Positions 1 through 47,244 of a DNA stretch of 47,244 bases are shown one piece after another (positions within the stretch are counted from its first letter, which is position 1; the number at the start of each line of letters is the position of its first letter). The DNA comes from Cytophagaceae bacterium. GTDB taxonomy: Bacteria; Bacteroidota; Bacteroidia; Cytophagales; Cytophagaceae. A program made the translations under genes and the position numbers. The DNA is taken from assembly GCA_025455005.1 (NCBI GenBank), contig JALONH010000024.1, positions 1 to 47,244 on the forward strand. The letters run 5' to 3'. The notes under the pieces are model-generated. The model did no database searches. It had not been told where the DNA came from and was given only the letters and a program-made list of their open reading frames with translations.

Positions 1-1
1 C

Positions 2-523
2 ATATTTTGTTCGAAAGATTTATCTGCTAATACTATTATAGAATGGATGACTAAAATAGACAATACAGCCATCGATTTTAAAATTGTACCTGAAGAAAGT
101 AATGTTATTATTGGTAGCAATAGTAAGAACAAACGCGGTGACTTCTACACTTTAAATATTAATCTCAATATTTTAAAAGAAGAAAACCTAAGAAATAAAA
201 GACTACTAGATGTCGCGTTTAGCATAGGCCTAATGGTATTGTACCCCATTATTTTTTGGATATATGAACAACCAAAGCAATTATGGAAAAACATCACGAG
301 TGTTCTGTCAGGTGATTGTTCTTGGGTAGGTTATTCAGACCATGGTGCATTGAACTTACCCCGAATAAAACCGGGAATCTTACACCCTTTAACCGGGATT
401 AAGGAGCGCCTTCAATTAAAAGAAGATCATATTATCGAAGTAAACCTTAAATATGCTCGGGATTATAGCTTATTTAAAGACATACACATTATTTGGAGGT
501 CTTTACGCTTTTTAGCCGGTTAA
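2..523 (+). CDS. C-terminal part of a glycosyltransferase-like protein (5' end outside window)
   Basis: The reading frame is open from base 2, so the gene begins before the window; the first ATG at 47 is probably internal. The visible 173 residues hold a block around IIGSNS...GDFYTLNI, one hydrophobic segment (DVAFSIGLMVLYPIIFWIY), and a tail with RIKPGILHP and YARDYSLFKDI. That tail resembles the end of bacterial sugar transferases and the C-terminal extension of large Bacteroidota family 2 glycosyltransferases, where a short membrane segment precedes a WVGY/KPG/DYS region. The catalytic part is not visible, so substrate and even enzyme class are inferred. Its stop codon overlaps that of the convergent porX gene by 4 bases. 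Confidence 0.55.
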   Translation: MFCSKDLSANTIIEWMTKIDNTAIDFKIVPEESNVIIGSNSKNKRGDFYTLNINLNILKEENLRNKRLLDVAFSIGLMVLYPIIFWIYEQPKQLWKNITSVLSGDCSWVGYSDHGALNLPRIKPGILHPLTGIKERLQLKEDHIIEVNLKYARDYSLFKDIHIIWRSLRFLAG

Positions 524-2070
524 TTTTTAGGCTCTAACTGAATCAGCGGGATAATCATTTCTTCCAAAGAAATACCACCATGTTGCAAGGTGTTTTTATA
601 CATTTGAACAAATGAATTGTAATTGTTCGGATAAACAAAATATAAACTCTCTCCGGCGAAAACATACGAGTCCGATAAATTTTGTTTGGGTAGTCCAATC
701 GTCTCCGGTTTTTTCACTTCATATAACCATTGATTAGAATCGTAACCTAGATTCTTCCCTGTTTTATATCGTAAATTAGAATTGGTACTGCGTTCCCCTA
801 TTATTTTATGTGGTTTGTGTACCATTTTAGTGCCATGATCAGTGGTCAAGATTATTGGAATTCGTTTCTCAGACAAATAGCTAATAATTTCCTGGAGTGG
901 CGAATGCATAAACCAGGACTTAGTCAGAGAACGGTAAGCCGACTCATCCGGAGCTAATTCTTTTAGAACATCCATTTCTGATCGGGCATGCGAAATCATA
1001 TCTATGAAATTATATACAATAATGTTGCATTGATTTTTTACAAGTTGAGGTAATGTATCTACTAACTGTCTTCCTTTTTGTAAGTTGGTAATTTTCGTAT
1101 ACGATATTGAAAAAGATAAGCCCTTTCGCTTTAAAAAATCACGGACGAATTGCTCTTCCTGATCATTCAGACCTTCTTCCTCTCCCCGTTGATAATACCC
1201 TTTGTATTGTTTATCTATTTCTAGCGGCAACAAACCGGAAAACAAACTATTTCGGGCATACGCTGTAGTCGTTGGTAAAATCGAACAATATAATTCCTCC
1301 TTCTCTACCCTATAATAGGGCTCCAATAATGATTCCAATACTTTCCATTGGTCAAATCGAAGGTTATCCAAAACAATTAAGAAACATGGCTTTTGTTGAA
1401 CCAAAGGCACTACTTTATTTAAAAGGATTTGATGAGAAAATAATGGTCCGGCTACTGAACCGCTGATCCATTGTTCATAATTTTTCCGAATACATTTCGT
1501 AAACAATTGATTCGCCTCCTCTTTCTGTGCCAATAACATTTCTTTCAATGAAGGCTCTTGTATCGAATCGATTTCTAACTCCCAACGCACCAACATTCTA
1601 TATACAGCCGACCAAGTAGTAAAATCGTTTGCCTCTTGAATTTCTTGGCTAATTTGCATAAACGATTGTCTATAATTTTGAATCGTTTTATCTGATACGA
1701 TATTTTTAGTATGAAGAATTTTTTTCAAACTCATCACTACTTGATTGGGATGAATCGGTTTAATAAGATAGTCTGCAATTTTAGACCCTATCGCCTCTTC
1801 CATTATATGCTCTTCTTCATTTTTAGTAATCATAACAACAGGAATAGCGGGGCGTATTTCTTTACACTTTTCTAATGTTTGCAAACCATTCATGCCCGGC
1901 ATGTTTTCATCCAGAAAGATTACATCTACGGGCTGTTGCGTAATGTATTCTATTGCATCTAATCCATTTGTAAAGGCTTTTATACTATAGCCTTTTTGTT
2001 CTAAAAATAAAATATAGGGTTGCAGGAGATCAATTTCATCATCTGCCCAAACGATGGTATAGGTTTGCAT
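520..2070 (-). CDS. porX: PorX-type response regulator: receiver plus PglZ domain
   Basis: The N-terminal receiver (about residues 1-120) has the acidic pair in WADDE and the phospho-acceptor Asp54 in VIFLDENMPG. From about residue 200 a PglZ (alkaline-phosphatase-like) domain follows, with TTTAYARNSLFSG, NFIDMISHAR and the metal-binding TTDHGTKMVHKP. In Porphyromonas, PorX works with PorY to control the type IX secretion system, and its PglZ domain is a zinc phosphodiesterase acting on oligonucleotides. I chose the ATG at 2070 (MQTYTIVWADDE); an in-frame ATG at 2079 adds three residues. No PorY or type IX structural gene lies in the window, so the secretion role rests on family knowledge. 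No HTH output domain is present. Confidence 0.9.
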   Translation of the reverse strand: MQTYTIVWADDEIDLLQPYILFLEQKGYSIKAFTNGLDAIEYITQQPVDVIFLDENMPGMNGLQTLEKCKEIRPAIPVVMITKNEEEHIMEEAIGSKIADYLIKPIHPNQVVMSLKKILHTKNIVSDKTIQNYRQSFMQISQEIQEANDFTTWSAVYRMLVRWELEIDSIQEPSLKEMLLAQKEEANQLFTKCIRKNYEQWISGSVAGPLFSHQILLNKVVPLVQQKPCFLIVLDNLRFDQWKVLESLLEPYYRVEKEELYCSILPTTTAYARNSLFSGLLPLEIDKQYKGYYQRGEEEGLNDQEEQFVRDFLKRKGLSFSISYTKITNLQKGRQLVDTLPQLVKNQCNIIVYNFIDMISHARSEMDVLKELAPDESAYRSLTKSWFMHSPLQEIISYLSEKRIPIILTTDHGTKMVHKPHKIIGERSTNSNLRYKTGKNLGYDSNQWLYEVKKPETIGLPKQNLSDSYVFAGESLYFVYPNNYNSFVQMYKNTLQHGGISLEEMIIPLIQLEPKN

Positions 2071-2110
2071 AAGTAACAATTTAAAATTCCAAGTAATCCT
2101 TACAATATAG

Positions 2111-2118
2111 TATCTTTG
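2111..2118 (+). promoter_or_regulatory. Probable -7 box of the HD phosphohydrolase gene
   Basis: TATCTTTG matches the Bacteroidota -7 consensus TAnnTTTG and lies 46 bases before the ATG at 2165, in the divergent gap between porX and the HD gene. No clean TTTG -33 box is seen at the usual spacing. Confidence 0.5.
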
Positions 2119-2164
2119 AGTAGCATAGACAAGAACGTAGGTAGAACGTGTAAAGTATGATAAA

Positions 2165-3406
2165 ATGATTCAGAATAGAAAAAAAGTTATCAATGATCCG
2201 GTATGGGGGTTCATCAATGTGCCGAATGATTTTATTTATGAACTAATACAACACCCGTGGATACAACGATTAAGAAGAATTCGACAACTTGGTCTTACGG
2301 AATTTGTATATCCTGGTGCACACCACACACGATTCCATCACGCTTTGGGGGCTATGCACTTAATGACAGAAGCTTTAAAGTCATTAAAAAGTAAGGGGCA
2401 TGTTATTACATCAGAAGAATTTGAAGCAGCACAAATTGCAATTCTACTTCATGATGTAGGTCATGGGCCACTTTCCCATGCACTAGAATATTCGTTATTG
2501 CATAATATATCTCATGAACATATAACTGAACACATCTTACATCAACTGAATATCCAATACCAAGGTAGATTAGATAGAGCTATCGCCATGTTTAATGACT
2601 CCTACTCCAGGAAGTTTTTTCACCAACTTATATCGAGTCAGTTGGATATGGATAGAATGGATTACCTAAGTAGAGATTCCTTTTTCACCGGAGTGTCGGA
2701 AGGGACAATAGGTGCAGACCGACTTATCAAGATGTTAGATGTGGTTGATGATTTTTTAGTAGTAGAAGAAAAAGGGATTTATAGTATTGAGAATTTCTTA
2801 ACAGCTCGTCGGTTAATGTATTGGCAAGTGTATTTACACAAAACAACGTTAAGTGCGGAAACCATGACGATATCCATAATAAAAAGAGCCAAGTATTTAG
2901 CCCTACAAAATAAATTACAATTTATTCCTCCGCAATTAGCCACCTTTTTACAACAAACCTTTAATCGGGATACTTTTTTTAATTCCTCCGCTGCATTTCA
3001 CGATTTTTTATCTTTAGACGATGTAGATATCTGGTATGCCATAAAGCGTTGGAGTGAAGAATCCGATAGTGTGCTGAATCAATTATCCAAAATGTTATTA
3101 CTTCGCCAGCTATTTAAAGTTCAAATACATTCAGAAAACACGACCATTCAGGACTCTCTTCAGGAAATACAACAAAAAACTACAGAAGCACTCCATTTAT
3201 CAAACAATGAAGAATGTAATTTTTTCGTGATTTCAGGTACAATTTCTAATGCAGCGTATCAATCTGAAAATGCTCGAATAATGATAAAAATGAAAAATGG
3301 AGCACTTTTAGACGTAGCCGAAGCCTCTGATTTACCAAATATACAGGCTATCCGCAAAATTGTAAAAAAACACTATGTTTGCTGGCCTAAAATAGTATCT
3401 TTGTAA
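2165..3406 (+). CDS. HD-domain phosphohydrolase (SAMHD1/dGTPase-like)
   Basis: A 413-residue cytoplasmic protein. Metal-binding HD-superfamily residues are visible: His58 in HHTRFHHALG, His96-Asp97 in LLHDVGHGPLSH, and a later Asp in SSQLDMDRMDYLSRDS. The last motif is typical of the dNTPase/SAMHD1 branch, which removes triphosphate from dNTPs; the true substrate here is unknown. It sits directly before lpxD, an arrangement common in Bacteroidota that suggests co-inheritance rather than a role in lipid A synthesis. A promoter for lpxD appears to lie inside its 3' end. Family assignment is firm, activity is inferred. Confidence 0.85.
   Translation: MIQNRKKVINDPVWGFINVPNDFIYELIQHPWIQRLRRIRQLGLTEFVYPGAHHTRFHHALGAMHLMTEALKSLKSKGHVITSEEFEAAQIAILLHDVGHGPLSHALEYSLLHNISHEHITEHILHQLNIQYQGRLDRAIAMFNDSYSRKFFHQLISSQLDMDRMDYLSRDSFFTGVSEGTIGADRLIKMLDVVDDFLVVEEKGIYSIENFLTARRLMYWQVYLHKTTLSAETMTISIIKRAKYLALQNKLQFIPPQLATFLQQTFNRDTFFNSSAAFHDFLSLDDVDIWYAIKRWSEESDSVLNQLSKMLLLRQLFKVQIHSENTTIQDSLQEIQQKTTEALHLSNNEECNFFVISGTISNAAYQSENARIMIKMKNGALLDVAEASDLPNIQAIRKIVKKHYVCWPKIVSL
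3396..3403 (+). promoter_or_regulatory. Probable -7 box of the lpxD operon, inside the 3' end of the HD gene
   Basis: TATCTTTG, the same octamer as at 2111, lies 39 bases before the lpxD ATG and overlaps the last codons and stop of the upstream gene. It would let the lpx genes be transcribed separately from the HD gene. The -33 spacing is not canonical. Confidence 0.4.
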
Positions 3407-3442
3407 GATTATCTATTCCAAAATCTAACTAAAATCCTAGCT

Positions 3443-4480
3443 ATGGAATACACTTTAGAAGAAATAGCACAACTCTTAGGCGGTGAAATTAAAGGTAATA
3501 AAAAGCTAAAGGTAAGTACTTTAGCTAAAATCCAAGAAGCTTCTCCCGGGAGTATTGCATTTTTATCCAATCCTAAATACGAAAATTTTATTTATTCAAC
3601 CGATGCTAGTGCTGTTATAGTAAATAAAGATTTCAAACCAAAAGAGGATGTAAAAGCTTCCTTGATTTTGGTAGATGACCCATATACGAGTTTTACTTTA
3701 CTATTGGAAGCCTACCAAAGAAGTTTGACTATGAACAAAAAAGGCAAAGAAGAGCCTTGTTTTGTCGGTCAAGATTCTAGAATTGGCGAAGGTTATTACA
3801 TAGGCGCTTTTGCTTATATTGGACATAATGTAACAATTGGTAAAAATGTAAAGATTTATCCTCAGGTGTATATTGGTGACAATGTTACGATTGGAGACAA
3901 TACTGTTTTATATTCCGGTGTAAAAATTTATTCCGATTGTGTCATAGGTCATCATACAACCATCCATAGTGGTTGTGTAGTAGGTAGTGATGGATTTGGA
4001 TTTGCCCCTCAACCGGATGGAAGTTACAAAACCATTCCTCAAGTGGGGAATGTCATCATAGGTAATCATGTCGACATAGGTGCAAATACGGTTATAGACT
4101 GTGCTACTATGGGATCTACGATTATTGAAGATGGAGTTAAGTTAGACAACTTAATACAAATAGCGCATAATGTTCAACTAGGTCAAAATACTGTTATAGC
4201 TGCACAAACTGGTGTATCCGGATCTACTAAGATTGGGAAAAACTGTATGATAGCAGGTCAAGTTGGTATAGTAGGACATATTTCATTAGCCAATAAAACA
4301 ACAGTAGGTGCTCAAGCCGGAATCGGTCGAAGTGTAACGGAAGAAGGAACGGTGTGGCTAGGTTCACCCGGTATGGATAAAAGCGACTTCCTAAAATCAT
4401 TTGTCGTGTATCGTAAACTTCCCGAACTACAAAAGCGTATTGAGGAATTGGAAGAAAAAATAGTACATTTGCAACGCTAA
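3443..4480 (+). CDS. lpxD: UDP-3-O-acyl-glucosamine N-acyltransferase LpxD
   Basis: This enzyme adds the second (N-linked) hydroxyacyl chain to the lipid A precursor, using acyl-ACP. The 345 residues have the uridine-binding N-terminal domain (EEIAQLLGG..., AFLSNPKY), then a left-handed beta helix of hexapeptide repeats from about residue 105 to 300, and a C-terminal helix rich in Glu and Lys. The predicted catalytic His is His242 in IQIAHNVQLG, close to His239 of the E. coli enzyme. It is first in the lpxD-lpxC/fabZ-lpxA-ABC run, with 23 bases to the next gene. Length is normal for the family. Confidence 0.95.
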   Translation: MEYTLEEIAQLLGGEIKGNKKLKVSTLAKIQEASPGSIAFLSNPKYENFIYSTDASAVIVNKDFKPKEDVKASLILVDDPYTSFTLLLEAYQRSLTMNKKGKEEPCFVGQDSRIGEGYYIGAFAYIGHNVTIGKNVKIYPQVYIGDNVTIGDNTVLYSGVKIYSDCVIGHHTTIHSGCVVGSDGFGFAPQPDGSYKTIPQVGNVIIGNHVDIGANTVIDCATMGSTIIEDGVKLDNLIQIAHNVQLGQNTVIAAQTGVSGSTKIGKNCMIAGQVGIVGHISLANKTTVGAQAGIGRSVTEEGTVWLGSPGMDKSDFLKSFVVYRKLPELQKRIEELEEKIVHLQR

Positions 4481-4503
4481 ATTGAAGGAAAGAAATCCCA
4501 AAA

Positions 4504-5892
4504 ATGTATACCAAACAACATTCTATTAAGGCTCCGGTAAAAGTATCCGGTGTAGGCTTACATACAGGAGCACAAGTAAATATGACTTTTTTGCCTGCAG
4601 CGATTCATCACGGCATAAAATTCCAACGAGTAGATTTAGAAAATCAACAAATCATAGAAGCTGATGTCGATAATGTAGTAGACGTTTCCAGAGGAACTTC
4701 TATTGAAAAAAATGGTGCTCGTGTGAATACCGTTGAACATGTTCTCGCCGCATTAGTAGGGTTACAAATAGACAACATATTAATTCAACTGGATGGGCCT
4801 GAAATTCCTATCATGGATGGAAGTTCTCTCCCTTTTATACAAGTTTTAGAAGAAGTAGGCTTAGAAGAACAAAATGCCTTACGTAATTTCTTTGAAATTC
4901 CACACGGAGTTTTCTTTAGTGATCCGGATAAAAATATTGAATTAGCTGCATTACCTTTAGATGATTACAGAGTAACTGTAATGGTAGATTACAACTCTCC
5001 AGTATTAGGAAGTCAACATGCTACTCTCAATAGCATTTCACAATTCTCGAAAGAAATTTCGTCTTGTAGAACATTTTGTTTTTTACATGAACTCGAAATG
5101 TTGCACAAACAAAATTTAATCAAAGGGGGCGATTTAAATAATGCTATTGTAGTAGTAGACCGAATCGTTAAAGATGACGAGTTAGATCATTTAGCAAAAC
5201 TTTTTGGCAAAGAAAAAGTAGAAGTAAAAAAAGAAGGCATACTAAACAATATTGAACTTCGATATAAAAACGAACCCGCTCGTCATAAACTGTTAGACGT
5301 TGTGGGGGATTTAGCTTTAGTTGGTCGTCCCATGAAAGGTCAAATTATGGCTGCTCGACCGGGTCATGCCTCCAATGTAGCTTTTGCCAAAAAATTAAAA
5401 CGTGTAATGATGGATTCCAGGCAAAATGCTCCGGCCTATGACCCCAACATGGCGCCCCTTTTAGATGTCAATCAGATTTACAAAATATTACCACACACCT
5501 ATCCGTTTAAATTGGTTGATAAAATCATCCATATGGATGAAAATTTAATTATAGGAGTAAAAAATGTTACCATAAATGAGCCCTTTTTTCAAGGTCACTT
5601 CCCGGGAAATCCGGTAATGCCGGGCGTACTACAAATAGAAGCAATGGCTCAAACCGGGGGAGTTTTCATCATGCAATCGGTACCTGATCCAGAAAACTAT
5701 TGGACTTACTTTTTAAGTATAGATAACGCTCGATTCCGACGTATGGTGGTACCGGGTGATACCCTTATTTTTAAATGTGAGTTATTAGGCCCTATGAAAA
5801 GAGGAATTGCAAAAATGCAAGGCCAAGCTTTTGTTGGAAATAACCTTGTTTGTGAAGCAACTTTAACTGCCAGTATTGTTCGAAAAAAATAG
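4504..5892 (+). CDS. lpxC/fabZ: Bifunctional LpxC deacetylase / FabZ dehydratase fusion
   Basis: The N-terminal part (about residues 1-310) is the zinc deacetylase that commits UDP-acyl-GlcNAc to lipid A. Zinc ligands are visible as His79 in [10 protein letters not shown] and His261/Asp265 in [11 protein letters not shown], with a further active-site His in ARPGHASN. The C-terminal part (about residues 318-462) is the hot-dog 3-hydroxyacyl-ACP dehydratase FabZ, with [11 protein letters not shown] and [11 protein letters not shown]. The fusion is a hallmark of Bacteroidota and joins the two competing users of hydroxyacyl-ACP in one chain. Only 2 bases separate it from lpxA. Confidence 0.97.
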
Positions 5893-5894
5893 TC

Positions 5895-6638
5895 ATGAAC
5901 CAACCCTTAGCCTACATCCATCCTGAAGCTAAAATTGCTCAGAACGTAGTAATAGAACCATTTACAACCATTTCCAAAAATGTAGAAATCGGAGAAGGCA
6001 CTTGGATAGGGCCTAACGTAACCATTATGGAAGGGGCGCGAATCGGGAAAAACTGTAAAATATTTCCCGGAGCTGTAATTTCCGGAATTACGACCGTCAT
6101 TGGTGACCATACTGTAATTCGAGAATGCGTTACCATCAGTAGAGGAACAAAAGATAAATACAAAACGGTAGTCGGTAGTCATTGCTTGATTATGGCTTAT
6201 GTACATATTGCACACGATTGTGTTGTTGGAAATAATGTCATATTAGCTAATGCAGTTCAAGTGGCGGGTCATGTTACAATAGACGATCATGCTATCATAT
6301 CCGGAACAAGTGCGATCCATCAATTCTGTAGAATAGGCGCTCATGTTATGATTTCCGGGGGTTCTTTGGTGCGTAAAGATGTACCTCCATTTACCAAAGC
6401 CGGACGTGAACCTCTAGGGTATTGTGGTATCAACTCCGTTGGTCTGAGAAGAAGAGGTTTTAGTAATGAGAAAATCAATGAGATTCAAGAGATCTATCGT
6501 GTTATCTATTTAAAAGGGTATAACAATTCACAAGCATTAGATTATTTAGAAGTAAATTTCCCTCCCTCAAAAGAAAGAGATGAAATTATTAATTTCATGA
6601 ATAACTCCGATAGAGGAATCATGAAAGGCTTAGACTAA
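5895..6638 (+). CDS. lpxA: UDP-GlcNAc O-acyltransferase LpxA, short form lacking a substrate loop
   Basis: This enzyme performs the first lipid A step, transfer of a hydroxyacyl chain from ACP to UDP-GlcNAc. Hexapeptide repeats fill residues 8-185, followed by a helical C-terminus ([19 protein letters not shown]). The catalytic His is His107 in HIAHDC, equivalent to E. coli His125. At 247 residues it is shorter than the usual 255-262, mainly because about 14 residues are missing after PGAVISGI: the QDLK...GE loop, which carries E. coli Asp74 and Lys76, is absent and the chain runs straight into [13 protein letters not shown]. The reading frame is intact. The stop overlaps the next gene's ATG by one base (TAATG). 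Confidence 0.93.
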
Positions 6639-7243
6639 TGAAAATTCATGCGGAAAATATCAGTAAACGATTCCATAGGGATTGGATTATTTCACCGCAA
6701 ACCTTAACCATAGAATCAACAGAATGCGTAGCTCTTATCGGAACTAATGGTTCAGGTAAATCTACGCTTCTTCAACTTTTAGCTTCTTTATTAGTTCCTA
6801 CTACGGGAAGTCTATCCTACATTACTTCCGATAATAAAATCCTCTCTCTATCTTCTGCTGTACTTCAATGTACCTATGTTGCCCCTTACCAAGAGTTAAT
6901 AGAAGAATTAACTGTGGATGAATTTTTAAGCTGGCATTTTTCACTACGGGTTGGAGATTTCACCAACTCAAAAGACTTTTTATCCTATGCTGGAATACCG
7001 GGTTCCATTCATAAAGAAATTCGTTTTTTTTCCTCCGGAATGAAACAACGATTAAAATTGGGTATAGCGTTTAGAACAGCGGCAGCCATTACATTTTTGG
7101 ACGAACCTACCTCCTACTTGGATGCTCAAGGTATTAAATGGTACGAAGAAGAAATAAAAAAACTATTCCATCAAAGAACTATTGTTTTAGCATCCAATAT
7201 AGAAAAGGAATACCAATTAGCGGATCGAACATTACTTCTTTAA
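6638..7243 (+). CDS. ABC transporter ATP-binding protein
   Basis: A compact 201-residue nucleotide-binding domain. Walker A is GTNGSGKST (residues 35-43), the signature motif is degenerate (FFSSGMKQRLKLG), and Walker B is AITFLDEPTSYLD with Asp155. It starts on the last base of lpxA, so the two are translationally coupled and the gene belongs to the lpx operon. No permease is adjacent, so the partner and cargo are unknown; a link to the envelope is suggested only by position. A 133-base gap with no clear hairpin separates it from the convergent SGNH gene. Confidence 0.85.
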   Translation: MKIHAENISKRFHRDWIISPQTLTIESTECVALIGTNGSGKSTLLQLLASLLVPTTGSLSYITSDNKILSLSSAVLQCTYVAPYQELIEELTVDEFLSWHFSLRVGDFTNSKDFLSYAGIPGSIHKEIRFFSSGMKQRLKLGIAFRTAAAITFLDEPTSYLDAQGIKWYEEEIKKLFHQRTIVLASNIEKEYQLADRTLLL

Positions 7244-7376
7244 TTAAAATTCAAAATCGAATAACTAATACCTAACTGGTTTAGTTCATTTAAAAAAAGT
7301 ACTCTGTAAAGAGCCTTTGCACCAATATAAATAGGGATTGGTTAGGTTTTATTATACTCATTAGAACACCGTGGAT

Positions 7377-8069
7377 TTATGGTTTACTTAATTTTTCTTT
7401 CACTATAGGCAACATTCTATTTACCCATAATTGATAACAAATACCGGAAGGGTGTAGGTTGTCCGTTGCGACTAAATCCGGATGTACTAAACCATAACGG
7501 GTGATATCGGTAATATTTATATACGTTAAACCTATTGAATCAGAGAGGCGTTTATTCGAAGCGTTAAAAAGATTAATAGCAGCTGTAATGGACGTTTGAT
7601 TCGATTGTCCAAACGGCGTGTACCCATAATCCGGAATGGATATAACCATCACCCTGTTTTTATTTCCCTTTGCAAATCCTATAGCTTGTTCAGCTAATTC
7701 TTTAAACTCTACTTCGTATTCCTCTAGCGCCCTACCTTGATACTGATTATTCACACCTATTAAAAGTGTTACCAAATCAAACGTATCCGGTAAAGCCTCT
7801 TGTTCTATGGCTTGTTTTAAATTAGCAGTAGTCCACCCCGTCTGCGCAATTACTTTAAGAGTATCGACTATAAAACCTGACGTTTGCAGCGTATCTTTTA
7901 AGCTATATGGAAAGGATTGTAATAGGTTAATGCCTTCACCTTTTGTATACGAATCCCCTAAGCACAACATTGAAATACTACCCGGTGTATATTCAGGAAA
8001 AATAGAATTATCGGATAGATGGTTCTGACACGCCACAAATAGTACTAATAGTAAAGGTGCAAGTCTCAT
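7377..8069 (-). CDS. SGNH/GDSL hydrolase lipoprotein
   Basis: The first residues form a lipoprotein signal with lipobox FVAC, so Cys14 should be lipidated and the protein held on the periplasmic face of a membrane. SGNH-family blocks follow: CLGDSYTKGEG with nucleophile Ser40, the GVNNQYQGR Asn block near residue 103, and DNLHPSG with Asp203 and His206 completing the triad. Such enzymes hydrolyse esters of lipids or acylated sugars; the substrate is not predictable. It lies 33 bases after the smaller YeeE/YedE gene on the same strand and may be last in the gcvP-led transcript. Confidence 0.8.
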   Translation of the reverse strand: MRLAPLLLVLFVACQNHLSDNSIFPEYTPGSISMLCLGDSYTKGEGINLLQSFPYSLKDTLQTSGFIVDTLKVIAQTGWTTANLKQAIEQEALPDTFDLVTLLIGVNNQYQGRALEEYEVEFKELAEQAIGFAKGNKNRVMVISIPDYGYTPFGQSNQTSITAAINLFNASNKRLSDSIGLTYINITDITRYGLVHPDLVATDNLHPSGICYQLWVNRMLPIVKEKLSKP

Positions 8070-8102
8070 GAGACAATAACCATCATGAGATGATAATGTT
8101 TT

Positions 8103-8513
8103 TTAATGGGGTAATGTATTCCGCACGAGTCCATATACAAAAGTCCCTGCTATGGCAGATAAAACAATAACCAGAACGACACTGTATCCATTCCCTAATA
8201 AGGCAAACATAGGCCCCGGACAAGACCCTGTTAATGCCCATCCCAAACCAAAAATTATACCTCCGGGTAAAAGTCCTTTATGGTAATCCTTTTTAACTAT
8301 GTTAATGTCCTCGCCCCCTAATGCTTTTATATTCCATCGTTTGATGATAAAAATACTAAGGGCACCCGTCACAACGGCTAAGCCTATTATTCCGAACATA
8401 TGAATACTTTGAAATAGAAACATTTCATGTATTCTGTACCAAGATAATACTTCGGCTTTTGTTAGAACAACTCCAAAATACATCCCGATAATAAAGAATT
8501 TTAAATATTTCAT
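8103..8513 (-). CDS. YeeE/YedE (DUF6691-type) membrane protein, small subunit
   Basis: A 136-residue integral membrane protein with about four hydrophobic segments. The motif GLGWALTGSCPGPMFALLGNG contains the conserved Cys of the YeeE/YedE sulfur-transport family, in which Cys residues pass thiosulfate or related sulfur species through the membrane. With the gene just upstream (4 bases away) it forms a split pair, two half-proteins corresponding to one full-length YeeE. In many Bacteroidota such pairs accompany persulfide-handling enzymes, but none is seen here. The family is clear; the transported species is inferred. Confidence 0.8.
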   Translation of the reverse strand: MKYLKFFIIGMYFGVVLTKAEVLSWYRIHEMFLFQSIHMFGIIGLAVVTGALSIFIIKRWNIKALGGEDINIVKKDYHKGLLPGGIIFGLGWALTGSCPGPMFALLGNGYSVVLVIVLSAIAGTFVYGLVRNTLPH

Positions 8514-8517
8514 ACAA

Positions 8518-9066
8518 CTATAGGATATAAGGTAAACCTAAATACGTCATCAATAAACCACCAATAAAAAATCCAATAACTGCTATCAACGAATTTACAT
8601 TCAACATGGAAAGCCCCATTATTGCGTGACCGGAGGTGCAACCGTTTGCATAGCGGGTACCAAAACCTACTAAAAAACCACCTACAACCATCATTATCCA
8701 ACCTCGAACAGTCAATAAACTTTCCCAAGAAAACAAATACGTCGGAAATAAATCACCTTCATACGGAATTCCTTCTGCTAACAAGGTTTGCTGGGCCTCT
8801 AACGTTAAAGATAGACTTGGAGATAAAAAGAGATGTGCGATACAACCGCCGGCTATCGTACCCGCCAGAAGCACCATATTCCATATTTCTTTTTTCCAAT
8901 CATATTGAAAAAAAGAAATGCTTTTAGGACTGAATATAGCACAAACATGTCTGAAATTAGACGAAACCCCGAAGGGTTTATTGGTTACATATAATAACAG
9001 CGGAACCATGAGTCCAAGTAAAGGACCGGATACATACCACGGCCAAGGTTGAGTGATCCATTCCAT
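8518..9066 (-). CDS. YeeE/YedE family membrane protein, larger subunit
   Basis: A 182-residue membrane protein with several hydrophobic stretches and the family motif GTRYANGCTSGHAIMGLS, whose Cys corresponds to the sulfur-relay Cys of YeeE/TsuA. It begins 2 bases after the gcvP stop and ends 4 bases before the smaller partner, so the three genes are very likely one transcript. Family knowledge points to uptake or export of thiosulfate-like sulfur. The tie to glycine cleavage is positional only. Confidence 0.8.
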   Translation of the reverse strand: MEWITQPWPWYVSGPLLGLMVPLLLYVTNKPFGVSSNFRHVCAIFSPKSISFFQYDWKKEIWNMVLLAGTIAGGCIAHLFLSPSLSLTLEAQQTLLAEGIPYEGDLFPTYLFSWESLLTVRGWIMMVVGGFLVGFGTRYANGCTSGHAIMGLSMLNVNSLIAVIGFFIGGLLMTYLGLPYIL

Positions 9067-9068
9067 AC

Positions 9069-11969
9069 TTATGATATTACAACGTCTGATTGTGCATATT
9101 CACTCACTGGTATACAAGCACAATATAGATTCCGGTCTCCATACGCATTATCGATTCGACTTACAGAAGGCCAAAATTTAAATTGACGCACATAGGGCAA
9201 TGGAAATGCTGCTTTCTCTCTAGAATACGGGCGATTCCAATTCTCCATCATAACCACCTCTGCTGTATGCGGCGCATGTTTTAATACATTATTGCTTTTA
9301 TCAGAAATCCCTAATTCTATCTCTCTGATTTCTTCGCGGATTGAAATTAATGCATCGCAAAAACGATCTAGTTCTTCTTTGGATTCTGATTCTGTAGGTT
9401 CAATCATAAGCGTGCCGGCAACCGGAAACGACACTGTAGGAGCATGAAAACCATAATCCATCAGGCGTTTCGCTATATCTTCAACTTCTATTCCTACACT
9501 ATGTTTAAACTCTCGACAGTCTAATATAAACTCATGCGCACATCGACCATTTTTCCCGGTATATAAAATAGGGAAATGTTCTTGTAAGCGCATTTTCATA
9601 TAATTTGCATTTAGTATAGCATATTTAGTTGCATCCGTTAAACCTGCGCCCCCCATCATAGATATGTACGCGTAAGAAATCGGAAGTATACTCGCACTCC
9701 CCCAAGGAGCAGCCGACACAGCGGATACAGCTGATGCACCACCCGTTGTAACTACTTTATGTCCGGGCAAAAAAGGAGCAAGGTGCGCCGCAACTCCGAT
9801 AGGACCTACTCCCGGACCACCTCCACCGTGTGGAATACAAAATGTTTTATGCAGATTCAAGTGACAAACGTCAGCACCTATTGTAGCCGGAGACGTTAAA
9901 CCTACTTGTGCATTCATATTGGCACCGTCCATATACACTTGACCTCCCTTGGAATGTATGTAAGCACATATATCAATTATACTTTCTTCAAATACTCCAT
10001 GAGTAGAAGGATACGTTACCATTAAACAAGATAAATTTTCTGCGTGTTGGTCGGCCTTAGCTTTCAAGTCCGCTACATCAATATTTCCATTAGCATCACA
10101 GGCCACTATGACTACTTGCATACCGGCCATTACAGCACTTGCCGGATTGGTTCCGTGAGCTGAAGAAGGTATGAGCGCAATGTTTCGGTGTGCATCGTTT
10201 CTGGATTTATGATAGGCCCGAATAACTAACAAGCCGGCATACTCTCCTTGTGCACCTGAATTCGGTTGTAAGGATACACCGGCAAAACCGGTGATTTCTT
10301 TTAACCAAGATTCTAATTGCTCTATCATTTCAGCATAACCTTCCGCTTGATATTTAGGAACAAATGGATGCAATTGCCCCACTTCCGGCCAAGTCACCGG
10401 AATCATTTCTGTGGTAGCATTCAACTTCATGGTACAAGAACCTAAAGAAATCATAGAATGTACCAACGATAAGTCTTTATTCTCTAAATGTTTTAAATAA
10501 CGCAACATTTCATGTTCCCCATGATGCGAATTGAAAACAGGATGCGTTAAATAGGAAGATGTTCTTTGTAAACTCTTAGGCAATTGTATCTCTTGTTCTT
10601 GAATGGTATCCCAAAGTTCGGCTGACACTTTTTTATTCATCACCGATTCCATTACCGAAACGATAGAAGTTAAATCCTCCATCGAAGTAGTTTCATCCAT
10701 CGATATAGATACCGTAGAGTCCGTATATCTAAAATTCAAATGAAGCGCCTCTGCTTGGTCTTTTATGGATAGTATTCGATCTTTTTCATTAAATGTAATA
10801 GTATCAAAATAGGATGACTCCAAAACATCTACTCCAATAGATAGTAATAATTGCTTTAATGCACTGGCATAAGCATGTGTTCGAAGGGCTATTGTTTGAA
10901 GACCTTTGGGACCATGATAAACCGCATAAGCAGCTGCCATAACCGATAGTAATACTTGAGCAGTACAAATATTAGACGTTGCCTTTTCTCTACGGATATG
11001 TTGTTCCCGAGTTTGAAGTGACATTCTATATGCTTTTTTACCCTGCGCATCAATACTTACACCTATAATTCTACCCGGTAATAATCGTTTATACTCCTCT
11101 TTTGCAGCAAAAAAACCGGCATGAGGACCACCATATCCCATAGGTACACCAAAACGTTGGGAGGATCCCACTACAATATCAGCCCCCATTTCTCCCGGAG
11201 ACTTCAACAATAAACAAGCTAATAAATCTGTACCAAAAACCACCCATACATCCTGTGCATGAGCTTGAGCAATCAAATCAGTATAATCTCTAACTACACC
11301 CACATTATCCGGAGACTGAAGGTATACCCCAAATATGGCTGGATCGGAGTAGTCAATAGAATGAGGATCTACTATTTTAATTTTTATACCTAGAGGCTCT
11401 GCTCTTGTTTCTAAGACATCAATAGTTTGAGCAAACGTACCGGAGGATACTATGAAAACATGTGCATCTTTCCTTTTTCCTTTTCTTAATGAATGAAGCA
11501 GATTCATTGCTTCTGCTGCTGCTGTGGCCTCATCCAACAAAGATGCATTGGCGATTTCCATTCCGGTCAATTCCGTTACCATTGTTTGATAGTTAATCAA
11601 CATCTCTAAACGACCTTGAGCGATTTCTGCTTGATATGGAGTATAGGCGGTATACCAACCTGGATTTTCTAATATATTACGGAGTATAACAGTTGGTGTA
11701 TAGGTATTATAATAACCTTGACCAATAAACGAACGGTATAGTTTGTTTTTAGACAGTAACATTTTGAATTGCTTCAAAAAGGCTTGCTCCGTCAAGGGTT
11801 GTGTAACCTTCAATGCCTTTTTTAAACGAATAGGAGCCGGAACCGTTTCCTCAATTAATTGATCTAAAGAAGCAACACCTATCAGCGGTAACATTTCCGA
11901 AAGAGCGGATGCATCGATACCGTTATGGCGATCTACAAAATACGATTGTTGGTGAAGTGAAGTACGCAT
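9069..11969 (-). CDS. gcvP: Glycine dehydrogenase (decarboxylating), P-protein
   Basis: The PLP-dependent P-protein of the glycine cleavage system decarboxylates glycine and passes the aminomethyl group to the lipoyl arm of GcvH. At 966 residues it is the fused single-chain form (N-terminal alpha-like half, C-terminal beta-like half). Visible marks include the start region ending in [31 protein letters not shown], and the cofactor-binding [18 protein letters not shown] near residue 705, where the Lys holds PLP. gcvT and gcvH are not in the window. It heads a tight minus-strand run with the YeeE/YedE pair. Confidence 0.97.
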
Positions 11970-12047
11970 GAGGTCAATAGAATGGTAATATCATTAACAA
12001 AGAAACCGGTGGACTTTGTTCTGTAGAATCCTTGGAATAATCTATAT

Positions 12048-12055
12048 CAAAGGTA
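12048..12055 (-). promoter_or_regulatory. Probable -7 box of the gcvP operon
   Basis: Read on the minus strand, TACCTTTG fits TAnnTTTG, 78 bases before the gcvP start. The implied leader of about 70 bases does not show the two tandem aptamers of a glycine riboswitch. Confidence 0.45.
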
Positions 12056-12148
12056 CAAAAAGCAACGGCTACATGCTGAACGCTACACTGAGGTGTGGAA
12101 AAATAATAGTTTGGGTGCTTTCCCTGTTTTTTGGTAAATTGTGGCTGT

Positions 12149-13720
12149 ATGGTGCACCTTTCTCTAACTCGTATTCTCGGTTCTATATTTGTCTGTATAA
12201 TACTAATTTATGAAGTAAATAGTCAATCTGCTTTTTCAGCAGGTTTATCGTCTATTCAATCTTCCGATTTATCTCAGCATTTACATATACTCGCTTCCGA
12301 TTCTTTTGCCGGTCGCGGAACCGGAACGACAGGCCAACATAAAGCCGCAGCTTATTTAGCCCAACAATTTCAATCCATAGGATTGATGCCCGGAAATCCC
12401 GAGAATAAAACCGCTCCTTATTATCAACCTATGGAGTTAGTTGAAAAAAGATGGGAGAAAGTAATCCTTCAATCCAGTCAAAAAGATTACATCTTTTTAA
12501 AGGATTTTTATGCATACGGCGATATTCAACTTCCTGAACTGACGACAATGGAAATTGTAGTTGCCGGATATGGTATAGACGATCCAAACTATTCAGATTA
12601 TACTAGACTTAATGTTCAATCAAAAGCGGTGATTCTATTTCCGGGAGAACCCTTTAAAGATGGAAAATCTTTACTTACCGGTACAAAAGAAAGTTCCTAT
12701 TGGGCTAACGATTGGCGTGCAAAAGCGCAGGTTGCCTTAAATAAAGGAGCATCCGCTGTGTTTTTTGTAACCGGTAAAACAGATGAAGAATTTTATAAAC
12801 GATTGTATAGCATTAAGGATCATTTGAATCAACCGGTCATTGGTTTTACACACAAAAAAAGAGCGAGTGCTTTTTTTATTCCACCTTCGATGGCTGCAGC
12901 ATTAGTTAAAACTACCAATGCTAAATTACTTCAATATACAACCGGTTTAGCACAACGTAGCTCAAAATACCCCTTTAAAAAGAATCAAATTACAGCTCAG
13001 GTAAAAGTTATTGAAAAAAAATTACCTACAGAAAATGTGATTGCTTACATACCGGGATCTCTTTATCCGGAGGAAGTTATTATTCTTACGGCGCACTATG
13101 ACCATTTGGGTATAGAAAACAATCAAATTTATTATGGTGCAGATGACGATGGAAGTGGTACTGCAGCCTTGATAGAAATTGCTCAAGCCTTTCAAATAGC
13201 GGCTAACTTAGGCCACCGACCATTAAGAAGTATTGTATTTATGCCCGTAACGGCAGAAGAAAAAGGATTGATGGGGTCTGAATATTATACGGATAAACCA
13301 CTATTTTCTTTATCCAATACTGTAGCCAATTTAAATATCGACATGATTGGCAGGATGGACACTTTACATACGGATAGTAAATACGTCTATATTATTGGAA
13401 GTAATCGTCTTTCGTCAGCATTACATGAAATCAATGAACAAGCCAATAGAGAATCTGAAAATTTACTTTTAGATTACCGATATAATACAACCGATGATCC
13501 CAACCGCTTTTATTTCCGATCAGACCATTACAATTTTGCCAAAAATGGTATTCCTGTAATATTTTATTTTTGTGGGGTGCACAAAGATTACCATCAACCA
13601 ACGGATACGGTAGAGAAAATTGACTTTACAAAGATGATGTGGATCACACGACTTGTATATACGACCGCTTGGAAATTAGCCAACGCTGAACAAAGAATCC
13701 AGTTAGATGTTAAAAAATAA
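12149..13720 (+). CDS. Secreted M28-family zinc aminopeptidase with PA-like insert
   Basis: The N-terminus (TRILGSIFVCIILIYEVNSQ) is a signal peptide, so the enzyme is exported. Di-zinc M28 residues are visible in order: His in ILTAHYDHLG near residue 316, Asp in YGADDDGSG, the catalytic Glu pair in VTAEEKGLMGSEY, Asp in NIDMIGRMD, and His in VHKDYHQPTDT. The region around residues 90-250 looks like a protease-associated domain. I chose the ATG at 12149; the only longer option is a TTG at 12131, which would put a Cys-containing stretch before the signal. No type IX C-terminal sorting domain is seen. The next gene follows within 2 bases. Confidence 0.88.
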   Translation: MVHLSLTRILGSIFVCIILIYEVNSQSAFSAGLSSIQSSDLSQHLHILASDSFAGRGTGTTGQHKAAAYLAQQFQSIGLMPGNPENKTAPYYQPMELVEKRWEKVILQSSQKDYIFLKDFYAYGDIQLPELTTMEIVVAGYGIDDPNYSDYTRLNVQSKAVILFPGEPFKDGKSLLTGTKESSYWANDWRAKAQVALNKGASAVFFVTGKTDEEFYKRLYSIKDHLNQPVIGFTHKKRASAFFIPPSMAAALVKTTNAKLLQYTTGLAQRSSKYPFKKNQITAQVKVIEKKLPTENVIAYIPGSLYPEEVIILTAHYDHLGIENNQIYYGADDDGSGTAALIEIAQAFQIAANLGHRPLRSIVFMPVTAEEKGLMGSEYYTDKPLFSLSNTVANLNIDMIGRMDTLHTDSKYVYIIGSNRLSSALHEINEQANRESENLLLDYRYNTTDDPNRFYFRSDHYNFAKNGIPVIFYFCGVHKDYHQPTDTVEKIDFTKMMWITRLVYTTAWKLANAEQRIQLDVKK

Positions 13721-13721
13721 T

Positions 13722-15098
13722 ATGGAAACTTCTTCTCAATTTCTCCAGGAAGCCGATGTTAAAGCCTTTGATGCAGAACATCGTAGAAAAATTAACTTCA
13801 ATATTGGGAAATATAATGCTGCCGTTCAAAATGGTATGCAGCAGTTTTCTAATCATGAGCTAGGTCGTTCGCGAGCAAATTATTTAAAAGCCCAAATAGT
13901 AGAGAACTTAGATAAATATTTATTGGAGTTTGAAAGTAATTTTACAAAAAATGGGGGAAAAGTTATTTGGGCTTCTGATGCTGCAGAAGCCTTAAAAGAA
14001 ATTGACAAAATACTGACAGAGAAGAAAACGACTTGTGTTGTCAAGTCTAAAACTATGACGTCTGAAGAGATTCACTTTAACGAATATCTGGAAAGTAAAG
14101 GGATGGAAGCAGTAGAAACGGATCTAGGAGAATACATCGTTCAACTAGCCGGACAAAAGCCTTACCATATTGTAACACCGGCTATGCACATGTCTAGGAA
14201 AGATATTTCAGACTTATTTCATGAAAAACTAGCGATACCTTATACCGACGATGCACAAGAGCTCACGCTTACTGCGCGAAGAATATTACGGAATAAATAT
14301 TTGGAAGCTGAGGTTGGTATTACCGGAGGGAATTTCCTAATAGCTGATATTGGAGGGATAGCGGTTACGGAAAACGAAGGGAATGCTCGTTTATCCACTA
14401 CATTTCCTAAAACACATATAGCCATTGTTGGGATTGAAAAACTTATCCCAAGTATGATGGACTTAGGCTTATTTTGGCCCATGTTAGCTCAAAGTGGAAC
14501 AGGTCAACAAGTAACTGTTTACAATACTATTTTTACAGGCCCTTGTCAAACCGGTGAAAGTGATGGACCGGAGGAGATGTACGTGGTGTTATTGGACAAT
14601 GGCAGAACGGAGTTATTAGCCGATGTCGAAAAAAGGCAAGCTCTAAGTTGTATTCGCTGTGGAGCGTGTTTAAACGCTTGCCCGGTCTATCGGAATATTG
14701 GAGGCCACACGTATAACACAACGTACTCCGGTCCTATAGGATCGGTGATAACACCTCACTTTAAAGGTATGGAAGAATTTAAACACCTGAGCTATGCCAG
14801 TTCTTTATGTGGTGCCTGTACGAGTGTCTGTCCGGTTAAGATTGATATACATAGTTTATTATTGCTTAATAGAAATCAAAGCGTTAAAAATGGCTTAACC
14901 ACAACGTCAGAAAAAGTAGGGTTTAAGTTATGGGTTAGAGCGATGAAAAATAGAAGTCTAATGAATATGCCGGGCTCTACCATTAAAAACTTTTTACTAC
15001 ATCAAATCTTCAAACATACTTGGAGTAAACGTCGAGAAGTGATAGAGGTGGCTCCAAAATCGTTTCAACAATTATGGAAAGAGCGAAGAGGGAAATAA
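13722..15098 (+). CDS. lutB: LutB-like iron-sulfur protein of lactate utilisation
   Basis: The N-terminal two thirds is a LUD domain (GGNFLIADIGGIAVTENEGN), followed by two 4Fe-4S clusters: CIRCGACLNACP from about residue 309 and CGACTSVCP from about residue 363. In Bacillus, LutABC oxidises L-lactate to pyruvate, with LutB carrying electrons. Here lutB stands without lutA or lutC nearby, so partners must lie elsewhere. I chose the ATG at 13722 because family members begin shortly before QFLxxADxKAFD; an ATG at 13707 overlaps the peptidase stop. It is probably co-transcribed with the peptidase gene. Confidence 0.85.
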   Translation: METSSQFLQEADVKAFDAEHRRKINFNIGKYNAAVQNGMQQFSNHELGRSRANYLKAQIVENLDKYLLEFESNFTKNGGKVIWASDAAEALKEIDKILTEKKTTCVVKSKTMTSEEIHFNEYLESKGMEAVETDLGEYIVQLAGQKPYHIVTPAMHMSRKDISDLFHEKLAIPYTDDAQELTLTARRILRNKYLEAEVGITGGNFLIADIGGIAVTENEGNARLSTTFPKTHIAIVGIEKLIPSMMDLGLFWPMLAQSGTGQQVTVYNTIFTGPCQTGESDGPEEMYVVLLDNGRTELLADVEKRQALSCIRCGACLNACPVYRNIGGHTYNTTYSGPIGSVITPHFKGMEEFKHLSYASSLCGACTSVCPVKIDIHSLLLLNRNQSVKNGLTTTSEKVGFKLWVRAMKNRSLMNMPGSTIKNFLLHQIFKHTWSKRREVIEVAPKSFQQLWKERRGK

Positions 15099-15100
15099 AA

Positions 15101-15125
15101 AATCCCGAATAAAATATTCGGGATT
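15101..15125 (-). terminator. Rho-independent terminator after tRNA-His
   Basis: The arms 15101-15110 and 15116-15125 pair perfectly (AATCCCGAAT with ATTCGGGATT) around a five-base loop. On the minus strand a T-rich run follows directly, so it ends the tRNA-His transcript. The plus side has no T run, so it would stop lutB transcripts only weakly. Confidence 0.8.
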
Positions 15126-15129
15126 TAAG

Positions 15130-15204
15130 GGTGGATGATGGGGTTCGAACCCACGACCCCCAGAACCACAATCTGGTGCTCTAACCAACTGAGCTACAAC
15201 CACC
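15130..15204 (-). tRNA. tRNA-His (anticodon GTG)
   Basis: Read on the minus strand, the anticodon stem CCAGA/TCTGG closes a seven-base loop TTGTGGT with anticodon GTG. The D arm (AGCTCAGTTGGTTAGAGC) and T loop (TTCGAAC) are standard. The acceptor has the extra 5' G (position -1) opposite C73 that marks tRNA-His, with one T-T mismatch at pair 5-68. The 3' CCA is not encoded and must be added by the CCA enzyme. It lies between lutB and dihydroorotase and has its own promoter and terminator. Confidence 0.97.
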
Positions 15205-15236
15205 GTTTTGAGTCGATGTTCATCAACTAAGGGATG

Positions 15237-15268
15237 CAAAACTACATTTTCGCTTTTTAAAATACAAA
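15237..15268 (-). promoter_or_regulatory. Promoter of tRNA-His (TTTG-N20-TAGTTTTG)
   Basis: On the minus strand TTTG (15268-15265) and TAGTTTTG (15244-15237) are separated by 20 bases, matching the Bacteroidota -33/-7 consensus exactly. It lies just after the dihydroorotase stop and about 30 bases before the mature tRNA. Confidence 0.75.
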
Positions 15269-15276
15269 TTGATAGA

Positions 15277-16614
15277 TTATTTTCTATCAAAAAAAAGTCG
15301 TTGTCCTTTTACACTTTCGTCTAAGCTATTCTCATGAAAAGCCCAATGACCTGATACAAAAGTATCTACAATTGTATTTTGGAAGGTCACTCCTTCTAAT
15401 GGAGACCAACCACAATGATAGAGTAGATTTGATTTATGAACCGTATAGGGCCTTTTTAAATCTACTAATACCAAATCAGCATAATAATCCGGACGTATAT
15501 ATCCCCTCCTATCTATTTGGAATAAATCGGCCACATTATGAGCCATTTTTTGAACGACCATTTCTAACGATATTTTCCCCATTTGGTATGCCTGAACCAT
15601 TGCTTGCACACTATGTTGTACCAAAGGTCCGCCGGATGGCGCTTTGTAATACGCAGCTTCTTTCTCTTCCAGTGTATGGGGGGCATGGTCGGTTGCTATC
15701 ACATCAATTCTACCATCCAAAACTGCTTTCCAAATTGCCTCTCTATCGGATGCTTTTTTAACAGCCGGATTCCATTTAATAAAATTCCCTTTACTGGCAT
15801 AATCTTCCTCCGAAAACCATAAATGGTGAATACAAGCCTCTGCAGTTATTTTCTTTTCTTTTAATGGTATATCATTTTTAAAAAGTTCCAGTTCTTTTGC
15901 TGTTGATATGTGTAAAATATGCAAACGGGTTCCGTATTTTTGAGCTAACGCTACTGCTTTGGAAGACGAAGCATAACAAGCCTCCTCACTGCGTATCAGT
16001 GGGTGCATATAGGGCTTCAGTTGTTCTTCCCCATACTTTTCTTTAAAGATTTCATATGTTGCTTTCACCATTGGATCTTCCTCGCAGTGAACAGCAATAA
16101 TGGCTTTAACTTCTGAAAAAATACCTTCTAAGGCCTCCGGGTTGTCTACTAACATATCCCCTGTAGATGAACCCATAAAAATTTTTACGCCACAAACTTT
16201 AGTATAATCTACACTTAATAAATCGCTTAGGTTGGTATTCGTAGTACCCATAAAAAACGAATAATTGGCTAAACTTTTTTCGCTTGCAATGGCATACTTA
16301 TCTTCCAATAAAGCCGCCGTAACAGCAGAAGGTTTAGTATTGGGCATTTCCATGAACGAGGTAACACCGCCGGCCACTGCTGCTCTAGCTTCAGAATAAA
16401 TGGAACCTTTATGTGTTAATCCCGGTTCTCTAAAGTGAACTTGATCATCGATAGCCCCGGGCAAAAGATATTTTCCAGTAGCATCGATGTTCTTTTCAGC
16501 TATTTTGTTGATTTTACCTATCTCTTTAATAAAAGCGCCTTCAATCCACACATCCCCTACTTCAATCTTACCTTCATTTACTATATTTGCATTACTTATC
16601 TTTATGGTTGACAT
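15277..16614 (-). CDS. pyrC: Dihydroorotase, metal ligand His replaced by Gln
   Basis: This enzyme cyclises carbamoyl-aspartate to dihydroorotate in pyrimidine synthesis. The 445 residues follow the class I amidohydrolase plan: PGAIDDQVHFREPG, the Lys of GVKIFMGSSTG, VHCEEDP, LHILHIST and ATDHAPHTLEEK. The usual metal-binding HxH reads Gln58-Val-His60, so the first His is missing while the other ligands remain. I recall this DQVH form from other Bacteroidota dihydroorotases, so the protein is probably active, but that needs checking. The gene is divergent from the DEAD-box helicase gene and followed by tRNA-His. Confidence 0.88.
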   Translation of the reverse strand: MSTIKISNANIVNEGKIEVGDVWIEGAFIKEIGKINKIAEKNIDATGKYLLPGAIDDQVHFREPGLTHKGSIYSEARAAVAGGVTSFMEMPNTKPSAVTAALLEDKYAIASEKSLANYSFFMGTTNTNLSDLLSVDYTKVCGVKIFMGSSTGDMLVDNPEALEGIFSEVKAIIAVHCEEDPMVKATYEIFKEKYGEEQLKPYMHPLIRSEEACYASSSKAVALAQKYGTRLHILHISTAKELELFKNDIPLKEKKITAEACIHHLWFSEEDYASKGNFIKWNPAVKKASDREAIWKAVLDGRIDVIATDHAPHTLEEKEAAYYKAPSGGPLVQHSVQAMVQAYQMGKISLEMVVQKMAHNVADLFQIDRRGYIRPDYYADLVLVDLKRPYTVHKSNLLYHCGWSPLEGVTFQNTIVDTFVSGHWAFHENSLDESVKGQRLFFDRK

Positions 16615-16667
16615 AGTTCTTATAATAATTTAGCCTAAAGTTACAGTCCTAAACACAATCGACCAAG

Positions 16668-17939
16668 TTGAATTTCGAAGATTTAAAACTAAACAGACAA
16701 CTTTTATCTGCCATCCAGAATGTAGGTTATACCGAACCCACTGAGATCCAAGAAAAGTGCATACCGCAAATCCTTGCTGGTCATGACATTATAGGCATAG
16801 CTCAAACCGGCACCGGAAAAACTGCTGCCTACGTTTTACCTTTACTTCGAAAATTAAATTACAAACAAGGCAGCATGCCTAGAGCCCTAATTCTTTTGCC
16901 AACAAGAGAATTAGTTTTACAAATAGCTCAGGTTTGTCAACAGTTTTCAGAATACACAGACTTAAGAATTGTCCCTATATATGGAGGCATAGGACCAAAA
17001 ACACAAATAGAACAAATTGAAGCCGGGGTAGACATCGTCATCGCTACTCCCGGTCGATTTTTGGAGCTTTACAGTAAAGAAATTTTATTGGTTAAAGAGT
17101 TAAAAACATTGGTATTGGATGAAGCAGATAAGATGATGGATATGGGATTCATGCCTCAACTTCGAAACATTTTAGAAGTTATACCCAGAAAGCGTCAGAA
17201 CTTATTATTTACGGCTACTTTATCCGCTCGAGTAGAACAACTAACAGCTGAATTTTTAGAATTTCCGATGAAAATCGAAATTACGCCACAAGCTACTCCC
17301 GCCTCTACCATCACACAATTAGTGTATGAAACGAGTAACCTACAAACTAAATTAAACTTACTGTCTTATTTGTTGGATCAAAAAGAGACGTTTACCAAAG
17401 TTATTCTATTTGTTCGTACTCGAAAAAATGCAGATATCGTAGAAGCCTTAATACAAAAAGCCTATGGTACGTCCTCTTGTCGGTCTATTCATGCAAATAA
17501 AGGGCAAAACAGTCGAATGAATGCAGTCCAATTATTCCGAGAAGGGAAAGTTCGGATATTAGTGGCGACAGATGTTGCTGCACGCGGAATTGACATTGAC
17601 GAAGTCAGCCATGTAATAAACTTTGACGTTCCTTTAGTATACGATGATTATGTACACCGTATCGGCAGAACCGGTCGCGCGTTTCGAAAAGGTACAGCAA
17701 TAACTATGATAAACCCAATCGACATACACCATCTGGAAAAAATAGAAGCCATCATAAAAATGAAATTACCTTTACTGGCACTTCCACAAGCCGTAGACAC
17801 CCCGCCTACCCCTTGGGAAGAACAGCAAGAAATGAACCGTCAGTTAGATGCCCTTAAACGATTAGCTGACCCTACCTTTAAAGGCGCTTTTCACGAAAAA
17901 AAATCCTTCCCGAAAAAACAGGTTAAAAAGAGACGTTAA
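16668..17939 (+). CDS. DEAD-box RNA helicase (RhlE-like)
   Basis: An ATP-dependent RNA helicase with all core motifs: Q motif GYTEPTEIQ, motif I AQTGTGKT (Lys51), PTRELVLQ, DEAD at residues 151-154, FTATLS in place of SAT, ATDVAARGID and HRIGRTGR. A short basic tail (KKQVKKRR) follows and probably helps bind RNA. The start is TTG at 16668: an in-frame TAA at 16650 excludes anything longer, and the sequence after TTG matches the usual MxFEDLxL beginning. Roles in ribosome assembly or cold RNA remodelling are family-level guesses. A strong hairpin terminator lies about 275 bases downstream. Confidence 0.93.
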   Translation: MNFEDLKLNRQLLSAIQNVGYTEPTEIQEKCIPQILAGHDIIGIAQTGTGKTAAYVLPLLRKLNYKQGSMPRALILLPTRELVLQIAQVCQQFSEYTDLRIVPIYGGIGPKTQIEQIEAGVDIVIATPGRFLELYSKEILLVKELKTLVLDEADKMMDMGFMPQLRNILEVIPRKRQNLLFTATLSARVEQLTAEFLEFPMKIEITPQATPASTITQLVYETSNLQTKLNLLSYLLDQKETFTKVILFVRTRKNADIVEALIQKAYGTSSCRSIHANKGQNSRMNAVQLFREGKVRILVATDVAARGIDIDEVSHVINFDVPLVYDDYVHRIGRTGRAFRKGTAITMINPIDIHHLEKIEAIIKMKLPLLALPQAVDTPPTPWEEQQEMNRQLDALKRLADPTFKGAFHEKKSFPKKQVKKRR

Positions 17940-18258
17940 TCGACGTTCCCTCTTCCTTCATCTAATACCTTCCCTTTCCTATTTAAAAAAGTTGATATTT
18001 GAAATGGTAAGCCTATTGTACTAATAGACTTTACCTTTACTAATACCAAACAACGTCTTATAGTTAAAACCAAACCGGTTTTACTTCATGGATGAAAGAG
18101 CTTTATTTAGAATCCATATTCAAGTATACAAGTAAAGCTATTCTGAGTTCCTCTTTAATTAAACGATATTGAATATATAATAGCATTTAAGATTCCATAG
18201 CTGGTTGAAAGATCCGGAGAGATGTAGGTTCCCCACCTTGCTCTCCGGTTTTTATTTT
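17940..18258. other. Gene-free stretch of about 320 bases, possible small RNA
   Basis: No convincing ORF is present. It holds a TTG-N16-TACCTTTA promoter-like pair (-7 at about 18029-18036), an imperfect palindrome at 18062-18085 (AGTTAAAACC...GGTTTTACT), and the strong plus-strand terminator at 18214-18260. It could be a long 3' UTR of the helicase gene or a small RNA of about 210 nt. The palindrome and the 13-mer at 18097-18109 recur in the gap at 24262-24582. Confidence 0.35.
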
Positions 18259-18260
18259 TT
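18214..18260 (+). terminator. Rho-independent terminator
   Basis: An eight-base-pair stem (CCGGAGAG at 18214-18221 with CTCTCCGG at 18241-18248) has an inner GGTTCCCCACC mini-hairpin and is followed by TTTTTATTTTTT. The T run is on the plus strand, so it ends a rightward transcript (helicase gene or a small RNA). It abuts the stop of the convergent L,D-transpeptidase gene. Confidence 0.8.
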
Positions 18261-19890
18261 AGTTCATCAAGGCTTTAAGAATTTTTTTATCTCGCCCGTA
18301 AATATCATACATAAAATATTCTTCTCCTTTAACCAACTTAAAGGTCCAATAGACAATATAAATTGGGATTCTTTTTTTTAAGCGCACAGCATGGTTTTTC
18401 TCCGATTGTATGATTTTATCGATACGAGATCTGTTGTAACCCTCTTCCTTCAGCAATACTTCCGCAAATGCCAAGGGGTTTTGAACTCGTATACATCCAT
18501 GAGAAAAATTTCGTTGATCTAATGAAAAAATCCACTTTGCCGGTGTATCATGAAAGTAAATACTATAGGGATTAGGAAATAAAAATTTAACCAGCCCTAA
18601 ATCATTGTCTTTTCCTGGTTCTTGTCGAATGGTAAAAGGAAAATAGGACTCTTTGTAAGCAGAAAAATTTCGAACCATTACTTCTTTACCACCTTGATAC
18701 AACTTCATATTATGCCGGCGCAAATAAGAGGGATCTTGTTTTAATTTAGGCAATATCTCCTTTGTTGCAATCGATACGGGAACAGTCCAATAGGGATTTA
18801 ATTCCACTGTAGTTAATTTGGATGTGAACAAAGGCGTCTCGTGTTGATCTTTACCCACTACCACTGCGGTTTGGAATAAAATCGAATCTTGTTTACTATA
18901 GGTCAATGTATAATCTGCAATATTCACTAAAATAAATTCATCGGGAAGTTTTCCTTTTAACAGCCAACGGCATCGTTCCATATTCACGATGATGATTCTG
19001 TAAAAATCTTCTTTTGAAAAATTTAATCGATTTAACGTAGTTCGATCTATTACACCCGTCGGCGTAAGCAAAATATGCTTCTGAAATATTCGGACTGCCC
19101 GTTGAAGGGCGAGATCGAAGGTGTCATTTATATTTTGTTGTTGAAATAAACCTACGTTTAACAATCTTTTTTTAATAAGATAAACACTGGAATCTATATC
19201 CCCTAATTTTAATTTCTTCTTTGAAGTAGTAATGGTTGCTAATTGAAAGGTTCCTTTTTTCTCCCATTGTTTCAAACGAAACAATTGTTGTTTTAAACTA
19301 GAATAAATGGGATGTGTCGGTCTTATCTTAGGTAATACGGCTCCTAAATTTTTTTTAAAGAAATACATCCAATCGGTTTGGGTTATCGGTAGTGGTAGTA
19401 TGGTTTCTTGGTATGCCCAATCGTCAAAAATGCTACGAGGGTTTGTTTTTCCATACCATTGATGAAGCACCGCTCGTATAATTTGACGGGTCGCATTTAC
19501 TTCCCAGTCGGCTCGAAGAGAATCCTCTAACTCGATCCATTTTTGATGTTTACTGCGTAAGGATTCAAGATCATATTGTTGGGGTTGTAAACCTTCAAAA
19601 TATAAGGAATCCAACCAATTTATAACAACTTCACGTTTTAGAGAATCAGACCAAAAGGGATGGTAGGCGTTATGAGAATAAATAGAAGATAAAATGGAAT
19701 CTGTTTGCCTCTCCTTTAGGGAATCTAATTGTAAATATACATAGAGTTGTTTTTTCACCCATGTAGAAGATAGGGTGGCCCCTTTTGTAAGTGTATCTTC
19801 CCCATCGGCATCCTGTAGTTTTTTTGTTTCTTCACAAGAAAAAAAGATAAAAAGAATAGAAATAAAACATATATATTTTAAATACGACAT
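18259..19890 (-). CDS. L,D-transpeptidase lipoprotein (YcbB/LdtD-like)
   Basis: A 543-residue lipoprotein: signal with lipobox IFFSC (Cys19), a scaffold region, a peptidoglycan-binding module at about residues 235-300 (KLGDIDSSVYLIKKRL... RTTLNRLNF), and a YkuD catalytic domain with HDTPAKW and SHGCIRVQNP, the nucleophile Cys near residue 463. Such enzymes make 3-3 cross-links in peptidoglycan or attach proteins to it. It lies 24 bases after a second, smaller transpeptidase-like gene on the same strand, and the pair looks like one operon. Length and domain order fit the large YcbB class. Confidence 0.9.
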   Translation of the reverse strand: MSYLKYICFISILFIFFSCEETKKLQDADGEDTLTKGATLSSTWVKKQLYVYLQLDSLKERQTDSILSSIYSHNAYHPFWSDSLKREVVINWLDSLYFEGLQPQQYDLESLRSKHQKWIELEDSLRADWEVNATRQIIRAVLHQWYGKTNPRSIFDDWAYQETILPLPITQTDWMYFFKKNLGAVLPKIRPTHPIYSSLKQQLFRLKQWEKKGTFQLATITTSKKKLKLGDIDSSVYLIKKRLLNVGLFQQQNINDTFDLALQRAVRIFQKHILLTPTGVIDRTTLNRLNFSKEDFYRIIIVNMERCRWLLKGKLPDEFILVNIADYTLTYSKQDSILFQTAVVVGKDQHETPLFTSKLTTVELNPYWTVPVSIATKEILPKLKQDPSYLRRHNMKLYQGGKEVMVRNFSAYKESYFPFTIRQEPGKDNDLGLVKFLFPNPYSIYFHDTPAKWIFSLDQRNFSHGCIRVQNPLAFAEVLLKEEGYNRSRIDKIIQSEKNHAVRLKKRIPIYIVYWTFKLVKGEEYFMYDIYGRDKKILKALMN

Positions 19891-19914
19891 ATCATCTAGA
19901 GATTCAACCTCTAA

Positions 19915-20598
19915 TTAACGCAACCAAACAGAATTTGCCAAATAATGAGCATCCGGATAATAATGAAATAACAATGCATTATTTGGTAAATATTGTACGA
20001 CATCCAGATAATCTTTTTCCGGTAATACCGGACAACCTAAACTTTTGCCCAAGCGTCCTAAAACAGAAATCACGGAAACATCGGCATAAGCGGCAGTATG
20101 CATAACAATATTTCGCTGTTTGGCTGCATGATTAAAATGTTGATCTAAGCCTTCTAAGTAAATAGATTTGCCATGACATCCCAGATAAGTGCCTTCTATT
20201 TTATACAAACCCAGACTTGTTTTTCCGGAGTTAGGTTCATTAGAAAATTGAACCGTACTATCTCTTCCACTGTGTTTACCATGGGTTACATAAGTAGTCA
20301 TCAGTACAGATTCAGTGGGCATATGAACAATATAAAATCGTTTTTGGGAGGACGGTTTTGTAAAATCTGCTATTGCAATGTATTCTAATGTATCTTTTGT
20401 TTTTTTTATATAATTCGTATAGGCTTTAAATGCAAAATAAAAAGCACTATCCTGATCTTCCATTGTGTGACCGGAAAGAGTATCGCATTGGGGAAGCTCT
20501 GTAGTTTGTCTACTTTCTTTAACCGGAGTAAGCGAAAGCATACCCAACAATACTACTACAATTAAATATTGGTATCGATAGAATAGTGTCGATTTCAT
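19915..20598 (-). CDS. Exported murein L,D-transpeptidase catalytic domain protein
   Basis: The N-terminus (YQYLIVVVLLGMLSLTPV) is a signal peptide or anchor. The rest matches the murein L,D-transpeptidase family distinct from classic YkuD: GKTSLGLYKIEGTY, NIVMHTAAY with His167, and GRLGKSLGCPVLP with the nucleophile Cys189. It probably acts on peptidoglycan stem peptides in the periplasm. It is first in a two-gene minus-strand unit with the YcbB-like enzyme, and divergent from the glycerophosphodiesterase gene. At 227 residues it is a minimal catalytic domain. Confidence 0.82.
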   Translation of the reverse strand: MKSTLFYRYQYLIVVVLLGMLSLTPVKESRQTTELPQCDTLSGHTMEDQDSAFYFAFKAYTNYIKKTKDTLEYIAIADFTKPSSQKRFYIVHMPTESVLMTTYVTHGKHSGRDSTVQFSNEPNSGKTSLGLYKIEGTYLGCHGKSIYLEGLDQHFNHAAKQRNIVMHTAAYADVSVISVLGRLGKSLGCPVLPEKDYLDVVQYLPNNALLFHYYPDAHYLANSVWLR

Positions 20599-20661
20599 AT
20601 CTATAAGTTACGAATAATATAGTAAATTGATGTGTTTAAAATTATCGATTTCCTTACATAT

Positions 20662-21462
20662 ATGGATATACAGGGTCATAGAGGATGTAGAGGTCTATTT
20701 CCTGAAAATACGTTAATCGCTATGGAGTACGCTTTACAGTTAGGTGTTACAACATTGGAGTTCGATTTGGCCATAACCAAAGATGGACACGTGCTACTTT
20801 CGCATGAGCCCTATTTTAATAGTGAAATCACAACATTACCAAATGGACAATGGATTCCTCCCGGAGAAGATCTTCATTACAATATTTACGAAATGACTTT
20901 TGAGGAAACACAACGATTTGATGTTGGACTTAAACCCCACCCCCGTTTCCCGAATCAAAAAAAGGTAGCAGCAACCAAACCCTTATTAGAGGAAGTGGTG
21001 ACGCTAGCGTTAAAGCAAAAAAAAGAGATTCGATTTAATATAGAAATTAAAAGTCTACCCGAGGGCGATTTGATTTACCATCCCTCTGTTGAAAATTTTT
21101 GTGAATGTGTAATGAATAAAGTAAATCAATATTCCATCCATGCCCAAACCCTTATCCAATCCTTTGATTATCGCGTATTGGAATATTTGCATTTACAGTA
21201 TCCAAGCCAACGATTGTCTATGTTAAGTGAAAATGGTAAAGACTTAACATATAATCTCTCGTGCTTGAGTTTTAAACCGGATGTGTATAGCCCGGATATT
21301 GATCAGTTGACACTCTATGACCTTCAATTAGCTCATAAAATGGGGATACAAGTAATTCCATGGACTATTAATCAAATCGAAATAATGGAATATTGGATTG
21401 AAAAAGGGGTAGATGGAATTATAACCGATTACCCTAATTTATACTTGAAAAAGGGCTTGTAG
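20662..21462 (+). CDS. Glycerophosphodiester phosphodiesterase
   Basis: A TIM-barrel GDPD enzyme that splits glycerophosphodiesters into glycerol-3-phosphate and an alcohol. Key motifs are QGHRGCRGLFPENT near the start, EFDLAITKDGHVLLSHEP, and NIEIKS. I chose the ATG at 20662 because the family begins a few residues before HRG; a GTG at 20632 would add ten residues. No signal peptide is seen with that start, so it is likely cytoplasmic. Its 3' end overlaps glpD on the opposite strand by 24 bases, and GlpD would use its product. Confidence 0.9.
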   Translation: MDIQGHRGCRGLFPENTLIAMEYALQLGVTTLEFDLAITKDGHVLLSHEPYFNSEITTLPNGQWIPPGEDLHYNIYEMTFEETQRFDVGLKPHPRFPNQKKVAATKPLLEEVVTLALKQKKEIRFNIEIKSLPEGDLIYHPSVENFCECVMNKVNQYSIHAQTLIQSFDYRVLEYLHLQYPSQRLSMLSENGKDLTYNLSCLSFKPDVYSPDIDQLTLYDLQLAHKMGIQVIPWTINQIEIMEYWIEKGVDGIITDYPNLYLKKGL

Positions 21463-23070
21463 AGCTTTTCGTTGCTGAACCATCCTAGCTACGTCCCATT
21501 GATGAAGGACACAAAAACACTCTAAAATAGCTTCTTGATAAGGTTTAATCTCATTAATATGGAAGTAGATAGAGCCCGTTCTACGGACTACAAAATCCTC
21601 CGGTAGGCAAATCATTTCGTATTGGTCACAAAAAAATATCCAGGCTTTAAGCCATTTAGGTGCATCAATAGACTCTAAAGATTTAGGTAATAACTGATAA
21701 CTTTTCAAATATTTAAAGCTATTAGACCCTGCCACTCGTATGATGCGATCTGCGATGTCTTCCGGAATACCCGCTGCCTTATAGTTTAATAATTCCCGTT
21801 GTACATGCCACCGCAGTCCTCCTAATTTCATTAGATCCCCTCCACATAAAATTGAGCGATCTGTAGTACAAACAGAAAGAATATACTTTGATGAAACTTT
21901 TTTTGCTACAATATCCACTACACGTTCTGCCATTTTTCGATAACCGGTTAGCTTTCCCCCTGCAATTGTAATCAACCCTTTTGAGGAAATAAAAATTTCA
22001 TCTTTTCTCGAAATCGCTGAGGGAGATTTTTGTTTTTTATCGCGAATCAAGGGTCGTAACCCGGACCAAAAACTTTCTATATCTGACACCTTTAAGGAAA
22101 GGCTAGGAAACATTTTCATTACGGCTTCGATTAAATAGGTTTTATCTTCCTCCGTTATTCCCGGTTCTTGTTTATCACCGGTAAACGCTGTATCCGTAGT
22201 CCCTACATAGGTCTTGCCTTCTCTGGGAATCGCAAAGACCATTCGATTATCCCCCACATCAAAATACACTGCTTGATGTATAGGTAGTTTTTCTTTTGGT
22301 AATACGATATGTACACCTTTCGTTAAAAATAATTTATCCTTTTCTGTCGTTACATCTAATGCATCCACTTCGTCTACCCAGGGTCCTGAGGCATTCACTA
22401 CTACTTCCCCATAAAACTCATACGTTTTCCCGGTCAACGTATCTTCCGCTACAACCCCTTTTATAGTATCGTTTTGAGTAAGCAGGCGTACTACCTTCAT
22501 ATACGTATGTATGGCAGCTTGTTTGTTCCTGGCAGTATTGGCTAAGGCTACGGTTAAACGTGCATCATCTGTTCGATACTCATAATAATAGATCCCACCG
22601 GTTACTTTGGTTTCATCTAATAATGGTTCTCGTTGAAGGGTCTGTTGCTTCGTTAATACTTTGCGTTTCTCTCTAGACTTCACTCCCGCTAAATAATCAT
22701 ATACCCACGTCCCAATTGCTGCGATAAATTTAGACATACTACCATTTTTTACGATTGGCAGCAACATTGGCTCGGACAGAGTTATGTGAGGTGCTAGTTG
22801 ATGAACGACAGCTCTTTCCCTTCCGGTTTCCCTTACTAAACCAAATTCAAATTGTTTTAGATACCGTAACCCACCATGAATTAACTTGGTAGACCGAGAC
22901 GACGTTCCGGAGGCAATATCACGCATTTCCAATAAAAGAGTCGGTATTCCACGCAACTGAGCATCTAAAGCAATTCCACAACCGGTTATACCGCCACCAA
23001 TAACGATTAAACCAAAGTGTTTATTGGAGTCTTGACGAAGTAAGGTATCCCGTTGTGATGCGTAGCTCAA
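21439..23070 (-). CDS. glpD: FAD-dependent glycerol-3-phosphate dehydrogenase
   Basis: This membrane-associated flavoenzyme oxidises glycerol-3-phosphate to dihydroxyacetone phosphate and feeds electrons to quinone. The FAD-binding dinucleotide fold is at the N-terminus (LIVIGGGITGCGIALDAQLRG), followed by the GlpD signature SGTSSRSTKLIHGGLRYLKQ and a C-terminal helical domain. At 543 residues the length is normal. It overlaps the convergent phosphodiesterase gene tail to tail by 24 bases, so the two transcripts are partly antisense. No GlpF or GlpK is nearby. Confidence 0.93.
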   Translation of the reverse strand: MSYASQRDTLLRQDSNKHFGLIVIGGGITGCGIALDAQLRGIPTLLLEMRDIASGTSSRSTKLIHGGLRYLKQFEFGLVRETGRERAVVHQLAPHITLSEPMLLPIVKNGSMSKFIAAIGTWVYDYLAGVKSREKRKVLTKQQTLQREPLLDETKVTGGIYYYEYRTDDARLTVALANTARNKQAAIHTYMKVVRLLTQNDTIKGVVAEDTLTGKTYEFYGEVVVNASGPWVDEVDALDVTTEKDKLFLTKGVHIVLPKEKLPIHQAVYFDVGDNRMVFAIPREGKTYVGTTDTAFTGDKQEPGITEEDKTYLIEAVMKMFPSLSLKVSDIESFWSGLRPLIRDKKQKSPSAISRKDEIFISSKGLITIAGGKLTGYRKMAERVVDIVAKKVSSKYILSVCTTDRSILCGGDLMKLGGLRWHVQRELLNYKAAGIPEDIADRIIRVAGSNSFKYLKSYQLLPKSLESIDAPKWLKAWIFFCDQYEMICLPEDFVVRRTGSIYFHINEIKPYQEAILECFCVLHQWDVARMVQQRKALQALFQV

Positions 23071-23121
23071 AAGAATAAGAAATGATTATCCATTATCTTA
23101 TACGAGAACACCCTAAAAATG

Positions 23122-24261
23122 TTACTGCCCTTGGGTTGGACTAGGCGGCAGTTGTTCTACAATCTTAGACTTGAGCTGAACCAAAGTTTCAGGTTGAAGG
23201 GGATCGTTAGAAAATATTTTAATGTATTTAAATTCTTCTCCCAAGCGATTAGACGTATCATAAATAATAATAACCTCAATGAAACCTCCGGGTTTTATTA
23301 AAGACTTATCATAATCTACTTCTATACATAAACAAGAAGTAGAAAACTGACGAATCTGTAAGTCAGACATACCGGTATTTGTGATTCGAACTGTTTTAGT
23401 AACCGGCTGGTCTTGTAGTATCGAACCAAAATCAATTAGAGTCGCTTCCAAACTTATTTTTGGAGCCGTAGCAGCTGTTTCCGGAGTTAGGGGAGGGAAA
23501 TATTCTTTAATAGAGGCAGCTAAAACAATAGTTATCGGTGCAGAGGCATCGTCCATCGAGATGCTTATACTTTCTGACCAATACCCTAATTTGTTAATAG
23601 CTTTGGGGTGAATACTTATTTTAAGATGTGCATAGGCCGCTGATTCGATTTTAGAAGGAGAAAGTGTCACTTTAACATAGATAGGAAGTCCGGAGTGCGA
23701 CATCAATTGAAGCGCCTTTGAACCATGGTTGTACACTAATATCTCTTTAGAAAGAATATCTTTGGTACTTATACTGCCAAAATCAACGTAATTTTTTTGA
23801 ATCCAAACATTTCCAATCGTAAACCCTTTTGTGGGGTGAGTAATCGATTTATTTTTAACGCGTCCTCCCTGAACAAATCCTTTGATATAAAGACGTTGCG
23901 GAACTTTAAGAGTATTCCCTACGACTTTAATTTGACCTACAAACAAACCGGATCGATTAAAGGGATCAATACTAACGTCTATAAATCCTTTGCTTCCGGG
24001 CGCAATAGAATCTTCACTAAAAGATGCAATCATACAGGCACAAGAAGCCTCTACACTTTCCATTAAAAACCATTCCGGCCCGAGGTTTGTAAATTCAAAT
24101 CGTTTTGTAATTAATCCGCCCTGTTCATCGATAGTTCCCACTTGTAATAAGGTATCTTTAAATTCAATCACACCGGTGGATACAAAGACAGAGTCTTTAG
24201 CCCTTAGCGGTAGGCTTAAGAAAAGTAAGGTATGAGATAGAAGTAACAGTATTTTTTGCAT
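23122..24261 (-). CDS. Secreted protein with two DUF1573 repeats
   Basis: A 379-residue protein with a signal peptide (ILLLLSHTLLFLSLPLRA). Two immunoglobulin-like DUF1573 repeats are clear, each with the xxSCxCxxxxxxxxxIxPG pattern: ASCACMIASF...APGSKG near residue 70 and TSCLCIEVDY...IKPGG near residue 310. DUF1573 is common in exported Bacteroidota proteins, but its function is unknown. The paired cysteines may form disulfides or bind metal. The gene stands alone, divergent from trpS, with an 8-bp inverted repeat (24271-24302) just upstream. Confidence 0.8.
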   Translation of the reverse strand: MQKILLLLSHTLLFLSLPLRAKDSVFVSTGVIEFKDTLLQVGTIDEQGGLITKRFEFTNLGPEWFLMESVEASCACMIASFSEDSIAPGSKGFIDVSIDPFNRSGLFVGQIKVVGNTLKVPQRLYIKGFVQGGRVKNKSITHPTKGFTIGNVWIQKNYVDFGSISTKDILSKEILVYNHGSKALQLMSHSGLPIYVKVTLSPSKIESAAYAHLKISIHPKAINKLGYWSESISISMDDASAPITIVLAASIKEYFPPLTPETAATAPKISLEATLIDFGSILQDQPVTKTVRITNTGMSDLQIRQFSTSCLCIEVDYDKSLIKPGGFIEVIIIYDTSNRLGEEFKYIKIFSNDPLQPETLVQLKSKIVEQLPPSPTQGQ

Positions 24262-24270
24262 AATTAGAGC

Positions 24271-24302
24271 GGATAAAGATACTATAGTTTTTTACTTTAT
24301 CC
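24271..24302. repeat. 8-bp inverted repeat, possible operator
   Basis: GGATAAAG (24271-24278) and CTTTATCC (24295-24302) are perfect inverted copies around a 16-base AT-rich loop, immediately upstream of the DUF1573 gene. A near-consensus minus-strand -7 box, TATCTTTA (24281-24274), lies inside it, so it could be an operator. Confidence 0.4.
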
Positions 24303-24364
24303 TATTCCCTATAACGCCAATCGAGGTTGTTATAATCTTTTATTTATATACTATCATGAAATAA

Positions 24365-24390
24365 AGTCCTAAAGGTTGGGACTCTTTTTT
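24365..24390 (+). terminator. Terminator-like hairpin with no obvious upstream gene
   Basis: AGTCC (24365-24369) pairs with GGACT (24379-24383), followed by CTTTTTT. It reads as a plus-strand terminator, but no plus-strand gene lies before it and it is about 190 bases before the trpS ATG. It might end a short RNA. Confidence 0.4.
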
Positions 24391-24529
24391 AGTAGAGCTT
24401 TATTTATTTATTCATGCAGTCCAGTTAAAACCGAATTGGTTTTAGTTTTTCAAAAGAAGACCTAGATAAAAAACGATGCGATAGCATAGGTTCTTACCCG
24501 ATAAGTTTATCGATCTTACCTTAACGGCA

Positions 24530-24562
24530 TTGTTTTATTAATCTAAAAATACTGTACCTTTA
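24530..24562 (+). promoter_or_regulatory. Probable trpS promoter (TTG-N22-TACCTTTA)
   Basis: TTG at 24530-24532 and TACCTTTA at 24555-24562 are 22 bases apart, one mismatch from TAnnTTTG. The predicted transcript would begin about 10-15 bases before the ATG at 24583, leaving no room for an attenuator. Confidence 0.5.
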
Positions 24563-24582
24563 TGTCTTGAAAAAAATAAAGC

Positions 24583-25551
24583 ATGGCAAGAGTACTAACC
24601 GGTATACAAAGTAGTGGAAAACCTCATCTGGGTAATATCTTAGGGGCTATACAACCGGCGATAGAATTATCGAAAAACCCGGCACACGATTCTTTTTTCT
24701 TTATTGCCGACTTACATACTTTAACTACATTAAAGGAGGGGCCAAAACGACAAGAAAACACGTATGCCGTAGCAGCGGCTTGGCTAGCTTTCGGATTTGA
24801 CACCAAACAAAATACATTTTATAAACAATCGGATTTGCCGCAAGTTTGTGAATTAGCTTGGATACTTAATTGCTTTACTCCCTATCCCATGTTAGCGAAT
24901 GCACATTCGTTTAAAGATAAAAGTAATAAATTATCCGACGTTAATGCAGGTCTGTTCACCTATCCTGTATTGATGGCAGCCGATATTTTATTATATGATG
25001 CCGATATTATCCCCGTAGGTAAAGATCAAATACAACATTTAGAAATTGCACGCGACATCGCTCAAACGTTTAACAATACTTACGGTGAAACATTTGTTTT
25101 ACCTCAAGTTAAATTGGAACAATCGGTAATGACGGTCCCGGGTATCGATGGACAAAAAATGAGTAAATCCTATCAAAACTATATTGATATTTTTGTTGAA
25201 GAAAAAGAATTATTAAAGCGAGTAAAAAGTATAGTTACCGATACGATACCTTTAGAAGCTCCCAAACAACCGGATACTTGTACTGTTTTTAAACTCTACA
25301 GTTTAGTTGCTGAACCGAATCAAGTTGCCGATATGCGTCAAAAATATGAGGCAGGAGGCTATGGATACGGACATGCGAAACAAGCATTATTTGAAGTACT
25401 TTGGACTAAATATTCAGAAGAAAGGGAACGGTATACTTATTTCATGCAAAATAAAACTGAAATAGACCGAGAATTAAAATCCGGAGCCGAAAAAGCGTGG
25501 GCTGTTGGGAGCAAGGTATTGAATAGAGTTCGAGAGAAGGTCGGTTATTGA
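24583..25551 (+). CDS. trpS: Tryptophan-tRNA ligase
   Basis: A class I aminoacyl-tRNA synthetase that charges tRNA-Trp. The HIGH-like motif reads HLGN (residues 15-18) within GIQSSGKPHLGNILG, and the KMSKS motif is exact near residue 192 (GQKMSKSYQNYI). At 322 residues it is the usual bacterial dimeric form. It is probably monocistronic; its last 7 bases overlap the convergent 140-residue gene. No regulation by tryptophan is visible in the leader. Confidence 0.96.
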   Translation: MARVLTGIQSSGKPHLGNILGAIQPAIELSKNPAHDSFFFIADLHTLTTLKEGPKRQENTYAVAAAWLAFGFDTKQNTFYKQSDLPQVCELAWILNCFTPYPMLANAHSFKDKSNKLSDVNAGLFTYPVLMAADILLYDADIIPVGKDQIQHLEIARDIAQTFNNTYGETFVLPQVKLEQSVMTVPGIDGQKMSKSYQNYIDIFVEEKELLKRVKSIVTDTIPLEAPKQPDTCTVFKLYSLVAEPNQVADMRQKYEAGGYGYGHAKQALFEVLWTKYSEERERYTYFMQNKTEIDRELKSGAEKAWAVGSKVLNRVREKVGY

Positions 25552-25967
25552 CCTTCTTCCCAAACAATGGTTTGTTTCTCTTGTTGAGTTATAATTAATC
25601 GAACCGGATGGACTCCAAAAATTAATCGAGTATTTTTTCCGGGGAATTTTTCGCTTTCAATAATTACCCCTTGATCCGGCATTATGGCTAATTCGAGTCC
25701 ACCAGAAGGCAATTTATCTCCTTGTTTATAGTAGGAACCGATGTACGCTATGGGTAATAATACATCGCTATCAGCGGCTATTTTTTCATGCACTTTATTT
25801 AAAACCTTTTCCAATTCATCCCCAAAATTATCTAAAAAGTCATCTTCCAAATCGTGTAATTCCTCTTCTACATCGTCGTAGTTTTTGTCATCATACGTTA
25901 ATCGATTCAACTCATTCTTTTTAAGAATCAGTTTTTCCAAATCTTTATTTAATTGTTTAAAGTTCAT
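25545..25967 (-). CDS. Small acidic protein of unknown function
   Basis: I do not recognise a named domain. The first 75 residues are charged and helical with a strongly acidic stretch (DDVEEELHDLEDDF), likely a coiled coil, and the C-terminal half looks like beta strands (SGGLELAIMPDQGVIIES, TRLIFGVHPVRLII). There is no signal peptide. The pattern resembles conserved uncharacterised Bacteroidota proteins, but I cannot name one. It overlaps the trpS 3' end by 7 bases on the opposite strand and is divergent from the phosphohexomutase gene. It is probably a real gene because composition and codon use match its neighbours. Confidence 0.65.
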   Translation of the reverse strand: MNFKQLNKDLEKLILKKNELNRLTYDDKNYDDVEEELHDLEDDFLDNFGDELEKVLNKVHEKIAADSDVLLPIAYIGSYYKQGDKLPSGGLELAIMPDQGVIIESEKFPGKNTRLIFGVHPVRLIITQQEKQTIVWEEGQ

Positions 25968-26189
25968 ATATACAAAATTAACCCTTGAAAATACTAGTAT
26001 TTAAGTTATTTTTGAAACCTTAAAGCCCCTTTTTTCGAACAATAACAGATAGCTAAGTAAACACCAATTAGTTACAAGAAAAACAAATATATTCTTTTAT
26101 ACTTATTCGATATACTGGAGCACTTTCAAAGGAAGAATCTAGTCCTTATATTTAAACTTCATTAACTACGAAATAATTTCAACTTTCAT

Positions 26190-27950
26190 ATGTCAACATT
26201 AGCCAACACATTGAGTAAAGCAGACGAACGTACCAGAAATACGATAGACCAATGGTTAACCGGGTCTTACGATAACGATACTAAACGTATCATAGAACAA
26301 TGGATACAAGAAGGGAAAGAAGATGAATTAATTGATAGTTTTTATAAGGATTTAGAATTTGGTACCGGTGGATTAAGAGGTGTAATGGGAGTAGGTTCCA
26401 ATCGTATGAACAAATACACGATAGGTATGGCCACTCAAGGATTAGCTAATTATTTAAAAAAGAATTTCCCTAATGATACTTTAAAAGTTGCCATAGCGCA
26501 CGACAGTAGAAATAATTCCCCTTATTTTGCTCAAGTAACGGCGGATGTATTTTCAGCAAACGGTATTAAAGTGTATTTCTTTGAAGCACTGCGGTCAACT
26601 CCTGAATTATCTTTTACTATACGTCATTTTGGATGTCACTCCGGAGTTGTATTAACAGCCTCTCATAACCCGAAAGAATACAACGGCTACAAAGCCTATT
26701 GGAATGATGGCGCTCAAGTTATAGCGCCGCACGATAAAAACATTATCCAAGAAGTACAAAAAATAACCTCCGTAGAAGATGTTAAATTCAGTGGTGATGC
26801 TCGATTGATTGAACGGATTGGTAAAGAAGTGGACGCGGTGTATATAAAAGAACTGGTTCAACTATCCGTATCACCTGAAGCGATACAACGTCAAAAAAAT
26901 CTAAAAATCGTTTTTACACCGATACATGGAACAGGTATCGTGTTGGTACCGGAAGTATTAAAGCAATTTGGATTTGAAAATGTTACGGTTGTAGAAGAAC
27001 AAGCTACACCGGATGGTAATTTCCCTACCGTTGTTTACCCTAATCCCGAAGAAAAAGAAGCTTTAAGCTTAGCCGTTAAAAAAGCTACAGAAATCGATGC
27101 GGATTTAGTGTTAGCAACCGATCCGGATGCCGATCGAGTTGGTATTGCCATTAAAAATCCTAAAGGAGAATTCCAATTGCTAAATGGAAATCAAACCGGT
27201 AGTTTGTTGGTTTGGTACATGTTACAAGCATGGAAAAATAAACAGTTATTAACCGGAAAAGAATTTACGGTAAAAACTATAGTTACTACCGGTTTGATAG
27301 AAAAAATATCAGCAGCTTATGGTGTAAAAATGTATAATACCTTAACCGGTTTCAAATATATAGCTGCACTGATAAAAGCCTTGGAAGGTAAAGAACAATT
27401 TATTGTTGGAGGAGAAGAGAGTTATGGATATCTGGTTGGGGACAAAGTAAGAGATAAAGATGCTATAGCATCTTGTGCCTTCATAGCTGAAATGGCTGCT
27501 TATGCAAAAGATCAAGGTAAAACGCTGTATGAAAATCTTATTGATATGTATGTACAATTTGGCTTTTATAAAGAACACCTTATTTCTCTAACTAAAAAAG
27601 GAAAAACCGGAGCCGAGGAAATACAGCAAATGATGGCAGACTTGAGACAGTCCCCTCCTACTCATTTAAGTGGTTCTCCGGTGGCATGGATGTACGATTA
27701 TGCGAATCAAAAAGCTACCAATATAAAAACAGGAAAAACAGAAGAAATTCACTTGCCAAAAGAAAACGTGTTACAATTTTTAACGGATGATGGCAGCTTG
27801 GTGTCAGCTCGACCCTCCGGTACAGAACCTAAAATCAAGTTTTATTTTAGTGTAAACGAACCCTTAGCATCAGCGGCAGAGTACGAGGCAGTACAAATCA
27901 AATTGGATACTAAGATTGAACAATTACAAACGGATTTAAAATTGAAATAA
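26190..27950 (+). CDS. Phospho-sugar mutase (phosphoglucomutase/phosphomannomutase)
   Basis: A 586-residue alpha-D-phosphohexomutase that moves phosphate between C1 and C6 of hexose phosphates. Landmarks in order: FGTGGLRGVMG, the phosphoserine loop TASHNPKEYNGYK with Ser158, the metal loop TDPDADRVG, the sugar loop GGEESYG, and the phosphate loop RPSGTEPK. Its length matches PgcA-type enzymes. It probably supplies glucose-1-phosphate or mannose-1-phosphate for glycogen or surface sugars. It stands alone and ends at a strong terminator. Confidence 0.92.
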   Translation: MSTLANTLSKADERTRNTIDQWLTGSYDNDTKRIIEQWIQEGKEDELIDSFYKDLEFGTGGLRGVMGVGSNRMNKYTIGMATQGLANYLKKNFPNDTLKVAIAHDSRNNSPYFAQVTADVFSANGIKVYFFEALRSTPELSFTIRHFGCHSGVVLTASHNPKEYNGYKAYWNDGAQVIAPHDKNIIQEVQKITSVEDVKFSGDARLIERIGKEVDAVYIKELVQLSVSPEAIQRQKNLKIVFTPIHGTGIVLVPEVLKQFGFENVTVVEEQATPDGNFPTVVYPNPEEKEALSLAVKKATEIDADLVLATDPDADRVGIAIKNPKGEFQLLNGNQTGSLLVWYMLQAWKNKQLLTGKEFTVKTIVTTGLIEKISAAYGVKMYNTLTGFKYIAALIKALEGKEQFIVGGEESYGYLVGDKVRDKDAIASCAFIAEMAAYAKDQGKTLYENLIDMYVQFGFYKEHLISLTKKGKTGAEEIQQMMADLRQSPPTHLSGSPVAWMYDYANQKATNIKTGKTEEIHLPKENVLQFLTDDGSLVSARPSGTEPKIKFYFSVNEPLASAAEYEAVQIKLDTKIEQLQTDLKLK

Positions 27951-27967
27951 TTCAACGAACATTCGAT

Positions 27968-27999
27968 AAAAAAGCCTCTTAAACAGAGGCTTTTTTTTT
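27968..27999 (+). terminator. Rho-independent terminator of the phosphohexomutase gene
   Basis: AAAAAAGCCTCT (27968-27979) pairs with AGAGGC plus nine T (27985-27999) around a five-base loop. It follows the stop codon by about 20 bases. Confidence 0.88.
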
Positions 28000-28201
28000 G
28001 GACAAGCAGATATATTTCCACAGTATGGATAGTTTTACACTAAATAGCTGACTAGCTGAAACTTAACATCTATACATATTATATACCCAATGAGTAAAAA
28101 GGAATCTATCCTTTCCCTTTTACAGTAAATTTTACGAAATTGCATGTCCGTATCGGCAAAGCACCGAGTTATTCCTTATACTACTGAATACCAAGACAAT
28201 C

Positions 28202-30103
28202 ATGGAGACGACTGAAAAAGTCATTTATTACGTTATCGATTTTGATAGCACCTTTACGCAAGTAGAAGCCTTAGATGAATTAGCGGCGATATCATTAGCA
28301 AATGATCCTAAGAAAAAAGAGATTATCCAACAAATCATAGATTTGACCAATAGTGGCATGGAGGGCAAAAGTTCTTTTGCGGATAATCTGCAAAAACGAT
28401 TGCAATTAGTGCGGGCCAATCGTTCACACTTAACAGCTTTAATCGACGTTTTACAAAACAAAGTATCGACTTCAGTTATTCGGAATAAATCCTTCTTTCA
28501 AGAGTTTAACGAACAAATCTACATCGTATCTGCCGGATTTAAAGAATTTATTGTTCCTGTAGTAAAAAACTATGGAATTAAAGAGGACCATGTATTAGCC
28601 AATACGTTTCTATATGATGCAGATGGGAATATTGTAGGTTGTGATACAGCGAACCCTTTAAGTCAAGACAAAGGTAAAATCAAGTTAATGCAACAACTGA
28701 AGCTTGATGGAGACGTGCATGTTATTGGAGATGGCTATACCGACTATGAAATAAGAGAAGCGGGATTAGCGGCCAAGTTTTATGCCTTTACTGAAAATGT
28801 ATCCAGAGCATCCGTAACAGCAAAAGCAGACACGATAGCGCCCAGCTTTGACGAAGTATTATTCCAAGAGAAATTACCAAGAGCCATCTCTTATCCCAAA
28901 AACAGAATAAAAGTTTTGTTATTGGAAAATGTTCACGCCGAAGCAAAGCGACTATTCAATTTAGAAGGTTATACCATAGAAGTCATTTCTTCTGCATTAG
29001 AAGAGGATGAATTAATTGAAAAAATAAAAGACGTATCTATTTTAGGTATCCGTTCTAAAACAAATGTAACATCTAAAGTTTTGGAACAGGCTAATAAATT
29101 GATAGCCATCGGTGCGTTCTGTATCGGAACGAATCAAATCGATTTAAAAGCAGCAGTAAAAAAAGGAGTAGCCGTTTTTAATGCTCCTTTCAGTAATACA
29201 AGAAGTGTAGTCGAGTTAGCGATAGGTGAAATTATTATGCTATACCGTCGCACTTTAGAAAAAAGCATGCAAATGCATGCCGGGAAATGGGATAAATCAG
29301 CTGCGAATTCATTCGAAATTAGAGGAAAAAAATTAGGACTAATTGGGTATGGGAACATCGGTACTCAATTGTCTGTAGTGGCAGAAGCATTAGGAATGGA
29401 AGTGTATTACTATGATATAGTCGAGCGTCTTTCTTTAGGTAATGCAAAAAAATGCAACAGTTTAAAAGAACTCTTATCTATAGCCGATGTCATTTCATTG
29501 CACATTGATGGAAGAGCATCCAATAAAAATTTGATAGGCAGAGCAGAGTTTGACATGATGAAACAAGGAGTAATCTTTTTAAACCTTGCACGTGGACCTG
29601 TTGTAGATTTAGAAGCATTAGTAGAAAATTTAAGATCAGGAAAAATCTTAGGTGCCGGTTTAGATGTATTCCCTTACGAACCGAAAAACAATGCAGAAGA
29701 GTTTATCAATGTTGTTCGTGGTTTACCTAATGTCATATTAACTCCACATATAGGAGGATCAACAGAAGAAGCTCAATTCAATATTGGAAATTTTGTTCCT
29801 AATCGTATAATCGATTATATCAACAACGGAACAACATTACACTCTGTTAATTTCCCGAATATTCAGTTGCCGGAATTGAATAATGCACATCGTTTCATGC
29901 ACCTTCATGAAAACCAACCGGGGGTATTGGCCCAACTTAATAATATCTTTGCTAAACACAACATTAACATATTAGGCCAATATTTAAAAACAAACGAGCA
30001 AGTAGGTTATGTCATCACAGACGTAGCAGCTGGTTATGATAAAGAAGTGTTAAAAGAAGTTAAAAACATACCTGGAACTATTCGTTTTAGACAATTATAT
30101 TAA
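28202..30103 (+). CDS. serA: Fusion of phosphoserine phosphatase (SerB-like) and 3-phosphoglycerate dehydrogenase (SerA) with ACT domain
   Basis: Residues 1-225 are a HAD-type phosphoserine phosphatase: DFDST with Asp13 and Asp15, the Ser of VSAGF, a Lys in QDKGKIK and GDGYTDYE, so the catalytic set looks complete. Residues about 240-545 are a D-3-phosphoglycerate dehydrogenase with the NAD-binding GYGNIG, NAPFSNTRSVVELA and LTPHIGGSTEEAQ. Residues 555-633 form an ACT domain (HENQPGVLAQLNNIFAKHNI), the usual serine feedback site. One chain thus carries the first and third steps of serine synthesis, and serC follows 55 bases later. A terminator-like hairpin lies between them. Confidence 0.9.
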   Translation: METTEKVIYYVIDFDSTFTQVEALDELAAISLANDPKKKEIIQQIIDLTNSGMEGKSSFADNLQKRLQLVRANRSHLTALIDVLQNKVSTSVIRNKSFFQEFNEQIYIVSAGFKEFIVPVVKNYGIKEDHVLANTFLYDADGNIVGCDTANPLSQDKGKIKLMQQLKLDGDVHVIGDGYTDYEIREAGLAAKFYAFTENVSRASVTAKADTIAPSFDEVLFQEKLPRAISYPKNRIKVLLLENVHAEAKRLFNLEGYTIEVISSALEEDELIEKIKDVSILGIRSKTNVTSKVLEQANKLIAIGAFCIGTNQIDLKAAVKKGVAVFNAPFSNTRSVVELAIGEIIMLYRRTLEKSMQMHAGKWDKSAANSFEIRGKKLGLIGYGNIGTQLSVVAEALGMEVYYYDIVERLSLGNAKKCNSLKELLSIADVISLHIDGRASNKNLIGRAEFDMMKQGVIFLNLARGPVVDLEALVENLRSGKILGAGLDVFPYEPKNNAEEFINVVRGLPNVILTPHIGGSTEEAQFNIGNFVPNRIIDYINNGTTLHSVNFPNIQLPELNNAHRFMHLHENQPGVLAQLNNIFAKHNINILGQYLKTNEQVGYVITDVAAGYDKEVLKEVKNIPGTIRFRQLY

Positions 30104-30117
30104 TTTATTCATTCGAT

Positions 30118-30146
30118 AAAAGAGTCTGTAGAAGACTCTTTTTTAT
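30118..30146 (+). terminator. Terminator-like hairpin between serBA and serC
   Basis: AAAGAGTCT (30119-30127) pairs with AGACTCTTT (30133-30141) around GTAGA, followed by T residues. It would end or attenuate the serBA transcript before serC, whose start is only about 13 bases away. The 11-mer ATTCGATAAAA just before it also precedes the terminator at 27968. Confidence 0.7.
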
Positions 30147-30158
30147 TATATCATACAC

Positions 30159-31250
30159 GTGGCAAATTCAAAAGTATATTTTACACCGGGACCATCCGAA
30201 CTTTATCCTACGGTTAAACATCATCTTACAACCGCCTTGGATGAAAAAATTGGTACTATATCACATAGAAGTAAAACCTTCATTGATATATTTAAATCAA
30301 CAACAGATCATTTAAGAAGTTTACTACAGTTGCCGGATGATTTTCAAATATTATACTTGTCTTCCGCAACAGAAATATGGGAAAGAATTATTCAAAATGC
30401 AGTTATAGAAAAATCCTTTCACTTGGTAAATGGATCCTTTTCCAAACGTTTTTACGAATTTTCCGGAGAGCTGGGGAAACAAGCATATAAGGTCGAGGCA
30501 GGACTTGGAGAAGGTTTTTATCCGGCAAATATAACAGTACCTTCAGATGCTGAAATTATTTGTTTAACACATAATGAAACCTCAACCGGTGTATCTATGC
30601 CCGAAGAGGATATTCATATGTTTCGAGAAAAAAACAAAAATGCCTTAATTTATATTGATGGCGTTTCCTCATTGCCTTATCCCGTACTCGATTATTCTAA
30701 GATAGACTCTTTATTTTTTTCTGTTCAAAAATGTTTTGGTTTACCCGCCGGATTAGGAGTTTGGATAGTCAATAGTAAAGTAATCGACCGGGCAGAAGCT
30801 TTGCTAAAAAAGGGGATAAGTATTGGAACCTATCATACACTCCCCTCTTTATTAAGCAAAGCAATTAGTCATCAAACACCTGAAACTCCCAATGTTCTCA
30901 ATATATATTTATTGGGTAAAGTAATAGAAGATATGCTTCATAAAGGTGGAGCATCCGCTTTAAGAAAAGAAACAGAGGCAAAAGCTCAAATGGTGTACCA
31001 ATATGTAGAACGCAGTTCGGTTTTTAGTAATGGAGTAGCCGACGCTCGGTTACGATCTCAAACTACGATTGTCCTAAATACTACCATAGCACCGGGAGAA
31101 GTGAACAACGTATTAGAGCCATTCAATATGGCAATTGGAGCCGGTTATGGAAGTAAAAAAGAAAGTCAAATTCGTATTGCCAATTTTCCGGCACATAGTC
31201 CGGAACAAATGGAAGCGCTGGTGAAAATATTAGAAACTAAATTAGGATAA
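30159..31250 (+). CDS. serC: Class V aminotransferase, probable phosphoserine aminotransferase
   Basis: A PLP enzyme of 363 residues. FTPGPSELYP at the start, the substrate region ISHRSK, DGVSSLPYP, and FFSVQKCFGLPAGLG with the PLP Lys191 are as expected for the SerC/SPT branch. Placed directly after the SerB-SerA fusion, it should convert phosphohydroxypyruvate to phosphoserine. It starts with GTG at 30159, the first possible start after the hairpin. A related alanine-glyoxylate aminotransferase is the main alternative. The MaoC gene begins 2 bases after its stop, so the downstream genes are probably cotranscribed. Confidence 0.82.
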   Translation: MANSKVYFTPGPSELYPTVKHHLTTALDEKIGTISHRSKTFIDIFKSTTDHLRSLLQLPDDFQILYLSSATEIWERIIQNAVIEKSFHLVNGSFSKRFYEFSGELGKQAYKVEAGLGEGFYPANITVPSDAEIICLTHNETSTGVSMPEEDIHMFREKNKNALIYIDGVSSLPYPVLDYSKIDSLFFSVQKCFGLPAGLGVWIVNSKVIDRAEALLKKGISIGTYHTLPSLLSKAISHQTPETPNVLNIYLLGKVIEDMLHKGGASALRKETEAKAQMVYQYVERSSVFSNGVADARLRSQTTIVLNTTIAPGEVNNVLEPFNMAIGAGYGSKKESQIRIANFPAHSPEQMEALVKILETKLG

Positions 31251-31252
31251 AC

Positions 31253-31660
31253 ATGTTATACTCTATAGGGGATACTTTTGAGCATGAGTTCACGTACACA
31301 CAAGAACAAGTAAATGCCTTTGCAGAGCTTTCCGGGGACAAAAATCCTATACACATTGATCCTGCATATGCTGCTAATACTCCATTCAAAAAACCTATTG
31401 TACATGGCATTTTTAGTATGGCAGTCATCTCAAAAGTAATGGGAATGGAATTTCCGGGAGAAGGTACCGTTTATTTAAAACAAGTTGTAGAATTCAAACG
31501 GCCGATATACATGGATACGAAATATAAAGTTCAAACTACTTTTAAAGAAGTCAATAGAGATAAACACACCGCTATCGTCACCACAAATATTGTAGATGCT
31601 ACGACCAATAAAATCCATTTACAAGGTGAAGCTACAATTTTTCATCCAACTAAAATATGA
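31253..31660 (+). CDS. MaoC-like (R)-specific enoyl hydratase
   Basis: A 135-residue single hot-dog protein with the MaoC/PhaJ signature AELSGDKNPIHIDPAYA, where Asp and His of the hydratase motif act on enoyl-CoA, and IVHGIFSMAVISKVMG. Likely substrates are 2-enoyl-CoA esters; the pathway is not shown by its neighbours. It lies between serC (2-base gap) and the bestrophin gene (4-base ATGA overlap), so it is part of the serine operon transcript. Confidence 0.85.
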   Translation: MLYSIGDTFEHEFTYTQEQVNAFAELSGDKNPIHIDPAYAANTPFKKPIVHGIFSMAVISKVMGMEFPGEGTVYLKQVVEFKRPIYMDTKYKVQTTFKEVNRDKHTAIVTTNIVDATTNKIHLQGEATIFHPTKI

Positions 31661-32526
31661 ACGAGCGTATCGCTTATATTAAATTATGGTTTGAGTTTAA
31701 AAAAAACTTATTAAATCGCTTAGGTATCGGATTTATAATGATATCCATTGTTTCTTCCGTTCTAATTATTTTACACCAAACCAGCAACCTTTACCACGAC
31801 TTTAATATTAAAATAAGCGCAGCTCTACCCGGCTATATGGGTGCGGCATTAGGCCTGTTATTAGTATTTCGAAATAACACGGCATACGACAAATGGTGGG
31901 AGGCTCGAAAAGAAATAGGTGCGCTAGTCAATACCAGTCGTAATGTAGCCTTAACCTTAAATGCGTTACTTCCGGCTGACAGTCCGGTACGTAAAGACTT
32001 TGGACAATTGATTATCGCTTTTGTGTACAGTTTAAAAGCGCATCTTAGAGACACAAAAGATGATGTTTGTCTTTCTGAATTACCCGAAGCCTACCGAAAT
32101 TCCATTCAAAAAGCTACTCACAGGCCGAATATAATATGCAACATCATGATGCATAAGATTGAGCTTTTACAAGAGCAACAAATCATTTCAGATATACAAC
32201 AAGCATTGTTAATAGAAAAAATTCAATTGCTCATTGATATTTTAGGAAAATGTGAACGTATAAAAAACACACCTATTCCGATGGCTTATATGATTTTATT
32301 AAAATTTTTTATTAATATATACGTAGTTATTTTACCTTTTACGTTGGTGGATGATATTGGGTGGTTTGCTATACCGGTTATCGGTTTATTATACTATTTA
32401 CTTATGAGTATTGTCATTACAGCAGAAGAAATAGAAGAACCTTTTGGCAACGATTTAAACGACTTAGCTATGGACAAAATTTCCAATACCATAAAACAAA
32501 ATGTCCTGGAAATCGTGCATACTTAA
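31657..32526 (+). CDS. Bestrophin-like membrane channel
   Basis: A 289-residue protein of the bacterial bestrophin (UPF0187) family, which forms pentameric ion channels. The signature FRNNTAYDKWWEARKEIGALVN is followed by a soluble helical middle part, and the second membrane pair is in FFINIYVVILPFTLVDDIG and LLYYLLMSIVI, then EIEEPFGNDLNDLAMD, typical of the family end. Prokaryotic homologues conduct cations or anions; selectivity cannot be read here. It overlaps the MaoC gene by 4 bases and is followed after 20 bases by the kinase gene. Confidence 0.88.
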   Translation: MNERIAYIKLWFEFKKNLLNRLGIGFIMISIVSSVLIILHQTSNLYHDFNIKISAALPGYMGAALGLLLVFRNNTAYDKWWEARKEIGALVNTSRNVALTLNALLPADSPVRKDFGQLIIAFVYSLKAHLRDTKDDVCLSELPEAYRNSIQKATHRPNIICNIMMHKIELLQEQQIISDIQQALLIEKIQLLIDILGKCERIKNTPIPMAYMILLKFFINIYVVILPFTLVDDIGWFAIPVIGLLYYLLMSIVITAEEIEEPFGNDLNDLAMDKISNTIKQNVLEIVHT

Positions 32527-32546
32527 CCAACTATTTTATTCATATT

Positions 32547-34547
32547 ATGGGGAATTTTTTATATCGTTTTTATTTCATACTATTTCTACTTCCGTTTACT
32601 GTTATAGCTCATTCGGATACAGAACCCTTATATTACTTGTTCACGAATAAAGTAATTTCAAGTGACACCGCAGTAGTGGAATATCATTCAGGAAAATTCA
32701 AATCTTATAGCACGAGCTTAAAAAACTTCAAGTATAATTCATCGAGCGCTTACTGGTTATATATTCCTAAATCCAATACATCTATCGGAAGCCGCTATCT
32801 TTTCCATCAAAATCCAGGATTTGATTCCATTACGGTTTATAGAATTGTAAATGGTAAAACCATAAAAGTGGAGGATTTTGGACTACGCGTAGCGTATAAA
32901 GGAGTAAATAACCCTAACAACTATATTGTCGAACTAGAATCAGGAATAGACTATATCCTTCGCTACAAAAACAGTGCACCCATTGCTGTTATAGTTCAAC
33001 TAGTCTCACATCCTAAATTAATCTACTTGCTTTCAACAGAGAAGATAAAAATCGGTCTGTATTGGGTTTTTTTAGCGATTATGGGAATAATGGTTTTATT
33101 GTTTTATAGTCAAGTAAAAGAAACTATTTACCTTTCTTACTTTGGATTTTTAGTAGGGCTGTTCTTAATTAGTTTCAATATTAGAGGGTATTTATTCACC
33201 ACTTTCTTCCCTAATCATCCGGAGTGGAATCAATTTAATTACGGCATTATTGCATTAAGTGCAAGCTTAACGGTTTGGTTTGTATACTATTTTTTGGAAG
33301 TAAAAAAATTTCATGAACCAATATCTCGACTGTACTTCTTTTTATTCATAACTTTCATCTCGATATTCTTCATTAACTTTTTTATAACATCCGCTCAAAC
33401 GCTTTTCTTAATGCAGATTGTTGGATTATTACAAGTAATAATTTTTTTACTTTCAGCTTTCGTTGTTTATCAAAAAGGGAATAAAAATGCAATTTATTTT
33501 ATAGTTGGTTGGATAACTTATCTTTGTGCTGCTGTATATTTTAGTTTATCTACTTTAAACTTAGCCCCTACTTTCACTTGGTCTGCCTACAGCTTGGAAT
33601 ATGCCTCTAGTATAGAAATTTTATTTTTCTCGTATGTTATTGCCGCTCGATTTAAAAACTATAAACAAGCGGAGGCTCAAAAACAACAAGAGTTAATTGA
33701 TTTGCTTAAAGACAGAGAATATATTTTATCCCAACAAAAAGAAGCTTTAGAAAAAGAAGTCAAAAAACGAACAGAAGAAATTCAATCACAAAACATTCAA
33801 CTGAAACATTTAAATAATGATTTAAATCTAATTGTTGAAGAACGAACTTTAGAATTAAAAAAATCATTAGTCGATAAAGAAAACACCAATAATCAGTTAC
33901 AACAATTCACATATATCACTTCTCACAATCTAAGAGGTCCTATCGCGAGTTTAAAAGGATTATTAGGTTTATATCAACACAGCACGTCGCCAACTGAGAA
34001 AAGTCAATTAATAGATAGAGCGAATATGGTGGTAGATACTATGAATCAAGTCCTAGTTGATTTAAACACGGTATTGACTCAAAAAGAGGTAGCGCAGTAT
34101 CAAAAAGAAATTATAGACATAGAAAGTCTTCTGAAAGAGATAAAAATACTTTTGCCCTTACAAGACGCCCATATAGTAATACTTAAAAATAACAAGACCC
34201 CACTGAAAGGTATTCGACCATTTTTTATAAGTATCTTCTATAATTTAATCAGCAATGCATTAAAGTATAGTAAGGAAGATCAAAAAATCGAGATACATAT
34301 ACACCTTCTGGAATCCGAGTTCGAATCCATTATCCAATTTAAAGACAATGGAATTGGAATAGATTTAACAAAATACCAAGATAAAATTTTCGGATTTTAT
34401 AAACGCTTCAACTATGATAAAGAAGGTAAAGGAATTGGCCTCTTTATGACTAAAACACAAGTAGAATTAATGGGAGGAAGCATAACAGTTGACTCCGTAC
34501 CGGATGAGGGTACAACCTTTACGTTACGTTTCCCCAAATCCATTTAA
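32547..34547 (+). CDS. Sensor histidine kinase with 7TMR-DISM input region
   Basis: The ATG at 32547 gives a signal peptide (RFYFILFLLPFTVIAHS), a periplasmic domain of about 150 residues, seven hydrophobic segments (about residues 165-370), a coiled coil (EREYILSQ... and KKRTEEIQ), then HisKA with the phospho-acceptor His460 in TSHNLRGPI, and an ATPase domain with NLISNALKYS, DNGIGI and GKGIGL. This is the 7TMR-DISM class, which senses unknown extracellular ligands. There is no receiver and no regulator gene beside it, so it is an orphan kinase. Longer frames run into the bestrophin gene and are not credible. Its stop overlaps the aminotransferase stop by 4 bases. Confidence 0.88.
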   Translation: MGNFLYRFYFILFLLPFTVIAHSDTEPLYYLFTNKVISSDTAVVEYHSGKFKSYSTSLKNFKYNSSSAYWLYIPKSNTSIGSRYLFHQNPGFDSITVYRIVNGKTIKVEDFGLRVAYKGVNNPNNYIVELESGIDYILRYKNSAPIAVIVQLVSHPKLIYLLSTEKIKIGLYWVFLAIMGIMVLLFYSQVKETIYLSYFGFLVGLFLISFNIRGYLFTTFFPNHPEWNQFNYGIIALSASLTVWFVYYFLEVKKFHEPISRLYFFLFITFISIFFINFFITSAQTLFLMQIVGLLQVIIFLLSAFVVYQKGNKNAIYFIVGWITYLCAAVYFSLSTLNLAPTFTWSAYSLEYASSIEILFFSYVIAARFKNYKQAEAQKQQELIDLLKDREYILSQQKEALEKEVKKRTEEIQSQNIQLKHLNNDLNLIVEERTLELKKSLVDKENTNNQLQQFTYITSHNLRGPIASLKGLLGLYQHSTSPTEKSQLIDRANMVVDTMNQVLVDLNTVLTQKEVAQYQKEIIDIESLLKEIKILLPLQDAHIVILKNNKTPLKGIRPFFISIFYNLISNALKYSKEDQKIEIHIHLLESEFESIIQFKDNGIGIDLTKYQDKIFGFYKRFNYDKEGKGIGLFMTKTQVELMGGSITVDSVPDEGTTFTLRFPKSI

Positions 34548-35848
34548 CTGGCTAGATACGCTACAATAGCATCTTTAATATCAGTGAACGTTTGACGAAG
34601 TAATGTTTCATCCTCTTCTAACAAGGTCACTCTAAAACCTTTAAGATCCGAACAAAAAGAAGAGATAGGAACTACACAAATACCCTTTGCTGCCAACATA
34701 TAATATACAAAGCGCTTATCTAAATCAATACCCGGTTCCGACACCCATTTTTCAACAAGGGCTCTATTGCCTTCATGTGCTATAGGTAAAGTTTGTTTAT
34801 CATGTAGGACATCCTCTTTAAATACAATGGTATTATAAAATGCCCCATACGTAGGATTAAATTTTAGTTGAGGAACTTGTCCTAAAATTTCAGCTATAAT
34901 TTGACTACGTTTTCCTATCGTTTCATTTAATGATTTTCTATAGGGAATATACCTAGGGTCGGACATAATTTTAGGTATGGCCAATTGAGGTAAGGTGGTA
35001 GAACATACTTCAATCATTTTGGCATTATCTAATGCAGAACAAAATTTATCAAAGTCGGCATCTTTTCCTCTGTTATAATATTCCATCCAACCACATCGAG
35101 AACCCGGCCATGGAAATTCTTTGGAAATTCCTTTCATAGCGATACCCGGGACATCCCCAATAACCTCAGCTAATGAATACGCAATAGCTCCGTTGTACGT
35201 AATATTCAAATAAATTTCATCGCTTAGAATGAACAAGTCAAATTCTTTTGCGATAGCTACGATTTTCTGTAATATTTCTAAAGGATAGACCATTCCGGTG
35301 GGATTGTCCGGATTTATTATCAGTATACCAATTATGTTCGGATTGTATTTTACTTTGTTATACAAATCTTCTAAATCGGGATACCAATGATTATCTGGGT
35401 CCAACTTATAGGTTAGTGGTTCTTGATGAGCATGCGCTGCCTCAGCGGAGGAATGCGTAGAATATGCCGGTGACGGTCCTATAACTCTTAAATTAGAATT
35501 TATAAACTGGTACGCTTTGGCTATAGCATCTCCAAGACCATTAAAAAACAATATGTCATCTGCTTTAATTTGCGCTCCACCTTTTTGATTGTTCAAGTCA
35601 GCCAAAAATCGTCGGGTTTCAATCACCCCTTTGGAAGGACAATAACTATAGGATGCATTTTCTTTTGCTAAATCAGAAATGATGGTACGCATCCATTCCG
35701 GCACTATATTATGCTTACGTATAGGATCACCTATATTTTCCCAAATGATGGTTTGTCCATTGCGTTGTATTAAATCCGCTTTCTTTACGATTTCACGTAT
35801 TTCGTAACTTAACTCCTTCGCTCCTTCACTTAATATTTTATGACGCAT
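34544..35848 (-). CDS. PLP-dependent class I/II aminotransferase
   Basis: A fold-type I aminotransferase of 434 residues. Marks are NIGDP near the start, YSYCPSKGVIETR, the substrate motif NPDNPTG, and the PLP Lys in GISKEFPWPGSRCGW near residue 242. The length and the long insert before the C-terminus fit an alanine or aspartate type aminotransferase, but the amino-acid specificity is not clear. It is monocistronic and convergent with the kinase gene (4-base TTAA overlap). Its upstream gap also holds the riboswitch promoter on the other strand. Confidence 0.85.
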   Translation of the reverse strand: MRHKILSEGAKELSYEIREIVKKADLIQRNGQTIIWENIGDPIRKHNIVPEWMRTIISDLAKENASYSYCPSKGVIETRRFLADLNNQKGGAQIKADDILFFNGLGDAIAKAYQFINSNLRVIGPSPAYSTHSSAEAAHAHQEPLTYKLDPDNHWYPDLEDLYNKVKYNPNIIGILIINPDNPTGMVYPLEILQKIVAIAKEFDLFILSDEIYLNITYNGAIAYSLAEVIGDVPGIAMKGISKEFPWPGSRCGWMEYYNRGKDADFDKFCSALDNAKMIEVCSTTLPQLAIPKIMSDPRYIPYRKSLNETIGKRSQIIAEILGQVPQLKFNPTYGAFYNTIVFKEDVLHDKQTLPIAHEGNRALVEKWVSEPGIDLDKRFVYYMLAAKGICVVPISSFCSDLKGFRVTLLEEDETLLRQTFTDIKDAIVAYLAS

Positions 35849-35991
35849 ATAAATTAAAATAATTTGCGAATATACTAAACAAGTTTGGGATTGCCGAACC
35901 CATTCATCGGTGTTTACTTTTCTATCCTATATAGTGAAAACGAAATATTATTCTGCAAAAAATTAATCAATATATTTTTTCGATATTTTAT

Positions 35992-36021
35992 TTTGTACTA
36001 AATAAATATTTACTACATTTG
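35992..36021 (+). promoter_or_regulatory. Promoter of the SAM-riboswitch transcript (TTTG-N18-TACATTTG)
   Basis: TTTG (35992-35995) and TACATTTG (36014-36021) match the Bacteroidota -33/-7 consensus with an 18-base spacer. Transcription would start near 36028, just before the riboswitch. Confidence 0.65.
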
Positions 36022-36039
36022 TTTTACCCAACCTTCGGG

Positions 36040-36127
36040 CTGGTTTATAAAGATGAAGGGAGAGACTAGGCTCTGTGAACTTCAGGCAACCGATATAAAA
36101 AGTATAATGGTGCCCCTACCTAACCAG
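36040..36127 (+). promoter_or_regulatory. SAM-clan riboswitch (SAM-I/SAM-IV-like, compact form)
   Basis: Helix P1 is CTGGTT (36040-36045) with AACCAG (36122-36127). Inside lies the conserved core: AAAGATGAAGGGA, GGCTCTGTGAACTTC, AGGCAACC, a short P3 (ATAT/GTAT), then GGTGCCCCTACC. The order and the key GGCAACC and GGTGCC blocks match the SAM-I clan. There is no clear P4 helix before P1 closes, as in SAM-IV and the SAM-I/IV variants. It sits 30 bases before a 77-codon ORF and not before a known methionine gene. A UUCG hairpin (36028-36043) uses bases of P1, suggesting an alternative fold. No intrinsic terminator follows, so control may be translational. Confidence 0.75.
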
Positions 36128-36157
36128 TATTTATTGGAACTATAAACTTCTACGCTC

Positions 36158-36391
36158 ATGCCTCACAACAACATTCAATTTGTTACTTTAGATGTAACTA
36201 CGCTGTTTTCTATTAAGAAACAACCACTCGTTCATTTTCCGGTATTTTATCAATACCGACAATTTAATTTAGCAAATAAAGAATTACTTCATCCCTCCAC
36301 TCGTTTATCTGTCATTCAGGACACTATTCATTTCCAACAAACCCTTCATCATTACGCCGAAAAAGGCTTCTTCCCCATTTCATTGAATTAA
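36158..36391 (+). CDS. Hypothetical small protein under the SAM-clan riboswitch
   Basis: A 77-residue ORF whose ATG lies 30 bases after the riboswitch P1, so if translated it is the first gene under that control. I recognise no domain. There are no membrane segments; the sequence is rich in His, Gln and aromatic residues (TIHFQQTLHHYAEKGFF). It ends before a pair of direct repeats. It could also be a remnant of a former methionine gene or a non-coding leader. Support is the start-codon position and the lack of any other gene for the riboswitch to control. Confidence 0.45.
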   Translation: MPHNNIQFVTLDVTTLFSIKKQPLVHFPVFYQYRQFNLANKELLHPSTRLSVIQDTIHFQQTLHHYAEKGFFPISLN

Positions 36392-36443
36392 TACGTACAT
36401 ACTTTAATATATCTATATTTATACGTACATTAGTTTACTAAAC
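36391..36443. repeat. Direct repeats and palindrome upstream of the toxin-antitoxin genes
   Basis: The 10-mer ATACGTACAT occurs at 36391-36400 and 36421-36430, 30 bases apart, and is followed by the perfect inverted repeat GTTTACTAAAC (36433-36443). A TACATTAG sequence resembling a -7 box overlaps the second repeat. This looks like a separate promoter with an operator, as expected for an autoregulated toxin-antitoxin operon. Confidence 0.4.
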
Positions 36444-36453
36444 CGTTATATCT

Positions 36454-36702
36454 ATGTCATCTTCATTGGATGATATGCCAGCTTACGAACATTTTCAGGA
36501 TTATTTAGACTCTCTTTTGGATAAGGATACCTCCTTTACCTCTTCGGAGCGTGTGGTTCTTCATCGTTGGATTGAATTTATTACCTTTTCTTATGGCATT
36601 GCAAACCGAAAGGGTATTCAACCGGATATTTTACAACTCTACTTTACACAATATCCGAATGACGAAATGCTGGTCACTCGTTTTCTACACCAAATTCAAT
36701 AA
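36454..36702 (+). CDS. Hypothetical 82-residue protein before the antitoxin gene
   Basis: A small acidic ORF starting 10 bases after the palindrome and ending 16 bases before the antitoxin ATG. No domain is recognised; it looks mostly helical, with EHFQDYLDSLLDKD and EMLVTRFLHQIQ. Its spacing suggests it is translated as the first gene of the toxin-antitoxin transcript, or the third part of that system. The overlapping longer frame of the antitoxin in +2 is not credible. Confidence 0.5.
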   Translation: MSSSLDDMPAYEHFQDYLDSLLDKDTSFTSSERVVLHRWIEFITFSYGIANRKGIQPDILQLYFTQYPNDEMLVTRFLHQIQ

Positions 36703-36718
36703 AACTATCGATCATGCT

Positions 36719-36955
36719 ATGGATGTAAAATTAACCTTAAAACTCGACGAGGATGTGATTCGAAAAGCAAAACAGTTTGCATTGAACCATGATACCAGTT
36801 TATCAAAACTTATCGAAAATTACTTAAACAAATTAACCAACGACCTTCAAAACGAAGAGCACGTTACACCCATCGTAAAAGAGTTAACCGGAATTATTGA
36901 AGAATCTTCTATACAATCCTATTTACAAGCACGATTACAACGAGATAAAAAATAA
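36719..36955 (+). CDS. DUF6364-type antitoxin (ribbon-helix-helix-like)
   Basis: A 78-residue protein. The beginning (VKLTLKLDEDVIRKAKQFA) followed by TSLSKLIENYLNKL is the strand-helix-helix pattern of DUF6364 antitoxins that pair with PIN toxins. The C-terminal part (PIVKELTGIIEESS) should wrap the toxin. I chose the ATG at 36719, since longer starts overlap the preceding ORF. Its stop overlaps the toxin ATG by one base (TAATG), typical of coupled antitoxin-toxin translation. Confidence 0.75.
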   Translation: MDVKLTLKLDEDVIRKAKQFALNHDTSLSKLIENYLNKLTNDLQNEEHVTPIVKELTGIIEESSIQSYLQARLQRDKK

Positions 36956-37371
36956 TGGCAAAACCTGAACGCGTATTTGTTGATACAGATATAATATTGG
37001 ATTTGTTAGCCAAAAGAGAACCGTATCATATACATGCTGCTGCTTTGTTTACATTAGCCGATTTAAACAAAGTAGAACTGTGTATATCTCCACTGACGTA
37101 TTATACTATAAGTGATATTGTATTCCAACAAGGAAGTTCCAAAAAGTCACGGATGAATTTAATGAAACTAAAAACGCTAATTACGTTTTTACCGGTCAAT
37201 GATCGAATCATAGAATTAACCTTAACATCAAATTTTAAAGATTTTGAAGAAGGTATTCAATATCATACAGCGCAAGAATACAATATCAAAACATTAATCA
37301 CCCGTAAACTCAAAGAATACAAGACGGCTGAAATGACAATACTAACAGCCGAACAGTATCTTAAAGGGTAA
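36955..37371 (+). CDS. PIN-domain ribonuclease toxin (VapC-like), with variant active-site residues
   Basis: A 138-residue PIN protein. The first acidic motif reads VDTDIILDLL (usual DTN is DTD), FKDFEEGIQYHTA supplies the middle acids, and the end, usually ITRNxKDF, reads ITRKLKEY, so Asn is Lys and the last Asp is Glu. The remaining pattern (REPYHIHAAALF, LTAEQYL) is clearly that of the family. Such toxins cut tRNA or other RNA when freed from the antitoxin. The substitutions could lower activity. Its 3' end overlaps the aarF-like gene on the other strand by 11 bases. Confidence 0.75.
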   Translation: MAKPERVFVDTDIILDLLAKREPYHIHAAALFTLADLNKVELCISPLTYYTISDIVFQQGSSKKSRMNLMKLKTLITFLPVNDRIIELTLTSNFKDFEEGIQYHTAQEYNIKTLITRKLKEYKTAEMTILTAEQYLKG

Positions 37372-38674
37372 CCTTTGTACCGAAAGATTTTGTTTTAACC
37401 ACAGCTTTCAATTGGTGTAAAATAGAGTATAAACCAAAATAGGTTCGGTTGATATAGATACCATGCCTGGATCCTCTCGCCTGTTTAGCATTTTTTATTT
37501 CCTTAATTGAATTTATAGACTCTCCAAAAGTATAGATTTCGTTAAAATATCCTTCATCACCAAAATCAAATGTATCGGTGTAGAAAGGTCTACCTAAAAT
37601 ACCGGTCATTTGATAAAACAAATCAAAGAATATTTCCCGTTGACGAGGAGTATCCCGTTGATCAAAGAAATCTAAAGCCTCAAACGTTTGCATTAGTTTT
37701 TCTTTATCCATTATAGTATCTTTTTGCACTAACTTAAAATACACTTGATAGAAATCTTCCGGTATTTGTTTCACACAACCAAAATCAATAACCCCTAAAG
37801 TCCCGTCGGCTTGTATTAGAAAATTACCGGGGTGTGGATCTGCATGCACTTCTTTTAAAACATGTATTTGGTAATCATAAAAATCCCACAACAACTGCCC
37901 TACTCTATTACATATTTCGGGAGCGGGCTGTGTGGCCATAAACTCTTTAATATGTAAGCCTTCTAACCAATCCATAGTAAGAATACGTTTAGAAGAATAC
38001 TCAGGATAATACTTTGGAAAAACAAGTCCGGAAATAATACTACACGCTTCAGCAATAAATTTTCCGCGACGTAATTCTAATTCATAATCTGTTTCTTCCA
38101 ATAATTTAGTTTCTACTTCTTCCATGTACATATCCAAATCTTCGTTGTTCATATTCAATAAACGAACAGCAAAAGGGCGTACCATTTTCAAATCCGAAGA
38201 AACAGCATCCGCAACACCCGGATATTGTATTTTTACAGCAAACACTTTATCTCCTATGGTTGCCCGGTGAACCTGACCAATCGATGCTGCATGCAGTGCT
38301 GATGTAGAGAAACTATCAAATATCGATTCCGGAGTGGCGTTAAAATATTGTTTAAAGGTTTTGACAACTAAAGGAAAGGATAAAGGAGGAGCACTATATT
38401 GAGCTAATTGAAATTTATCGACATAGGCTTGAGGCAACATGTTTTTATCCTGACTTAACATTTGCGCTACCTTTAGAGCCGAACCCTTTAATTCACTAAG
38501 CGTTTGATATATGTCTGCTGCATTATCTTCATGCAATGCGTCCTTCGTTAGCTCCGGATCCATTACTTTTTTAGCGTAATGTTTGATATAATTACCACCA
38601 ATTTTTGCACCTGTAGTAACGAATCGTGTAGCACGTTCTACTTTGGAAACAGGTATATTGCTTTGCTCTTTCAT
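37361..38674 (-). CDS. AarF/UbiB/ABC1-family atypical kinase
   Basis: A 437-residue protein of the ABC1/ADCK family. Family marks are LKGSALKVAQMLSQDKNMLPQ (the KxGQ-type region), an Ala-rich loop, VKIQYPGV with the ATP-binding Lys, HADPHPGNFLI and VIDFGCVKQ, the catalytic loop and metal Asp. Homologues support ubiquinone synthesis or lipid homeostasis; the target here is unknown. It overlaps the TetR gene by 4 bases (ATGA), so the two form one operon. Confidence 0.88.
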   Translation of the reverse strand: MKEQSNIPVSKVERATRFVTTGAKIGGNYIKHYAKKVMDPELTKDALHEDNAADIYQTLSELKGSALKVAQMLSQDKNMLPQAYVDKFQLAQYSAPPLSFPLVVKTFKQYFNATPESIFDSFSTSALHAASIGQVHRATIGDKVFAVKIQYPGVADAVSSDLKMVRPFAVRLLNMNNEDLDMYMEEVETKLLEETDYELELRRGKFIAEACSIISGLVFPKYYPEYSSKRILTMDWLEGLHIKEFMATQPAPEICNRVGQLLWDFYDYQIHVLKEVHADPHPGNFLIQADGTLGVIDFGCVKQIPEDFYQVYFKLVQKDTIMDKEKLMQTFEALDFFDQRDTPRQREIFFDLFYQMTGILGRPFYTDTFDFGDEGYFNEIYTFGESINSIKEIKNAKQARGSRHGIYINRTYFGLYSILHQLKAVVKTKSFGTKVTL

Positions 38675-39297
38675 TTTTGTAGAATAAATTTACCGAAGTC
38701 TAACATAGAATCCAGAATCGAATGTCCCATTAAGTCAAATGAGAGATTAACTGCTTTTTCTATGGCAGCATCCGTCTTTTCAAATCCTTTACTTTCATCT
38801 TCTAACCAATATTTCATTACAAATAGAAATTGGAGCCACAGTACTTTGTAGTATTGATCGGAAACATAAGGTCGCTTGATTACCTCTTGTGCATTCATTC
38901 CTTCGGTCAACAATTGTTGAGTATATTGAAAAAAAGACTGTTTATAAGTGGTCAAACAATCGGTTTGTATTAAACTTTTACTGTAAGGAGAAGTAAAACA
39001 AGTAAGAACATAACTTCTGTTTTCACGAAACACTTCAATTGCTGTATAATAAAAAGCCAAAAGTTTCTCCCGTGCTGAATATCCTTGATAGACTTCCTGT
39101 CCTTGTAAACGCTCTAGACACTGGTGGAAGAAATTGTTCCAAATCTCCTTTTCTAATACATCAAATGAATTAAAATGCTCATAAAAAACAGATTCTGATT
39201 GTTGCGATTCTTGCATAAACAGATATACAGAAGCTGGTGTTTTCCCATGTGTTAATTTAAAGCGAATGTAGGCCGCGATAATGTCAGATGCAGTCAT
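38671..39297 (-). CDS. TetR-family transcriptional regulator
   Basis: A 208-residue protein with an N-terminal helix-turn-helix region: TASDIIAAYIRFKL, then TPASVYLFMQES and SVFYEHFNSFDVLEKEIWNN, matching the TetR pattern although the first turn is degenerate. The C-terminal part is helical. I chose the ATG at 39297 because the 34 residues before it are hydrophobic and unlike a TetR start. It probably controls the aarF-like kinase gene that it overlaps, and perhaps itself. Confidence 0.72.
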   Translation of the reverse strand: MTASDIIAAYIRFKLTHGKTPASVYLFMQESQQSESVFYEHFNSFDVLEKEIWNNFFHQCLERLQGQEVYQGYSAREKLLAFYYTAIEVFRENRSYVLTCFTSPYSKSLIQTDCLTTYKQSFFQYTQQLLTEGMNAQEVIKRPYVSDQYYKVLWLQFLFVMKYWLEDESKGFEKTDAAIEKAVNLSFDLMGHSILDSMLDFGKFILQK

Positions 39298-39358
39298 AAG
39301 TGCTAAGTATTTAGTTATATAACACTCGGCCTGTAGGATAAGTTTAAAAAAATACAAT

Positions 39359-39388
39359 AAAAAAGGGTTCAATAGTGAACCCTTTTTT
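39359..39388. terminator. Bidirectional terminator between fasciclin and TetR genes
   Basis: GGGTTCA (39365-39371) pairs with TGAACCC (39376-39382) around ATAG, flanked by A runs on one side and T runs on the other. On the minus strand it ends the fasciclin transcript, 20 bases after its stop. No plus-strand gene precedes it. Confidence 0.82.
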
Positions 39389-39409
39389 AAATAAGGCAAT
39401 ATGATTGAT

Positions 39410-40387
39410 TTATGGACGAAGTACTTTGTTAATTACATGTACTACTCCATTTGAAGCACGAACATCTGTCAAGGTAATACCTGCATCTGAATTGCCCGTT
39501 AATGCATCCTCTAAGCTTACAGCAGAGCCATTTATTTTCACTCTAAAGCTTGAACCTTCATTTAAGGTTGAAATATCTTGATTATTGACTAATTGTGAAG
39601 CAAACACATAACCAGGAGTAACATGATAGGTCAACACGTCTACTAAAGTGGTAGTTGGGATTTGTGAAATGCGCGATAAATTTAAATCTGACAATAAATC
39701 TATAAACGCTTGATTTGTGGGTGCAAATACGGTGTAAACAGTAGTTCCTTCAAATGTGGATACTAAACCGGCTCTAGTGAGAGCTACTGCTAAACTATCG
39801 AAGCCATTAGCTACAGCCACATCAACAATATCCTGTGTAGGTGTTGAAGTAGGACGATTGGGTACTAATACTTTATTGATTACATGAATTACACCATTAC
39901 TTGCGTCCAAATCTGTTGTTGTTATGGAAGCTGATTCAGAACTACTCGTCCACACTTGAGCACCGCCATTCAATGTAAAGCGAAGAGTGTATGACTCTAA
40001 TGTAGAAGCCACTAGGTTTTCACTTAATGCAGAAGAAAATACCTCACCGCTGATCACATGGTATTTCAACACATCGTCTAACAAATCAGACGGAATTTCT
40101 GATATAGCATCATATCCTAAATCATCTAATAAATCAACAAAAGCGGCATTCGTAGGTGCAAACACGGTGAAAGGACCTCCGGTTGTATTGGAAAATGTAC
40201 TTACTAATCCGGCACGATCCAAAGCTACTACCAAACTGTCAAAATCGTTTGCTACAGCAATTTGAGCAATTGTTTGAGGTACAACAGGAGGAGGCGCAGG
40301 GGTATCTTCTTCTTTTTTACAGGATGAAATTAATAGAGCTACCGAAACAAGTGCTGTTGACCACTTAATAGATTTTTGTAAAAGCAT
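39410..40387 (-). CDS. Lipoprotein with two fasciclin (FAS1) domains
   Basis: The ATG at 40387 gives a short lipoprotein signal with lipobox LISSC, followed by an acidic Pro-rich linker. Two FAS1 repeats follow, each with the pattern VANxFDSLxxALxRAGLVSTF...TVFAPTNxAF...DVLxYHV...DxxASNGVxHVINKVLxP. FAS1 domains mediate adhesion and surface attachment, and the protein is probably on the outer membrane. The TTG at 40432 that would extend it lies inside the -7 promoter box, so 40387 is the credible start. It is monocistronic with its own terminator. Confidence 0.9.
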   Translation of the reverse strand: MLLQKSIKWSTALVSVALLISSCKKEEDTPAPPPVVPQTIAQIAVANDFDSLVVALDRAGLVSTFSNTTGGPFTVFAPTNAAFVDLLDDLGYDAISEIPSDLLDDVLKYHVISGEVFSSALSENLVASTLESYTLRFTLNGGAQVWTSSSESASITTTDLDASNGVIHVINKVLVPNRPTSTPTQDIVDVAVANGFDSLAVALTRAGLVSTFEGTTVYTVFAPTNQAFIDLLSDLNLSRISQIPTTTLVDVLTYHVTPGYVFASQLVNNQDISTLNEGSSFRVKINGSAVSLEDALTGNSDAGITLTDVRASNGVVHVINKVLRP

Positions 40388-40429
40388 AGTAGTTATAGGG
40401 TTTTGTAAAACATAACTCAACAACATACT

Positions 40430-40437
40430 CAAAGATA
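40430..40437 (-). promoter_or_regulatory. -7 box of the fasciclin gene
   Basis: On the minus strand TATCTTTG fits TAnnTTTG and gives a leader of about 35 bases to the ATG at 40387. It rules out the upstream TTG start. A -33 TTTG at proper spacing is not clear. Confidence 0.55.
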
Positions 40438-40543
40438 TTTTGTTTAATATTTAGCGTATTACATTAAACAATATAAATCCAATTTATTATTTATATAATT
40501 ACATATCAATACTTTAGATAAGACACGGATGGAAAAAAATCAT

Positions 40544-40579
40544 AAAAAAAGTCCCGGAATAGTTTATTCCGGGACTTTT
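40544..40579 (-). terminator. Strong terminator of the tRNA-like RNA
   Basis: An eleven-base-pair stem (40551-40561 with 40565-40575, arms GTCCCGGAATA/TATTCCGGGAC) with a three-base loop, extended by A/T pairs, is followed on the minus strand by seven T. It begins right after the tRNA-like 3' end. Confidence 0.88.
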
Positions 40580-40580
40580 G

Positions 40581-40734
40581 CTGTAAGGGGGGGATTCGAA
40601 CCAACCCACGGGGAAGTTAGCTGCAGCACACGGATTAGTGGTCAACCCTAGCTTGTGAGCATTATGCTGCGTTTATCCTTTGACCCCCACCCCCGAGACA
40701 GGAGGGCACGTCTGCCAATTTCGTCACCTTACAG
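40581..40734 (-). ncRNA. Large tRNA-like structured RNA with an extra ~70-nt domain
   Basis: Read on the minus strand, the ends pair perfectly over 8 bp (CTGTAAGG/CCTTACAG). The next block, ACGAAATTGGCAGACGT (40724-40708), is a type II (Leu-like) D arm preceded by T8-G9. A stem CCCTC/GGGGG (40706-40702, 40694-40690) closes a seven-base loop CTGTCTC. Near the 3' end TTCGAAT (40600-40594) is a standard T loop, but its stem GGGTTGG/CCCCCCC has two T-C mismatches. Between them are about 80 extra bases with nested stems GCAGCA/TGCTGC and GGGTT/AATCC. At 154 nt it is far longer than any tRNA, has no Leu anticodon and no CCA. It has its own promoter and terminator. I cannot name a known family. Confidence 0.6.
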
Positions 40735-40761
40735 TATAGTTGTGATTCGATATTAACGATA

Positions 40762-40794
40762 CAAATGTACATAAACCTGATATAAAATTACAAA
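40762..40794 (-). promoter_or_regulatory. Promoter of the tRNA-like RNA (TTTG-N21-TACATTTG)
   Basis: On the minus strand TTTG (40794-40791) and TACATTTG (40769-40762) are 21 bases apart, a full match to the Bacteroidota consensus. Transcription would start near 40755, about 20 bases before the tRNA-like 5' end. Confidence 0.75.
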
Positions 40795-40879
40795 TTTTAT
40801 TATAAAATAATTAATTACTTATCATTTTGTTAATTAATTTATATATTTATTGATATATTTTAAAATAAATTGATAAAAA

Positions 40880-41362
40880 ATGCCTACTCATTTAGAAATT
40901 GACAATACCGATCGTCAAATACTTCAACTTTTATTAGAGGACGCCACTCTCCCCTATACTGAAATTGCCAAACGACTGGGAGTGTCGGGTGGAACCATAC
41001 ATGTACGAATGAATAAACTCGTTGATTCAGGCATTGTAAAAGGCACACACATAGAAATAGACTATGCAAAAATTGGATACGATATTACTGCCTTTTTAGG
41101 TATCTATTTAGAAAAATCAGAATACTACGACCAAGCAGCCAGAGCCCTTGAACGCATTCCGGAAGTCGTCATGGTACATTACACAACAGGTAATTATTCT
41201 ATGTTCGTAAAAATTATCTGTCGGGATACCAATCATTTACGCGATGTATTACACGATAAAATTCAAAAAGTAGAAGGTATTCAACGGACTGAAACTATGA
41301 TTTCATTGGAAGAATCGATACAACGGCGTTTACACCTTGACCTCTTAGAACCTAAAAAGTAA
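40880..41362 (+). CDS. Lrp/AsnC-family transcriptional regulator
   Basis: A 160-residue regulator: an N-terminal winged helix (DRQILQLLLEDATLPYTEIAKRL, then SGGTIHVRMNKL) and a C-terminal RAM/AsnC domain (IPEVVMVHYTTGNYSMFVKI) that binds amino acids and assembles octamers. Lrp-type proteins control amino-acid metabolism genes; the effector cannot be read. It lies between the tRNA-like RNA (divergent) and the suf operon, 110 bases before sufB, with no visible terminator between. It could regulate either neighbour, but this is inference. Confidence 0.9.
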   Translation: MPTHLEIDNTDRQILQLLLEDATLPYTEIAKRLGVSGGTIHVRMNKLVDSGIVKGTHIEIDYAKIGYDITAFLGIYLEKSEYYDQAARALERIPEVVMVHYTTGNYSMFVKIICRDTNHLRDVLHDKIQKVEGIQRTETMISLEESIQRRLHLDLLEPKK

Positions 41363-41426
41363 TGATCCAAAGGCGTACTGCCGTATTTTTTTTAAGCATA
41401 TGAACTTATAAGTATAAAAAATGTTC

Positions 41427-41434
41427 TACTTTTG
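41427..41434 (+). promoter_or_regulatory. -7 box of the suf operon
   Basis: TACTTTTG fits TAnnTTTG and lies 38 bases before the sufB ATG. No obvious -33 box or IscR/Rrf2-type palindrome is visible. Confidence 0.55.
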
Positions 41435-41472
41435 TGGAATTAGAATTAGTCTAAATTAAACAGACGGAAGCT

Positions 41473-42918
41473 ATGAGCGACAGCAATAAAGTGTTAGAAG
41501 AAATAACAAGTTCGGAATACAAGTGGGGATTTGTTTCCAATATTGATTCTGAAAATGCTCCTATGGGGCTTAATGAGGATATTGTCCGTTATATTTCTTC
41601 CAAAAAAAATGAGCCGGAATGGTTATTAGAATGGAGATTAAAAGCTTACCGTCATTGGTTAACATTGGAAGAACCGAAATGGCAAAATGTTACTTTCCCC
41701 TCCATTAACTATCAAGACATCATTTATTATTCTGCTCCAAAGCAAAAGATAAACCCTAAAAGTTTAGATGAAATAGACCCGGAACTTCGGGCTACATTTG
41801 AAAAATTAGGCATCTCCCTTGATGAACAAAAAAGATTAACGGGAGTAGCAGTGGATGCGGTTATAGATTCTGTTTCCATTACCACTACGTTCAAAGATAA
41901 ACTATCAGAGTTAGGTATTATCTTCTGCTCCTTAAGTGAGGCTGTACACGATCATCCTGAACTGGTAAAAAAATACATAGGCAGTGTGGTTCCCATTACC
42001 GATAACTATTTTGCCGCTCTTAACTCAGCCGTATTCAGCGATGGCTCCTTCTGTTATATTCCTAAAGGTGTTCGGTGTCCAATGGAATTATCAACCTATT
42101 TCAGAATTAACGCTGCTAACACCGGACAATTTGAACGTACTTTAATCATAGCCGATGATTCTAGTTATGTAAGTTACCTTGAAGGGTGTACGGCACCTAT
42201 GCGGGATGAAAATCAATTACATGCTGCTGTGGTTGAATTGATCGCTATGGATCATGCTGAAATCAAATACTCAACAGTTCAAAACTGGTATCCGGGAGAT
42301 AAAAATGGTAAAGGTGGAATTTACAATTTTGTAACCAAACGAGGCATCTGTTCCGGTGCATACTCTAAAATATCTTGGACACAAGTAGAGACAGGTTCTG
42401 CTGTAACTTGGAAGTATCCCAGCTGTATCTTGAAAGGTGATTATTCTATAGGAGAATTTTACTCCGTTGCCGTTACCAATAACTACCAACAAGCAGATAC
42501 CGGTACTAAAATGATTCATTTAGGAAAACACACTAAATCTCGTATCGTTTCCAAAGGTATATCAGCCGGTAAATCTCAAAATTCTTACAGAGGGCTAGTA
42601 AAAGTAGCCAAACGTGCAGAAGGATCACGAAACTTTTCTCAATGTGATTCATTGTTAATGGGCGATCAGTGTGGGGCGCACACCTTTCCTTATATAGAAG
42701 TAGACAACCATCTTTCAACTGTAGAACATGAAGCTACCACTTCTAAAATTGGGGAAGATCAAATATTCTATTGTAATCAAAGAGGTATAGATACCGAAAA
42801 GGCAGTAGCTCTAATTGTCAATGGGTATTGCAAAGAAGTATTAAACCAATTACCTATGGAATTTGCAGTAGAAGCACAAAAGTTACTGGCCATCTCCCTA
42901 GAAGGAAGCGTTGGATAA
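41473..42918 (+). CDS. sufB: Fe-S cluster assembly scaffold SufB
   Basis: SufB is the scaffold subunit on which SufBCD builds [4Fe-4S] clusters. The 481 residues include the family blocks [45 protein letters not shown], the beta-helix core with [19 protein letters not shown], and [17 protein letters not shown]. The C-terminal [19 protein letters not shown] is the usual conserved stretch. It is first in sufBCDSE-DUF59; a 67-base gap with a weak hairpin separates it from sufC. Confidence 0.97.
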
Positions 42919-42997
42919 ACATAAATAAAAAACTACATCTTATATTATAGATGATGTTTTCTTCACACAACAACCATCATCTCCTATGAAACGATCT

Positions 42998-43756
42998 ATG
43001 TTAAGTATAAAAAACCTACAAGCCCGAATAGAAGAAAAAGAAATTCTGAGAGGCATCAATTTAGAAGTAAAACCCGGTGAAGTGCACGCTATCATGGGTC
43101 CAAACGGATCAGGAAAATCGACCTTGGCATCCGTTTTGTCCGGTAGAGAAGATTATGAAGTAACCGGCGGTGATGTTACATTTAATGGAAAAGACTTACT
43201 TGAATTATCTCCGGAGGACCGTGCACGCGAAGGTATATTTTTAGCCTTCCAATATCCGGTAGAAATACCCGGTGTATCTACTATCAACTTCATGAAAACG
43301 GCGGTGAATGAAGTCCGTGAATACAGAGGTCAAGATCCATTAGATGCTGTTTCCTTTTTAAAATTAATGAAGGAGAAAATGAAATTAGTAGAGATCGATG
43401 AGTCTTTATTGAAACGTGCATTAAACGAAGGCTTTTCCGGTGGAGAAAAGAAACGAAATGAAATATTCCAAATGGCCATGTTAGAACCTAAGCTAGCTAT
43501 ATTGGATGAAACTGATTCCGGATTGGATATTGATGCGTTACGTATCGTTGCAAACGGAGTAAATAAATTAAAATCAAAAGATAATGCGGTTATTGTTGTT
43601 ACGCACTATCAACGATTATTAGATTACATTGTTCCGGATTATGTTCATGTATTATATAAAGGAAGAATTGTTAAATCAGGCACAAAAGAATTGGCATTAG
43701 AACTAGAAGAAAAAGGATACGATTGGATTAAAGCTGAGGCTGACGCTGTCGTTTAA
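42998..43756 (+). CDS. sufC: Fe-S cluster assembly ATPase SufC
   Basis: The ABC-type ATPase of the SufBCD complex. Walker A is GPNGSGKST, the signature motif is FSGGEKKRNE, Walker B is LAILDETDSGLD, and the Q loop and a terminal His (VTHYQRLL) are in place. Family members begin at MLSIKNL, so I chose the ATG at 42998; an ATG at 42986 would add four residues. It has no membrane partner, as expected for Suf. Twelve bases separate it from sufD. Confidence 0.96.
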   Translation: MLSIKNLQARIEEKEILRGINLEVKPGEVHAIMGPNGSGKSTLASVLSGREDYEVTGGDVTFNGKDLLELSPEDRAREGIFLAFQYPVEIPGVSTINFMKTAVNEVREYRGQDPLDAVSFLKLMKEKMKLVEIDESLLKRALNEGFSGGEKKRNEIFQMAMLEPKLAILDETDSGLDIDALRIVANGVNKLKSKDNAVIVVTHYQRLLDYIVPDYVHVLYKGRIVKSGTKELALELEEKGYDWIKAEADAVV

Positions 43757-43768
43757 ACATTTCTTGAT

Positions 43769-45022
43769 ATGGAATTAAAAGATACTATTCTTCAACACTA
43801 CCGTGAGCAAACCTCTGATGTTATAGCAGATGTTCGTCAAGATGCTTTAAATACATTTAATCAAATTGGCTTCCCTACTATCAAACACGAAGAGTGGAAA
43901 TACACTAATTTAAAACAAAGTTTAACTAAGCCTTACGCTATTCAACCTGCTGCCACTTTATCCAAAGCAGCTATACAAGAGGTTCTAGACACTTTACCTA
44001 AAGGTATCTTCCTTGTATTTGTTAACGGTATATTTCAACCTGAACTATCCGATAAAAATCTACAAGGTGCTGAAGTCAATTCTTTTGCCGAAAAAGTGGA
44101 TGTCGTACAACGATACTTTGGCAAAAATTTGCCTTTTACAGACAGTATGCAATCCCTTAATATTGCCTTTGCACAACAAGGTACTTTTATTCGCATACCC
44201 AAAAACGTATCCATTGAAGCGCCTCTGTTTTGTGTTTTCTTAACAGATACTCAAACGGAGAATGTCTTTGTTCAACCTTCGCTCTTCATCCTTTTAGAAG
44301 ATGGAGCTCAAGCTACCATAGCAGAAAGTTATCATACGATTGGAACGAACACTTCCTTTACCAATCTATTTTCGCATATTCTTTTACAAAAGGATGCTTA
44401 TTTGGATGCCTATAAAATCCAAAATGATGTCGTTTCTGCTGTACAAATTAATACCACTCAATTGGTACACGAATCCAAATGTACTAGTCATACAACAACG
44501 ATAACTTTAGGTGGAGGGATCACTCGAAATAACTTATCGATTTCACTTCAATCAGAGCATAATGAAGCTTATTTAAATGGCTTATATGTAACTCAAGGTA
44601 CGATGCACGTAGACAATCATACCTTAGTAGACCATGCAATGCCAAATTGTTATAGCAACGAATTATATAAAGGAATATTAAACGACACCTCTTCCGGTGT
44701 ATTTAATGGCAAAATATGGGTTCGGAAAGACGCTCAAAAAACCAATGCCTTCCAATCCAATAAAAATGTATTAATGTCCAAAGAAGCTTCTGTTAATACA
44801 AAACCACAACTGGAAATCTTTGCAGACGATGTCAAGTGTTCACATGGAGCTACAACAGGTCAACTGGATGAACAAGCCTTATATTATTTAAGAGCGAGAG
44901 GCATTGGCGAAGAAAGTGCTAAAAAATTATTGGTGCATGCTTTTGCCTTTGATGTAGTTGATAAGATAAAAAATAGTGTAATCAAAGAATATTTGATCGA
45001 AGCACTGGAAGCAAAATTATAA
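43769..45022 (+). CDS. sufD: Fe-S cluster assembly protein SufD
   Basis: The partner of SufB in the scaffold heterodimer. The 417 residues show the N-terminal HEEWKYTNLK block, the central beta helix (SLFILLEDGAQATIAESYH), and the C-terminal CSHGATTGQLDEQALYYLRARG, which is the most conserved SufB/SufD motif with its Cys-Ser-His. Its sequence is less conserved than SufB, which is usual. It is 27 bases before sufS. Confidence 0.93.
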   Translation: MELKDTILQHYREQTSDVIADVRQDALNTFNQIGFPTIKHEEWKYTNLKQSLTKPYAIQPAATLSKAAIQEVLDTLPKGIFLVFVNGIFQPELSDKNLQGAEVNSFAEKVDVVQRYFGKNLPFTDSMQSLNIAFAQQGTFIRIPKNVSIEAPLFCVFLTDTQTENVFVQPSLFILLEDGAQATIAESYHTIGTNTSFTNLFSHILLQKDAYLDAYKIQNDVVSAVQINTTQLVHESKCTSHTTTITLGGGITRNNLSISLQSEHNEAYLNGLYVTQGTMHVDNHTLVDHAMPNCYSNELYKGILNDTSSGVFNGKIWVRKDAQKTNAFQSNKNVLMSKEASVNTKPQLEIFADDVKCSHGATTGQLDEQALYYLRARGIGEESAKKLLVHAFAFDVVDKIKNSVIKEYLIEALEAKL

Positions 45023-45049
45023 AAGTAACCTTTAATAGTAACCGTTGAT

Positions 45050-46306
45050 ATGTTGGATATAGCGCGAGATTTTCTTTTAGCAAACGGTCAACTTGACGTA
45101 GAACGTATCCGTGAGGATTTCCCCATATTACACCAAGAGGTGAATGGTAAACCGTTTGTTTATTTTGATAATGCGGCGACTACTCAAAAACCAATTCAAG
45201 TTATTGAAGCCCTCACCCACTATTATTTAACGGATAACTCTAATATTCATAGAGGTATCCACACCTTAGCTGAGAGAGCTACTGCAGCTTTTGAAGCCAC
45301 TCGAGATAAAGTTAAATCCTTTCTTAATGCGGCTGAAAGGGAGGAAATTATTTTTACACGGGGCACAACAGAAAGTATTAATCTAGTTGCCGCAACTTGG
45401 GGTAACCAATACATAGAAGCCGGTGACGAAATTGTGGTTTCGGCTATGGAACACCATTCGAACATGGTACCCTGGCATATGTTGGCACAACGGAAAAAAG
45501 CTAAAGTAAAAATCATTCCAATGAATGATGCCGGCGAACTGCTTTTAGATAATTTGGAAAACATTATCACATCCAAAACTAAATTGGTCGCTTGCGTTCA
45601 TGTTTCAAACGCGTTAGGAACAATCAATCCTATAGCTAGTCTAATTAATGCAGCAAAAAAAGTGGGTGCCGTTACCCTGATCGATGGAGCTCAAGCTGTA
45701 TCTCACTTAGATATCGATGTACAATCATTAGGTGCTGATTTTTATGTCTTTTCCGGTCACAAACTCTATGGCCCAACCGGAGTAGGTGTGTTGTATGGTA
45801 AACGTAGCTTATTAGAAGCAATGCCTCCGTATCAAGGTGGTGGTGAAATGATAAGTGAAGTAACCTACGAAGGTTGCACGTACAATGAATTGCCTTATAA
45901 ATTTGAAGCCGGTACTCCTAATATAGCGGATGTCGTCGCCTTAGGTTCAGCGATTGAGTATGTACTCACCATAGGAAAAAAAAATATTCGACAGCACGAA
46001 ACTATTCTTTTGGATTACGCCACTAAAAAAGCACTTGAAGTACCAGGTCTACAATGTATCGGTACAGCGGCGGATAAAGTAGGTGTACTTTCCTTTGTAT
46101 TTTCAGATGTACATCCGCAAGATATCGGAATCTTACTGGATAAAAGTGGAATAGCCATTCGAACGGGACACCATTGTACACAACCTTTGATGGGACGTTT
46201 AGGCATTCCGGGAACTTCTCGAATGTCCTTTGCGGTTTATAATACTATAGAAGAAATAGATTTAGCAATAGAGGCGTTGTATAAAGCCTTACGACTATTA
46301 CGATAA
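45050..46306 (+). CDS. sufS: Cysteine desulfurase SufS
   Basis: A class V PLP enzyme that takes sulfur from cysteine as a persulfide for cluster assembly. YFDNAATTQKP, EHHSNMVPW, and FSGHKLYGPTGVGVLYG with the PLP Lys are visible, and the active-site Cys is in RTGHHCTQPLM on a short loop, as in type II (SufS) enzymes. At 418 residues its length is normal. SufE, encoded one base further on, accepts the sulfur. Confidence 0.96.
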   Translation: MLDIARDFLLANGQLDVERIREDFPILHQEVNGKPFVYFDNAATTQKPIQVIEALTHYYLTDNSNIHRGIHTLAERATAAFEATRDKVKSFLNAAEREEIIFTRGTTESINLVAATWGNQYIEAGDEIVVSAMEHHSNMVPWHMLAQRKKAKVKIIPMNDAGELLLDNLENIITSKTKLVACVHVSNALGTINPIASLINAAKKVGAVTLIDGAQAVSHLDIDVQSLGADFYVFSGHKLYGPTGVGVLYGKRSLLEAMPPYQGGGEMISEVTYEGCTYNELPYKFEAGTPNIADVVALGSAIEYVLTIGKKNIRQHETILLDYATKKALEVPGLQCIGTAADKVGVLSFVFSDVHPQDIGILLDKSGIAIRTGHHCTQPLMGRLGIPGTSRMSFAVYNTIEEIDLAIEALYKALRLLR

Positions 46307-46307
46307 T

Positions 46308-46730
46308 ATGAATACAATTAATGCCATACAGGATCAAATCATTGAAGATTTCGAGCTATTGGATGAATGGGACGATAAGTATGCTTATATCATTGAACTA
46401 GGGAAGAAACTGCCTGCTATAGAGGAGATTTACAAAACTGACACATATAAAATCAAAGGATGCCAGTCTCAGGTTTGGATGCATAGTACACTTCAAAATG
46501 GTAAAATATATTTCACCGGTGACAGTGATGCCTTAATAGTAAAAGGGTTAGTGGCGTTGTTGATTAAAATATTAAATGGTCAACCCGCAACAGATGTAGC
46601 TACCTGCGATTTGTATTTTATAGATAAAATTGGAATGAAACAACATTTATCCATGACGCGCTCAAATGGTTTAGCGAGTATGGTGAAGCAAATGAAATTA
46701 TTTGCACTGGCTTATCAAACACAATCGTAA
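46308..46730 (+). CDS. sufE: Sulfur acceptor SufE
   Basis: A 140-residue SufE protein that takes the persulfide from SufS and stimulates it. The acceptor Cys lies in YKIKGCQSQVWM. The opening IIEDFELLDEWDDKYAYIIELGKKLP and the closing RSNGLASMVKQM are typical. It follows sufS with a one-base gap and is followed 7 bases later by the DUF59 gene. Confidence 0.94.
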   Translation: MNTINAIQDQIIEDFELLDEWDDKYAYIIELGKKLPAIEEIYKTDTYKIKGCQSQVWMHSTLQNGKIYFTGDSDALIVKGLVALLIKILNGQPATDVATCDLYFIDKIGMKQHLSMTRSNGLASMVKQMKLFALAYQTQS

Positions 46731-46737
46731 TGCAACT

Positions 46738-47067
46738 ATGAGTGACGGTACTCTAAATGAAATGGAAGAATTAAAAAAAAAGATTGTAGATCAAATTCAA
46801 ACCGTATTTGATCCTGAAATACCGGTAAATATTTATGAGTTAGGTTTGATTTATGAAGTAAGTATATTTCCGGTCAACAATGTTTTTATTCAGATGACGT
46901 TGACCTCTCCTAACTGCCCGGCAGCACAATCCTTACCGGCAGAAGTAGAACAAAAAGCTAAATCTGTAGAAGGAGTACAAGAGGTTACGGTAGAAGTTAC
47001 GTTTGACCCGCCGTGGAATCAAGAAATGATGAGCGATGCTGCAAAGCTGGAATTAGGTTTCATGTGA
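46738..47067 (+). CDS. DUF59/MIP18-family Fe-S assembly protein (SufT-like)
   Basis: A 109-residue DUF59 protein with the motifs FDPEIPVNIYELGLIYEV and TLTSPNCPAAQSLP, whose Cys is thought to bind or pass Fe-S clusters, and FDPPWNQEMM. In many Bacteroidota it ends the suf operon and helps maturation of Fe-S proteins. I chose the ATG at 46738; an earlier ATG at 46702 lies inside sufE. Ends 84 bases before the 7-mer repeat array; the gap in between has no strong terminator. Confidence 0.9.
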   Translation: MSDGTLNEMEELKKKIVDQIQTVFDPEIPVNIYELGLIYEVSIFPVNNVFIQMTLTSPNCPAAQSLPAEVEQKAKSVEGVQEVTVEVTFDPPWNQEMMSDAAKLELGFM

Positions 47068-47150
47068 GAAATACTGAATTGGACGTCTGAATTTGTAAAA
47101 CATGGAGACGACCGGTTCTATTCCGTATTCCTTCAAGAATAGAAAAAATA

Positions 47151-47244
47151 CTAAATACTAAATACTAAATACTAAATACTAAATACTAAATACTAAATAC
47201 TAAATACTAAATACTAAATACTAAATACTAAATACTAAATACTA
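47151..47244. repeat. Perfect tandem 7-bp repeat (unit CTAAATA) at the window end
   Basis: Thirteen and a partial copy of CTAAATA run without a mismatch to the last base, with a degenerate copy just before (47144-47150). Every reading frame on both strands meets stop codons within 21 bases, so it is not coding. The true length is unknown because the array runs off the edge, which may be why the contig ends here. Confidence 0.95.

Follow-up and report, generated by a model that had tools for sequence, protein, structure and literature searches.

The 47,244 nt stretch of Cytophagaceae bacterium DNA that we analysed (contig JALONH010000024.1; hereafter the window) carries, on its minus strand at positions 40733-40580, a 154 nt gene for a tRNA-like RNA which, as read from the sequence, has a promoter and a terminator of its own. 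That this RNA belongs to a real, conserved and new class is in our view practically certain, and the finding adds a class with a near-complete tRNA fold that was overlooked by Rfam 15 and ARAGORN. Based on sequence comparisons, we propose that the RNA is a non-decoding tRNA mimic that would be charged with aspartate by AspRS and amidated by GatCAB, under the control of an AsnC-type regulator, and we put the probability of this reading at roughly one half (0.48).

The RNA extends from U1 to C74 (40580-40733, minus strand, like all of its parts described here), as defined by the sequence, by covariation and by a covariance-model match of 132.3 bits. Its acceptor stem comprises seven pairs, UGUAAGG (40727-40733) with CCUUACA (40588-40582), followed by G73 and C74, the latter also being encoded by 25 listed tRNAs of the same genome. 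A preliminary description had placed the gene at 40581-40734 and closed it with eight pairs; seven of these stand, whereas the eighth (C-1 with G73) is not conserved, the base at -1 being A or T in several relatives, and 40733-40580 are the better bounds. The D arm (40708-40724) has three pairs and the loop AAATTGGCAGA, which is like the D loop of the organism's own tRNA-Leu genes. It is followed by an anticodon-like arm (40689-40707), with a stem of five pairs extended by a G-U pair and the loop CUGUCUC (40701-40695), an assignment that draws on the loop counts in host copies given below. The variable loop is replaced by a 79 nt variable-arm domain (40610-40688), defined by alignment and covariation and laid out as a four-pair V stem, a three-pair stem, an internal loop (GAUAAA, 40677-40672, opposite CUAA, 40620-40617) and then a variable hairpin. 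The T arm (40589-40607), with its UUCGAAU loop, is a sequence reading. The D arm, the seven-base loop with GUC, the large insert and the TTCGAAT loop had all been noticed before and can be read directly. The mismatches reported earlier in the T stem are indeed present in the window copy, but they are atypical, all five pairs being formed in 27 of 36 aligned relatives. The GGGTT/AATCC stem once suggested within the insert is not conserved: the motif GGGTTGACCAC (40638-40648) recurs in relatives, and AATCC does not. GACCAC, the core of GGGTTGACCAC, is found in 54/139 distinct host copies and 56/60 distinct phage copies.

The promoter TTTG-N21-TACATTTG (40762-40794, minus strand) was read from the sequence exactly as previously claimed, with TTTG at 40794-40791, 21 intervening bases and TACATTTG at 40769-40762; we take it to be the Bacteroidota-type consensus. 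Among host copies that differ in their upstream DNA, 71/143 have TANNTTTG within 120 bases upstream, where shuffles lead one to expect 10.2. On the other side of the gene lies an intrinsic terminator (40547-40579, minus strand), described earlier with an 11-bp stem and now seen to have 15 pairs when A-U pairs are counted. By a criterion of our own, applied without a shuffle control, 99/142 host copies are followed by a terminator-like hairpin and a T run. Upstream of phage copies the host promoter motif is not clearly enriched (6/59, with 3.4 expected), and terminators are few (3/59).

Rfam 15 at gathering cut-offs did not call the RNA, its sole matches in the window being a SAM riboswitch and a tRNA-His at other positions, and ARAGORN, run on the window, called it neither as tRNA nor as tmRNA. 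A permissive Rfam scan of the window (E up to 10) gave no tRNA or tmRNA match at the RNA, the weak matches at the locus falling mostly on the terminator hairpin, and ten relatives scanned at E up to 1 gave no tRNA or tmRNA match either. On the strength of these scans we rejected an ordinary tRNA, a pseudogene, tmRNA and any Rfam family, and the earlier statement that the RNA is not tmRNA holds. We found no description of it in the literature searched, a search whose scope excluded subscription papers and bioRxiv. The SAM riboswitch (RF00162, 69.2 bits, 36042-36148, plus strand) is unrelated; small reading frames follow it from 36454.

The folding energy of the window RNA is nothing unusual (z = -0.59), and that of four relatives is at most mildly so (z = -0.07, -1.76, -1.89 and -0.64). 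The support beyond chance is covariation and not single-sequence folding energy. BLASTN matches at E<1e-5 were present in 41 of the 59 genomes searched, its own genome included. Among 36 diverse copies, in which 35 pairs were counted, 92.4% of the cells are paired, while control structures slid along the alignment give 46 to 54%. Changes on both sides were seen at 25 of the 35 pairs (15.7 in shuffles) and double changes in 181 cells (54.3 in shuffles), and in neither case did any of 500 shuffles reach as high. The preliminary description had proposed a covariance-model search for covarying stems; our model, trained on these 36 copies with their ends trimmed at ACAGC or TCAGC, recovered relatives whose stems do covary. 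In the resulting alignment of 139 distinct host copies, which is fitted to the model and hence biased towards it, pairing reaches 97.3% over 29 pairs, of which 21 show double changes. Covariation helix by helix bears out the tRNA core, that is, the acceptor, D, anticodon and T helices together with the tRNA loop signatures. The variable arm has covarying stems of its own that flank the GAUAAA/CUAA internal loop, and the hairpin above it ranges from a GAAA-capped stub (locus L027, 109 nt in total) to forms of up to 196 nt in total; the domain measures 37 to 121 nt across the family.

These data bear directly on the notion of a decayed tRNA or pseudogene that has taken up an insertion and persists by chance, which had been listed at the outset beside a new RNA class and a tRNA mimic. 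It would account for the missing ARAGORN call and for the imperfect T stem of the window copy, but compensatory changes and an occurrence that spans families and phages refute it, and we give it a negligible chance. A new class or tRNA mimic, in contrast, is what the wide conservation, the covariation and the missing Rfam match argue for. An anti-Shine-Dalgarno role of the CCUCCU in the anticodon-like stem was likewise dropped because that stem varies with compensation.

In 118 genomes sampled from the organism's own order, the covariance model (E<=1e-17) detected the RNA in 86, which have as many as six copies each; one genome (G032), whose copy is interrupted by contig ends (L028, L070), is for that reason scored as negative, and another (G030) as positive on a 77-nt form. 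A phylum-wide sample of 395 genomes gave strong matches also in three families of the same class (f23, f24 and f27) and in one family outside it (f67). Matches of 50 to 60 bits and ~84 nt in that sample were not counted, their length and score indicating that they are cross-matches to ordinary tRNA-Leu-type genes. A pattern scan of genomes, in which the pattern fixes U35, C36, Y37 and C38, matched at least 119 stretches. Among 80 titles listed, one reads just "bacterium" and the rest name organisms that we take to be Bacteroidota, including Hymenobacter, Dyadobacter, Spirosoma, Algoriphagus, Saprospiraceae and a Chitinophaga MAG. A plasmid search with the window copy gave no match at E<=0.01. 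Tandem arrays are frequent, with up to 6 copies; neighbours within an array sometimes differ in their insert domains (L025, L018, L347, L349), and one array (L025) mixes long and short forms. The 77-nt relative in G030 (L372, 138-214, minus strand) lacks the variable-arm domain; it keeps U1-A72, the loop CTATCTC and G73-C74, and is followed by a terminator-like hairpin. Its existence suggests that what matters is the tRNA core.

Since the scan pattern predetermines several loop positions, we limited the loop statistics to the 139 distinct host copies that BLAST or the model had located at 99 loci; 150 of the 151 model matches were aligned, the weakest, the 77-nt form, being left out. Position 33 is free (T105 G16 C12 A6), position 34 is mostly G (G120 A10 T5 C4), and position 37 is a pyrimidine in 138/139 copies (T125 C13 G1). 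U35 and C36 are invariant (139/139 each), as are U1-A72, G2-C71 and the G73-C74 end, and C38 is present in 138/139; G10 is not kept. Decoding tRNAs have U33 and a purine at 37, a feature of elongator tRNAs that the RNA lacks, and we conclude that it very probably takes no part in decoding. A true decoding tRNA-Asp whose variable arm is oversized would explain the complete tRNA core, G34-U35-C36 in 120/139 host copies and the existence of a 77-nt form without the domain. However, position 33 is not U in 34/139 copies and 37 is almost always a pyrimidine, AUC, UUC and CUC are also seen at 34-36, and the genome encodes an ordinary tRNA-Asp besides, which leaves a decoding tRNA-Asp very improbable.

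The positions that are kept are of another kind. Strong aspartate determinants, as given in PMC9976931, are G73, G34, U35, C36 and C38; the same source describes G1-C72 and G2-C71 as crucial pairs that bacterial tRNA-Asp strictly conserves and one of the two as a minor determinant, whereas for the amidation of Asp-tRNA-Asn U1-A72 is a determinant and G1-C72 and U20a are antideterminants. Set against our loop counts, this means that the loop keeps the positions read by AspRS and drops those needed by the ribosome, and that the acceptor gains the amidation mark U1-A72 and thereby loses G1-C72, a pair favoured by AspRS. We see an even chance that AspRS charges the RNA, judging by these identity positions. 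Charging may be weak, given that G34 is replaced in 19/139 copies, G10 is lost and G1-C72 has become U1-A72. A glutamate identity was rejected, because the pairs and A37 in the GluRS set listed in PMC9976931 (G1-C72, U2-A71, U34, A37) are missing and U34 occurs in just 5/139 host copies. So was charging with leucine, the RNA having G73 where the same source lists A73 for leucine tRNAs.

The presence of GatCAB, scored by gatA alone, follows that of the RNA. The organism's own genome has gatA (555 bits). In the order sample, gatA was found in 85 of the 86 RNA-positive genomes (84 over the cut-off, and G052 with the gene in two pieces), the exception, G501, having a paralogue only, and in 19 of the 32 without the RNA (18 over the cut-off and a truncated one at 480 bits against a cut-off of 481; Fisher, 6e-8, ignoring shared ancestry). 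Among 72 individually listed genomes of the same class, a count that leaves aside 29 more without an RNA match, gatA was present in 23/23 with the RNA (E<1e-125) and in 3/49 without it (Fisher, 7e-16, again ignoring shared ancestry). In families f9, f15, f20, f23 and f24 both are missing from some members and present in others: within one genus of f9 (g215), G458 and G481 have both and G493 and G505 neither, and neither is found in G484 (f15), G486 (f20; 83% complete), G060 and G177 (f23), or G075 and G170 (f24). Outside the class many genomes have gatA and no strong RNA match, which is expected where GatCAB serves ordinary tRNAs.

We also looked for synthetases in 30 genomes, which were hand-chosen, nine of them for missing both RNA and gatA, and so provide no independent test of the co-occurrence. 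Among the 21 RNA-positive genomes, GlnRS passes its cut-off in 15 and AsnRS in 20, and those 15 have both synthetases; therefore, GatCAB is not needed in those 15 for charging tRNA-Gln or tRNA-Asn. The nine without RNA and gatA have GlnRS in eight cases and AsnRS in all nine. In the organism's own family (f1: G000, G001, G004 and G012) GlnRS was over the cut-off in 0/4 genomes, as against 15/17 of the other RNA-positive genomes checked, and tRNA-Gln probably depends on GatCAB there in any case. Homologues of asparagine synthetase B are over the cut-off in 28/30 genomes, with 465 bits in the organism's own, which should therefore have no need of asparagine made on the RNA; across these genomes such asparagine would not be the sole source. 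PMC4206432 counts 49 bacterial genera in which AsnRS and GlnRS occur together with asparagine synthetase and GatCAB, suggests that these make asparagine in a tRNA-dependent way, and states that in delta-proteobacteria of this kind GatCAB may be vestigial. Since gatA tracks the RNA in the Bacteroidota class sampled, the RNA may be the missing GatCAB substrate; that GatCAB would then amidate the aspartate on it has, to our mind, a little less than an even chance.

The commonest neighbour of the RNA is a gene for an AsnC-type regulator, which in the window is divergent from it (40880-41362, plus strand; 160 aa; Pfam PF01037 and PF13404). The protein is closer to E. coli AsnC than to Lrp (45% against 23% identity), and E. 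coli AsnC is also its best relative of solved structure. In a first pass, its cluster was present at 14/18 loci. Among 123 named-contig copies with at least 900 nt upstream, 67 have a divergent AsnC homologue within 2.5 kb, 62 of these at 121 to 279 nt, and 56 have none; the count takes tandem copies separately and, where only 900 to 2500 nt lie upstream, may miss a distant gene. Among the 44 places clustered for host copies without the homologue, no neighbour family recurs at more than eight, and none of the 80 phage stretches examined has an AsnC homologue at E<=1e-5. From these varied neighbours and the AsnC-less phage copies it follows that the RNA is able to act in trans. The asnC gene of E. 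coli K-12 is separated by 151 bp from its divergent neighbour asnA, a gene for asparagine synthetase; here it is the RNA that occupies the position of asnA. AsnC activates asnA, and asparagine abolishes the activation, according to PMC4482635. On its other side the AsnC-type gene of the window adjoins a SUF iron-sulfur operon (41473-47067, plus strand; SufB, a SufC-type ABC ATPase, a SufB/D paralogue, a class V aminotransferase and SufE), which also lies near the RNA in several relatives.

A transcription regulator as the commonest neighbour could also speak for a tRNA-like regulatory RNA that is never charged, in which the fold would serve stability and processing, the loop or the variable arm would bind an mRNA, a protein or the ribosome, and AsnC would control transcription only. 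A stand-alone gene with a promoter signature, tandem arrays of up to 6 copies, the fixed UC.C loop and the conserved internal loop of the variable arm all suit such a regulator. It would, however, have no need of invariance at the aspartate identity positions, at G73-C74 and at U1-A72, and it leaves the co-occurrence with gatA aside; we hold it to be somewhat unlikely.

The RNA is also found in viruses. The pattern used on the genomes matched 88 stretches of IMG/VR viral contigs; of 80 examined, 79 gave model matches of at least 79.9 bits, one of them cut at the 3' end, and the remaining one contains a copy cut by the contig end. Neighbouring proteins from ten viral loci matched PHROGs families in 18 of 20 cases, some weakly or to families without an assigned function, with terminase, portal, DNA and RNA ligases and GroEL among those near the RNA, and at least most such loci are therefore phage DNA. 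Cultured phage records, queried with two phage copies, gave no match at E<=0.01. Several phage copies lie among tRNA genes (25 called in each of L266 and L276), and others have no tRNA within the stretch examined. In 60 distinct phage copies, whose loop counts are predetermined by the scan pattern at U35, C36, Y37 and C38, the first pair is U1-A72 in 57 and A1-U72 in three, and G2-C71 and G73 occur in all.

What sets the phage copies apart is the loop of the variable arm. A palindrome of at least 6 bases lies within the 26 bases after GACCAC in 44 of the 47 distinct phage loops that have this motif (shuffle mean 15.4, maximum 24), beginning within 5 bases in 41 of the 44, and one of at least 8 bases in 33 of the 47 (shuffle mean 4.5, maximum 11). 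The sequences vary (GCGCGC, GTGCAC, GCATGC, GCCGGCCGGC, TCCTGCAGGA). Host copies show no clear excess (14/23, shuffle mean 8.5, maximum 15). A hairpin alone needs no palindromic centre in its loop; the simplest interpretation is therefore that two molecules pair with each other, and the varied palindromes suggest that the phage RNAs may form dimers. In copies from large phages (L243, L244, L254, L266, L267, L276, L280) there is an extra, partly palindromic hairpin in the D arm that looks as if it were a second kissing site.

One could take this further and regard the whole class as a homo-oligomeric RNA, like others near phage tRNA islands, with palindromic loops that kiss and a tRNA part that acts as scaffold. 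To our knowledge, the body of GOLLD and ROOL has no tRNA fold. As described in PMC12286853, these phage and bacterial RNAs adjoin tRNA islands and form homo-oligomers, a likeness that, together with the palindrome excess in 47 loops of differing sequence, favours such an interpretation. But they are several times larger, with GOLLD members often >800 nt (PMC12286853), and our RNA has no Rfam match. The excess is not seen in host copies, the shortest host forms lack the region of the phage palindromes altogether, and the shuffles ignore the descent that relates the phage loops. We consider a homo-oligomeric role for the class improbable.

With bacterial tRNA (RF00005) the RNA shares the acceptor, D, anticodon and T arms, U8, G18G19, the UUCGANU loop and G73-C74; it differs in its structured variable-arm domain, the free position 33, the pyrimidine at 37 and the lack of an Rfam tRNA match. 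In its body it is closest to tRNA-Leu and in its identity elements to tRNA-Asp, and among 28 tRNAs of the same genome the 5' half of the family matches tRNA-Leu(GAG) best and then tRNA-Asp. Like the tRNA-Asn of the transamidation pathway (ND-AspRS and GatCAB), it has U1-A72, G73, a proposed charging with aspartate and gatA in the genome, but it has C36 where that tRNA has U36, an extra domain and a loop unsuited to decoding. In tmRNA, tRNA-like ends are joined to another RNA domain, as they are here; unlike tmRNA, the RNA keeps an anticodon-like arm. Use outside decoding is shared with the staphylococcal cell-wall tRNA-Gly, which is non-decoding, of ordinary size and specific for glycine.

For the aspartate-charged, amidated mimic that we prefer, we envisage the following route. 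The transcript would be trimmed as a tRNA is, its G73-C74 end being like that of host tRNAs, and completed with CA. AspRS would load aspartate by way of G73, U35, C36, C38 and usually G34, and U1-A72 would let GatCAB turn the aspartate into asparagine. With positions 33 and 37 ill suited to decoding, the Asx-RNA would act outside codon reading, as an asparagine source or sensor coupled to the AsnC-type regulator; its product might go into free asparagine, to a sensor or to a transferase. The variable-arm domain probably bars the RNA from the ribosome or binds a partner, and in phages its self-complementary loop could allow dimerisation.

The class is common to many Bacteroidota and their viruses. 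A more specific interpretation, which we rate as unlikely, is that of a dedicated RNA cofactor, on which AspRS would load aspartate and GatCAB would amidate it, the asparagine being released or handed on off the ribosome, and whose gene AsnC would control as it does asnA in E. coli. If this cofactor interpretation is true, the phage copies would keep the supply of asparagine, or its reading, under phage control.
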